This document shows, one piece after another, positions 1 through 39,828 of a stretch of 39,828 nt of DNA. The DNA comes from a virus. The stretch is from IMG/VR virus record IMGVR_UViG_3300017756_000036, positions 1 to 39,828 of that record. One strand, written 5' to 3'. The number at the start of each line of letters is the position of its first letter. The first letter of the stretch is position 1. Under the pieces are notes generated by a model. The model was not told the origin of the DNA and did no database searches. It worked only from the letters and a program-made list of their open reading frames with translations. The position numbers and the translations under genes are program-made.

Positions 1-93
1 AAGGATGGGACTCTGGTCTACCGTCCTGACAAACCCCTTTCGTGTGGTGCGAAAGTGTGGATTGAATCAACCGATTACGAGATTGTCAAATGA
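1..93 (+). CDS. C-terminal end of an unidentified protein (5' end off window)
   Basis: The frame is open from the first base and encodes the last 30 residues of a protein ending at TGA 91-93. The next gene starts at ATG 90-92, so the two overlap in the ATGA form and are probably translationally coupled. The visible tail (YRPDKPLSCGAKVWIES) is not recognised. It is the first visible member of the rightward cluster of small genes that runs to 1645. Confidence 0.6.
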   Translation, partial: KDGTLVYRPDKPLSCGAKVWIESTDYEIVK

Positions 94-527
94 AAGTACT
101 CATCCCGGTAGAAGTTTCCGATCAGGCTATCGAAGATTTTCTGATCACAACTTTTGAAAGTGGCCTTTCCGATTCGTGGTTAGGCTACAAGGTTCGATGT
201 TCCTTCAGCCGTAAAGCTGATAATACCCGTGACTATACGGATACGCTCAAAGGCGCAGGCATTGATGTCTTTGATGCTGAAACGGGCGAAGCATTTTACA
301 AATCCAATGTACTCAGGATTACAGATGACGGGTGGACTGATCCCGATATGATCAAAATCAGGAAAGAAAGAACAATCTTTGATCATGTGGATATTGAGTG
401 GGGCTTACAGATCGTAGCGAGAAAGGAACCTCAACTCATACATCAACTGATTGATGAATCGTACGATGCAGATACTTGCGACAGGATCATGCAGTACATT
501 TTATTCGGTAAACAAATATTCGGATGA
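90..527 (+). CDS. hypothetical phage protein, 145 aa
   Basis: This 145-residue soluble, acidic protein has no signal peptide, membrane segment or motif that I recognise. The ATG overlaps the stop of the preceding gene (ATGA), which supports this start even though the Shine-Dalgarno sequence is weak. The following gene begins six bases after the stop, so it sits in a tight rightward operon. Several DxD/ExD stretches (for example DWGWTDPDM-like acidic turns near residues 80-88) give no clear catalytic signature. Position and size fit a phage early accessory protein, such as a host-takeover or nucleotide-metabolism modulator, but that is only inference. Confidence 0.7.
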   Translation: MKVLIPVEVSDQAIEDFLITTFESGLSDSWLGYKVRCSFSRKADNTRDYTDTLKGAGIDVFDAETGEAFYKSNVLRITDDGWTDPDMIKIRKERTIFDHVDIEWGLQIVARKEPQLIHQLIDESYDADTCDRIMQYILFGKQIFG

Positions 528-533
528 GCAACA

Positions 534-818
534 ATGAAATTTTTCAAAGACAGACAAAACGTAGGAACCCCGTTCTATGAAGGTCACGCTTATTTTTGGA
601 ACATGAAATACAAGTGGGACTTGAGAGACACAACCCCGAACATTCGAAGGCAGATCCACAAGATCTTTTTAGATGAGGGACTTGAGCTTTCGGGTTACAC
701 CAAACGTCATGATGAAGTAGTCAATCGTTTCATCAGAAGAAAGGAACACCGGAATAAAATGCAAAGACGTTACGGAACTTATGAACCTAACACCTACACT
801 CAATTAGACTTGTCTTAG
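534..818 (+). CDS. hypothetical basic phage protein, 94 aa
   Basis: A 94-residue protein rich in Arg, Lys and aromatic residues. It contains a basic stretch near residues 60-80 (VNRFIRRKEHRNKMQRRYG). The start is well supported: ATG is preceded by GGATGAGCAAC, the same leader form (GGAGCAACA-ATG) that precedes 868 and 1023. The basic C-terminal half could bind nucleic acid, but no known fold is recognised. It belongs to the rightward small-gene operon and is followed by a 49-base gap before the zinc-ribbon peptide gene. Confidence 0.7.
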   Translation: MKFFKDRQNVGTPFYEGHAYFWNMKYKWDLRDTTPNIRRQIHKIFLDEGLELSGYTKRHDEVVNRFIRRKEHRNKMQRRYGTYEPNTYTQLDLS

Positions 819-867
819 AAGGCATTTCTCAATTAAATAAACTCGCAAATTTCAAACCGGAGCAACA

Positions 868-1026
868 ATGAACATAGAAAATCATATTACAGAAAACCTG
901 TCAGAGGGTTTTGATATTTGTTATGAATGTGGAGCAGTTCAAGAATACGGCACGATGCAGGATATTAGTGAAGTTGATTTTGATATTTTTTGTGATCAAT
1001 GTTTAGAAAGTAAGGAGCAACAATGA
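868..1026 (+). CDS. small zinc-ribbon-like protein, 52 aa
   Basis: A 52-residue gene, easy to miss because of its size. It has two CxxC pairs, CYEC near residues 18-21 and CDQC near residues 42-45. Their spacing of about 20 residues is that expected of a small treble-clef or zinc-ribbon zinc site. The ATG has a good ribosome-binding site (CCGGAGCAACA). The TGA overlaps the ATG of the next gene (1023). The protein is otherwise acidic, so protein-protein contact is as plausible as DNA binding. Small zinc proteins of this kind in phages often modify host transcription; that role here is inference. Confidence 0.7.
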   Translation: MNIENHITENLSEGFDICYECGAVQEYGTMQDISEVDFDIFCDQCLESKEQQ

Positions 1027-1298
1027 AAGAAGGCAGAAGCATTCCGAATCTTGAATCATTGTTTCAAGTCGGCGGTCACAACAAGTACAAAGTCGTTCAA
1101 TTATGTTACGGAGTTTTTGGTCAAGGAACCACTTTTGATGAAGCATGTGAAGATGCAGTCGAGTGGATCGAGAGTGTATCCAATGCAGAAGAAGTCAAAG
1201 CACTTCTTGTAGAACGTCATGAGGCACTTGACGGTGACATGACAATGTTAAACATTGATGATCACGAAGATTTTCATGATTACGAGGTGCAAGAATGA
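1023..1298 (+). CDS. hypothetical acidic phage protein, 91 aa
   Basis: A 91-residue acidic protein. Its ATG overlaps the stop of the zinc-ribbon gene and is preceded by AAGGAGCAACA, the strongest of three near-identical leaders in this cluster. The middle (FGQGTTFDEACEDAVEWIE) resembles the small alpha/beta modules in which a short strand is followed by a helix, as in HicB- or DUF1902-like proteins. The match is too weak for a family call. The stop overlaps the next ATG (ATGA at 1295-1298), so expression is coupled to the 116-aa protein. Confidence 0.7.
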   Translation: MKEGRSIPNLESLFQVGGHNKYKVVQLCYGVFGQGTTFDEACEDAVEWIESVSNAEEVKALLVERHEALDGDMTMLNIDDHEDFHDYEVQE

Positions 1299-1645
1299 TA
1301 AACCAAATCAAAACCCCGTCTGAATTCTTCAATCATTTAGGAATGAAGAACGATGATGATCTTTCAGAGTATTTAGAAAATAACACACGGTTGAAGATGT
1401 GGGCATATGACAACATCAGAGGATACGATCCTGAAGATGAGAGTGACGGTCCCTTCATTGACTTCGGAATCGATGATGCGTTTACAGGCGATCATCATTT
1501 CGATGTTGTGGAATTACAGTTTCCCATCGTTGGCAAAAATTTAAAACCGTGGGAAATTCTTTCATCAGTCATCAAGCAAGTTGAGAAAGAATACAAAGAG
1601 TTTCGTTCTGATCTTGCAATCGCAAATATTCCTTTAACCAATTAA
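1295..1645 (+). CDS. hypothetical acidic phage protein, 116 aa
   Basis: A 116-residue acidic protein starting with SEFFNHLGMKNDDDLSEYLE, with the ATGA overlap to the upstream gene fixing the start. It has no signal peptide or membrane segment and no recognised motif. It is the last gene of the rightward cluster. It is followed directly by the inverted-repeat region at 1654-1753, and the next gene lies on the opposite strand, so transcription from both sides converges here. Confidence 0.68.
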   Translation: MINQIKTPSEFFNHLGMKNDDDLSEYLENNTRLKMWAYDNIRGYDPEDESDGPFIDFGIDDAFTGDHHFDVVELQFPIVGKNLKPWEILSSVIKQVEKEYKEFRSDLAIANIPLTN

Positions 1646-1653
1646 TAATTCAA

Positions 1654-1753
1654 ATACGGAGTCTCAAACCCCGGCAAGGGTAAAAGCTCCACCTTTTTTC
1701 AATTTGAGACTCAGCCTAAACTGAATGTTAAAAAATTGAATGAGACTCCGTAT
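1654..1753. repeat. inverted repeats with two mutually exclusive pairings
   Basis: ATACGGAGTCTCA (1654-1666) is the exact reverse complement of TGAGACTCCGTAT (1741-1753). The left arm can alternatively pair over 1660-1669 with TTTGAGACTC at 1703-1712. The two hairpins share the same left arm, so only one can form at a time. A classical terminator U-tract is not present after either stem. Confidence 0.7.
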
Positions 1754-1767
1754 ATTTCTGACTTCTA

Positions 1768-1799
1768 TAATAATTCTAGAAACAAAATTAGAATTATTA
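1768..1799. repeat. 11-bp perfect inverted repeat, 10-base loop
   Basis: TAATAATTCTA (1768-1778) pairs with TAGAATTATTA (1789-1799). The right arm recurs as a direct repeat at 1956-1966. All copies lie in the AT-rich gap next to the replication genes. Confidence 0.65.
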
Positions 1800-1989
1800 A
1801 ACTTCACGATCCCTTCCTACCACTGCATCCTTCCTCAAAAATTCAAATAATTCAATTTTTCCAACACCCCCCTATATACAAACACAAAAAAATAAGAAGA
1901 GAGACAACCCATAGACAGAGATATGAAGAAAATATATATAACCCAATATGAATTATAGAATTATTAGTTAATTCGTTCATATCACTTGC

Positions 1990-2286
1990 CTAGCGACCCG
2001 TAATACTTCTATAAAAAATATCGAAATATCGAGAAATAATACTTTTTGAGAGTTTTTCTTTCTCAACGACAGGCTCTTCAATTACGGTTTCAGGTGCAGT
2101 CGGCTCCGTGATGAGGATCGTGTCCTTCTTCTTTTGCCACTTCTTCCAAATCTGATGAACCCGTCCAGTTGAGATCCCAACTTCTTCTCCGATCTCTCGA
2201 CACGACATTCCCTTCATCCGCATCTGAACGATTTTAGTGTTTCTTTCTGCATTCGGTGAATCCCCCCATATTTGATGATGTGCCAT
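1990..2286 (-). CDS. helix-turn-helix DNA-binding protein, 98 aa
   Basis: Residues about 15-50 form a clear HTH of the resolvase/sigma-4-like type: a first helix (ERNTKIVQMRMKGMSCREIG), a turn, and a recognition helix (GISTGRVHQIWKKWQKKK). The C-terminal half is Pro/Glu-rich and ends in a basic YFDIFYRSITGR tail. ATG 2284-2286 has a good ribosome-binding site (AAGGAAACT). It is the last gene of the leftward replication operon, immediately beside the repeat-rich gap at 1646-1989. It could therefore bind that region as an origin-binding or regulatory protein; that is inference from position. Confidence 0.75.
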   Translation of the reverse strand: MAHHQIWGDSPNAERNTKIVQMRMKGMSCREIGEEVGISTGRVHQIWKKWQKKKDTILITEPTAPETVIEEPVVEKEKLSKSIISRYFDIFYRSITGR

Positions 2287-2297
2287 AGTTTCCTTTC

Positions 2298-4520
2298 TTA
2301 GGCATGAGCGGAAGCAATGTATCTCAAAGATATTTTCTTTGAAGTCTTCACCTCTTCAATGAGGATCTGTCCACTGTCTTCCAAGGTTTGAATAATATCT
2401 TTTCTCTCGTAGGCTTTGAGGTAATAGGTTTTCTTGCATAGTGTCGATTTGAGCATCCCTTTACTTCCCGCATCTTCAATCGTACGGTACACCTTCTTTG
2501 TGATATGCTCTTGCTCGTTATCTGCCAACTGTAGCTTGACTGAATGTATCGTTCGCTTGATGCAAAGCTCGACAATCTCGACTGCTAAAAGCATGTCTTC
2601 ATATTCGATCTCAGACTTGTTTTGTGTCGCAGACAGAATCAATGCGACTTGAACGACAAACTGAGATGACCTTCCCCAGAGATCCTTGAACTGATCATCA
2701 CCGTCAATCTTCTGATCGCATAGATCCCGAAACTCTTGTCTGATTAAAGAAGCCTTATCGGAATACTTGAGGATCATCGGTTCAATGAGATCGGGATTAT
2801 GAGAACCGGTTCCTGCGACTTGATTGATCGGCATGTCCTTGATCCTTCTGACCTCATCTTTTAAGGATCGAGGGATCTTCAAGATCCCGCCTTCCAACTC
2901 TTCCGGTCTTTGAGGATCAGCGATGAAATGCAGATACCGATTTAAAAAACCGTTTACGACATGCATCGACTTCATCACCCCGAAGTAAGACTCAGGCGTT
3001 GTAGTCGCATAGATCGTCACGCACGGTTGTTTAAAGGTTTGCTGTCTCGCATCGTTGACCCGCTGTTCCGCATACTCCTGACCCGCATAAACTCCGTCTG
3101 CCGCCGAGTACAACTTCATCAGCGTACGCTGTATTCCTTGTTTGAAAGTCGGTGCATTCGCATTGATTAGACCCGACATGATGTCTCCCCACTCATCGAG
3201 TAAGAACATCGCATTCGATTCGTTCTCAGGTTTTCCGACTACCCGTTCAATCGCTGATGCAGAAGTGAAGTCCTCACCGGGAATGTGGTGTCCGACTTCA
3301 GCTTCTTCTGCCAAGAGTCTCAGAACCTTCCTTGCGTGTTCTTTTCCCGATGCGGTTCCTGCAACGCCGACACAATAAACATTCGTTCTCGTGTCCTGTG
3401 GTGATCTGACACGCTTGCCCAAGAGCATCCCGAAGAAGGCAAGGGATGCACCCAAAGATAAATAAGGTTGCGGTCTGATTGACGTTTCATTGATGAACCG
3501 ACAAAGTTCCCCAATCGGTCCCGGTGGATAGAGGATGTGATTCGGGATCGGAGGAATCGTATCGACCTTCTCTGCGACTTGCGGTTCAGGCTTCGATGTC
3601 AGGCCAAGTTTATTCTTGAACTTGAACCACTCTTCATCCGACATCTCAGGAAGATCCGCTCTCTCGATTCTTGAGAGGTGAAGCGGTCTTTTGATCCCGG
3701 AACGAATCCCGTCATCAATTGTCTTGAACTCAGCCCGTGCTTCTTCTTGATTATCAAAGATCAGTCCGGTGCAGTCTCTCAGGTTCGACCTTGCAACTTC
3801 TTCTTCCAAATCACCGGAGCCGACAAATCCACCTAGCCAATAGGCAACCCGATTGATCAGGTTGTGTCGTTCACCGGGGATCGCAGATGAAACTCTCTCT
3901 CTTGCGAAGGCAATAATGTTGCGTACGGCACGGTCTTTAATCTCACCTTCATCGAGCGGTTTGTAATTGACCTCGTTTTGCTCAACCGCCTTCGAAGGAA
4001 AAAGCCTTTCGATGTCATCATCATTGAGAATCGGGAGATCATCGAAATCCCCGTGAATCAGTTCGTACTGCTTTCCTGACTTCTCATGAATCGAAGGTGG
4101 AGCGACACATTGTCTCCCGGTGGACTGAAGTTCTCCGACTCTAGGACCGCCGTGATTTAAATGAAACGCCCTCGACTTCGGAAGGTTCTCTGCTACGAAC
4201 CAGTAATGCCGTCCTTCCGCTGATTCTCTTCCTGACTTAACCACGCAAAAGTCTTCAACCTGAACACGCTTTTCGAAATCGTCCCGACCACTATCAAGAT
4301 CAGCGCAAACAATAAAACCGTCAGTAACAGGAGTCCCACACAAAAGTCCCACATTGTCTGCATCCTGAAATTTGGCAACCTGCCAATCAGATGAGTCAGC
4401 AAGATCCTGCTTTTGCCACTTTGCTCCTCGTGGTCTTTTTGACCGGGGCCAGAGTGGGATCGGGTGCAACCCGCAGTTGAAGTAGTGTCTGATGTGTTCA
4501 TCTCGTTCGTCCTTCTTCAT
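2298..4520 (-). CDS. PrimPol-helicase fusion (bifunctional primase/polymerase plus DUF3987-like ATPase)
   Basis: This 740-residue replication protein has an N-terminal archaeo-eukaryotic PrimPol domain (residues about 15-180) with the metal-binding pair D74 and D76 (IVCADLDSG), the SGRxxxGRHYWF histidine motif (H105), and the GELQSTGRQCVAPPSIH strand motif. After a linker comes an ATPase: a Walker A variant (GVAGTASGKEHA, lysine about 393), Walker B (FLLDEWGD, about 440-446) and a sensor-like TIYATTTPE. The arrangement matches phage and plasmid primase-helicases that prime and unwind. I chose ATG 4518-4520 because it overlaps the upstream stop (ATGA). An in-frame start at 4646 would add 42 residues lying over the upstream gene. 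No separate DNA polymerase is seen in the window. Confidence 0.88.
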   Translation of the reverse strand: MKKDERDEHIRHYFNCGLHPIPLWPRSKRPRGAKWQKQDLADSSDWQVAKFQDADNVGLLCGTPVTDGFIVCADLDSGRDDFEKRVQVEDFCVVKSGRESAEGRHYWFVAENLPKSRAFHLNHGGPRVGELQSTGRQCVAPPSIHEKSGKQYELIHGDFDDLPILNDDDIERLFPSKAVEQNEVNYKPLDEGEIKDRAVRNIIAFARERVSSAIPGERHNLINRVAYWLGGFVGSGDLEEEVARSNLRDCTGLIFDNQEEARAEFKTIDDGIRSGIKRPLHLSRIERADLPEMSDEEWFKFKNKLGLTSKPEPQVAEKVDTIPPIPNHILYPPGPIGELCRFINETSIRPQPYLSLGASLAFFGMLLGKRVRSPQDTRTNVYCVGVAGTASGKEHARKVLRLLAEEAEVGHHIPGEDFTSASAIERVVGKPENESNAMFLLDEWGDIMSGLINANAPTFKQGIQRTLMKLYSAADGVYAGQEYAEQRVNDARQQTFKQPCVTIYATTTPESYFGVMKSMHVVNGFLNRYLHFIADPQRPEELEGGILKIPRSLKDEVRRIKDMPINQVAGTGSHNPDLIEPMILKYSDKASLIRQEFRDLCDQKIDGDDQFKDLWGRSSQFVVQVALILSATQNKSEIEYEDMLLAVEIVELCIKRTIHSVKLQLADNEQEHITKKVYRTIEDAGSKGMLKSTLCKKTYYLKAYERKDIIQTLEDSGQILIEEVKTSKKISLRYIASAHA

Positions 4521-4876
4521 TTTTTGCCATCGCCCTTTTTTAATTTTTCTTTTTGATGAACCGTCAGTCCCTCGATTGTCTGAGGGAAATCTTGTGAGTA
4601 TTTTGTCAGCCAATCCGAATGAAGGACCGGACCATCCTTTGTCCATTTCACCCCTGCCAAAGGTTCGGTGGGCAACGGAAACTTATGCTCATCCAACCGG
4701 ATCTCAAGTTCTTGAACCTTGATCGTAGTTTTTCTTTGAAGATCCATGACCTGATCCAACCGTTTGAGAACGAATGCGAGTTCGTCCAAATAGGGATCTC
4801 CGGTGGATTCGGGTCTAGCATTAAACTCATCAAGTCTTTTTTCTTTTCTTTTTTTTTCTAATTCATTGTCACTCAT
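4517..4876 (-). CDS. hypothetical charged protein, 119 aa
   Basis: A highly charged 119-residue protein. An N-terminal basic helix (KKRKEKRLDEF) is followed by a predicted coiled coil at about residues 28-60 (DELAFVLKRLDQVMDLQRKT). The middle is proline-rich and the tail is lysine-rich. I start it at ATG 4874-4876, which overlaps the upstream stop and has GAGGTGATGGC in front. An earlier start at 4921 would lie inside the nuclease gene. Both ends overlap neighbours by ATGA, so it sits between a nuclease and the primase-helicase and may be an accessory subunit of the replisome. The function is not known. Confidence 0.68.
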   Translation of the reverse strand: MSDNELEKKRKEKRLDEFNARPESTGDPYLDELAFVLKRLDQVMDLQRKTTIKVQELEIRLDEHKFPLPTEPLAGVKWTKDGPVLHSDWLTKYSQDFPQTIEGLTVHQKEKLKKGDGKK

Positions 4877-5556
4877 GCCATCACCTCTTCGATCTGATCC
4901 ATCGGACGTAAGACCCAACAACTCGCCTGATAATTGTTAGGCGGTCCTATTCTTTTCGATCCTCGTGGATAGTGATGACTTACTCGTTTCAAATAAGACT
5001 TCCCGTCTTCCTCGTAGGATTCATAAAATTCTTTTGCAGTTAAGAATCCGTAAATAAAGACTCTGTCAGGATCAGAATAATGAGTTCGACCACGCTGACG
5101 GTTGAATCCATCGTATTTGAGATGTGCATGAATATAGAGATTCGCCCTTTCTCTGTGTGAGGGAACAATCAAGGGTCCGTATTCGGTCCCTGTCGTTTTG
5201 ACATCGATTCTTCTTTTACCCAACTCGATATCAACCCCGCCGTCACCATAGGGTCTGACCTTTAGAATCTGATTCTTGTGGTAGTGGTAGTGGGTGAAAG
5301 GTTTGACTTTGTAGAGATAGTTCAAAACTGCCAGTTCACCTTTATTCCCGGTATTGAAATTGCTCTGAGCAAAATCCCCGTAGTACCCGCCTTTCGCTTT
5401 TGCCTTCTGCCTTGCAGATTCTCTGCACTCTTTGCATTCGTCTTCTGTCAGTTTGATAATGACTGTCCTTTTATCAACGAACGCCTTCATTCTTTCGTTA
5501 TCATCATCGTCTTCGAATATCCAATTACCGATTTCCCATGCTTCTTCAAATGTCAT
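4873..5556 (-). CDS. PD-(D/E)XK-like endonuclease candidate
   Basis: A 227-residue protein with a probable nuclease core. It has NKGELAVLNYL (helix with glutamate), then GDGGVDIE and RIDVKTTG, which together give the E ... D ... D-x-K signature of PD-(D/E)XK enzymes at about residues 100-145. The N-terminus is acidic and contains two cysteines (ECKEC). ATG 5554-5556 overlaps the end of the RusA gene by 11 bases and has GGAG just upstream. An earlier ATG at 5646 would overlap RusA by 101 bases. It lies in the recombination operon. A DNA-processing role is likely, but the substrate is unknown. Confidence 0.7.
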   Translation of the reverse strand: MTFEEAWEIGNWIFEDDDDNERMKAFVDKRTVIIKLTEDECKECRESARQKAKAKGGYYGDFAQSNFNTGNKGELAVLNYLYKVKPFTHYHYHKNQILKVRPYGDGGVDIELGKRRIDVKTTGTEYGPLIVPSHRERANLYIHAHLKYDGFNRQRGRTHYSDPDRVFIYGFLTAKEFYESYEEDGKSYLKRVSHHYPRGSKRIGPPNNYQASCWVLRPMDQIEEVMA

Positions 5557-5986
5557 CACTCCATTCCTTGCCTGACCGGACTGAGACTTCGATGTAACCC
5601 TTGCCTTCAGGGTCTTTTTCGCACCGTACGATGCGGAAGTCATCAATCTGTGAATCGTTTTTATAAAGACCTCCCCATAGAAAAGTCTTTTTCTCTTTGT
5701 TGAAATCTCCTTCCAAAGAATCGAGGATTGCTTTTCCTAGATTGTCGATGTCTCTTGTCCTCTCGTCAGGAACATAGGCATTGACCCATAACGTCACCCG
5801 ATCCTCTTCGGAGAATACCGGACCAAATCGAGGTCCGATGATTTGCTGTACAACCCATTTAAACTCCCTGCCTTTTTTTGAAAGATAGACTCCCCTTTTC
5901 CCGGAAACGTAGTAGCTGTTCACCGTGGGAGGCCAAGGCAGGATGAGTTTAATTGTTTTGATGACTGAGTATTTCTTGATATCCAT
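5546..5986 (-). CDS. rusA: RusA-family Holliday junction resolvase
   Basis: A 146-residue protein with a typical RusA architecture: the N-terminal ILPWPPTVNSYY strand-loop, a TRDIDNLGKAILDSLEG core whose D79 and D81 are expected metal ligands, and a later acidic DSQIDDFRIV motif (about residues 111-116). RusA is a dimeric nuclease that cuts four-way junctions made during replication and recombination. The ATG at 5984-5986 has no clear ribosome-binding site and overlaps the upstream gene by 38 bases, so it probably relies on coupling. It is surrounded by an SSB candidate, a Sak4-like ATPase and other nucleases, which fits a phage recombination module. Confidence 0.9.
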   Translation of the reverse strand: MDIKKYSVIKTIKLILPWPPTVNSYYVSGKRGVYLSKKGREFKWVVQQIIGPRFGPVFSEEDRVTLWVNAYVPDERTRDIDNLGKAILDSLEGDFNKEKKTFLWGGLYKNDSQIDDFRIVRCEKDPEGKGYIEVSVRSGKEWSDDI

Positions 5987-6455
5987 CGCTGTCGAATTGA
6001 GTAAAGCGATCCCAGTTCAAGACCGCCTGCGGTTGAAGATCTGTTTCCAATCCCCTGTCCCGCCTGCCACCGAAAACGACCTTGTCAGGGACCGATTCCC
6101 GGTTGTTCATCGAAGCGAACAAAGGTCCGTCCTGACCGTTTGTTTTAACGAATAAAAAGAAAGGCAAGTGAGAAGAGTGCGATGCGAGGTGCAACGCTTC
6201 CCACTTGTCCATTGAGATTAAAAATCCGTTCTGCTTGAAAAACGACTCATGCTGTTTTCGCCCTTTAAATTCACCGTACGCTACACCAAAAGGCTCCCGG
6301 TATAGTGTCGTTTGATTTAGAGAGTTTCCGCAGATGAGCCAATCGATTTTAGAAAACCGATGTAGCTTGATAACGGAGAAGCCTGTGATCCGTTCAACGG
6401 TTTTTCGGGCTTCTTCTTCTGCCGTCTGATTTGAGAGGGATTCTAGTACGGGCAT
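5949..6455 (-). CDS. probable PD-(D/E)XK-type nuclease or Vsr-like protein, 168 aa
   Basis: A 168-residue protein with KIDWLICGNS followed by GVAYGEFKGRKQHE. The D ... E-x-K spacing suggests a PD-(D/E)XK core of the VRR-NUC or Vsr type, with a helix (QNGFLISMDKWEALHLASH) after it. The C-terminus is basic and glycine-rich. I choose ATG 6453-6455 because GAGGAATGG precedes it; an upstream TTG at 6488 is in frame without a ribosome-binding site. It overlaps the 72-aa gene upstream by 62 bases and RusA downstream by 38. Fold-level evidence would be needed to be sure it is a nuclease. Confidence 0.6.
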   Translation of the reverse strand: MPVLESLSNQTAEEEARKTVERITGFSVIKLHRFSKIDWLICGNSLNQTTLYREPFGVAYGEFKGRKQHESFFKQNGFLISMDKWEALHLASHSSHLPFFLFVKTNGQDGPLFASMNNRESVPDKVVFGGRRDRGLETDLQPQAVLNWDRFTQFDSDGYQEILSHQNN

Positions 6456-6612
6456 CCATTCCTCTATTTTTTCGGTGAAGCTCTTCAATCCGATGAAGGG
6501 CTTTCAAGCAGTCTTCTGATGCAGACCGGAGTTGATAGATCTGAGTTCGAAGAACATAAAGCTGTTCATCGAACTCCTGATCCTCGATTTTACTAAGCGG
6601 GAGTTGCTTCAC
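6394..6612 (-). CDS. small coiled-coil protein, 72 aa, GTG start
   Basis: A 72-residue reading frame starting at GTG 6610-6612, 20 bases inside the end of the SSB-like gene, preceded by GGAAAGAGC. Residues about 12-48 look like a coiled coil (DEQLYVLRTQIYQLRSASED), and the tail is basic (GRRRSPKNR). A longer version from 6726 would lie over the SSB-like gene and is unlikely. It overlaps the following gene by about 60 bases, more than is usual here, so one of the two starts may be wrong. Its function is unknown. Confidence 0.45.
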   Translation of the reverse strand: MKQLPLSKIEDQEFDEQLYVLRTQIYQLRSASEDCLKALHRIEELHRKNRGMDARTRIPLKSDGRRRSPKNR

Positions 6613-7147
6613 GCTCTTTCCACGGCTCCGGTGGAGTCTGAGTGTTTCCACCCGGAAGTGAAGGAGCGGGAGCGGTTGCTTGTTGCGGAGCCTGTTGAGG
6701 TTCCTGATTCTGAAACGGCATGTCATCTGCGGTTTCCATTTTGTTCCACCTGACGATGTCGTTTTTCTCAGGATAAAGCTCAGTCGCTTCGATGAGCTTC
6801 ACTTTCGCCATCAGTTTTCTTCCGACCAACTGCCTTGCATCATCCCAATCAGGAATCCCGGAAGACTGAGAAAGGTTTTTCAACTGAGAACGACCAATCC
6901 CTTGAGCTTTGGGATTTGCGTTTTCGATGTTGAGTCTGAAGGTTATCAAGGTTCCTGCGACATTAGTCGGCGCAAGAATCTTTTGGGTGACTTCGAACAT
7001 CATGCCGACTCCGGTTTCCATTCCCGCTTTCGTCTGTTTGATGTTGCACGAGGTTGTTTCCACCGGATATTCCCCGGCGGGAACTGCACCGTAGGAAGAA
7101 AGATCTTCTTCCTGATTTGATCTAAATGAGTACTGAGTGTTTGTCAT
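6593..7147 (-). CDS. DUF669-like putative single-stranded DNA-binding protein
   Basis: A 184-residue protein resembling the phage DUF669 family. It opens with a GAVPAGEYPVETTSC strand, then FEVTQKI and LITFRLNIENANPKAQGIGRSQ-type motifs, and ends in a Pro/Gln-rich acidic tail (about residues 140-184) like the flexible tails of SSB proteins. It probably coats single-stranded DNA during phage replication and strand annealing. ATG 7145-7147 has a strong ribosome-binding site (AAAAGGAAATACT). It lies downstream of a Sak4-like ATPase, a pairing seen in many phages. A structured 195-base gap separates the two. Confidence 0.75.
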   Translation of the reverse strand: MTNTQYSFRSNQEEDLSSYGAVPAGEYPVETTSCNIKQTKAGMETGVGMMFEVTQKILAPTNVAGTLITFRLNIENANPKAQGIGRSQLKNLSQSSGIPDWDDARQLVGRKLMAKVKLIEATELYPEKNDIVRWNKMETADDMPFQNQEPQQAPQQATAPAPSLPGGNTQTPPEPWKEREATPA

Positions 7148-7342
7148 AGTATTTCCTTTTTATGACAGGTTAAGGGATGCAGAATCGGGACTGCACGTTT
7201 GACCACATTTCTATCAGGTCCGTCAGAGCATGTCCGAACCTGACTAGTCGTATCCGTTGAGCCGCCTTATGCCACCGTGACCCCGCTGTTTGTGGACGGG
7301 GTGATTCCACGGCGTAGTTCACCCGACTCATGACAGAGAATC
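7148..7342 (-). ncRNA. GC-rich structured gap, possible RNA element
   Basis: This gap has visibly higher GC than its surroundings. On the minus strand CCGTG plus ACCCCG pair with CGGGGT plus CACGG (about 7270-7315), forming an 11-bp stem with a five-base bulge. There is also a TCAGGT/ACCTGA pairing (about 7213-7243), a GACTAGTC palindrome and a TGCAG/CTGCA hairpin (about 7178-7195). A further GAATCTCA/TGAGATTC hairpin at 7338-7366 spans the stop codon of the upstream gene. It could be a leader or processed RNA acting on the SSB-like gene. No known riboswitch family is recognised, and a 53-codon frame also spans the region. Confidence 0.35.
7170..7331 (-). CDS. possible small ORF, 53 aa, Arg-rich
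   Basis: An ATG at 7329-7331 opens 53 codons that nearly fill the gap between the Sak4-like and SSB-like genes, in the same direction. The product is Arg/Trp-rich (KAAQRIRLVRFGHALTDLIE) with almost no lysine, unlike the Lys/Glu-rich neighbours. There is no recognisable ribosome-binding site. The same bases form strong hairpins, so this may be an RNA element that happens to be open, or a peptide-coding leader. I cannot decide between these from the sequence. Confidence 0.35.
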   Translation of the reverse strand: MSRVNYAVESPRPQTAGSRWHKAAQRIRLVRFGHALTDLIEMWSNVQSRFCIP

Positions 7343-8116
7343 TCATGTGGTGGTGGGTTGAGATTCCGAACCCGATTCTGCTTGGGTTATTGCTTCCTGC
7401 AATGCAACGTACGTTGCAGGTAGCTGATCCGGTAAACCGAATCGATTTCCTGCGAGGTACGCAGGGTTGCTTCCGACATGAAGGATTCTTTCCTTACCCC
7501 CTGATGCCTTCGTTGCCGTCTTTCCGAAACCACGATCTTCCTGTGAAAGAACCGTGTCTAAACTTAGGTAGCCGATCATGTCCACCCATTCGGATAATAG
7601 TTCCCCGGTCTTATCCGACAGCTTCAATTGCCAACTGTCGTATTGAGGGAACTGTGGATCATCGATCTTTTTCACCTGAGAGTGGCAAAGCAGGACAACC
7701 CACTTGTTTTTTGTTTCATGTTGCCATGTGAGACACTCCAAGATGTCATTCCATCTGTTCCGCATTAAGGCTTTGCCTTTGCCGAAAGGGATGTCATTGA
7801 TCGCCTTGACCTTGTTTTTGACTTTCACATCTTTTTCGATGATGCGGTCAAGCCAATCAACGGTGTCGAAGACGATTGTCTCAAACGGATCTAACTCCTC
7901 ACTTGTTGTAAATTTTAAAATCTCATCAAAACTTTCTTCCCACATCGGGACTACTGCGACTTCGTTTCCTAAAAATTTCGTCCCGTTTTCAAAATCGAAA
8001 AAAACAGGTTTCGGAAACGAGGAAGCTAAAGTGGACTTCCCGGTTTTCTCTTTACCGTGAAACATTCCTTTGCGCTGATTTTTCTTCAGCGATTTTGAAC
8101 TTTGAATTGTAGGCAT
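7343..8116 (-). CDS. Sak4-like RecA-fold ATPase (AAA_24)
   Basis: A 257-residue P-loop ATPase. Walker A is HGKEKTGKSTLA (lysine 27), a strand FFDFENGT follows at about residues 37-45, and FETIVFDTVDWLD (about 78-92) serves as Walker B. This layout is that of the phage Sak4/AAA_24 proteins, monomeric RecA-like factors that promote single-strand annealing together with a phage SSB. ATG 8114-8116 has GGAAGGAACTG upstream. The gene overlaps a 57-aa reading frame by 65 bases. A 16-bp perfect palindrome centred on CGTACG lies within its 3' part (7403-7418). Confidence 0.85.
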   Translation of the reverse strand: MPTIQSSKSLKKNQRKGMFHGKEKTGKSTLASSFPKPVFFDFENGTKFLGNEVAVVPMWEESFDEILKFTTSEELDPFETIVFDTVDWLDRIIEKDVKVKNKVKAINDIPFGKGKALMRNRWNDILECLTWQHETKNKWVVLLCHSQVKKIDDPQFPQYDSWQLKLSDKTGELLSEWVDMIGYLSLDTVLSQEDRGFGKTATKASGGKERILHVGSNPAYLAGNRFGLPDQLPATYVALQEAITQAESGSESQPTTT

Positions 8117-8225
8117 TCAGTTCCTTCCGTAATTCATTGATTTCTTCAGTAGGCGGTTGAGAACGAAGCTCATCGTAGGAAGCCGCCCTGATCTCCCTCA
8201 CGATCCGCTGTAACAACTGATTCAC
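8052..8225 (-). CDS. small helical protein, 57 aa, GTG start
   Basis: A 57-residue reading frame beginning at GTG 8223-8225. It shares GTGA with the end of the upstream gene and has AGGTG in front. It fills the 105-base gap before the Sak4-like gene and runs 65 bases into it. The product is charged and helical (QLLQRIVREIRAASYDELRS, then a second helix EEINELRKELNAY). Coupling, direction and gap filling favour a real gene. The function is unknown. Confidence 0.5.
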   Translation of the reverse strand: MNQLLQRIVREIRAASYDELRSQPPTEEINELRKELNAYNSKFKIAEEKSAQRNVSR

Positions 8226-8536
8226 ATCACCTGTCCGGTTTTAAGTTCTTGACGAATGATGTCCTTAGAAATCCACTCTTTCATTTTGGGTTGCTCCAAG
8301 ATTTCAGGATTATCGACTTCACTGACTCCGATCTCAGGATTCTCAACGTCATCGCCCAACCATAATCCTTTGGCGAAATTAACTTCGGCATCCTTGAAAT
8401 CTTCACCTCTGACGAAAATCGTGAAGGCGAAAACTTTCTTATTCGTAATCTTCTTCAAGCCCACGTTCATAGAGTTTGGCTGATCCTCTGATTTCGCCTT
8501 TGACGATTCCTTCGATGAGTTGTCTTTCTTCTTCAT
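8222..8536 (-). CDS. hypothetical phage protein, 104 aa
   Basis: A 104-residue protein with a Lys/Ser-rich disordered N-terminus (residues 1-22), a strand-rich middle (KKVFAFTIFVRGEDFKDAE) and an acidic tail. ATG 8534-8536 has AGGAAAAA upstream. That start overlaps the preceding gene by 98 bases; an alternative ATG at 8468-8470 would remove most of the overlap but has a poorer ribosome-binding site. It is coupled at its 3' end to the 57-aa frame by GTGA. No family is recognised. Confidence 0.6.
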   Translation of the reverse strand: MKKKDNSSKESSKAKSEDQPNSMNVGLKKITNKKVFAFTIFVRGEDFKDAEVNFAKGLWLGDDVENPEIGVSEVDNPEILEQPKMKEWISKDIIRQELKTGQVM

Positions 8537-8717
8537 TTTTTCCTAAGAGTCTGTGTTTTCGTGCATGACCTCTCCCGTCAGGATTTCTCCAAAAAGCTGA
8601 ATCCTTTGACGGGTAGTAAAATTCCTCTAACTCGCTTTCGAGATTTCTGAACCAACCACTTTCGGCTTTAGCATTCTCAGCAAGGTAGGGAGATCCCTTT
8701 GGTTTTCCTCGTGACAT
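8439..8717 (-). CDS. hypothetical basic protein, 92 aa
   Basis: A 92-residue frame from ATG 8715-8717, giving SRGKPKGSPYLAENAKAES at the N-terminus and a helical, charged C-terminus (NEEERQLIEGIVKGEIRG). An in-frame start at 8750 would extend it by 11 residues deeper into the nuclease gene. Neither start shows a clear ribosome-binding site. It overlaps the nuclease gene by 91 bases and the following gene by 98 bases, an unusually crowded arrangement. The product is unknown. Confidence 0.5.
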   Translation of the reverse strand: MSRGKPKGSPYLAENAKAESGWFRNLESELEEFYYPSKDSAFWRNPDGRGHARKHRLLGKNEEERQLIEGIVKGEIRGSAKLYERGLEEDYE

Positions 8718-9511
8718 ATCTTGTAGTGTGAGCAGTAGCGTACGGAGCAAAGCGGAGAGTTCCGGGCCATCGGGAAATAGTTATTCGATACCGCCCATTC
8801 GAAATTCAACGCTCTCATTAAAACCTGAGAAACGAGATCCTCATCGACATCGAATTTGATGACCTCGACTTTGGGCGTTTTCAGGTTCCAGACGAACCCG
8901 TGAACTTCCCCGGCAGGCAGGTAGCTGAGATTCTTTTCCTGCATAATTGCAAAGCTATACAATGCAATTTGCATTTTATAATCGATCTTAGACAAATTCA
9001 TCGCACGACCTGCCGATTTTATGTCTATAATTTTTAATCGCTTATCCTCTCGATCATATGCGAGTAAATCGATGAATCCTTTGATCGGAAGTTTCAGATC
9101 ACGAAGGTGAAGCATGATCGGATGCTGAACACCAATCGGGTCTAAAGTCCGGTGATGTTCGGATTCAGGATGACAGTATTCAGGAATCAGCGTTGCGATG
9201 TTATCAACCGCCTTTGCGTAGTCTTCCTTGTCCTTTTCATCCCAGTGGGAAGTGTCTGTTTCAAGACCCTGCTTGACGGTCTGATCAGCGAAGAACTGTT
9301 TATAGTCTTTGGCAGGCTGACCGTGCCTGATGATGTCTCCGAAGTATCCGTCCGAAGATGCGGTTGTATCGTCTAATCCCTTGCCTACCAACAATCCCGC
9401 ACCTGCTTTGAATGGCAGACCACGCTTTTTATCGTAGTACCATTTCATCCCGCAACTCGCATGAGCCGCATGTTGAGAGTTCGATGAATTCTTAATGCAG
9501 TCGAGACTCAC
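8627..9511 (-). CDS. RecB/Cas4-like nuclease with probable Fe-S cluster
   Basis: A 294-residue PD-(D/E)XK nuclease. The catalytic residues are seen in KGFIDLLAYD (D148) and KIIDIKSAGR (D163, K165), followed by a Q181-x3-Y185 motif (MQIALYSFA). One cysteine near the N-terminus (SCGMKWYYDK, C20) and three near the C-terminus (C255, C260, C266 in LCSVRYCSHYKIC) match the 1+3 pattern of 4Fe-4S nucleases such as Cas4 and AddB. It probably resects phage DNA ends for recombination. I start it at GTG 9509-9511, which overlaps the upstream stop (GTGA). The next upstream in-frame start would lie inside the HTH gene. Confidence 0.82.
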   Translation of the reverse strand: MSLDCIKNSSNSQHAAHASCGMKWYYDKKRGLPFKAGAGLLVGKGLDDTTASSDGYFGDIIRHGQPAKDYKQFFADQTVKQGLETDTSHWDEKDKEDYAKAVDNIATLIPEYCHPESEHHRTLDPIGVQHPIMLHLRDLKLPIKGFIDLLAYDREDKRLKIIDIKSAGRAMNLSKIDYKMQIALYSFAIMQEKNLSYLPAGEVHGFVWNLKTPKVEVIKFDVDEDLVSQVLMRALNFEWAVSNNYFPMARNSPLCSVRYCSHYKICHEENQRDLPTLLRMLKPKVVGSEISKAS

Positions 9512-9711
9512 GATCCAACCCCTACGATAGCTTCCTGCCTTTCCTTTAATAAGGACTCTGCTTCTTTCAGAACATAGGAGTTGGATCGATTTCCGAATGC
9601 CACATCCCGGCAATGCTGTCTCGTGTAGCCCGTCCGGTTAGCCAGTTCGGTCCAAGGATTCTTGGTTAACTGAAGTTTTTCACCTAATGTGCGATTTCCT
9701 CTTGCTTGCAT
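9508..9711 (-). CDS. small HTH protein, 67 aa, first gene of the leftward operon
   Basis: A 67-residue protein whose residues about 18-60 look like a helix-turn-helix (NPWTELANRTGYTRQHCRDV, then a long helix KEAESLLKERQEA). ATG 9709-9711 has no ribosome-binding site. A promoter-like CTGACA-17-TATATA sits immediately upstream on the minus strand, so the transcript might be leaderless or the true start may differ. Being first in the leftward replication operon and facing the XRE gene at 10191, it may be a Cro-like or activator partner in the lysis-lysogeny choice. Confidence 0.6.
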   Translation of the reverse strand: MQARGNRTLGEKLQLTKNPWTELANRTGYTRQHCRDVAFGNRSNSYVLKEAESLLKERQEAIVGVGS

Positions 9712-9713
9712 TC

Positions 9714-9774
9714 TATATATGTGCTGTAATTTCCAGTGTCAGCTTACGGTGTGCGCTGACTGAATATGCACATA
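9714..9774. promoter_or_regulatory. divergent control region: promoter-like elements and two palindromes
   Basis: On the minus strand CTGACA (9737-9742) and TATATA (9714-9719) are separated by 17 bases, a good sigma-70-type match driving the leftward operon. Two inverted repeats overlap it: GTCAGC/GCTGAC (9738-9743 with 9755-9760) and TATGTGC/GCACATA (9718-9724 with 9768-9774). On the plus strand TATAAT is at 9783-9788, with only a weak -35. The palindromes are good operator candidates for the XRE protein or the HTH protein. Confidence 0.5.
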
Positions 9775-9790
9775 CTAGCGAGTATAATCG

Positions 9791-9970
9791 ATGAATCAAG
9801 AAAAAAATATAGGGTCTGGAAAATTAAATTCAGATCATGGTCAGGTCAACGGATCTGAATGGGGAAGGAAAAATTTGGTTTTTGAATTTGGAACAGGATC
9901 TCGATGGGGAAGCAGACTAGGTTACTCTGAATCTGCTAAGTGGGGATCAGGGGAAGGAAGCAATGTATAA
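9791..9970 (+). CDS. possible 59-aa Gly/Ser/Trp-rich protein
   Basis: A 59-codon frame from ATG 9791-9793 to TAA 9968-9970. Its product has three short related motifs, GSEWGRK, GSRWGSR and AKWGSGEG, with tryptophans at residues 24, 39 and 51. The peptide has no hydrophobic core typical of a globular domain. There is no ribosome-binding site, and a TATAAT lies only two bases upstream of the ATG, which argues against this exact start. It lies between the divergent control region and the XRE gene. I report it because of the repeated pattern, with low confidence. Confidence 0.3.
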   Translation: MNQEKNIGSGKLNSDHGQVNGSEWGRKNLVFEFGTGSRWGSRLGYSESAKWGSGEGSNV

Positions 9971-10190
9971 AAATAACTTCTGGGTATGTGGCTTATTAGG
10001 AAAATCGCAAAGTCCACCACATGCGAGGAACAGCGCATTATTTTGGAGTAAGGTATATGTCCAAACACTGAGAATTAACATCCCACCGCCGGGATAAATT
10101 AATCAAGAGAGGGTCAGTTCAATTAACCTGACTTTAAACAAAAATAACATGGCAGGCCGACCTGCCTTATCAAAAACGTGAAAAGGAAAT
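9971..10190 (+). promoter_or_regulatory. leader/control region upstream of the XRE regulator
   Basis: No convincing gene is present. The region holds ATCCC/GGGAT (10080-10084 with 10091-10095), GTCAG/CTGAC (10113-10117 with 10128-10132), and a strong GGCAGG/CCTGCC hairpin (10151-10156 with 10161-10166). On the minus strand the last hairpin is followed by a T-rich stretch, so it could terminate antisense transcription. The GTCAG/CTGAC half-sites recall those at 9738-9760 and may be a second operator. AAAAGGAAAT before 10191 is the ribosome-binding site of the regulator. Confidence 0.45.
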
Positions 10191-10514
10191 ATGAATCTCA
10201 AAGATTTGAGACAATCGAAAAAACTTTCCCAAATTGAATTCGGGAAAAAACTAAAGTGGAGCCAACATCGAGTTAGCAGATTAGAGTCAGGAAGACAGGA
10301 ATTTTTCAACTCAGATAAAGAGTTGGTTAAAGAAGTTTTTGGGGTAGATGTTGAAGTACCCCCAAACCCAACCCCTTTTGCCCCACACTCTGGCGAAGAC
10401 AGAGATAAAGTGGTTGAGGTACTTGAACAGAGAATTCGGGATTTAGAGGCTAGGATTGCCGACAAAGACAGGATGATCGAATTAATCTTGGATAAGGAGA
10501 GGGTCAAAACATAA
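10191..10514 (+). CDS. XRE/CI-like HTH transcriptional regulator with C-terminal coiled coil
   Basis: A 107-residue protein. Residues 1-52 are a Cro/CI-type HTH (LRQSKKLSQIEFGKKLKWSQ, recognition helix HRVSRLESGR). After a Pro-rich linker (VPPNPTPFAPHSG), residues about 68-104 form a coiled coil (VVEVLEQRIRDLEARIADKD), probably for dimerisation. It lacks a LexA-type peptidase domain, so RecA-triggered self-cleavage is not expected. ATG 10191 has AAAAGGAAAT. It lies upstream of the integrase and faces the replication operon, which fits a lysogeny repressor or its antagonist. Confidence 0.8.
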   Translation: MNLKDLRQSKKLSQIEFGKKLKWSQHRVSRLESGRQEFFNSDKELVKEVFGVDVEVPPNPTPFAPHSGEDRDKVVEVLEQRIRDLEARIADKDRMIELILDKERVKT

Positions 10515-10538
10515 ACATTTTTTTTATGAAAGGATAGA

Positions 10539-10838
10539 ATGAAAGAAGAACATAGCTTGGTTTTCAGGGTGGATCAGCCTCGAAAATTCAGGGAGCTATT
10601 GAGCGATGGTACTGTGGAGCGGGAAATTGAAAGAACCAAGGCAAAGATTGAAAAAAAAATTGTTGAGGTTTCTGAGAACCGATTCACCATCACCATTGGT
10701 ATCAGCGATGATACCGATATTGATAAGATGATGTGTGTCTGTTCCAAAACGCTTGAAACGGGATTCGATCTTTTAAGACCGCCCGTGATCAGGGATATGG
10801 AACAGGAGCGGTTACTAGAAGAAGCCCTTGCGGTTTAA
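10539..10838 (+). CDS. hypothetical protein between regulator and integrase, 99 aa
   Basis: A 99-residue protein with charged helices (EREIERTKAKIEKKIVEVSE) followed by strand-like FTITIGISDDTD and an acidic C-terminus (RDMEQERLLEEALAV). ATG 10539 is preceded by AAAGGATAGA, a usable ribosome-binding site. The 3' end overlaps the TTG start of the integrase by 11 bases, so both are likely co-transcribed. It might be an excisionase or accessory factor by location, but it shows no HTH and I cannot assign it. Confidence 0.65.
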   Translation: MKEEHSLVFRVDQPRKFRELLSDGTVEREIERTKAKIEKKIVEVSENRFTITIGISDDTDIDKMMCVCSKTLETGFDLLRPPVIRDMEQERLLEEALAV

Positions 10839-11955
10839 GGCACTTGATAACGGAAGAGTGCGGGGATACTTCCGCACGCTTACCCCGAAGGGTAAAAAGA
10901 CCATCAGGCGGTACATCTGTAAAGTCTCAGATGTTCAACTGCCTGACGGATCTTTGGATGTGGAGCGTACGATTCAGTACTGGACTTACATGTATGTCAA
11001 AATTGATCGCTCACAATATTTCCGGGACCATAAGTTCGATCACCTTTGTGACCAGTATCAGGCGCATGTCGAAAAGACACTGGGCCGAAATACTTGGCTC
11101 AACTATAAAAAGGGGATCTACCGATTTTTAGATGAAGTCCGGGGTTTGGATGTTGAAGAATTCGAAGAGGTTCATTCGGATGACTTCAAAGCCCGGATGA
11201 GAAACCTAGCCAACCGGACCCAACGATCCTACTGCACCTCAGTTAACCAGTTCCTCAACTGGATCAGGGAGCAGAAAATCCCTCATTCAGCCAAGATCAA
11301 ACTCCCCAAGGAACGAAGAACCAACGCAAGACCCTACCTTCCTGAAGAGATCGAAGCGGTTTCATCAGAGATCAGGAGAGCGTTTCGTGAGGGGGAGAAA
11401 AAATATCAGATCAACTACTGGAATCATTTACGAGCGTGGATGATGATGCACTTGACGGGGATGCGGAGATCGGAAGTCTACGGCTTGAAATATTCAGACA
11501 TCAAACCTGAGTGGATCAACATCCGGGATAACCCGGATTTAGGAGTCTTCATCAAAGGTGCGACTGAGGAAGACGTTGCCATCGGAAAAGCCCTTTCTGA
11601 TTTTTTATTAGAAGACAAAGCCTTTTGTAAGGACAGAAAAATCATCTCAAGGAAAGTCTATCTCTGCGGTTTAGACGGTCAGATATTCTGTAAGTCGGTG
11701 GATACCTTGACTCAGGCTTTAGGACGGCATGTCAAGAATGCGGGGATCGATCCTGATGCGAAAATCTGTCATGGGCTTCGGGCTTCTTTCATAACGTCAG
11801 TTTATGAAAACTTCGGAATCGGAGAAGCGCAGGATTTGGCCCGTCACAAATCTCCAAACACCACCCGTCAATATATACCTGAAGGTTCTAAAACCAAGAA
11901 GAGAAGAGCGATCATCGACAGTCTCTTCGGGACAACGCTAGGACAACAAGCTTGA
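10828..11955 (+). CDS. int: tyrosine-recombinase phage integrase
   Basis: A 375-residue integrase. An N-terminal arm-binding part (residues 1-60) is followed by a SAM-like core-binding domain (about 65-155). The catalytic domain has R213 (LTGMRRSEVYGL), H315-x-x-R318 (CHGLRASFITS), H340 (DLARHKSPNTT) and nucleophile Y349 (TRQYI); a lysine at about 244 (FIKGA) may be the beta-hairpin lysine. It would insert the phage into a host tRNA-Asn gene, since a partial tRNA-Asn lies 30 bases downstream. Translation probably starts at TTG 10828, overlapping the upstream gene; no nearby ATG is in frame. The last codons contain two GGACAAC repeats that may be arm sites. Confidence 0.92.
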   Translation: MRFKALDNGRVRGYFRTLTPKGKKTIRRYICKVSDVQLPDGSLDVERTIQYWTYMYVKIDRSQYFRDHKFDHLCDQYQAHVEKTLGRNTWLNYKKGIYRFLDEVRGLDVEEFEEVHSDDFKARMRNLANRTQRSYCTSVNQFLNWIREQKIPHSAKIKLPKERRTNARPYLPEEIEAVSSEIRRAFREGEKKYQINYWNHLRAWMMMHLTGMRRSEVYGLKYSDIKPEWINIRDNPDLGVFIKGATEEDVAIGKALSDFLLEDKAFCKDRKIISRKVYLCGLDGQIFCKSVDTLTQALGRHVKNAGIDPDAKICHGLRASFITSVYENFGIGEAQDLARHKSPNTTRQYIPEGSKTKKRRAIIDSLFGTTLGQQA

Positions 11956-11985
11956 TAAACCTTGCAACCGCAACGGATTTGCTGT

Positions 11986-12032
11986 CACTGTTAACCACTG
12001 GGTCGCTGGTTCGAGTCCGGCTTGGGGAGCCA
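11986..12032 (+). other. putative attP core: 3' part of a tRNA-Asn(GTT) gene
   Basis: The sequence carries an anticodon loop CTGTTAA (11988-11994, anticodon GTT), a T-arm GCTGG-TTCGAGT-CCGGC (12005-12021), an acceptor strand TTGGGGA, discriminator G and CCA (12030-12032). The 5' half (acceptor TCCCCAA, D-arm, 5' anticodon stem) is missing. This is a fragment, not a working tRNA. Tyrosine-integrase phages carry such 3' ends so the host tRNA is rebuilt on insertion. Identity with the host core probably begins near the anticodon loop. Confidence 0.8.
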
Positions 12033-12035
12033 GTA

Positions 12036-12082
12036 TTTGCAAGGGGTTGCGGGTACGTGGGGTATCTAAAACCCCTTGTAAA
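12036..12082. repeat. 13-base inverted repeat with one mismatch beside attP
   Basis: TTTGCAAGGGGTT (12036-12048) pairs with AACCCCTTGTAAA (12070-12082) apart from one position. A second GGGGT at 12059-12063 can compete for the ACCCC arm (12071-12075). It lies between the ends of convergent genes (integrase and SleB-like hydrolase), so it could act as a bidirectional terminator, although no T-run follows it. Confidence 0.45.
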
Positions 12083-12105
12083 TCAGGGACAATTTGGGAC
12101 AATTT

Positions 12106-12576
12106 TTATCTGTAGAAAATGTGGCTGTCGATAGTGGCCTTTTTCCGATAAACTTTTGACCACTTCGGTGACACATAATCTGCGTGATACCACAAAGATC
12201 CCTCCACCAAATTCGGCATAAAATCGTTCGCATTCATTAGCCAAATTGATAGGTCAAAGACCCGTTGATATTCTTTTTGATTTCTAGGATGATCGGATCT
12301 CCCGTCACAATGCCAAGAAAATTGACAACGGTTTCGTTTCGTCCCGCCCTGAAAAACGACTTCACAAATTGAGTTCGGGAACTTAGGTGATTTGACTCGA
12401 TTCAAGACCACCTGACTAACCGCAATGATGCCTGCTACGGATTCTGATCGTGCTTCGTGATAGGCATTGAGTGCGAGACAATGCGCTTCACGAGAATCAG
12501 CGTAAGACGGTGCGGATCGAATTAGCGATGCAGGCAGAATGCTGATCGCTAAGAGGATTATTAGAAGGGTACGAAT
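12106..12576 (-). CDS. SleB/CwlJ-type cell wall hydrolase, non-canonical or frameshifted start
   Basis: The open frame encodes a full SleB-like (Hydrolase_2) domain: catalytic-region NAYHEARSE (E41 by my count), AVSQVVLNRVKS, a CQFSWHCDG motif, SLWYHADYVSPKW and a terminal IDSHIFYR. It is preceded by a signal-peptide-like segment (RTLLIILLAISILPAS). This enzyme cleaves peptidoglycan and probably serves as an endolysin. The frame is open from 12585, but no ATG, GTG or TTG occurs before GTG 12409-12411, which would delete the catalytic glutamate. ATT 12574-12576 is the best-placed candidate start. An out-of-frame ATG at 12587-12589 overlaps the stop of the giant gene, so a +1 frameshift or a sequence error is also possible. 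Confidence 0.72.
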   Translation of the reverse strand: MRTLLIILLAISILPASLIRSAPSYADSREAHCLALNAYHEARSESVAGIIAVSQVVLNRVKSPKFPNSICEVVFQGGTKRNRCQFSWHCDGRSDHPRNQKEYQRVFDLSIWLMNANDFMPNLVEGSLWYHADYVSPKWSKVYRKKATIDSHIFYR

Positions 12577-12588
12577 AAGCGAAGGTCA

Positions 12589-15500
12589 TTACAGGTTCAC
12601 CACTCTTTCAGTAGCTTGCGAGAATTCATTCATCTCTGTTCGTATTTCGTTTATACTTTTTCGATATTTTTCTTGAGACTCTTTAATTTTTGACTCAGAA
12701 GCTTTTCGATTCCGCAGGTTTCTGATCTCTTCTCTAGATGCACGAATCTGTTCGTTTATCTCTCTCATGTAATTCTGCATCGTACGTTGTCTCGATAGCT
12801 GTGGATCGACAGGAAGGATGTTCAATCCTAGCAATTGAGATATTGCCTGCATTGCCGTGGACTTAGGATTGCCACGAGAATCGGTGTCACCTTGAAGCGC
12901 ACCGATAAATTTTCTGATCGGTCCTTGTAATCGTTCTTGACGGGTTTCCATCATTAGGTCAGGTAGACCCGCAAACAGCGTAGGCATAGACAAATTCCAA
13001 CCGTAAAGCAACCATGACATTGCCGCATCTTTACCTTTGGCTCCGGGAGGAACGACTTCACGTTGTGTGAAAGGATCTACGTTTGTCGTGATTGCAGAGA
13101 TGATCGAAGGCCAAGGACCGCCTGCAATCCCCAGAGTCTGTAATGCGGATCTCAGGTCACCGTCAGCGATCTCATTTTGCAGTTCCGCAAACATGCCCCA
13201 AGGAATCATGTAGGAACCGTCTGCGAACTGAAGACGATTGTTTTCATCCTTGAACGGGATTAAGTACATATGAGATTTGTTCCTTGCATACTCAGCCAAC
13301 GTCTTTTTGATCGCATCGACATCGTCATCCTCAAGGCCGAAGAATGCTTCTCCCACAAGACCGGGAAGATACTGACTCGCTAGATAATAGGGAACCAGAC
13401 GGTGAGGATTGTCACGAATTGTTTCAGCCATGATCCCTGCCATTTTTACATAATATGTCAAAAAAGGCGGTCCAAGCGGAGCCTGTCTTGCCTTGCGAAA
13501 AAAGTCAGGCAGTTGACTGTAATCAAATAGGTACTTTTGCGCTCTCAAGACAGCATCGCCTTCAGATAATTTGACTCTTTCTTTCTTTGCTCCACCAAGG
13601 ATTGATTGATCTAACGCACCTCCGAATCTTTGGGTTCCACCGGATCTGATGTCAACCCCTCGATTCATTGCATCCTTGATGACTGCGACCTTCAGAATCG
13701 CATCGATCATGCCGTAGGTGTCACCGACCTTGTTGACCAACTTTTTAATCATGTCGGTCATGACTCCGACTGTAGCGAAGCCGTGCTTCTCTTTCTTGTT
13801 GATCATCCGCTGAAGTCTCATGAAGTCTTCATCGAATCGAGTCAGTTCCTGTGCGGCGAATGTGGTGTCGATGACTCCGTATTTCTTTGCGATCTTATAA
13901 TGTGGACCGTCTGTTACCACTTCTTTGATCGCTGATCCAACCAATCCGGGCATTGTGCGAAAAGGGATGCCACTCAGGTGCATCGTGAAAAGACCGGAGA
14001 CTCCGTTTCGGATGTGGGACTGTGGAAAGTTTGCGGCTACCTTTGAAAATTTAAAAGCTTTCTGCACTTGTGATGCGACTCCACCTTCTCCGAAGAGTGC
14101 GTTGAATGCGGTGTCCCGCTGTCGCATCATGTCGTTGAAACCGATCAGGTCATCATAGACATCCCGCTGTAGCAATGCGCCTTGTAGTCTTCCGTACTTT
14201 TTATTCTTCGGTACTCGTTCAAACTCATTCGGATCGTAATTTGATCCCTTGACGGAAACTTCTCTCCCGACCTCTCGCATTCGTTTAGTCAGGTCACTGA
14301 GGATCGGTTTATAGTCGGATTGAAGAGTATTTAGGATTTGATCTTCTAAGCGATTAGCTTCCTGTATCAGGTACTCCCCGGAAACCTTTCTAGGTTTGAT
14401 TGCGTTAAGTTTCGCTTCATGTCTCTTGATCGCTTTTTCGATAATTCGCTTAGTTCCTTCATCACGTTCAGGATCTGCAAGTTCCTCTTTAAAATTATCA
14501 ATAGCGTTTTGGAGTTGCTGTCTTCGTTCTTCAACTGAAGGATCTAATTCAAGTTCCTTCAGAATCTCACTTGCTCGATCTTGATCGCCAACTATATTTT
14601 CAATCTCTCGCAAATAATCGAATTCAGTTACGGTTTCCTGAAAGGCAATCTCAGCATTATCAGCGATTTGATCGAACAATTTAATCAATTGAACATCACG
14701 AGCAGGGATGCTTAAAGCCTTACCTGCAAGGAATGCAGGATCTTTGATTTCTTTCAACATCAATTCCCGTGTTGCTTTCGGGATATTCTGCCTTTGAATC
14801 AAGTATCCTAAATCAGACGGTCTGAGGGATCGGTTGTTGATCTTTCGTATGACATCGTCAGAAAGAAGGTGGCTCAAATAGATTCTAGGAAGATACTGAC
14901 CCTGCATTTCTTTCAAGGTTCGCTGAGACAGCAACCCGCTTTCGACAAGGTCATCACCGATTTCACTGATCAGAAGTTTTGTCTCTTGTGAAATTTCTCT
15001 GTCTTGAGGATCAAGCATTCGATCCGCTTGCTCGTAAAGCGTTTCCCCTTCATTCGGTTTAGTGGTCAGATACTCATAAACTTTTTTCGGATTCGAAACT
15101 TTTGACAATGCTTGTTGTGCATCTTTGGCGATCCGGTTTGTATCTGCAATCCCGCCTAGTGTGAGGTATCGCTGAATGTTATAGCCCCGTTCCTGTTCCT
15201 TGCTTAATCCGGGCAACATGCGGTTTGAAAGAATACCTTTCGTACCACGCACAAAAGACGGGAATAAATTCAACGTACGTTGCATTAACGTGGCTCTTTC
15301 CGTATCAATCTCTTCCGGTTCTCTTCCGAATGTTTGTTCATTGACGTTGTTGACTCCGTCAACGTCAGGTGTTTCTTCTAGAATTCTGCGCTTTCGACTG
15401 AAGAGTTCATCGTTCCTCATCATGTCACGAGCTTCGTTCTTCATCTTCCGCTCTGCGGATTTGACAAGCTCTTTGACTTCACCGGGAGTCATATTCATCT

Positions 15501-18500
15501 CTTGTGCAATCTCAGAAGATGTCATCTTCGGTACTCCGTTCAGTCCGTATGACATCTCGATTGCATCAAACTCATCATCAGTTGCAGATCGCTCAAGTAG
15601 ACGATTGATCATGTCTGCCTGACCGGATCGGTCTGCGACCATAGAGTAATCTAAAGCCCGTTGTTGCCGATTCCCGCTTTGGAGTTCACCGCCTTCACTC
15701 TCTCTCAGTCGTTCAAGTCTTCTTTCTCTAATACCCTCTAAATACTCTTCATGCGGAAGTCTTCTTTGGGATTCATTTAGCCTTACTTCTCTTTGAAGAT
15801 CTTCAGTTTCTTGTATAGCATTTTCGACACTGCCATCGGCAAAAGTTCTATCCCGATTCGCCGCATACAAACGAGGATTCTCGCTGTAGAAATTAGCAAC
15901 GTCACCCCCTTCCGGTCTTGTTCTTGCTGACTCTAAAGCATTTAAAATAGTTGCAGATATTTCAGCTTGTCTGACTCTTTCTCTTCCTGCTCTTGAAGCT
16001 TCCGCTGTTCTACCTCTTGCAGGATTTCTTATCCAACGATTTGTATCTGAATCCCTTGTGACAAATGTTTCAAATCGTGCCGCACCTCCCGGCCTTTGAA
16101 TAACCTGATATATGTCGGAATGCTGAACTTGAGTAAACGCTGATGCGATTTCGGCAGGATCGCTCCCAATCAGTCCGTCTGCCAATAATTCTCTGACCTC
16201 TCTAAATTTATTCCTGTTTGCTACTCTTCTTTCGACAGGGATCTGTATAGTTCTGAAAGTCGCAGACTGTGCGACTTCAGGTGCATCTTGTTCTGTAGGC
16301 TCCGGTAATCCTGCCGCATTGAAACCCATATCTTCAGGTGTCGGTGGATCTCCTGCGGCATCGATCAGAGGTTGTGGAATGTTAGGTGGATCGGTGTCTT
16401 CAAGGGCTTCCGCATCTGCATTCATCTCCGTCATTTCAGAATCTGAACGGAGTTGACTTTGTGCGACATCTTGATCTAGAGGTTGTGTGACTCCTGTCAC
16501 TTCACGTTGATAATTTTCTGCTCTTTGTCTTCGTATCTGTTGGACTGCACTTGCAATGCGTTCCTGATTATCTCCTAATATCTCTTCGGTATTAACATAT
16601 TGATTTTGGATCTCTTCAAGATCTCGATTCCCAGTTTCGTTATTAGGAAAGAGATCATCAAGATGACTTATTAAATATCCATCACCAACCTCCATAGGAC
16701 TTTGTGTCCCGTCATCATCAAACCCCATGACTGATGTTTGATAGTCTCGACTTTCAAAAATATTCTCACTTAGATTATTTAAGTTTACTTCTTCCGGTGA
16801 TGAAGCTTTTTGTTCAATACCTACACGCTGAACATTGATTTGTTCAGGTGTCATTTGGCTTAAATCACTTCTTTGACCAAAATGAGATCCATGTCTTCCT
16901 TGAATATCAGAAAAGAAATTATAACCGTTGTTTTTTGCAATAATCTTAACAACTCTGTCATAAAGTCTTGCTCTTGATCCGTTTTTATTAGTTGAAGTAA
17001 ATTGAAACCCTTCAGGCTTTTTTAATTTAAGCCATTTATCAAGGCTATAAACTACGGCAGGAAAAACAACTTCCTGTTCTCCTTCATTGTTAAGGCTGAA
17101 ACCTGATCTTCCACCGACACTTGAATAATTACCTGCAAAAAGGATATCCCCCATTGGTGTAGGAACATCCAAATTAATTCCTGCCTGTTCTGCTTTTGCC
17201 TGTGATTCGGAACCTAAAATTGTCCGTAAACTTCTATTGCCAGTAGGGTTCCCAAGAGTGATCCTGATCTCACCACCTTTGGGTGTGGTGAGCGTTGCTG
17301 ATGACCCACCGAATCCTTCTCTCATCGTGTCAAACCCATAACTGTCAGGTAAAGAATTTTCAACGAGATTCATATCAATCGTTCGACTTCCTGTTTCAGG
17401 ATCTTTCACCAATCCTACCGCTTTTAAACCGGAAGCTTCTAATTCGTCATTCTCAGGATCGACAGAAGCAACAACTCCCTGACCAAGGATGATGTCACCT
17501 TTACCCTGCATGTAATCCTTCTTCGATTTGAGAAAGATCCTGCGGATCATCTTGTCGGACAGTCTGCCTTTGTTAATTCCGTCTGCACCAAGACCCGCTT
17601 TCAAAGCGGCAACCATACCCTCCATAAATGTGTTCTCAAGTACACCGTACGCTTTACCTTCTGCAATGCCTTCCGGGGTTTGTTGAAAGTCGATACCTTC
17701 AGCAAATTTTAGAACAATGAATTCTTCAGTTGCCAACTTCTCTGCTTCTGCATCTGACAACCCTTCTGTATCTAATCCGTCCCGGACGTATTCGTATTGC
17801 TCCCGAAGTTCCTCGTTATTCTTGAAGTAGTCGGTAGCCTTGTCGATAAAGTTATCGTACGATCCACCCGCATCATCGATACCCTTCTGTAATCCACGAT
17901 GTCCAAAAACTTCATGCCACAAAACTTCGGTCACTCTTTCAGTTGCCGATGCTTCTGAATCACCACGGATGTTGTCATGAATGATGTAGGTGTCACCGTT
18001 AGATTTTTTGTATATCCCTTCTGTATATTCCGATGCCTTTGTATTCGGGAACATCTGTTTAAATTCATCGTACGATACAACCTCGACTTTTCTTTCGGAT
18101 GATTGTTTGGTCAGAGGATTTTTGACGGACTGCGAAACACCGGGGAACCTTTTCTTGAAGAGATCAACGACTGCCTGAGTCATCGGTTTTGACAGCGCAG
18201 TCCCGGCACGAGCAGGAACCGACTCTTCCGACTGCAACCGGGAACTCTCACCTTCGTTTGCAGATTCGTTTACTTCTCCTGTAACAATCGTTTGTTCACC
18301 TTCAACCCCCGTGTCTGTTCCTTGCGTTTCATCAATTCTTCTTGCTCGTTCGTCAACGAGAGCATCAGCGGTACGAAGAGGGTTAGGTCGTTCCCTTGCT
18401 TCAAGTCTTTCTTCCGCTGTTTGCAGGAAGCCCGGTTTGTCCCTTTCGCTGATTTGTTCTTGCGAGATCCTCTGTCTCCCTGACGGGACACGGGATTGTA

Positions 18501-20064
18501 ATTCTCCTTGATCGAACTCAGTTGAAAGTTGTTCTGTTTGTCCTTGCGCTTGTTGTTGCGGGAACTCATCTCTGAACTGTGCTTCTTGAACTTCTTGTTG
18601 ATCTAAAACAGGTTGCTGTGGTGCAGGAACGTCTTGTTGCTGAAGATCTTGAAACTGCGGTGGAATCGGTAAGTCATATTGTTTTGCAAAGTCCAAAGCA
18701 GTCTTTGCAACTTGAGCATCCGTTTGCTCATCGAACTGACGAAGTTTTTCTTCTTCGATTCTCAGCTTCGCCGCATCTTTAAAATTCGCTAACTCCCGAT
18801 CCCTTCTTTTGACGATGTCAGTTCGCTCTTTGTCAACTCGATCATCGTAGGCAAACTTCTGATATGCGGTTTCTAATGCTCCCGGTCCTACTTCTAAAAC
18901 TGCACCGGAAGTGACTGCCTTCTTGATTGCATCTGTATCGTAAAATGATTGAACTTCTTCCGGTGATGCGCCCAACGACTGAGCCGCTTCGGCTAACAAT
19001 TGCTGTGACATCAATTCATCAAAGCCTTCAGACGAACCCCCGGCAATCACATCAGTGGCTAATCGTGCAAGCGGCCCTCCGATAGGAAGACTTGCTCCAC
19101 CTTCAAGAAGAGTCTGCGGTCCTGCGATCCTTCGTTTGACTGCATCTGATGCCAACCGTTTTGACAGCATCTCAAGTCTGCGCTCAGTCTCTGATTCGAC
19201 AATTGCTCCCGCATACAGACCGTTACCCTGTTCCTGCATCACACTCTGTTCAACAATCGCTCTCAATCGAGGATCGTGTAACGCTCTTTCTCTGACCTCA
19301 TCTGCAACTTGATAGGCCGCTGATCCTGTGGTTGCCGCCGTATACGCTGTAGCCGCTGTGACAGGGTTTTTAGTGACTGCAAGCGTTGACAAACCTGCGG
19401 CTCCACCTACAAGTGTCGGTGAGAAAGACTGACCGATTGATGCGCCGATTTGAGATTTTGGTAACGTGTATCCTGCTTCTGCTAACGGAAGAAAAATATT
19501 GCGGTCAAGAAAACTATCCGGTGCGGATTCTCTTAATCTTTGTAATTGCTCTTCTTCAGTCTCCGGTCTGCCAACATCAATCTTTGGAGTGACATCCTGA
19601 ACAAACTGTCCTGCCGACTGCATCGCACTTCCCAACGATTGAGAAATCGGACCTGCTTCCTGTAAGTTTGAATAATCGACTTTGGGCGGTTCAAGCAATC
19701 CGACTGCTTCTCCGATACGACCTAGACCAAAAGGGATTCGATCTCTGCTACTTTCGTATCGTTCTTGTGCAGGATCTACCGGGGCCGATATGTCTGCGCC
19801 TGCACTTTTGAGCATTGATCCGATGCCTGAAATCGCACCGGGGATACTTGCGCCTGCTTGATCAAAAAAGGAAGGGTTCGGAGGTGCTTCGCCTAAGATT
19901 CTTTTTTTGACCTTCGATGCACGTTCATCGTTATACCAACCTAACGAATTCAGGATGTCATCGATTGCATCCGATTTTTGATTATATGCATCGTACGATT
20001 CAAGATTCGGATCGATACCGTACAGGTCAAGACGGGACTTAATCAGATTTAACGCATTACTCAT
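12589..20064 (-). CDS. giant polyvalent virion protein, 2491 aa
   Basis: A 2491-residue multidomain protein of the large polyvalent type known from phages and conjugative elements. Recognisable parts in order: an N-terminal region with Ala/Gly-rich possible membrane-active helices (about residues 190-260); a Gln-rich linker (about 460-560); a zincin-like HEVFGH motif (H717, E718, H722) in a WHEVFGHRGL context; an unassigned strand-rich domain (about 900-1050); an HTH resembling sigma-70 region 4 (about 1490-1545, MTSSEIAQEMNMTPGEVKEL); long helical regions; an LPD38-like C-terminal segment (about 2185-2260, GPPFLTYYVKMAG); and a terminal coiled coil. Such proteins are thought to be injected with phage DNA to counter or reprogram the host. 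It follows four small basic proteins and a long coiled-coil protein. Confidence 0.8.
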   Translation of the reverse strand: MSNALNLIKSRLDLYGIDPNLESYDAYNQKSDAIDDILNSLGWYNDERASKVKKRILGEAPPNPSFFDQAGASIPGAISGIGSMLKSAGADISAPVDPAQERYESSRDRIPFGLGRIGEAVGLLEPPKVDYSNLQEAGPISQSLGSAMQSAGQFVQDVTPKIDVGRPETEEEQLQRLRESAPDSFLDRNIFLPLAEAGYTLPKSQIGASIGQSFSPTLVGGAAGLSTLAVTKNPVTAATAYTAATTGSAAYQVADEVRERALHDPRLRAIVEQSVMQEQGNGLYAGAIVESETERRLEMLSKRLASDAVKRRIAGPQTLLEGGASLPIGGPLARLATDVIAGGSSEGFDELMSQQLLAEAAQSLGASPEEVQSFYDTDAIKKAVTSGAVLEVGPGALETAYQKFAYDDRVDKERTDIVKRRDRELANFKDAAKLRIEEEKLRQFDEQTDAQVAKTALDFAKQYDLPIPPQFQDLQQQDVPAPQQPVLDQQEVQEAQFRDEFPQQQAQGQTEQLSTEFDQGELQSRVPSGRQRISQEQISERDKPGFLQTAEERLEARERPNPLRTADALVDERARRIDETQGTDTGVEGEQTIVTGEVNESANEGESSRLQSEESVPARAGTALSKPMTQAVVDLFKKRFPGVSQSVKNPLTKQSSERKVEVVSYDEFKQMFPNTKASEYTEGIYKKSNGDTYIIHDNIRGDSEASATERVTEVLWHEVFGHRGLQKGIDDAGGSYDNFIDKATDYFKNNEELREQYEYVRDGLDTEGLSDAEAEKLATEEFIVLKFAEGIDFQQTPEGIAEGKAYGVLENTFMEGMVAALKAGLGADGINKGRLSDKMIRRIFLKSKKDYMQGKGDIILGQGVVASVDPENDELEASGLKAVGLVKDPETGSRTIDMNLVENSLPDSYGFDTMREGFGGSSATLTTPKGGEIRITLGNPTGNRSLRTILGSESQAKAEQAGINLDVPTPMGDILFAGNYSSVGGRSGFSLNNEGEQEVVFPAVVYSLDKWLKLKKPEGFQFTSTNKNGSRARLYDRVVKIIAKNNGYNFFSDIQGRHGSHFGQRSDLSQMTPEQINVQRVGIEQKASSPEEVNLNNLSENIFESRDYQTSVMGFDDDGTQSPMEVGDGYLISHLDDLFPNNETGNRDLEEIQNQYVNTEEILGDNQERIASAVQQIRRQRAENYQREVTGVTQPLDQDVAQSQLRSDSEMTEMNADAEALEDTDPPNIPQPLIDAAGDPPTPEDMGFNAAGLPEPTEQDAPEVAQSATFRTIQIPVERRVANRNKFREVRELLADGLIGSDPAEIASAFTQVQHSDIYQVIQRPGGAARFETFVTRDSDTNRWIRNPARGRTAEASRAGRERVRQAEISATILNALESARTRPEGGDVANFYSENPRLYAANRDRTFADGSVENAIQETEDLQREVRLNESQRRLPHEEYLEGIRERRLERLRESEGGELQSGNRQQRALDYSMVADRSGQADMINRLLERSATDDEFDAIEMSYGLNGVPKMTSSEIAQEMNMTPGEVKELVKSAERKMKNEARDMMRNDELFSRKRRILEETPDVDGVNNVNEQTFGREPEEIDTERATLMQRTLNLFPSFVRGTKGILSNRMLPGLSKEQERGYNIQRYLTLGGIADTNRIAKDAQQALSKVSNPKKVYEYLTTKPNEGETLYEQADRMLDPQDREISQETKLLISEIGDDLVESGLLSQRTLKEMQGQYLPRIYLSHLLSDDVIRKINNRSLRPSDLGYLIQRQNIPKATRELMLKEIKDPAFLAGKALSIPARDVQLIKLFDQIADNAEIAFQETVTEFDYLREIENIVGDQDRASEILKELELDPSVEERRQQLQNAIDNFKEELADPERDEGTKRIIEKAIKRHEAKLNAIKPRKVSGEYLIQEANRLEDQILNTLQSDYKPILSDLTKRMREVGREVSVKGSNYDPNEFERVPKNKKYGRLQGALLQRDVYDDLIGFNDMMRQRDTAFNALFGEGGVASQVQKAFKFSKVAANFPQSHIRNGVSGLFTMHLSGIPFRTMPGLVGSAIKEVVTDGPHYKIAKKYGVIDTTFAAQELTRFDEDFMRLQRMINKKEKHGFATVGVMTDMIKKLVNKVGDTYGMIDAILKVAVIKDAMNRGVDIRSGGTQRFGGALDQSILGGAKKERVKLSEGDAVLRAQKYLFDYSQLPDFFRKARQAPLGPPFLTYYVKMAGIMAETIRDNPHRLVPYYLASQYLPGLVGEAFFGLEDDDVDAIKKTLAEYARNKSHMYLIPFKDENNRLQFADGSYMIPWGMFAELQNEIADGDLRSALQTLGIAGGPWPSIISAITTNVDPFTQREVVPPGAKGKDAAMSWLLYGWNLSMPTLFAGLPDLMMETRQERLQGPIRKFIGALQGDTDSRGNPKSTAMQAISQLLGLNILPVDPQLSRQRTMQNYMREINEQIRASREEIRNLRNRKASESKIKESQEKYRKSINEIRTEMNEFSQATERVVNL

Positions 20065-20333
20065 TTCTTCTTTTTCCTTCTAGCGAATGTAGAAACATTG
20101 GAAGGCTTACCCCCGACCCCTTGTTTGACTGCACGTTTACGACTGACCGCACTTTTCTTCTGAGATGCAGACATACTTGCGGCTTTTGATTTAGGAACAC
20201 ATTTAGGATAGCCACCGCCTTTTTTCGCTGACTTTCTCCCGCAAGGTGGATGACCTCCCGATTTCTTTTTTCGGCTGATGTCAACCCACTGTTCCCGAAA
20301 CCACTTGCCTAAGTTGCCTTTAGCTCTTGCCAC
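20061..20333 (-). CDS. small basic DUF5872-like protein, 90 aa
   Basis: A strongly basic 90-residue protein (Lys/Arg/Ser/Gly-rich) with the motif WFREQWVDISRKKKSGGHPP and two cysteines in PCGRKSAKKGGGYPKCVP. This matches the DUF5872 pattern that I associate with marine phages and some large eukaryotic viruses. The tail ends in RRKKKK. ATG 20331-20333 overlaps the previous gene and its stop overlaps the giant protein start, so the two are coupled. A role in DNA condensation or as packaged cargo is inference from charge and context. Confidence 0.75.
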   Translation of the reverse strand: MARAKGNLGKWFREQWVDISRKKKSGGHPPCGRKSAKKGGGYPKCVPKSKAASMSASQKKSAVSRKRAVKQGVGGKPSNVSTFARRKKKK

Positions 20334-20484
20334 GCTGTCTTATCTTGTTTTGAACCGTACGGGACAAATCTTTCATTTTGTACAACGGTCTGCTTGTTTT
20401 GCTGTGAGTCTTACCGGAATGCATTGCGCCGTTTGGCATTCGATGCATTGAGCCTTTCCACTCTTTGCCGTCCCTTGTGTACAT
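20320..20484 (-). CDS. small basic protein, MYTRDGKEWKG type, 54 aa
   Basis: A 54-residue basic protein beginning MYTRDGKEWKGSMHRMPNG and ending in a helix rich in Arg and Lys (DLSRTVQNKIRQRGKS). I start it at ATG 20482-20484 directly after the upstream stop; a GTG at 20500-20502 would add six residues and overlap that gene by 17 bases. A longer frame from 20685 lies over the neighbour and is rejected. It is the third of four consecutive small basic proteins preceding the giant protein and is probably a virion component. Confidence 0.65.
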   Translation of the reverse strand: MYTRDGKEWKGSMHRMPNGAMHSGKTHSKTSRPLYKMKDLSRTVQNKIRQRGKS

Positions 20485-20485
20485 C

Positions 20486-20668
20486 TTATTTGCGTTTGCC
20501 ACTCTTCTTTTTAGTTGAGGTTTTTTTGCGCCAAGATCCTCCCATTTTTTTATACTCTTTTGCGGCATAGGCATTTGCATATGCCGAAGGATAAACCTTG
20601 AATTTAGCTTTTGCTTTCGCCTTCGCTCGTGACCAAAGCGAAGGGTTATTTGGGACGTTTTCAGCCAT
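20486..20668 (-). CDS. small basic protein, SLWSRAKAKAK type, 60 aa
   Basis: A 60-residue protein with a distinctive PSLWSRAKAKAKAKFKVYPS segment, then SAYANAYAAKEYKKMGGSW and a poly-basic tail (KKTSTKKKSGKRK). I have seen this pattern in marine phage and giant-virus small proteins, often next to DUF5872-like proteins. ATG 20666-20668 immediately precedes the stop of the upstream gene (20669), a compact coupled layout. High charge suggests DNA or membrane binding; the function is undescribed to my knowledge. Confidence 0.7.
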   Translation of the reverse strand: MAENVPNNPSLWSRAKAKAKAKFKVYPSAYANAYAAKEYKKMGGSWRKKTSTKKKSGKRK

Positions 20669-20950
20669 TTAACATTTCCACGCACGAAGTGATTTATTGA
20701 TTCTAGAGTTAGGATCTCTAGCAGTTTTTTTCGATGTTAACTTTTTCTTCATTCCACTCATCCTTGCACAAAAACTTTTCTTCCTAGCTTTGCTTTTTTT
20801 AGACTTAGGATTCGGTGCGGGAGGGCGCAAATTGCCACCCGTAGCTTTGTTGTATGAACGCCTTCCCTTTGCATTGAGTCCACCTGACTTAGCCTTCCCG
20901 GCCTTGCGTTGCCAAGCAGGGGATTTCTTTCCGGTTCTTTTTGCAGGCAT
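20669..20950 (-). CDS. small basic DUF6321-like protein, 93 aa
   Basis: A 93-residue basic protein with the hallmark order SPAWQRKAGKAKSGGLNAKG, GGNLRPPAPNP, KSFCARMSGMKKKL and a C-terminal LRAWKC. This order is typical of the DUF6321 family found in phages and in nucleocytoplasmic large DNA viruses. ATG 20948-20950 overlaps the stop of the 1057-aa gene (TAATG). It is the first of four small basic proteins in a row. The two conserved cysteines (KSFCARM and the terminal C) might bind metal or form a disulfide; the biochemical role is unknown. Confidence 0.78.
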   Translation of the reverse strand: MPAKRTGKKSPAWQRKAGKAKSGGLNAKGRRSYNKATGGNLRPPAPNPKSKKSKARKKSFCARMSGMKKKLTSKKTARDPNSRINKSLRAWKC

Positions 20951-23900
20951 TAGGGTTCCTCGTCTAATTCGGTTTCATCAAATTCAACTTTTCCCGTTTG
21001 GGCAAAAATATTTAATATAGTTTTTATTGAATCTACACCTTTCACAATTTCGGAAGCATTAACATTAGGGTCATAAGGATTTTTTAATTTTGCCTGAACT
21101 AAGTTGGTAGTGATCTTTTTAATATCTTCTGTCGAAAGTTCCCCCTTCTCTGTTTTTAAACGATTAGCTTCATCAAGTGCCGCTCTTTTTAAATCTATAA
21201 CTGCTTTCTCAGCTATTGCTTTATCTTTAGCGAGTTTGAGTTTTGTCGATGCGGTTTGGGTGCTAATCAATGAGTCAATGTCGAAGCCCAACATTTTCTC
21301 ATTATTAACTCTTGTCATATTTGCCCTTAATTCTTTTTTCCCTTCGTCATTTGCACCGTAGTACTGACCAAGATATGACTCTACTTCGCTAATCCCTTGA
21401 GTTCTTCTTTCAATAAGAACTTTATCGTGTTTAATTTTTTCAACTTCTTTAAAAGATTTTTTTAATTTTTTGACAACATCACCACTTATGAAATTTTGTT
21501 TTTGTAACTCTTTAAACTCAAAGTCCTGAGTTGTCATTGAATTAAAAGTTGAGTCCACTAAGTCGGTTGCACCTAAGTGTGCAGTTCTGAATAAATTGTC
21601 ATAAAGTTTATTTACTTTATCTTGCGCTTTACCCTGCTTTGCTTCTGTGATTCTTGTTTTAAAATCAACTCCTCCCGTGTTTTTTCCGACTGTCTTTTGT
21701 AACTCTTCAATTTCTTTGTAATTATTCCCAAGAGCATCAAGCCTTCTTGTAATCAGTCCGTTTCTTTCGAACTTGATATAATTGTTTGCTTCTTTTGCGC
21801 CTTTGAATCCTAAAAGCCTTGCTTCTGTTTCTGCATCTTCGCCTACGAATTCGGTCCCACGAAGTAACTTTTGAGATAGCTTTTGTAATTCAACATTGTC
21901 TTTCTTCTCATCAACTGATGCTTGAAGACTTGTCTTATCTACCCCGTACGCATCTGCTTCATCTTGTGTAATTGTTCCTTGACCGGAACTTACTTTGAAG
22001 CGTACGCTTCTTTCTAACTTCTCAAAATCAGTTGCGCCCATAGAAAACTTACTAAGTTCAGGACGTACTGAAATAAGGTACTCGTAAGCGGCTTCGACTC
22101 CCGATGTGTCTTTTAAATAACCATATGTTTGGTTTTGTACTTCTCGTGTTGCTCTTTCTTCCGCTCTCAGTTCTTGCATGAACTGTCGAGATGCGGTGTC
22201 TTCGGCTCTTGATTCAGCCGCCCTCATAATCTCCATTCGGAGATTTTGCATATTCCCGCTTCTATTTGCGGCATCAATTGCAAGTTGGAGTCTTTCTTTA
22301 TCTCTTCCGTCTGCGGTTTCTTTAAACTGATTCGCTTTATCTAAAACTAATCTTCGGTTTTGAGCTTGATCCGTGATTGCATTTTTAATAGTTGTTGGTA
22401 AGTCCTTTTCCGGTATGTCTTGCATTAAATTTAAAACTGCCGCAGGGTCACCTTGTTCAACTAAGGCTTGTATTGCAGACATCTTGTATGCCTGTATTCT
22501 TTTCTCATCTTTGAATTGAGTCCCTTGAGGAAGATAACCTTGCTTAATGTACTCATTAATTAAAGCTTGACCGCCCATTACATTTGCCGCTTGCAAAGCT
22601 TTAACTTTTGCTTCTTTGCTGTTTTTTAGGATCTCTTGATCTTTTACTTCTTGATTTATTTCAATCAAAGCATCTGCTTGATCATCATTGAAAATCCCGC
22701 TTGCGGCATAACCTCTAATTTGTTCATCAGTAAGCGAACCGGAACTTGCCGCTTTTGTTACTAATGATTGAGTAAAAGATTTTTCAGAATCATCGTTGTA
22801 ATTAATTCCTTCAAACCCCGGAAAAAGCTTATTGCCGTCTGCATCAACTGCATTTTTAACATGATTGAAAAATCCCTTTTGATCACCCCCGTAAACTGAT
22901 TTAAGTCTTAAAACTGCATCTAATGAATTTGTTTTGACACCTTGACGATGCGCCAAAATCATACTGTCTTTAACATCCCTTGATAATTTTTCATCCGGGA
23001 TCTTGTTAATCTCAGTTTCGTAATCTTTAGGATCTTGAATCTCTGAAATTGCTTTTAGTTGAATACCAAAAGCTTTGTCTTCATCTTGTTGTTTTTCGTT
23101 TTCTTTATTGATGTTGATTTGAAAATCCCGTGCTTCATCAACTCTGAGATCCGCAGTGTCATAGAGTTCCCCGGTGAGAGCAGATCGGAACTTGCCTTCA
23201 GGAACAGAGGTATCGTTTTCTGCAAGCGTAGCTTTTGTCATTGCTTCGCTCATTTGGTTTTCGTAACTCTGTTTTGACTCTGCGCCTTTTGCGAAATCGG
23301 AGGTTGTGCTTTTTAGTATCGATTGATCTCGTTCATCTGTAGATACACGTTTTTCTTGATCGCTTTTTAATTTAATATTTTCTTTTCTTTTTCTTGAAAT
23401 TAATTCATCAAGCGATTGAGTCCTTTCTTTTCTTTTTTCTGCGTTCTGCGGTCCTTGTAATTCTTCTTCTATTTTTTTCTTTTGTTCTTCTGCCTGTTTT
23501 ATTTCATCTTGATTTGTTCGAAGTAAATCTCCCCCTTCTCTTGCTTCTTTTAGCATTCCGGGTCTTTGCATTGCGATATTTCGAGCAAGCATCCCTCCAC
23601 CGGATCTCAGAGCATTGACTTGATCTTGCTCTTGACCCGCTAGTTTCTGAAACCCTTCTGCACTTTTGTAATATTTATTTGCATCTGCTAAACGATCCTC
23701 ACGGATCTCTTTTTTCTCAGGACCGATGTTCAGTACTGAATCATCCCGGCTGAAGAAACCTTGATCATCAAATGCCTGCAATGCGGAATCTCGCTTTGCC
23801 TGCATGTCTTTGATCTTTTCAGATGCTTTTTGATATCCCGAAGATCCGACCTTGAATGAATCAAGTTCCTTCCGGGCAAGTCCCATATCCCGGTCATAGG

Positions 23901-24123
23901 TTTCTTTTGCAGAATCTCGTGCAAGCTTCTTATCTTCCCTAGATCGATTAACCGCACCGCCTACAGCATCCCCGAACATATCGAGGGTCTTCATTTCTCT
24001 TTGTTGTTTAGCAAGCATTGCCTGCAATAAACCCTGACCACCTTGAGCGATGTTTCGGTTGATCTGATCGTATGCGCCCTGTGGAAGGAAGCCTGCCTGA
24101 TAGTTGACTTGAGGAAGTGCCAT
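20950..24123 (-). CDS. long coiled-coil internal virion-type protein, 1057 aa
   Basis: A 1057-residue, almost entirely helical protein rich in Glu, Lys, Gln and Ala, with many coiled-coil stretches (about residues 60-260 and 640-1000). It has no transmembrane segment or catalytic motif that I recognise. The N-terminus (ALPQVNYQAGFLPQGAYDQI) is typical of virion proteins in podovirus-like genomes. Its place between the S74 protein and the giant polyvalent protein fits an internal core or ejection protein, analogous to T7 gp15/gp16. A tape measure is less likely, as no tail-tube or chaperone gene accompanies it. Confidence 0.65.
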   Translation of the reverse strand: MALPQVNYQAGFLPQGAYDQINRNIAQGGQGLLQAMLAKQQREMKTLDMFGDAVGGAVNRSREDKKLARDSAKETYDRDMGLARKELDSFKVGSSGYQKASEKIKDMQAKRDSALQAFDDQGFFSRDDSVLNIGPEKKEIREDRLADANKYYKSAEGFQKLAGQEQDQVNALRSGGGMLARNIAMQRPGMLKEAREGGDLLRTNQDEIKQAEEQKKKIEEELQGPQNAEKRKERTQSLDELISRKRKENIKLKSDQEKRVSTDERDQSILKSTTSDFAKGAESKQSYENQMSEAMTKATLAENDTSVPEGKFRSALTGELYDTADLRVDEARDFQININKENEKQQDEDKAFGIQLKAISEIQDPKDYETEINKIPDEKLSRDVKDSMILAHRQGVKTNSLDAVLRLKSVYGGDQKGFFNHVKNAVDADGNKLFPGFEGINYNDDSEKSFTQSLVTKAASSGSLTDEQIRGYAASGIFNDDQADALIEINQEVKDQEILKNSKEAKVKALQAANVMGGQALINEYIKQGYLPQGTQFKDEKRIQAYKMSAIQALVEQGDPAAVLNLMQDIPEKDLPTTIKNAITDQAQNRRLVLDKANQFKETADGRDKERLQLAIDAANRSGNMQNLRMEIMRAAESRAEDTASRQFMQELRAEERATREVQNQTYGYLKDTSGVEAAYEYLISVRPELSKFSMGATDFEKLERSVRFKVSSGQGTITQDEADAYGVDKTSLQASVDEKKDNVELQKLSQKLLRGTEFVGEDAETEARLLGFKGAKEANNYIKFERNGLITRRLDALGNNYKEIEELQKTVGKNTGGVDFKTRITEAKQGKAQDKVNKLYDNLFRTAHLGATDLVDSTFNSMTTQDFEFKELQKQNFISGDVVKKLKKSFKEVEKIKHDKVLIERRTQGISEVESYLGQYYGANDEGKKELRANMTRVNNEKMLGFDIDSLISTQTASTKLKLAKDKAIAEKAVIDLKRAALDEANRLKTEKGELSTEDIKKITTNLVQAKLKNPYDPNVNASEIVKGVDSIKTILNIFAQTGKVEFDETELDEEP

Positions 24124-24129
24124 ATCGTT

Positions 24130-24441
24130 TTATGCGGGAACGGTTTTTCTGTATTTGTAAGCGCAGAAACTCACTTGTTTTGAAAAAAATTGAGTCAAAT
24201 TGTCTGCGCCGTTGTATTCATTTGCACCGTACGATTCACGACTTAGGTCAATTACGCAGTCGCAGATTTCAACATGTACAGCGGGATTCATGTACGGTTC
24301 TAATTGACGGTGTTTTTGAAAACATAAAAACCACATTCCACGAATCTGATTCGTAGTGTGATCCCCACTGAAGCGGGGTTTCTCAGGTGTGGTGCATCCT
24401 ATAAAAAATAAAGTCAGGAATAGGATGCTTATGTTTTTCAT
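24130..24441 (-). CDS. small lipoprotein, 103 aa
   Basis: A 103-residue protein with a textbook lipoprotein signal: short basic n-region, hydrophobic ISILFLTLFFIG and lipobox cysteine C16 followed by Thr-Thr. A threonine at +2 predicts sorting to the outer membrane of a Gram-negative cell. The mature part contains conserved-looking cysteines (MWFLCFQKH, VEICDCVIDLSRESYG) that may form disulfides in the periplasm. It sits between virion genes. It could be an outer spanin-like factor or a superinfection-exclusion lipoprotein; context does not decide. Confidence 0.75.
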   Translation of the reverse strand: MKNISILFLTLFFIGCTTPEKPRFSGDHTTNQIRGMWFLCFQKHRQLEPYMNPAVHVEICDCVIDLSRESYGANEYNGADNLTQFFSKQVSFCAYKYRKTVPA

Positions 24442-26042
24442 TAAGTCCTCAAAACAGATAATGAAGCTAAAGCCACACCTAAACCTTTCCCGATATCAAC
24501 GAGTTTTCCTTCAGGTGTGTCTATTACTAAGTCTTTCCCCAACTTAGTTTTTTCAAGATCTTGCGCCATAATTCCCATTCTTGATCCTTGACCAAACCTT
24601 TCAGGATTTTTGTATTCGTAGTAATAAGGTTTTAAGGCATCAAGGAACTCAAACACATCAGACTTATTAGGCAACAAACTTTCAGGGACTTCCTTAATGT
24701 TTGTTTTTAAATTTATGTCAGAAGCATATGCCTTTGCCGCTACACTTCCTACCGCAACTGCATTATCAAGTGCGGATTTCTTAGATGCTTTAAGCTGTGC
24801 ATTCGTCATGTTTGCTTGTTGCTGTCCTGAGACTGCGGCAAGTCGAGCTTGCTGAAGTGCATTCTGTCGTGCAACCGCATCTTGCAATCGAGCGGTCAAG
24901 AATCCTGCGGCTTGATTTGTCATGTTTGCTTCCTGCCCCATAAGTCCTGCTTGCTGATTAATTGCCGCTAAACGCTTGTCAGTTGTTCCGCTGTCAATTC
25001 CGTATTGCTTCATGATCGTGTCAGCAAGTTGCCCTTGCATCCCGGCTTGAGTTTGCAACGCACCGATTTGCTGTCCGGTAAGTGCGGATCTTTGTCCGAT
25101 TAAGGACTGATCTCTTCCTAATGAATCGCCTAACTGACCTGCAAGATCTCTTCTTCCTGCCGCTAATTGATTCAGCATATTTGACTGAAGTCCGATATTC
25201 GCCTGTCCACGTTGCTGTCCCATACTATAGGCTCTTAACTGATCCTGAGATGCACCTTCGATGTTCTGATCTGCGAGGTTTGCTTCTAAGGCCGCCATAG
25301 CTTGAGGACTATTATTCCCGCCTTGTGCAATATTTCTTCGCATTCTCTCTCTTGCCGCTTCTTGAGAAGATCTTCGGCTCATCTCCAACTCACCTTGTGC
25401 AACTGCGGTTTCCTTTGCGAAAGGATCATCGCTTGATAATCGTTGCTGTAAATTTTGAAGTTCACCGTACGTTCCACTTAAACCGGATAATTCACCTTGT
25501 AAACCGGAACGCATTTTTTCTGATTCTGATTGCAAGCCTGACAGTTCAGTTCCTTGAGTTCCGAATCCTAATGCGGTAGCCCCGACACCGGATCGAAGTG
25601 TATTCAATCCTGATTGAACCCCTGCGAGTCCGGTCCCGTCTACTGCGCTCCCGGTGGCAGTGGTCTGCGCTGTCCCGTATCCACCTGCTAATCCGGGAAC
25701 TTGTCCACGCAACCCCTGCATTCCCTGCATCAAGCCACCTTCGTACTTGCCCGTCTGTTCGTTAAATGTTCCACGGAACAAATCCTCGTAACCACTCAGT
25801 TGACCAACTAAGTTTTTTCGATCTAGTTTTGCATCATCAAAATCCTCTTGACTGAAACCGTAACTTTCTGCAGAAGGTGCATCTATTTGAGGTGCATCAG
25901 GAGATCCAAAGATAGGATCAAGAACTTTATTCAAAAGTCCCCCACCGCCACCGCCAAAAATATTACAAATATTCTTGTTGCCTTTTGGTGTAGATTCGCA
26001 ATCCCAAGGTGTGGATAAATTTAAAAGAAATTGTTTGTTCAT
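24441..26042 (-). CDS. virion protein with C-terminal S74 intramolecular chaperone
   Basis: A 533-residue protein. The first 30 residues include a Gly-rich patch (IFGGGGGGLLNKVLDPIFG). Residues about 90-430 are Gln/Ala/Gly-rich helices with repeated short motifs (for example GQQIGALQTQAGMQGQLAD). Residues about 441-533 are a peptidase S74 chaperone domain: S441-DINLKTNIK at the self-cleavage site, then a Tyr-rich LDALKPYYYEYKNP, the MGIMAQDLEK helix and a final KGLGVALASLSVL. S74 domains trimerise the preceding part and are then released by autocleavage after assembly. The chaperone here follows a helical part, unlike usual beta-helical spikes. Confidence 0.82.
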   Translation of the reverse strand: MNKQFLLNLSTPWDCESTPKGNKNICNIFGGGGGGLLNKVLDPIFGSPDAPQIDAPSAESYGFSQEDFDDAKLDRKNLVGQLSGYEDLFRGTFNEQTGKYEGGLMQGMQGLRGQVPGLAGGYGTAQTTATGSAVDGTGLAGVQSGLNTLRSGVGATALGFGTQGTELSGLQSESEKMRSGLQGELSGLSGTYGELQNLQQRLSSDDPFAKETAVAQGELEMSRRSSQEAARERMRRNIAQGGNNSPQAMAALEANLADQNIEGASQDQLRAYSMGQQRGQANIGLQSNMLNQLAAGRRDLAGQLGDSLGRDQSLIGQRSALTGQQIGALQTQAGMQGQLADTIMKQYGIDSGTTDKRLAAINQQAGLMGQEANMTNQAAGFLTARLQDAVARQNALQQARLAAVSGQQQANMTNAQLKASKKSALDNAVAVGSVAAKAYASDINLKTNIKEVPESLLPNKSDVFEFLDALKPYYYEYKNPERFGQGSRMGIMAQDLEKTKLGKDLVIDTPEGKLVDIGKGLGVALASLSVLRT

Positions 26043-26043
26043 G

Positions 26044-26832
26044 TTAATTCATCGATTGCTGTGGTTGCTCAACGTCAAGTAATGTTTGATCTGTTTCAAA
26101 AAGTGCAATTTCTCCGTCACCTTGTGTCTGTAAATATTGCAAAACATTACCGTTTGAATCTGAAGGAAAGTAATCTTTAAATGTTACGAATCCTCCGTCT
26201 TGCGGTATCTCTTGTTCAGGTAAGTTTCTGTCAACAACCTTACGTCCATCTAAAAAGATAGCAAGTTGCACATCACCTCTGTAAGTAACCTGATATTCGC
26301 TATGCCTTCTAAGACCTTTATTAAATCTTGCGGGTAACGAAATAGGTTTAAAAGAAATGATCTGTCCTGTCTTTATTGACAAATCTGTTTGAAAGATATG
26401 CGGGATGTAACCGTAAGATAACGGAGGATAGTAAATTTTTCGTGTGTCTTGAGTTTTATTAAATCTTACTGATAAATCCAAATTGTTAAGATGCAATAAA
26501 TTTGGCTTTAATTGAAGCTGATCCAAAAATAAATTTAATCTGACACTACCTTTGAAAGTAAGCTCAAAATGTTGATACAAATTTTGAGTATCGTATTGTC
26601 GATCAGGTACTCCTTGAAATTGAAAACTTATATCAGTCGTTGCATCTGTTTGTAACTGTGGAACAAACCCAATTGCAGTAGCAGGCAACAATACTATTCT
26701 TGTCTGTCTTACAGAATGTGTCGGCAATGTAATATTTGACATAACTGCAACTCCGTCAATTGTAACGGTAATTACAGGCGTTCCAACATACTCAAGAATA
26801 AGATTTTGAAATACTTGTCTTTCTTTAATCAT
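26044..26832 (-). CDS. beta-rich tail protein built of repeated modules, 262 aa
   Basis: A 262-residue protein made of about three related beta modules. Each contains a strand pair around a VxVxIDG- or LFLD-type turn and ends in an aromatic/proline motif: RIVLLPATAIGFVPQLQTD, RKIYYPPLSYGYIPHIFQTD, and a weaker FKDYFPSDSNGNVLQYLQTQ. A fourth copy lies at the C-terminus of the neighbouring 932-aa protein. Its N-terminus (VGTPVITVTIDGV) also matches that neighbour (VGSPSVQVKVDNE). It is thus probably a tail or fibre-joining protein that polymerises with, or caps, that protein. Confidence 0.65.
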   Translation of the reverse strand: MIKERQVFQNLILEYVGTPVITVTIDGVAVMSNITLPTHSVRQTRIVLLPATAIGFVPQLQTDATTDISFQFQGVPDRQYDTQNLYQHFELTFKGSVRLNLFLDQLQLKPNLLHLNNLDLSVRFNKTQDTRKIYYPPLSYGYIPHIFQTDLSIKTGQIISFKPISLPARFNKGLRRHSEYQVTYRGDVQLAIFLDGRKVVDRNLPEQEIPQDGGFVTFKDYFPSDSNGNVLQYLQTQGDGEIALFETDQTLLDVEQPQQSMN

Positions 26833-27016
26833 TTGATAATTCCAAAACTTCTATTCTTGCTTCAAGCTTTTCTACTTTTTCTATCAAAGCATTTGTGTTT
26901 TGAATAATTTGTCTATAGCTATCTCGCAATCTTTCATCTTCTATTTCAAAAACAATTTCATTGTCAGCAATGATTTGACCACTATTGTTGTTAAAATCAC
27001 CTATGTATCCTTTCAT
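26825..27016 (-). CDS. small coiled-coil virion-region protein, 63 aa
   Basis: A 63-residue protein with a short N-terminal segment (KGYIGDFNNNSGQI) and a coiled coil over about residues 27-60 (LIEKVEKLEARIEVLELS), likely a trimer or dimer. It overlaps both neighbours by a few bases (ATGA at 27013-27016), so it is tightly coupled between two proteins that share a repeated module. It could be a clamp or chaperone for their assembly. No family is recognised. Confidence 0.65.
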   Translation of the reverse strand: MKGYIGDFNNNSGQIIADNEIVFEIEDERLRDSYRQIIQNTNALIEKVEKLEARIEVLELSND

Positions 27017-29811
27017 ACTTCTGCCGCAACTAGTTCCGTTGTAATGATTTTGTTTGTTTCTGAAGATGATGCAATTAAGTGTGGAATGTAGCCTTCAGTC
27101 ATCGCAGGAAAATATAAAGATGCTGTAGATGATTTATTAACACCTGAGTCAGGAAGCACCGTAGGCGCAATCTTAGATTCGTTGTCTACCTTTACCTGTA
27201 CTGAAGGTGATCCAACATAAACTACTTTAATCAAATCGAACCTAAGTCTTTTTAAATTTTCACTTGAATTAATGCTTAATGAAACGCTTTGTATATTCCC
27301 GGTGCAATTAGTGAATTTGACTGAAAACCTGTTTGCGAACAAAGTGGTTGACGGATAAAGTTGCCTATTTAATTCTGTAACTTGAGATATTGAGAATGTT
27401 TCTACAATGGAACCGTCTGCAAATATCTGTACTGTCCCACTAAAGTTTTCACCAACAACCTGAACAAACTCTAAATACTTTTCTGTATCAATGTTTCCTA
27501 ACGTGAAATCTCTTGTTTGAAATGAATACGTTAAATTAGATCCTCCACCTATAAATCCGTCAGGTGTATAAAGTTTATTTACTAAACCACGATAATATAA
27601 GTTTCCTGCATTTAGTGTGGTTTTTGATAATTTGGCGTTCCCAAATTTAAAATCTATACGAAATCCTTCACCTGAATCTGAAAGTAAAAAATAAACATCT
27701 TCTAATACACCTCCTGAATTATTAATCCCGGTAGCGTTAGGTGGACTGAAAGATGATAAAACAGGTTGGGTTAAAACATTGACATCTCTTCCGTTGAAAA
27801 TAGAAATACCGGATTGAGATTTATAAACTATGTTGTCTTTAAGATTTGCTACACATTTGAAGAATCCTGATTCGACTCCTTCTGTCGTTGGGACTTTGAC
27901 TTTTCGCATTGCGTTGTGTGCATTGCCGTACACACGGAATATGCCAAACTCTGTAAACACGACACACTCTCCCCCTCTTGGGGTTAATGCTGTGATGTTT
28001 GCATCAAAATCAAGAAAACCGTCTAAAGGCCAATTGTTCGGTCTACCGTACGATGAAATATGTAGTCGTTTTCCTTTAGATCCAAATAAAAAGTTATTTA
28101 CTTCTGTAAGATGTTTTAACCCGGAAGGTGGCAACCCCGCATCAGTAATCGGCTCAATATCAATTAAATTACGATCCGGTGTAAAATCTAGGACATGAGC
28201 ATTTGTAACCGCTGTGCCGTGAATATTTATTGAAGCACCTAAATCTCCGGTAATCCGGTAAACCCGATCATCTGTTTCCGATGTGTTTTCAATGTAAAGA
28301 ATTATGTCAACTTTGTGAATTGTCGTATTTGAAGTAATTTTAAAATTATTTGCACTTGCATCTAAAGTAAGTCTTTTTGTTTCATGTGCATCCGAAGCAC
28401 TGTAAGTACTACCTTCTGTATAAGTTAATCCGGTATATGCATAAAAGATCGCATATACTGTTCCTGTCGCAGGAAGATTACTTACTGCAATTGTTACTGT
28501 TTGTGAATTTATAGTTGCACTTGCATTAAATGTATCTTTGTAAAAAATATTAAATGCTTTTTTAAAAATAGCACTTGTCCCACCTATTCTATATAAAGAG
28601 TACTTGCCGTCATCAGGTCCGTTTGAAAGTAAAGTAAAAGTTCCTGTTCCTGCGGATGTTGTGCCTATCGAGGAACCTCCGAAAGTTGTAGAAATTTGAA
28701 ATGTGTCTGATGTTGGAACAGAAGAAACAAAATAACTTGTGCCTTCCGACAATCCCGTGGGCAAACCACCACCGGAAGAAACGGTAAAAGCAACTTTATC
28801 TCCTACAATTAACCCGTGTCCGTTTACTGTTATGACAGTCGGATTCGCATTTGTAATATCGCAAACTCTAGACTGATTAAAATTTACAGTAATCGGAGTA
28901 TTGTTTTTACTTGTATCAATTGCATTTTGTGATTGTGATAAATCACTAGGTTCTGACATTCCTGATTCTGCTAATGTTGCATCATCATATTTTGCAATCC
29001 CGTACCTAAATGCTACCGGAGCGTTGTTTGTAAAAAAATTATCTGAGTGCTTACCGTCATCTCTGTCTGAGTTTTGTGTGGTGTCTAATTGTCCTAAAGT
29101 AAAACCTAATTTTGGTGTATCAATACCTAACTTTAAAATTTGAGATGTATTCCCGTCTATAATTCTTACCGGAGTTGATTTAATAACTGAAACTGCATTT
29201 GTTAATGTGCCGCTGTTTGTTGTTTTTTTTGTAAGTGTAATGATGTTTGATGCAGTATTGATTGATTTTATTTTTGTGTCCGAATTTACAAAATCAGAAT
29301 CTAATTCGTCACCTTCAATAAATTTAAAAATATCACTAGCAGAAACATTTAATTGTATTGAGTTGGCAGGTATTGAAGGAACTGATACCGAGTAATCATC
29401 TCTACTGATATAAAGGTCATCTGAAAATTCAACAAAAGATTGCGCTCCAAATAAACCACGAATAACATTACTTACTGTCATAGTGACTCCACTATTAACC
29501 GTAAGTACTACGTTTTGATTTACTATAAGTGGTGTTCCAAAAGTGGCATCAGAACTTAAAGTAGTATTTGTTGTGAAAGTTCTGATTTCTACTGTTTGAC
29601 CTCCGACCCCGTCTGTGCCAATCCAAGTATTACCCGCTTCATAAAAAAAGTTACTTCCTCCACCGTCACCACCAATTCCTTGTATTGCCCTAACGTCACC
29701 GTTAGAAAAATCACAATTAATTGCATCTTGTACAGAATTTTCAGGAATTTTATGAGCAGGAAACCGATTGTTTAAACCGCCCACAAAATTATTTTGTGAT
29801 TCAATCGGCAT
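27013..29811 (-). CDS. large beta-rich tail protein (nozzle/stabilisation type), 932 aa
   Basis: A 932-residue protein starting IESQNNFVGGLNNRFPAHKI, a beginning typical of tail tubular B or P22 gp10-like stabilisation proteins, with a DFSNGDVRAIQG motif soon after. The middle has WD-like beta stretches and Ser/Thr-rich strands; around residues 610-680 are FTEFGIFRVYGNAHN and KSQSGISIFNGRDV. The C-terminal 80 residues carry the LYFPAMTEGYIPHL module shared with the 262-aa protein. It probably forms part of the tail tube or nozzle. Exact homology cannot be established from reading alone. Confidence 0.65.
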   Translation of the reverse strand: MPIESQNNFVGGLNNRFPAHKIPENSVQDAINCDFSNGDVRAIQGIGGDGGGSNFFYEAGNTWIGTDGVGGQTVEIRTFTTNTTLSSDATFGTPLIVNQNVVLTVNSGVTMTVSNVIRGLFGAQSFVEFSDDLYISRDDYSVSVPSIPANSIQLNVSASDIFKFIEGDELDSDFVNSDTKIKSINTASNIITLTKKTTNSGTLTNAVSVIKSTPVRIIDGNTSQILKLGIDTPKLGFTLGQLDTTQNSDRDDGKHSDNFFTNNAPVAFRYGIAKYDDATLAESGMSEPSDLSQSQNAIDTSKNNTPITVNFNQSRVCDITNANPTVITVNGHGLIVGDKVAFTVSSGGGLPTGLSEGTSYFVSSVPTSDTFQISTTFGGSSIGTTSAGTGTFTLLSNGPDDGKYSLYRIGGTSAIFKKAFNIFYKDTFNASATINSQTVTIAVSNLPATGTVYAIFYAYTGLTYTEGSTYSASDAHETKRLTLDASANNFKITSNTTIHKVDIILYIENTSETDDRVYRITGDLGASINIHGTAVTNAHVLDFTPDRNLIDIEPITDAGLPPSGLKHLTEVNNFLFGSKGKRLHISSYGRPNNWPLDGFLDFDANITALTPRGGECVVFTEFGIFRVYGNAHNAMRKVKVPTTEGVESGFFKCVANLKDNIVYKSQSGISIFNGRDVNVLTQPVLSSFSPPNATGINNSGGVLEDVYFLLSDSGEGFRIDFKFGNAKLSKTTLNAGNLYYRGLVNKLYTPDGFIGGGSNLTYSFQTRDFTLGNIDTEKYLEFVQVVGENFSGTVQIFADGSIVETFSISQVTELNRQLYPSTTLFANRFSVKFTNCTGNIQSVSLSINSSENLKRLRFDLIKVVYVGSPSVQVKVDNESKIAPTVLPDSGVNKSSTASLYFPAMTEGYIPHLIASSSETNKIITTELVAAEV

Positions 29812-30866
29812 TAGACTTTTATGATAAAATTAATCGCTAAATATGGATTTAAAATAGATGCAGGATTATTTACGGAATCACCTGTATTATTTACTGTCAA
29901 ACTATGAGTGTGACCTGAATCGGTAATTCCGGTTGTTGCGGAGTCAATAAACGGTGCTACACCTGATGCTGTCGAAGTTGTTTCATTTATGTTTGGTGTG
30001 GTGCTACCGATTGATAATGATGTAGAAGTTGTCACGCTTGCGTTTGTCGGAACAAGATCTGAAGTATTTCCGTATCCGTCTTCTTCTAGCCCAATTTCTC
30101 CAGTACCCGTATTGTCAGTAGGGTCAGTGTAAGAGTGATTATGAGGATTTGGAGATATTGAGTGATTGTGTGCTAACTGAGATTTTTGAACTGAATGCCT
30201 GTGACCCGGATCACTAATTGTGGCAGTCCCGGTTCCAAGAGTTGTCGTGTGATTATGTTGTGCTAATTCGTTTTCAGTGATTTTGTGGTCTTCTGTTCCA
30301 CCTGTAGCACTTATCGCAAAGTTGGTTCCCGAAGTTGTATAATTATCTGATGACGAATTGTATTTTGTGTTAGTTTGCTGTCCGACCCCAATTGGCATTC
30401 GACCTTTGAAGTCAGGTAATTTTACTGTATCTCCACTTATAAACGATTCAGTTCCTACATTTCCGTAAAGCCCTGCGCCTGAAGTTCCTTTTATTAAATC
30501 AAATAATGCCGCATATGATGCAGATTCATTTGTTGCACCGGAACCTGTATTTCCTATAGTCGCACCGTTACAAAGCAACCAACCGTTTGGCGCAGTCAGA
30601 GTTGACCACATTCGAATTTCACCGATGATTCCTGCTTCAAAACTACTCCCGGTTACCGTTGCGTTAAACGTAACAGAGTCACTATCAGAGTTCCCGATAG
30701 TAGTATTCCCGTTTACTGTTAGGTTGTTTGAAAGCGTAACCGATTGAGCCGTGACGGCATTAGCCGTCAAGTCAGCAACTGTGGTATTACCTGATGAATC
30801 TAATTGAAGATTAGCAGTACCGCTATTTGTCAGATGAGTAATCTGATTTGTCTTTATAGTAGACAT
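29811..30866 (-). CDS. tail fibre with phage collar domain, 351 aa
   Basis: A 351-residue fibre protein. Its N-terminus (STIKTNQITHLTNSGTANLQ) resembles the attachment start of the other fibre genes here. A phage tail-collar domain follows at about residues 82-165: GEIRMWSTLTAPNGWLLCNG, then LPDFKGRMPIGVG. The C-terminal half is Ser/Thr/Asn-rich with five HxH motifs (HNH, HRH, HTH), which in T4-like fibres bind iron along a trimer, and it ends in a NPYLAINFIIKV strand. It is a probable receptor-binding protein. The stop is followed immediately by the start of the next gene. Confidence 0.85.
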   Translation of the reverse strand: MSTIKTNQITHLTNSGTANLQLDSSGNTTVADLTANAVTAQSVTLSNNLTVNGNTTIGNSDSDSVTFNATVTGSSFEAGIIGEIRMWSTLTAPNGWLLCNGATIGNTGSGATNESASYAALFDLIKGTSGAGLYGNVGTESFISGDTVKLPDFKGRMPIGVGQQTNTKYNSSSDNYTTSGTNFAISATGGTEDHKITENELAQHNHTTTLGTGTATISDPGHRHSVQKSQLAHNHSISPNPHNHSYTDPTDNTGTGEIGLEEDGYGNTSDLVPTNASVTTSTSLSIGSTTPNINETTSTASGVAPFIDSATTGITDSGHTHSLTVNNTGDSVNNPASILNPYLAINFIIKV

Positions 30867-30887
30867 AATTATGCATCGTACGATTCA

Positions 30888-31403
30888 TTATTTAATCAAC
30901 CCTTGTTCGTACTGCATTTTACCGTTGACTCTAGAAGCGGTCAGAACCGACTTCCGATTGTCTTTAATTTTATAAGCGCAGTGTATCCAACCGGAGTTGT
31001 TTACACCGCTTGCCCCGCCCTGACCTTGGGGTAAATCTGCATCTTTTGTGTAGCATTCAAGGATCAATTGATCGAAATCAAGATTCTCAGAAATCCACAC
31101 TGCAAGATCATAGTTTCCTATTGATCCGATGCATTCAAAATCAGCCGCCGCAACAAGATCGGGACCGTTCGCACAATGCGCTGATGTCGATTTGCTACCT
31201 ACTGCTTCCGACAACTCTGCACACCGGAAACCTGAACTAACAGTCACGATCCCGTGAACATTTCTTACCTTTTGTAAGATATTTTCACAAAGGTTAGTAA
31301 GCCTAACAACTTGTTCCGTGTTAGGCTCATTACTAATTCCTAACCTTTCTGCGGTTTGTGATTTAGTTAACTCCGCAAGACTGAAATTAGACGTTAATTT
31401 CAT
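30888..31403 (-). CDS. M15-family zinc peptidase endolysin, 171 aa
   Basis: A 171-residue peptidase M15 domain. N-terminal NFSLAELTKSQTAERLGI is typical of this group. The zinc ligands are recognisable as H76 (STSAHCANG), D88 (AAADFEC) and H141 (GWIHCAY), preceded by VSSGFRCAELSEAVG. It should cleave peptide cross-links of peptidoglycan at lysis. There is an insertion of about five residues between H76 and D88 compared with the usual SxHxxGxAxD spacing. No signal peptide is present, so export would rely on a holin. Its neighbours 31604-32319 encode membrane proteins that could supply that. Confidence 0.85.
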   Translation of the reverse strand: MKLTSNFSLAELTKSQTAERLGISNEPNTEQVVRLTNLCENILQKVRNVHGIVTVSSGFRCAELSEAVGSKSTSAHCANGPDLVAAADFECIGSIGNYDLAVWISENLDFDQLILECYTKDADLPQGQGGASGVNNSGWIHCAYKIKDNRKSVLTASRVNGKMQYEQGLIK

Positions 31404-31591
31404 CAGCCGAACATATCCTTCAATGATCGAAAAGAATTATCAGTCATCTTGTCGATATTATCGTCTAGTTCTTTTTGTGTGTCTTCATCTAAATGTTTGG
31501 TAATTTCTCCCAAAACATGTTCCTTCATCAAGCTTTGTGCCTCACTAGCAACAAGTCCCTGAATCGCATTAACTAAAATTCCTACTAGCAT
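31403..31591 (-). CDS. small lysis-cassette protein, 62 aa
   Basis: A 62-residue protein with a hydrophobic N-terminal helix (MLVGILVNAIQGLVASEAQS) followed by an acidic, amphipathic remainder (HLDEDTQKELDDNIDKM). The ribosome-binding site AAAGGAAAAAC is strong. Its stop overlaps the M15 peptidase ATG. The N-terminal helix might insert weakly in membrane, making it a candidate regulator or antiholin, but it is too short and polar for a confident transmembrane call. Confidence 0.6.
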   Translation of the reverse strand: MLVGILVNAIQGLVASEAQSLMKEHVLGEITKHLDEDTQKELDDNIDKMTDNSFRSLKDMFG

Positions 31592-31603
31592 GTTTTTCCT
31601 TTA

Positions 31604-31963
31604 TTAGGTTGTTGGATTTTCATCTGATTTTTTATCAGATTTTTTTGATTTATCATCACCGTTTCCGTCACTAGTATCACTCTTTGGATCACCATACATA
31701 AAGCTTCCGATTTGGGAAATTAGAACGGTTAGCGCACCGATAGTACTCACAAGAAGCGTGTTCATACTAGGATCTAAAGTTGGTGATGTGTACATCAAAC
31801 TATATATCGTGAATGCATATATAGAAAGAATTAATATTGCTAAAAGAAAGCGAAAACTTGCTCTTCTTAAAACAATTTTTTCTGTAACTGTATAGGAAGG
31901 TTTTTCCTTTAAAATTTTCTCAGGTTTATCTTTGACGGTTGTTTTTTCTGTGATTGTTTCCAT
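31604..31963 (-). CDS. two-transmembrane holin-like protein, 119 aa
   Basis: A 119-residue protein with a basic N-terminal cytoplasmic part (about residues 1-35), transmembrane segments at about 37-58 (FLLAILILSIYAFTIYSLMY) and 67-90 (NTLLVSTIGALTVLISQIGS), and a highly charged Lys/Asp/Ser tail. This shape is that of a class II holin. Its location, between M15 endolysin and another membrane protein, supports a lysis role. ATG 31961-31963 overlaps the stop of the upstream gene (TAATG). Confidence 0.7.
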   Translation of the reverse strand: METITEKTTVKDKPEKILKEKPSYTVTEKIVLRRASFRFLLAILILSIYAFTIYSLMYTSPTLDPSMNTLLVSTIGALTVLISQIGSFMYGDPKSDTSDGNGDDKSKKSDKKSDENPTT

Positions 31964-32319
31964 TATCGATTCCTTATAATTGCTTCAGCCATTCCTTTGA
32001 TTTCCATTGCTAATCTTTCATTTGTTTTAGCAATATCTTTGTAGGCAATTGTTAAGTTGTTCAACGCACTTGCGACTAATTCACTTGATACGTTTTGTTC
32101 TTTAATTAAATCAATCAACCTTTCATCAGCTTTACTGTCTTTATGATTCCATTCTTTTATTTCTTCACGATGAGCAATCTGGCTTTTCCAAATGTAAAAC
32201 ATGCAACAACCGATAATTACTGCGGGTAGACCAATTCTCTCTATAAGGCTTATGTAAGTATCAATTTCCATAATTGATTGCGGTTGAGGTTGTTGATATA
32301 CAGGAAAATGATGATCCAT
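31963..32319 (-). CDS. one-transmembrane coiled-coil protein, putative holin or inner-spanin-like
   Basis: A 118-residue protein with a single transmembrane helix at about residues 26-44 (IERIGLPAVIIGCCMFYIW) followed by a long charged coiled coil (about 50-115). This is the general plan of inner-membrane spanins and of some small holins. No outer spanin is adjacent; the lipoprotein at 24130-24441 is a remote possibility. The first ATG overlaps the upstream stop (TAATG); a second in-frame ATG at 32269-32271 would remove the Gln/Pro-rich N-terminus. Confidence 0.6.
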   Translation of the reverse strand: MDHHFPVYQQPQPQSIMEIDTYISLIERIGLPAVIIGCCMFYIWKSQIAHREEIKEWNHKDSKADERLIDLIKEQNVSSELVASALNNLTIAYKDIAKTNERLAMEIKGMAEAIIRNR

Positions 32320-32618
32320 TATTCAGGCTTTGGATGTGCATCTTTCACCTTTTTAATCTCCGCTTTCCAAGCATCTATCCCTTGATGATAAATCGTATCG
32401 AATTGATCTGCATAGCTTGGGTAGGCATCGGCTCGATCACGTTGGTATTGGTTTGCTTCGTATTCGGATTGGAGTTCTTTTAATTTATTTTCTAACTCTT
32501 CCCAAGTTGGTGCTTTCCCAGAATTAGTTTCAGGCCATATTACTTTTTTTTCAGAGTAATCTAATCCTGAAGGCTGATCTGTTAGTTCAGATAAAGCCAT
32601 TTCAATAATTGGTTCCAT
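32319..32618 (-). CDS. fibre-accessory or tail-assembly-like protein, 99 aa
   Basis: A 99-residue acidic protein. The section ADAYPSYADQFDTIYHQG followed by WKAEIKKVKDAHPKP is a motif I associate with small tail-fibre-associated proteins of marine phages (YPSxxDQxDxxY). Residues about 37-60 form a helix. It lies directly between the fibre-gene array and the lysis cassette, with its ATG overlapping the upstream stop by one base. A chaperone or connector role for adjacent fibres is inferred from location. Confidence 0.6.
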   Translation of the reverse strand: MEPIIEMALSELTDQPSGLDYSEKKVIWPETNSGKAPTWEELENKLKELQSEYEANQYQRDRADAYPSYADQFDTIYHQGIDAWKAEIKKVKDAHPKPE

Positions 32619-33187
32619 TACATCACCTCTGTTGCAAGAAGAAATCCTCTATTGTCGTTATCAGGTCTTGTCCCAAAAGCCCCAGAACTTGTTGTCCCAT
32701 CACGATCAATTTTAAAAACATAAGTGTGATTACCAGTTGCAGAAGATGTATCTACAAATTGATTGTTAGCATTGTAATAAAGATTCATAGCGTGAGAAGT
32801 GCCACTAGCAGAATTACTTTCAGATGCAAAGTATAACTTTGTTTTTCCAAAATCTGATGCGGATGGAGCAGTCCTAGACCAGTAAGCATGACCAATAGAC
32901 ATATGAATATTGCCATGATAAATCTGAAATGGAACAGACCAGTGCATTAATATTTTTGAAGAACTTACTTTTTTATTAATAGTTATAGTTATATTTGTGC
33001 AAGTAACCACTGATCCACTTGAGGAATACTGGTAAGATGTAGATCCACCAGAATGATTACCATCCAGTTCATAATAACTTGAAGTTATCGTATGGCCAGC
33101 AGGAAAAGTCGCATTCCCTATAGTCCCACTAAAAGTCCCATCACTACCAAAGACCTCGTTGTTATTAATTTTAAATATTCCTGTCAT
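32618..33187 (-). CDS. tail fibre/adhesin-like protein, 189 aa
   Basis: A 189-residue Ser/Thr/Asn/Gly-rich beta protein with an N-terminus (TGIFKINNNEVFGSDGTFSG) like the other fibre genes of this array. The remaining part has a jelly-roll look (ILMHWSVPFQIYHGNIHMSI, then KLYFASESNSASGTSHAM) and ends FLLATEVM. There is no signal peptide. It probably forms or decorates a tail tip and contacts the host surface. Confidence 0.62.
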   Translation of the reverse strand: MTGIFKINNNEVFGSDGTFSGTIGNATFPAGHTITSSYYELDGNHSGGSTSYQYSSSGSVVTCTNITITINKKVSSSKILMHWSVPFQIYHGNIHMSIGHAYWSRTAPSASDFGKTKLYFASESNSASGTSHAMNLYYNANNQFVDTSSATGNHTYVFKIDRDGTTSSGAFGTRPDNDNRGFLLATEVM

Positions 33188-33199
33188 TATTCACTCGGT

Positions 33200-33817
33200 T
33201 TAGGGTGCTATTTCGGTTACTGATATAGAACTAATTCCTCTTTCATTTCCTGCACCACTTCCAGTATCAACAGTTTGGTTAGTAAATAATCCCGTGTTTG
33301 AGGAGTTGGCTAACCCAGCTTGCTCGTAAGCTAACTTCCATGTAGTTGCTGTTCCTGCACTAATGCTTGGTGCATCAAAATACCGGAGAAAAACACCATT
33401 ACTAGTTGAGCTATCGTTAGAAGCATCAACATAAGTAACCCAACCAACTTGAACTCCCCCAGATACTCCACTTTGAGCTAAATGAGTGGTTCCCCTAAAA
33501 AAAGAAAAAATGTGATCGTGCTGAAGGTCAAAAGGTCTTAACTCTCCTTGCCATTGAGCTTCAATTAAAAATTTAGAATTTGATATTTTAGGGGTAACAA
33601 TAACATTTAATATTTCTGTACCCGATCCTGCAACACCATCACAAACAGGAAATGCAGTATTCTGAGTAATCGCTGTCATTGAACAGGTTCCTGTATACTG
33701 AGTGTATTGTATCTGAACGATTGATCCTGAAGGTAAGCCTGAAGACCACTGTAAACTCCCACTTCCACCATTATCGTTGATCAGTTCGGAGCCACCTACT
33801 TTTAAAATTCCTGACAT
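33200..33817 (-). CDS. tail fibre/adhesin-like protein, 205 aa
   Basis: A 205-residue Ser/Thr/Gly-rich beta protein. N-terminus SGILKVGGSELINDNGGSGS is the same short anchor style as at 32618 and 34745. Its body is beta-sandwich-like with VIVTPKISNSKFLIEAQWQG, a phrase also typical of marine phage fibre domains, and an aromatic FSFFRGTTHLAQSG strand. It ends in SISVTEIAP. It is a probable receptor-binding or decoration protein, separated from the next gene by a 76-base stretch containing a decayed gene end. Confidence 0.62.
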   Translation of the reverse strand: MSGILKVGGSELINDNGGSGSLQWSSGLPSGSIVQIQYTQYTGTCSMTAITQNTAFPVCDGVAGSGTEILNVIVTPKISNSKFLIEAQWQGELRPFDLQHDHIFSFFRGTTHLAQSGVSGGVQVGWVTYVDASNDSSTSNGVFLRYFDAPSISAGTATTWKLAYEQAGLANSSNTGLFTNQTVDTGSGAGNERGISSISVTEIAP

Positions 33818-33893
33818 TGTTATTCTGTTGGTTTATTGGGCCAAGTTACCCCTGTTAGTTGTCCGTTTTCATCTAGGTTTGGTGATGATTCTT
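33818..33893 (-). pseudogene. decayed gene 3' end (GVTWPNKPTE tail)
   Basis: Reading leftward, codons just after the 33894-34478 gene encode SIKESSPNLDENGQLTGVTW then PNKPTE and a stop, with no start codon and a TAG immediately upstream in the same frame. A related tail (KITWPTKPEN, stop) occurs in the gap 34693-34744, and DNA of the two gaps is similar over about 20 bases. They look like remnants of the same small gene after duplicated fibre cassettes. Confidence 0.45.
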
Positions 33894-34478
33894 TTATGCT
33901 AAACCTCTAATTAAAAAAATAGATATATGCGTCGATTCTAATAACTTAAAATTTACATATTCATTTGAGTCAACAATAAAATTTATTAAATCATTTGCAT
34001 TAAATTGCCTCACTAAATTTGCAGTACATCCACCATAATCATCTCTGGTTGTATCACCAGTTTGTATCCCAGACATTGCCCTTGCCAATGTGGTTGTGCT
34101 ATGACTTGAACTTCCACCTCTTATTTGACACTCAATAAGCTCATGACGATTACTGGTTACCGCTTTACCACTCAAGGAAATTGAAACAAAATAAACACCT
34201 TTTTGTATAAACTTAAAATCATAATCATTTGTTCCAGTAACTTTAGAAGTGCCGTTACCGAAAGAAGTGGTTTTACCAGTCCAAGTAATGTATGGCGCAG
34301 TTGTCCCATTTAAATTTAACATTTTTGGATTTGACCCAATATCAAATTCAGCGTTAACTTTACCTTGAACATAATATGCGTCTGGTTGTATTAGGTTTCC
34401 CACATTACTCAAATCCACCTTATTAGTGCCAGTATTCTTAACACCTAAAGTCGTACCACCAACTTGCAAAGTTCCCAT
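33894..34478 (-). CDS. tail fibre-like protein with C1q-like C-terminal domain, 194 aa
   Basis: A 194-residue protein. A short N-terminal anchor (GTLQVGGTTLGVKNTGTNK) is followed by a C1q/TNF-like beta domain at about residues 60-194, with KGVYFVSISLSGK, HELIECQIRGGS, FNANDLINFIVDSNEYV and the final HISIFLIRGLA. The gene at 34745-35398 has the same motif order, so the two are paralogues. Such trimeric domains often bind host glycans. It lies in an array of leftward fibre genes. Confidence 0.65.
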   Translation of the reverse strand: MGTLQVGGTTLGVKNTGTNKVDLSNVGNLIQPDAYYVQGKVNAEFDIGSNPKMLNLNGTTAPYITWTGKTTSFGNGTSKVTGTNDYDFKFIQKGVYFVSISLSGKAVTSNRHELIECQIRGGSSSHSTTTLARAMSGIQTGDTTRDDYGGCTANLVRQFNANDLINFIVDSNEYVNFKLLESTHISIFLIRGLA

Positions 34479-34479
34479 A

Positions 34480-34692
34480 TTATCTCACATCAAAGCTACC
34501 GCCAGTATTGACGTTCAAGGTTCCTGTTATGTTGACTTCGTTCAAGACAGTCAGCGATCCGTTGCACGTTACTGTTCCTGAGAAAGTCACTGGTCCGACT
34601 ACCATACTTCGGTCATTTGCGTTTACTGTTACGGAACCTGTGTACGAGTTTGTATTGTGTACCATTCCGTCTTTAAGTCTTAGTTCTGCCAT
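34480..34692 (-). CDS. mini-fibre protein of MVVGPVT type, 70 aa
   Basis: A 70-residue beta-repeat protein with NDRSMVVGPVTFSGTVTCNG followed by repeating short strands (LTVLNEVNITGTLNVNTGG). It has the form of a small beta-solenoid. The gene at 36427-36627 carries a related MVVAGPLTITSSG segment. Short proteins of this kind accompany fibre genes in marine phages. Its stop abuts the next ATG by one base. A trimeric tip or connector is plausible. Confidence 0.6.
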   Translation of the reverse strand: MAELRLKDGMVHNTNSYTGSVTVNANDRSMVVGPVTFSGTVTCNGSLTVLNEVNITGTLNVNTGGSFDVR

Positions 34693-34744
34693 TTGTTAGT
34701 TTTCTGGTTTAGTGGGCCATGTTATTTTAGAGTACTCATTCTTA
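34693..34744 (-). pseudogene. decayed gene 3' end (KITWPTKPEN tail)
   Basis: The leftward frame reads NKNEYSKITWPTKPEN and stops, directly before the ATG of the 70-aa gene. There is no in-frame start. The plus-strand DNA TGGTTTAGTGGGCCATGTTA here resembles TGGTTTATTGGGCCAAGTTA in the gap at 33818-33893, which encodes GVTWPNKPTE. This suggests repeated loss of the same small gene during cassette duplication. Confidence 0.45.
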
Positions 34745-35398
34745 TTATGTAGGACGGATTAAACAAATCGATGCCCAAGCAGAATCAAAAAATCCACTAT
34801 CAGTTTCATAAATGCGAAAGTTTATTAAATGATTTGCAGTAAAATTATATACTACATGAGCAGTCGCACTACTATAATCGCTACTACTGTTTACGCTTGC
34901 CACCATACACTTACCCTGCCCTAAAACATCAGTACCTTCAGTTGAAGTTGGAGAACCTGCATTATGTCTAATTTGACAACCAACGTTTCGTTCAGTTGAG
35001 TTACTTGATTCCCAAAAATTAACCGAAAAATTTATAATATAAATACCTGCTTTCACTAGCTTATAATCATGATTATTGACAGCTACGATATTAGTCGTGT
35101 CACCTACACCAGCTTCAAAATATGGCCTTGTTGTGCCAGAATTGTTAAGCATTTCAGAATCGATAGCACCATATTGACTTCCGGGTGCTTCTAGATTTAA
35201 AAAATATTTTGCACTTTGGTGGACAACATCATCACCTAAAGTCCCTGCACTAATAGTCCCATTAGCAATAGTCGTAGAACCATCACTCGCTAAAGTTATA
35301 TTATTCCCACTAGCACTTGGGTGCTTCAGTGTCTGCATCTTGACAACTGCACCACCATTCTGCGATTGGATCTCGTCTGTTTTAAGTATTGATGTCAT
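34745..35398 (-). CDS. tail fibre-like protein with C1q-like domain, 217 aa
   Basis: A 217-residue fibre protein. N-terminus TSILKTDEIQSQNGGAVVKM is a common virion-attachment start. A short repeat region (GNNITLASDGSTTIANGTIS) follows, then a C1q-like domain at about residues 85-217 with KAGIYIINFSVNFWESS, NVGCQIRHN, FTANHLINFRIYETDSG and ASICLIRPT. It parallels the 33894-34478 gene but with a different surface sequence, as expected for diverged receptor binders. Confidence 0.68.
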   Translation of the reverse strand: MTSILKTDEIQSQNGGAVVKMQTLKHPSASGNNITLASDGSTTIANGTISAGTLGDDVVHQSAKYFLNLEAPGSQYGAIDSEMLNNSGTTRPYFEAGVGDTTNIVAVNNHDYKLVKAGIYIINFSVNFWESSNSTERNVGCQIRHNAGSPTSTEGTDVLGQGKCMVASVNSSSDYSSATAHVVYNFTANHLINFRIYETDSGFFDSAWASICLIRPT

Positions 35399-35403
35399 GA
35401 TGG

Positions 35404-35835
35404 TTATCCTTGATCAACTCCGATAAAATTTCCCACGACATACATAGTATCTAATGTATGATTATTAAAATGTACATCAACATTTCCATTTGAATTGAAA
35501 ATACATCGATAGACTCTATCGTCAGCGCCTGAATTTTGGATAAAATTTGTACCACAAACCACATCTGAATTAGGCAATGTAATATTAGATGATGTACAAG
35601 TGAGAAGTGTGGATGTTAAATCGGTTCCTACTCCAGTATCTTTATAGGCTAATATTTGAATTATATATATTTTACCGTATCTTTGAATATATACTCCATT
35701 TTCATCATTAACTGTAGTTCCAACATTCCAAGCAGTCCAACTATTTAATAATGAAGTAGAATTGTATTTTTCTGTATCAGCCCTTAACCCAACAAGCCCA
35801 GACTTAGAACCGATTTGGCCTATTACTCCACTCAT
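35404..35835 (-). CDS. tail fibre-like protein, 143 aa
   Basis: A 143-residue beta-rich protein with an N-terminus SGVIGQIGSKSGLVGLRAD and a compact domain (NGVYIQRYGKIYIIQILAY, then TLPNSDVVCGTNFIQ). This resembles the short host-recognition C-terminal domains appended to phage fibres in which a GVYIQRYGK-type turn is followed by a strand. There is no signal peptide. It is separated by only five bases from the preceding fibre gene and nine from the next, forming part of one transcription unit. Confidence 0.62.
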   Translation of the reverse strand: MSGVIGQIGSKSGLVGLRADTEKYNSTSLLNSWTAWNVGTTVNDENGVYIQRYGKIYIIQILAYKDTGVGTDLTSTLLTCTSSNITLPNSDVVCGTNFIQNSGADDRVYRCIFNSNGNVDVHFNNHTLDTMYVVGNFIGVDQG

Positions 35836-35844
35836 ATTTTTTTA

Positions 35845-36219
35845 TTATGAATAAGTTTGGTCAATGTAAGTAACCCACACACCAAGCGAAGATGATGAAC
35901 TGGAAATTAAAAGCAATTCATCTGTTGCATCTAAAGCAAATTTATCTGAAAAAACATAAGTGCTTTTAGCAGGTAAATCTTGCTGTTTTAAAAGTGTTGT
36001 TACATCGCTTCCATTTTCTGCAGGGTTAACGTACATCGTTATTACTTCTGCATCTGTGGTTGAAGCATTACAAACTATAATGGTAACAATCGTATATAAA
36101 TGATTTGCCTCACCATCAAGAATTTTTACCGCAGTTGAAAAATCGCCATTTTTTACAAATTTTCTGCGGATAACTTCTGTACCTGCACCTGTCCCACCAG
36201 TTGTACTTGGGTTTGCCAT
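35845..36219 (-). CDS. beta-sandwich virion protein, 124 aa
   Basis: A 124-residue protein with a beta-sandwich pattern: HLYTIVTIIVCNASTTDAEV, then DLPAKSTYVFSDKFALDATD and a final LGVWVTYIDQTYS. This order (interface strand, N-x-x-x, IPAxST, gD, final strand) recurs in the 36627-37013 product, so the two are likely paralogues. Marine phages carry many such proteins as tail or capsid decorations. ATG 36217-36219 starts just before a small gene in the same direction. Confidence 0.62.
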   Translation of the reverse strand: MANPSTTGGTGAGTEVIRRKFVKNGDFSTAVKILDGEANHLYTIVTIIVCNASTTDAEVITMYVNPAENGSDVTTLLKQQDLPAKSTYVFSDKFALDATDELLLISSSSSSLGVWVTYIDQTYS

Positions 36220-36220
36220 G

Positions 36221-36355
36221 TTAACTCATTATTAATGATCGGTGTAATGCCTTTTGAGCAAAGGATTGTTTGTCGTGTATGCCACCAGCTTTCGCTTGTA
36301 TGGAGTTGTTATCCACAACGATGTAGCTAGAGAATAAAGCTTTTAAAAAATTCAT
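36221..36355 (-). CDS. small protein with strong ribosome-binding site, 44 aa
   Basis: A 44-residue frame from ATG 36353-36355, with AAAGGAACT upstream, among the best ribosome-binding sites in this part of the window. The product (NFLKALFSSYIVVDNNSIQA, then AKAGGIHDKQSFAQKALHR) starts hydrophobic and ends basic. It fills most of the 207-base gap between 36220 and 36426. Function unknown. Confidence 0.5.
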   Translation of the reverse strand: MNFLKALFSSYIVVDNNSIQAKAGGIHDKQSFAQKALHRSLIMS

Positions 36356-36425
36356 AGTTCCTTTCTAAACAATGACTAATGTTCCTTCCAATTGTTCCAC
36401 CATCGGGTATTATAAGATTTGCCAT
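36327..36425 (-). CDS. possible very small ORF, 32 aa
   Basis: ATG 36423-36425 follows the stop of the upstream gene after one base and opens 32 codons, overlapping the 44-aa gene. There is no ribosome-binding site beyond coupling. The product begins MANLIIPDGGTIGRNISHCL. It may be a leader peptide or a chance frame, and I rank the 44-aa gene above it. Confidence 0.2.
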   Translation of the reverse strand: MANLIIPDGGTIGRNISHCLERNYEFFKSFIL

Positions 36426-36426
36426 A

Positions 36427-36627
36427 TCACACCAAAACTAAATGTCCTGAAATTGTTAGCTCACCCGAAGAAGTAATAGTCAACGGACCTGCGACTACCA
36501 TGTTGTGTGTGCTAGGAATTTCGACAGGTTGATCAATTGAACTTTTGTGCATCAATGCCAAACTTTCAGTAGCACTTTTATTTTCAAATTTTTTGTTTGG
36601 TGCTTCTACTTCTCCAATGATTCTCAT
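36427..36627 (-). CDS. mini-fibre protein of MVVAGPLT type, 66 aa
   Basis: A 66-residue protein with charged N-terminus (RIIGEVEAPNKKFENKSATE) and a C-terminal beta segment HNMVVAGPLTITSSGELTIS. The segment matches the SMVVGPVTFSG part of the 70-aa protein at 34480-34692. ATG 36625-36627 overlaps the stop of the upstream gene. It is probably a small accessory of the main fibre or a remnant C-terminal fibre module. Confidence 0.6.
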   Translation of the reverse strand: MRIIGEVEAPNKKFENKSATESLALMHKSSIDQPVEIPSTHNMVVAGPLTITSSGELTISGHLVLV

Positions 36628-37013
36628 TACGAAATCTCCTCGTAGCTACAGAATACATTTAAGTCATTTGCTACAGATGCTGTGGCATAAATACTGTGAT
36701 CTTCTTCCAAATACAATGCGCTGTTTTTGTCAAGAATAACGGCTGTTGCTCCTGCAGGGATTGTTACTGTTTTTGCAATTTCTATTGATTTAGTTGGTGA
36801 GTCTGTCGGACCTCCGTCTTTGTCGTGCATAATCAAATCAATCGTTGCAGAATTACTCCCATCATCGTTAGCAACAAATAAGGTATTAATTTTCATCACC
36901 TTATTGCTACTTGCAGGATTTGAAATCACTGCATTAGCACTTGTATCCGCTAAAGTAATAAAATTTGTTTTTGCAGTAATTGTTGCAACATTAACAATAT
37001 TTGGTGCAGTCAT
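36627..37013 (-). CDS. beta-sandwich virion protein, 128 aa
   Basis: A 128-residue protein with strand order VMKINTLFVANDDGSNSATI, KTVTIPAGATAVILDKNSAL, and a final NDLNVFCSYEEIS. This matches the layout of the 35845-36219 product, suggesting gene duplication. It lies directly after the 653-aa fibre and probably decorates or caps it. No enzyme motif is present. Confidence 0.62.
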   Translation of the reverse strand: MTAPNIVNVATITAKTNFITLADTSANAVISNPASSNKVMKINTLFVANDDGSNSATIDLIMHDKDGGPTDSPTKSIEIAKTVTIPAGATAVILDKNSALYLEEDHSIYATASVANDLNVFCSYEEIS

Positions 37014-37025
37014 ATTTTCCTTTAA

Positions 37026-38987
37026 TCAACCAAAAACAATTGCCATAGCAATTGCTTTTCCTGTAGGCACACCGGGATTAGTGACCCAACTTGTGTTTCC
37101 TGATCCGTCTGTTTTTAAAATTTGATCTGAAGAACCGTTTGAAGGCGGTAATCTAAAATTTACATTTCCGCTGTAAAGTGAATGTGGAGGTGCGGCTAAT
37201 GTTACTTTATGTGCATTGCTTACCTCACAATACATGTCGATCTTTGCAGGATTCCCGGTTCCTGTTCGCATCTGAATATAACCGTCAGTTAACGAAACAC
37301 CGGAACTCGATCCGTTACCTCCAAAATTAACTTGTCCTACAAAAGATCCACCTGAAGCTTTTGAAACTGTGTCTGCAACTGTGAACGATTTCCACGCAAT
37401 GATTACAATAACGTCTGAAGTTGATGCGGCTGAACTTAGTACTAAAGATGTTCCGTTTGTTGCAGTAAACGCACTTTCATCAACTCTTACTCCGTTTTTA
37501 AAAACATTAATATTTCCTGCGAGGTAACTTAATGTTGATGAATTTGCATCAGATCCTGTAAATGTTGTTTGACCACTTGTTGCAACAAATTTAAATAAAT
37601 TAAATGAAGTTGACCCTGCGGCTGATGCGGCAACCCAAGTTGCTCCGTCATATACCCGCATTTCATTGTCTGATGTATTGAAATACAACATCCCGGTAGC
37701 AAGCGCATCTCCGTCATTATCTGTAGCGGGTCCGTCTATTGTAGAGTTGAATGCACCAAATACCCCTTGACCTGTAAACGTCAACGCAACCGCAGATCCT
37801 GCGGCTGACATATTCTCACTGATTACAATTGTTGATCCGTTGACTGAAAGCACATTTGCATCGGCAGGGATTCCTGATCCGGTTACTTCTTGTCCTACTT
37901 CAATAGTCCCGGATGTGCTTGCTAATGTGATTGACGATGAATTGACAGTCCAAGTGCCGTTTGCAGTCCCGCTTGAAGCAGTATCGGTGTCAGCCATTTT
38001 GCCAAGAAACGTATCAGCAAAATTTTCATATACATTTGAAACTGCCGCCGCTGAGTTTTTTGCGGCTAATGCTGAAGCTGATGCCGCATTTGCGTGATAT
38101 AACGCAGAGTACGATGCATTATCAACTGTTCCTGTAGTGTAAGTGGCCCAATCTTTAGCAGATCCACCATTTGCCTGTCCTCTTCTCTGAATACCAACTG
38201 CATATTCTTTTGCAGAGTATTCACTTGTATCTACCGAACTTGCCGTTTCTGTGGCCCATTCTTTTGCCGCACCACGGTTTGATGTATCTGTTACCCCTGT
38301 TCCACCAACAGCCCAAGCTTTTGATGAGTAGTCTGACCCTGTTACTGCACCGTCTACTTTTACAGCGTACGATTTACTACTCGTTGTCGATGTTCCTACT
38401 GCATATTCTTTTGCAGAAAAATCTGATGAAGCTACTTGTGAAGAAGTTTTGACAGCCCAATCTTTTGCAGATCCTATATCGTTTGATGTATCTTGAGCAT
38501 ATGCCTTTGAAGAATAGTCTGAAGATGCGACCTGCGCTGATCCTGCTTTGACAGCCCAATCTTTTGCTGAACCAATATTTGCATCTGTATCGGTTGCCCA
38601 CTCTTTTGCGGAATAGCCTAAGTTCGCATTGTTTGCATCATTGGTGACTTGACCGTCAGTTTTCTGCGCCCAATCTTGAGACTTTTCCTGATAATGTTTT
38701 GAACTGTATGCAGTATTTCCAAAAGAATCTGTAAGAAGAGTGTGTTTTGCAGTAATTGCATAAAGCGCAGAATCTTCAACGGATACAAATAAATTCCAAT
38801 ATGCTGTATTAGTCGGGAGAATTGTTCCTGCGGTGTGAGCAACTGTACAAAAATAGACGTTGCCGTTTACTGCATATTTAATTAAATCACGGAAGTTGTA
38901 TTGTGTTCCTGATGCCCAAGTTTGCCGCCAAGTTAAACCTGTCGGTCCTGCGGGGCCGGGGGTTGTGACTGTAACTTTATTTGCCAT
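37026..38987 (-). CDS. main tail fibre with KEWA repeats, 653 aa
   Basis: A 653-residue fibre. N-terminal ANKVTVTTPGPAGPTGLTW leads into a RDLIKYAVNGNVYFC-type domain. From about residue 100 to 300 there are roughly eleven copies of a short unit around SAKEWA/SAKDWA/SSKAYA, spaced about 15-20 residues, which should form a long trimeric coiled or helical stalk. The C-terminal half is beta-rich (Ser/Thr/Gly), with MLYFNTSDNEMRVYDGATW and DQILKTDGSGNTSWV turns known from phage fibres. It is the probable primary receptor-binding fibre. Repeats are visible at DNA level at about 38110-38680. Confidence 0.78.
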   Translation of the reverse strand: MANKVTVTTPGPAGPTGLTWRQTWASGTQYNFRDLIKYAVNGNVYFCTVAHTAGTILPTNTAYWNLFVSVEDSALYAITAKHTLLTDSFGNTAYSSKHYQEKSQDWAQKTDGQVTNDANNANLGYSAKEWATDTDANIGSAKDWAVKAGSAQVASSDYSSKAYAQDTSNDIGSAKDWAVKTSSQVASSDFSAKEYAVGTSTTSSKSYAVKVDGAVTGSDYSSKAWAVGGTGVTDTSNRGAAKEWATETASSVDTSEYSAKEYAVGIQRRGQANGGSAKDWATYTTGTVDNASYSALYHANAASASALAAKNSAAAVSNVYENFADTFLGKMADTDTASSGTANGTWTVNSSSITLASTSGTIEVGQEVTGSGIPADANVLSVNGSTIVISENMSAAGSAVALTFTGQGVFGAFNSTIDGPATDNDGDALATGMLYFNTSDNEMRVYDGATWVAASAAGSTSFNLFKFVATSGQTTFTGSDANSSTLSYLAGNINVFKNGVRVDESAFTATNGTSLVLSSAASTSDVIVIIAWKSFTVADTVSKASGGSFVGQVNFGGNGSSSGVSLTDGYIQMRTGTGNPAKIDMYCEVSNAHKVTLAAPPHSLYSGNVNFRLPPSNGSSDQILKTDGSGNTSWVTNPGVPTGKAIAMAIVFG

Positions 38988-39337
38988 TACTTTGTAAACT
39001 CTTTTATAAGTTTAACTGACCCTCTTAATACTTTTGATACCGTAGCCGAAGACGAAACGACTTCAAGATCATAAAATGCTGTTTCAAAATCTAGATTAAC
39101 TGTATCGCCTGCACTTAAAGTAAGTACGATATTCGGATCTACTGCGCCTAATGCAATTCTTCCGTTTGTATTTGTTAATTCAATAATACTATTTGCACTA
39201 TCTGATGATTCTCTTATTTGCATTTTGGAAGTAAAAGTACCTAAATCAATCATCAAATCATCAGTATCTTTATACGCAACATTTAAGACAAAATCTGCGC
39301 CTTGTTCTATTTCGATATCATATCTTCCTGCACTCAT
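38987..39337 (-). CDS. virion protein of QGADF type, 116 aa
   Basis: A 116-residue protein beginning with SAGRYDIEIEQGADFVLNVA and containing LTLSAGDTVNLDFETAFYDL and VLRGSVKLIKEFTK. This order matches a small virion protein common next to fibre genes in marine and cyanobacterial podovirus-like phages, as I remember it. It probably adopts a beta-sandwich fold and may connect fibre and tail. Its ATG overlaps the stop of the upstream truncated gene (ATGA) and its stop abuts the ATG of the main fibre. Confidence 0.65.
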   Translation of the reverse strand: MSAGRYDIEIEQGADFVLNVAYKDTDDLMIDLGTFTSKMQIRESSDSANSIIELTNTNGRIALGAVDPNIVLTLSAGDTVNLDFETAFYDLEVVSSSATVSKVLRGSVKLIKEFTK

Positions 39338-39828
39338 CGCATGATCCTCATACTTGTTTCGTTTCTACCGCCACCGTATGAACTTGCATTCGTGCCTTCA
39401 CTTAATCTTGCTTCATTTAAAATTGCATTAAACTTTCCTAAATAAAGCTCAGATTTTTGAGCATCTCTTAAATTCGTTTCTTTCAGATAGGCACGTTGCG
39501 CCGCTCCGTATACCAACGACTCATGCCACTCTGCATCTATGTCAGGCGATGCCGTGTCTGATGTAATTGCAGAGATTCTTTTAACGCCACGAACTGTAAA
39601 GTTTTGAAAAACTTTTGTCGTAGCATCCTTGTCGATGTAGAAGTATTTCGTTTCTTCAGGAAGAGGATAAACCCTGAAGTTTTGCGCCGTACGATGCGAA
39701 ATAATTACTGCCTGTGGTTGGCCTGTGATTTCTCTCCACTTAGGCGTTAATCTTTCGTAAGCCTGAGTACGAGAAAACGGATTTAAAACAAGTCCGTGTT
39801 CACCACGAATTAAATAACGTGACGTTGA
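39334..39828 (-). CDS. neck or head-tail connector-like protein, truncated at window edge
   Basis: The frame is open to the right edge, giving at least 164 residues with the true start outside. Visible text includes RTQAYERLTPKWREITG, a strand segment (QNFRVYPLPEETKYFYIDKD), SDTASPDIDAEWHESLVYGA and a helical C-terminus (LNEARLSEG). An in-frame ATG-like start at 39516 would discard most of this and is not credible. The pattern is like phage gp6/neck-type connectors (DIDAEWHExLVYxAA). It is the first visible late gene, pointing to head genes just beyond the right edge. Confidence 0.6.
   Translation of the reverse strand, partial: STSRYLIRGEHGLVLNPFSRTQAYERLTPKWREITGQPQAVIISHRTAQNFRVYPLPEETKYFYIDKDATTKVFQNFTVRGVKRISAITSDTASPDIDAEWHESLVYGAAQRAYLKETNLRDAQKSELYLGKFNAILNEARLSEGTNASSYGGGRNETSMRIMR

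Follow-up and report, generated by a model that had tools for sequence, protein, structure and literature searches.

Phage-type polyvalent proteins (Iyer et al. 2017, PMC5512222) carry many unrelated domains on one giant chain, among them a zincin of the HEXXXH form for which self-processing has been predicted, and have an LPD38-like C-terminus; that paper mentions no sigma-region-4-like domain, and the word sigma is absent from it. N4 gp50 and the other schitovirus vRNAPs are encoded by the last gene of an ejection block, are free of cysteine, and combine a zincin-type HExxH and a large helical C-terminal part with transcription-related cargo, which in gp50 is an RNA polymerase domain. In T7, gp16 is a giant, cysteine-free last internal protein, annotated with an endolysin domain, and has a cysteine-free partner, gp15, upstream. 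Minimal single-HTH phage sigmas and T4 gp33 possess a region-4-type HTH alone, with no region 2; they are free-standing and made during infection, and gp33 recruits polymerase via the beta subunit (PMC7824862). The giant protein analysed here, P0001, resembles each of these in part. It is encoded in what we call the window, the whole 39,828-nucleotide stretch of viral DNA under study (IMG/VR record IMGVR_UViG_3300017756_000036), a contig that may be an incomplete piece of a genome. P0001 shares with polyvalent proteins the multidomain layout, the HEXXXH zincin and relatives bearing ART-PolyVal, InPase, RadC or GGDEF domains, and its C-terminus resembles theirs in predicted fold, but it differs from those described in having a sigma-region-4-like domain. 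The features listed for N4 gp50 all recur in P0001 except the RNA polymerase domain. T7 gp16 and gp15 have no sequence match to it, and where gp16 has its endolysin domain P0001 has a zincin and an HTH; the cysteine-free upstream partner has a probable counterpart in the window. Finally, the HTH is again of region-4 type and again stands without region 2, but it lies within a giant protein that is probably injected.

P0001 corresponds to a 2491-residue ORF with an ATG start at 12589-20064 on the minus strand (20064 to 12589), the plus strand being stop-rich across the same interval; all parts of P0001 located below are on the minus strand. The original prediction, which did not state the strand, had given this ORF, a HEVFGH motif near residue 717 and an HTH near residues 1490-1545, and had called the product a large polyvalent protein. 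All four points were borne out: the motif is at residues 717-722 (window 17899-17916), the HTH spans about residues 1479-1547, with SSEIAQEMNMTPGEVKEL at 1516-1533, and the protein has several unrelated domains and homologues with hallmark polyvalent domains. A zincin, a DUF6934-like domain, a sigma-4-like domain and a helical C-terminus are combined within the one ORF. The N-terminal region (residues 1-420, window 18805-20064) is Gly/Ala-rich, and no run of 19 residues in it reaches the hydrophobicity of a classic membrane helix. Elsewhere in the window, a tyrosine integrase is encoded at 10828-11955 (plus strand), and the phage is therefore probably temperate; no tRNA genes were found in the window.

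The C-terminal module of P0001 is alpha-helical and conserved (residues 1600-2491, window 12592-15267), and these approximately 900 shared residues define a family of giant phage proteins with about 58 members. When viral contigs were scanned with C-terminal alignments, 14 and then 64 loci were recovered, which after removal of identical ends gave the 58 or so giants, some of them cut-off sequences and some near-duplicates. The closest relative, P0003 (IMG/VR contig 3300030451_003074), is 87% identical and is cut off at 2114 aa. With the whole protein as query, the sole match among 50,697 annotated phage records was in the spring-water podovirus MW202615, at 23% identity over the C-terminal third; the giant polyvalent protein of that phage (L004:15975-22475) carries the label 'DNA repair protein', which seems to be an annotation error. 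Scanning of genome contigs for prophage relatives found none. Pfam domains of sister giants include InPase, ART-PolyVal and RadC together in L010, InPase in L013 and ART-PolyVal in L015, and 16 further members bear ART-PolyVal (four of them), InPase, LPD1, Zeta toxin, helicase/methylase, ddrB-ParB, RadC or ASCH domains. Another sister giant, P0004 (L007:5147-11638), has a GGDEF domain (E 1.3e-8, signature SGDEI) plus a HEVIGH zincin. P0001 itself matched none of the curated Pfam polyvalent cargo domains, nor Pfam LPD38. An AlphaFold model of its C-terminus (mean pLDDT 60) had viral polyvalent/LPD38 proteins as top fold matches (E 7e-16), and Foldseek of the same model against the PDB returned nothing significant. 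Because its C-terminal homologues carry classic cargo and its C-terminal model finds polyvalent/LPD38 proteins first, P0001 is, judged from homology and predicted fold, a phage-type polyvalent protein. Its kind, the polyvalent ejection proteins, is known and its assignment to them well supported; what makes it unusual is the sigma-4-like cargo. Homology of its C-terminus or zincin to the C2/C1 parts of N4 gp50 was also considered and rejected (hhalign probability 0.1% and 1.6%).

A general feature of the family is the near absence of cysteine. P0001 has none in 2491 residues, against 21.5 expected from the rate in the window's other genes (8.6 per 1000; P=5e-10), and the family as a whole (about 58 giants; P0001-P0005, L006-L018, L043-L104) has six in about 115,000 residues: one in the 32,989 residues of the first 16 members and five in the 82,474 of the other 42. 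Cysteine is likewise missing from N4 gp50 (3500 aa), gp51 and gp52 and from T7 gp15 and gp16, while the polymerases, primase, helicase, portals and terminase of N4 and T7 have several; exceptions among these controls are T7 gp14, with one cysteine, and the N4 capsid protein, with none. For N4-like phages, the cysteine-free state of the vRNAP has been connected with transit through the tail or periplasm (PMC2784036, PMC3715699). Gene order points the same way: in relatives with upstream DNA the giant gene closes an unbroken series of ORFs devoid of cysteine, an arrangement shared with the N4 operon. In the window, three small ORFs separate it from an upstream gene for a 1057-aa cysteine-free protein (20950-24123, minus strand), a probable partner ejection protein whose L003 relative is also without cysteine, and the same strand and gene block encode a 932-aa internal virion protein (27013-29811, minus strand; profile match to phrog_511, E 6e-27). 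From cysteine exclusion and the last-in-block gene position we infer that P0001, as a member of the polyvalent family, is very probably ejected into the host; injection, which had been assumed in the original prediction, thereby gains support. In phages yet to be characterised, a series of adjacent ORFs lacking cysteine indicates where the ejection block probably lies.

The zincin-like domain of P0001 (residues 640-870, window 17455-18147) is homologous to segments of the giants L012 and L013 (E 9e-7 and 4e-6) and, more weakly, of L007, MW202615 and L008. The motif, HEVFGH in P0001, reads HEVMGH in L012, HEVLGH in L013, HEVIGH in L007 and HELGH in MW202615, and the alignment conserves His, Glu, His and Gly as well as a Glu further along, on the helix that follows. 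There, KLATEEF of P0001 (residues 776-782, window 17719-17739) corresponds to AAEEW or VAEET in relatives, making Glu780/781 a candidate third zinc ligand. The AlphaFold model of the region has the expected order of strands followed by the active-site helix, at low confidence (mean pLDDT 42, too poor for a fold search). A metallopeptidase domain of zincin type had been predicted from the motif, and the homology to HExxGH/HExxH giants together with the downstream Glu upholds it. The proposed affinity to dipeptidyl peptidase III, in contrast, did not survive: sequence similarity to that enzyme (M49) ends with the motif, and the zincin profile matched neither Pfam nor, up to E 10, any PDB sequence. 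A search of solved structures by sequence with the zincin was similarly without a match. The domain is instead, by its sequence, a zincin of the HEXXXH polyvalent type (PMC5512222) and a predicted metalloprotease, which may cleave in a zinc-dependent manner. Cleavage is not guaranteed, since N4 gp50 has its own HExxH domain and is nevertheless packaged unprocessed (PMC5512222). The zincin might then be inactive or structural, with P0001 only an inner part of the ejection channel, similar to T7 gp16, and its cargo dispensable. Such a role would also fit the available part of a preprint on the N4 gp50 structure, which assigns no protease role, and the absence of HExxH from the available sequence of some family members. 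Conservation of the His, Glu, His and later Glu speaks against it, however, as does the omega of 0.04 between P0001 and P0003, the lowest anywhere in the protein, and we consider an inactive zincin unlikely.

The stretch around residues 900-1050 had been described as strand-rich and unassigned; strand-rich it is (residues 871-1110), but its second half can now be assigned, because hhalign pairs residues 963-1052 (window 16909-17178) with a domain family from proteins of Vibrio and Pseudomonas phages (probability 93.8%, E 1.7e-7), and this family itself matches DUF6934 (PF22028). A GNAT fold, suggested by the order of helices and strands in this alpha/beta domain, was supported by no search, and viral scans that used just the strand-rich part retrieved nothing beyond the known relative. 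The DUF6934-like domain recurs (L020:2848-3549, L026-L030) as the N-terminal domain of uncharacterised proteins encoded by T4-like phages of Vibrio and jumbo phages of Pseudomonas, in some cases beside DNA ligase and alt. Comparison of P0001 with P0003 gives dS values of 1-1.6 at residues 871-1260 (window 16285-17454), about 1.5 in the strand-rich stretch, as against 0.1-0.5 elsewhere. The raised dS in the strand-rich stretch points to replacement by recombination, and the DUF6934-like domain has probably been exchanged in this way, as a cassette swap within the gene. The linker that follows (residues 1111-1465, window 15670-16734) is hypervariable, with 63% identity to P0003 and large indels.

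The sigma-70 region-4-like HTH lies beyond this linker and is a four-helix segment (residues 1479-1547, window 15424-15630; Pfam core 1496-1542). Its likeness to sigma factors had been noted from the sequence alone, and profile searches confirmed it with matches that are moderate but specific, coming from sigma families only. Pfam Sigma70_r4 matched with E=1.1e-3 in P0001 and 3.6e-4 in P0003, Sigma70_r4 and r3 being the only Pfam families to match the segment, to the exclusion of general HTH families. When Sigma70_r4 was searched as a single model through the genomes, the values were 2.2e-6 and 2.1e-7, with only P0003 above the curated cut-off; P0001, at 18.9 bits, is below the Pfam whole-protein cut-off of 24.1. 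The NCBIfam sigma70-ECF model gave 7.7e-5 for P0001 and 2.8e-5 for P0003, and the RpoD C-terminal model 0.0096 and 5e-4. A profile search of solved structures with the HTH placed primary sigma factors in all of the best five positions, weakly (E 0.07-0.34). Scans of viral sequences with the HTH alone returned only the known relative. Could the likeness be convergent, two charged helices of a helical linker mimicking region 4 by chance and having no separate function? The scores are indeed moderate, the AlphaFold model of the HTH is of low confidence (pLDDT about 30-50), and with our own HMM, built from RpoD, RpoS, RpoH and two phage proteins, P0001 reached 13.3 bits, a narrow margin over the 12.2 bits of the best of 5,000 composition-matched shuffles. 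However, P0003 scored 17.0 bits with this HMM, the segment aligns gaplessly with both RpoD and RpoS over 54 residues, and independent searches of Pfam, NCBIfam and PDB sequences each put sigma factors first. Moreover, the HTH has been kept 97% identical between P0001 and P0003 (omega about 0.1) although the flanking linker has diverged. Among 59 related records, Sigma70_r4 occurs inside a giant frame only in the window and in P0003's record, and elsewhere in small ORFs only; the sister giants listed score at most 3.5 bits with our HMM, and the family's other giant proteins have no Sigma70_r4 match, so the match is not a composition artefact of the protein class. Convergence therefore appears improbable. 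By its sequence, the HTH is most likely a captured region-4 domain with a changed DNA-reading face.

That change bears on what the domain could do. In RpoD, residues R584, E585 and Q589 read the -35 element. The RERIRQ of RpoD (584-589) is PGEVKE in P0001, which puts P, G and E at these three positions, and the 54-residue segment has a net charge of -5, compared with +5 in RpoD. A search of the whole window for sigma region 2 (PF04542) found nothing at E values up to 1, and this absence, with the loss of the -35-contact residues and of the basic charge, rules out a complete sigma-70 factor. Binding to host promoters, one of the functions originally proposed, is thus disfavoured, and docking on the RNA polymerase flap is the more plausible of the two. 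Such docking on the beta-flap would be the simplest function remaining for the HTH, with minimal phage sigmas and gp33 as the analogues; we hold it tentatively, as somewhat less probable than its opposite. The window holds no T7-type RNA polymerase (PF00940) by a search that detects those of T7 and N4 (N4 gp50 itself weakly), and the phage therefore probably uses the host polymerase. A plain DNA-binding tether for packaging, end protection or ejection drag, unrelated to RNA polymerase, would be another role for the HTH, and a precedent exists in that the rare HTH and other DNA-binding domains of polyvalent proteins have been read as binders of dsDNA (PMC5512222). Small sigma-4-like HTH proteins are also common in these phages, including one of 98 aa in the window (1990-2286, minus strand). 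The 98-aa protein serves as an example of an ordinary DNA binder from this phage: it is basic (+6) and sigma-4/HTH_28-like, scores above the Pfam cut-off and matches many HTH families. The segment in P0001, on the contrary, is acidic, has a recognition helix devoid of R584/E585/Q589 equivalents and is matched by sigma families alone, and a tether seems to us rather unlikely. Pairwise BLAST detected no similarity of the giant's HTH to the 98-aa protein or to other free-standing sigma-4 proteins of relatives or the window. One such protein, of 214 aa, is encoded in two related phages (L033:629-1273 and the corresponding frame of L034); it has a strong sigma region 4 (45.6 bits) and an N-terminal half that is XRE-like by eye only.

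Taken together, a possible scheme is that P0001 would be the terminal and largest ejection protein of a phage of short-tailed type, filling the slot of T7 gp16 or N4 gp50. Its helical C-terminal ~900 residues and its N-terminus would form a conserved packaging and ejection module, with the cargo domains placed between them and the DUF6934-like domain as exchangeable cargo. Following packaging or entry, the zincin may cleave P0001 itself or else a host protein. The sigma-4-like domain would dock on the beta-flap of the host RNA polymerase, much as a minimal sigma or a T4 gp33-like coactivator does, and hold or redirect the polymerase onto the incoming phage DNA. Considered as a whole (ejection protein, zincin cleavage and HTH docking on polymerase), this proposal falls just short of being probable. 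Its boldest element, a virion-delivered sigma fragment by which an injected region-4-like domain captures host RNA polymerase during DNA entry, before any expression of phage genes, and by which the captured enzyme may help pull the DNA in, is doubtful.

For phage proteins in general, the near-total exclusion of cysteine from about 58 giants and from the ejection proteins of T7 and N4 suggests a simple sequence test for those that enter the cell. Within the family, cargo domains appear to be exchanged in the region flanked by the conserved N-terminal/zincin part and the conserved C-terminal module. Injected modifiers and injected polymerases are strategies already known, the latter from N4 and from P23-45, which has a tape-fused virion polymerase (PMC10770324). 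If the sigma-like domain of P0001 acts on polymerase, a protein borne by the particle would target host transcription by a third strategy, and a virion-delivered sigma fragment, if real, would parallel the injected polymerase of N4 in function without bringing a polymerase along.
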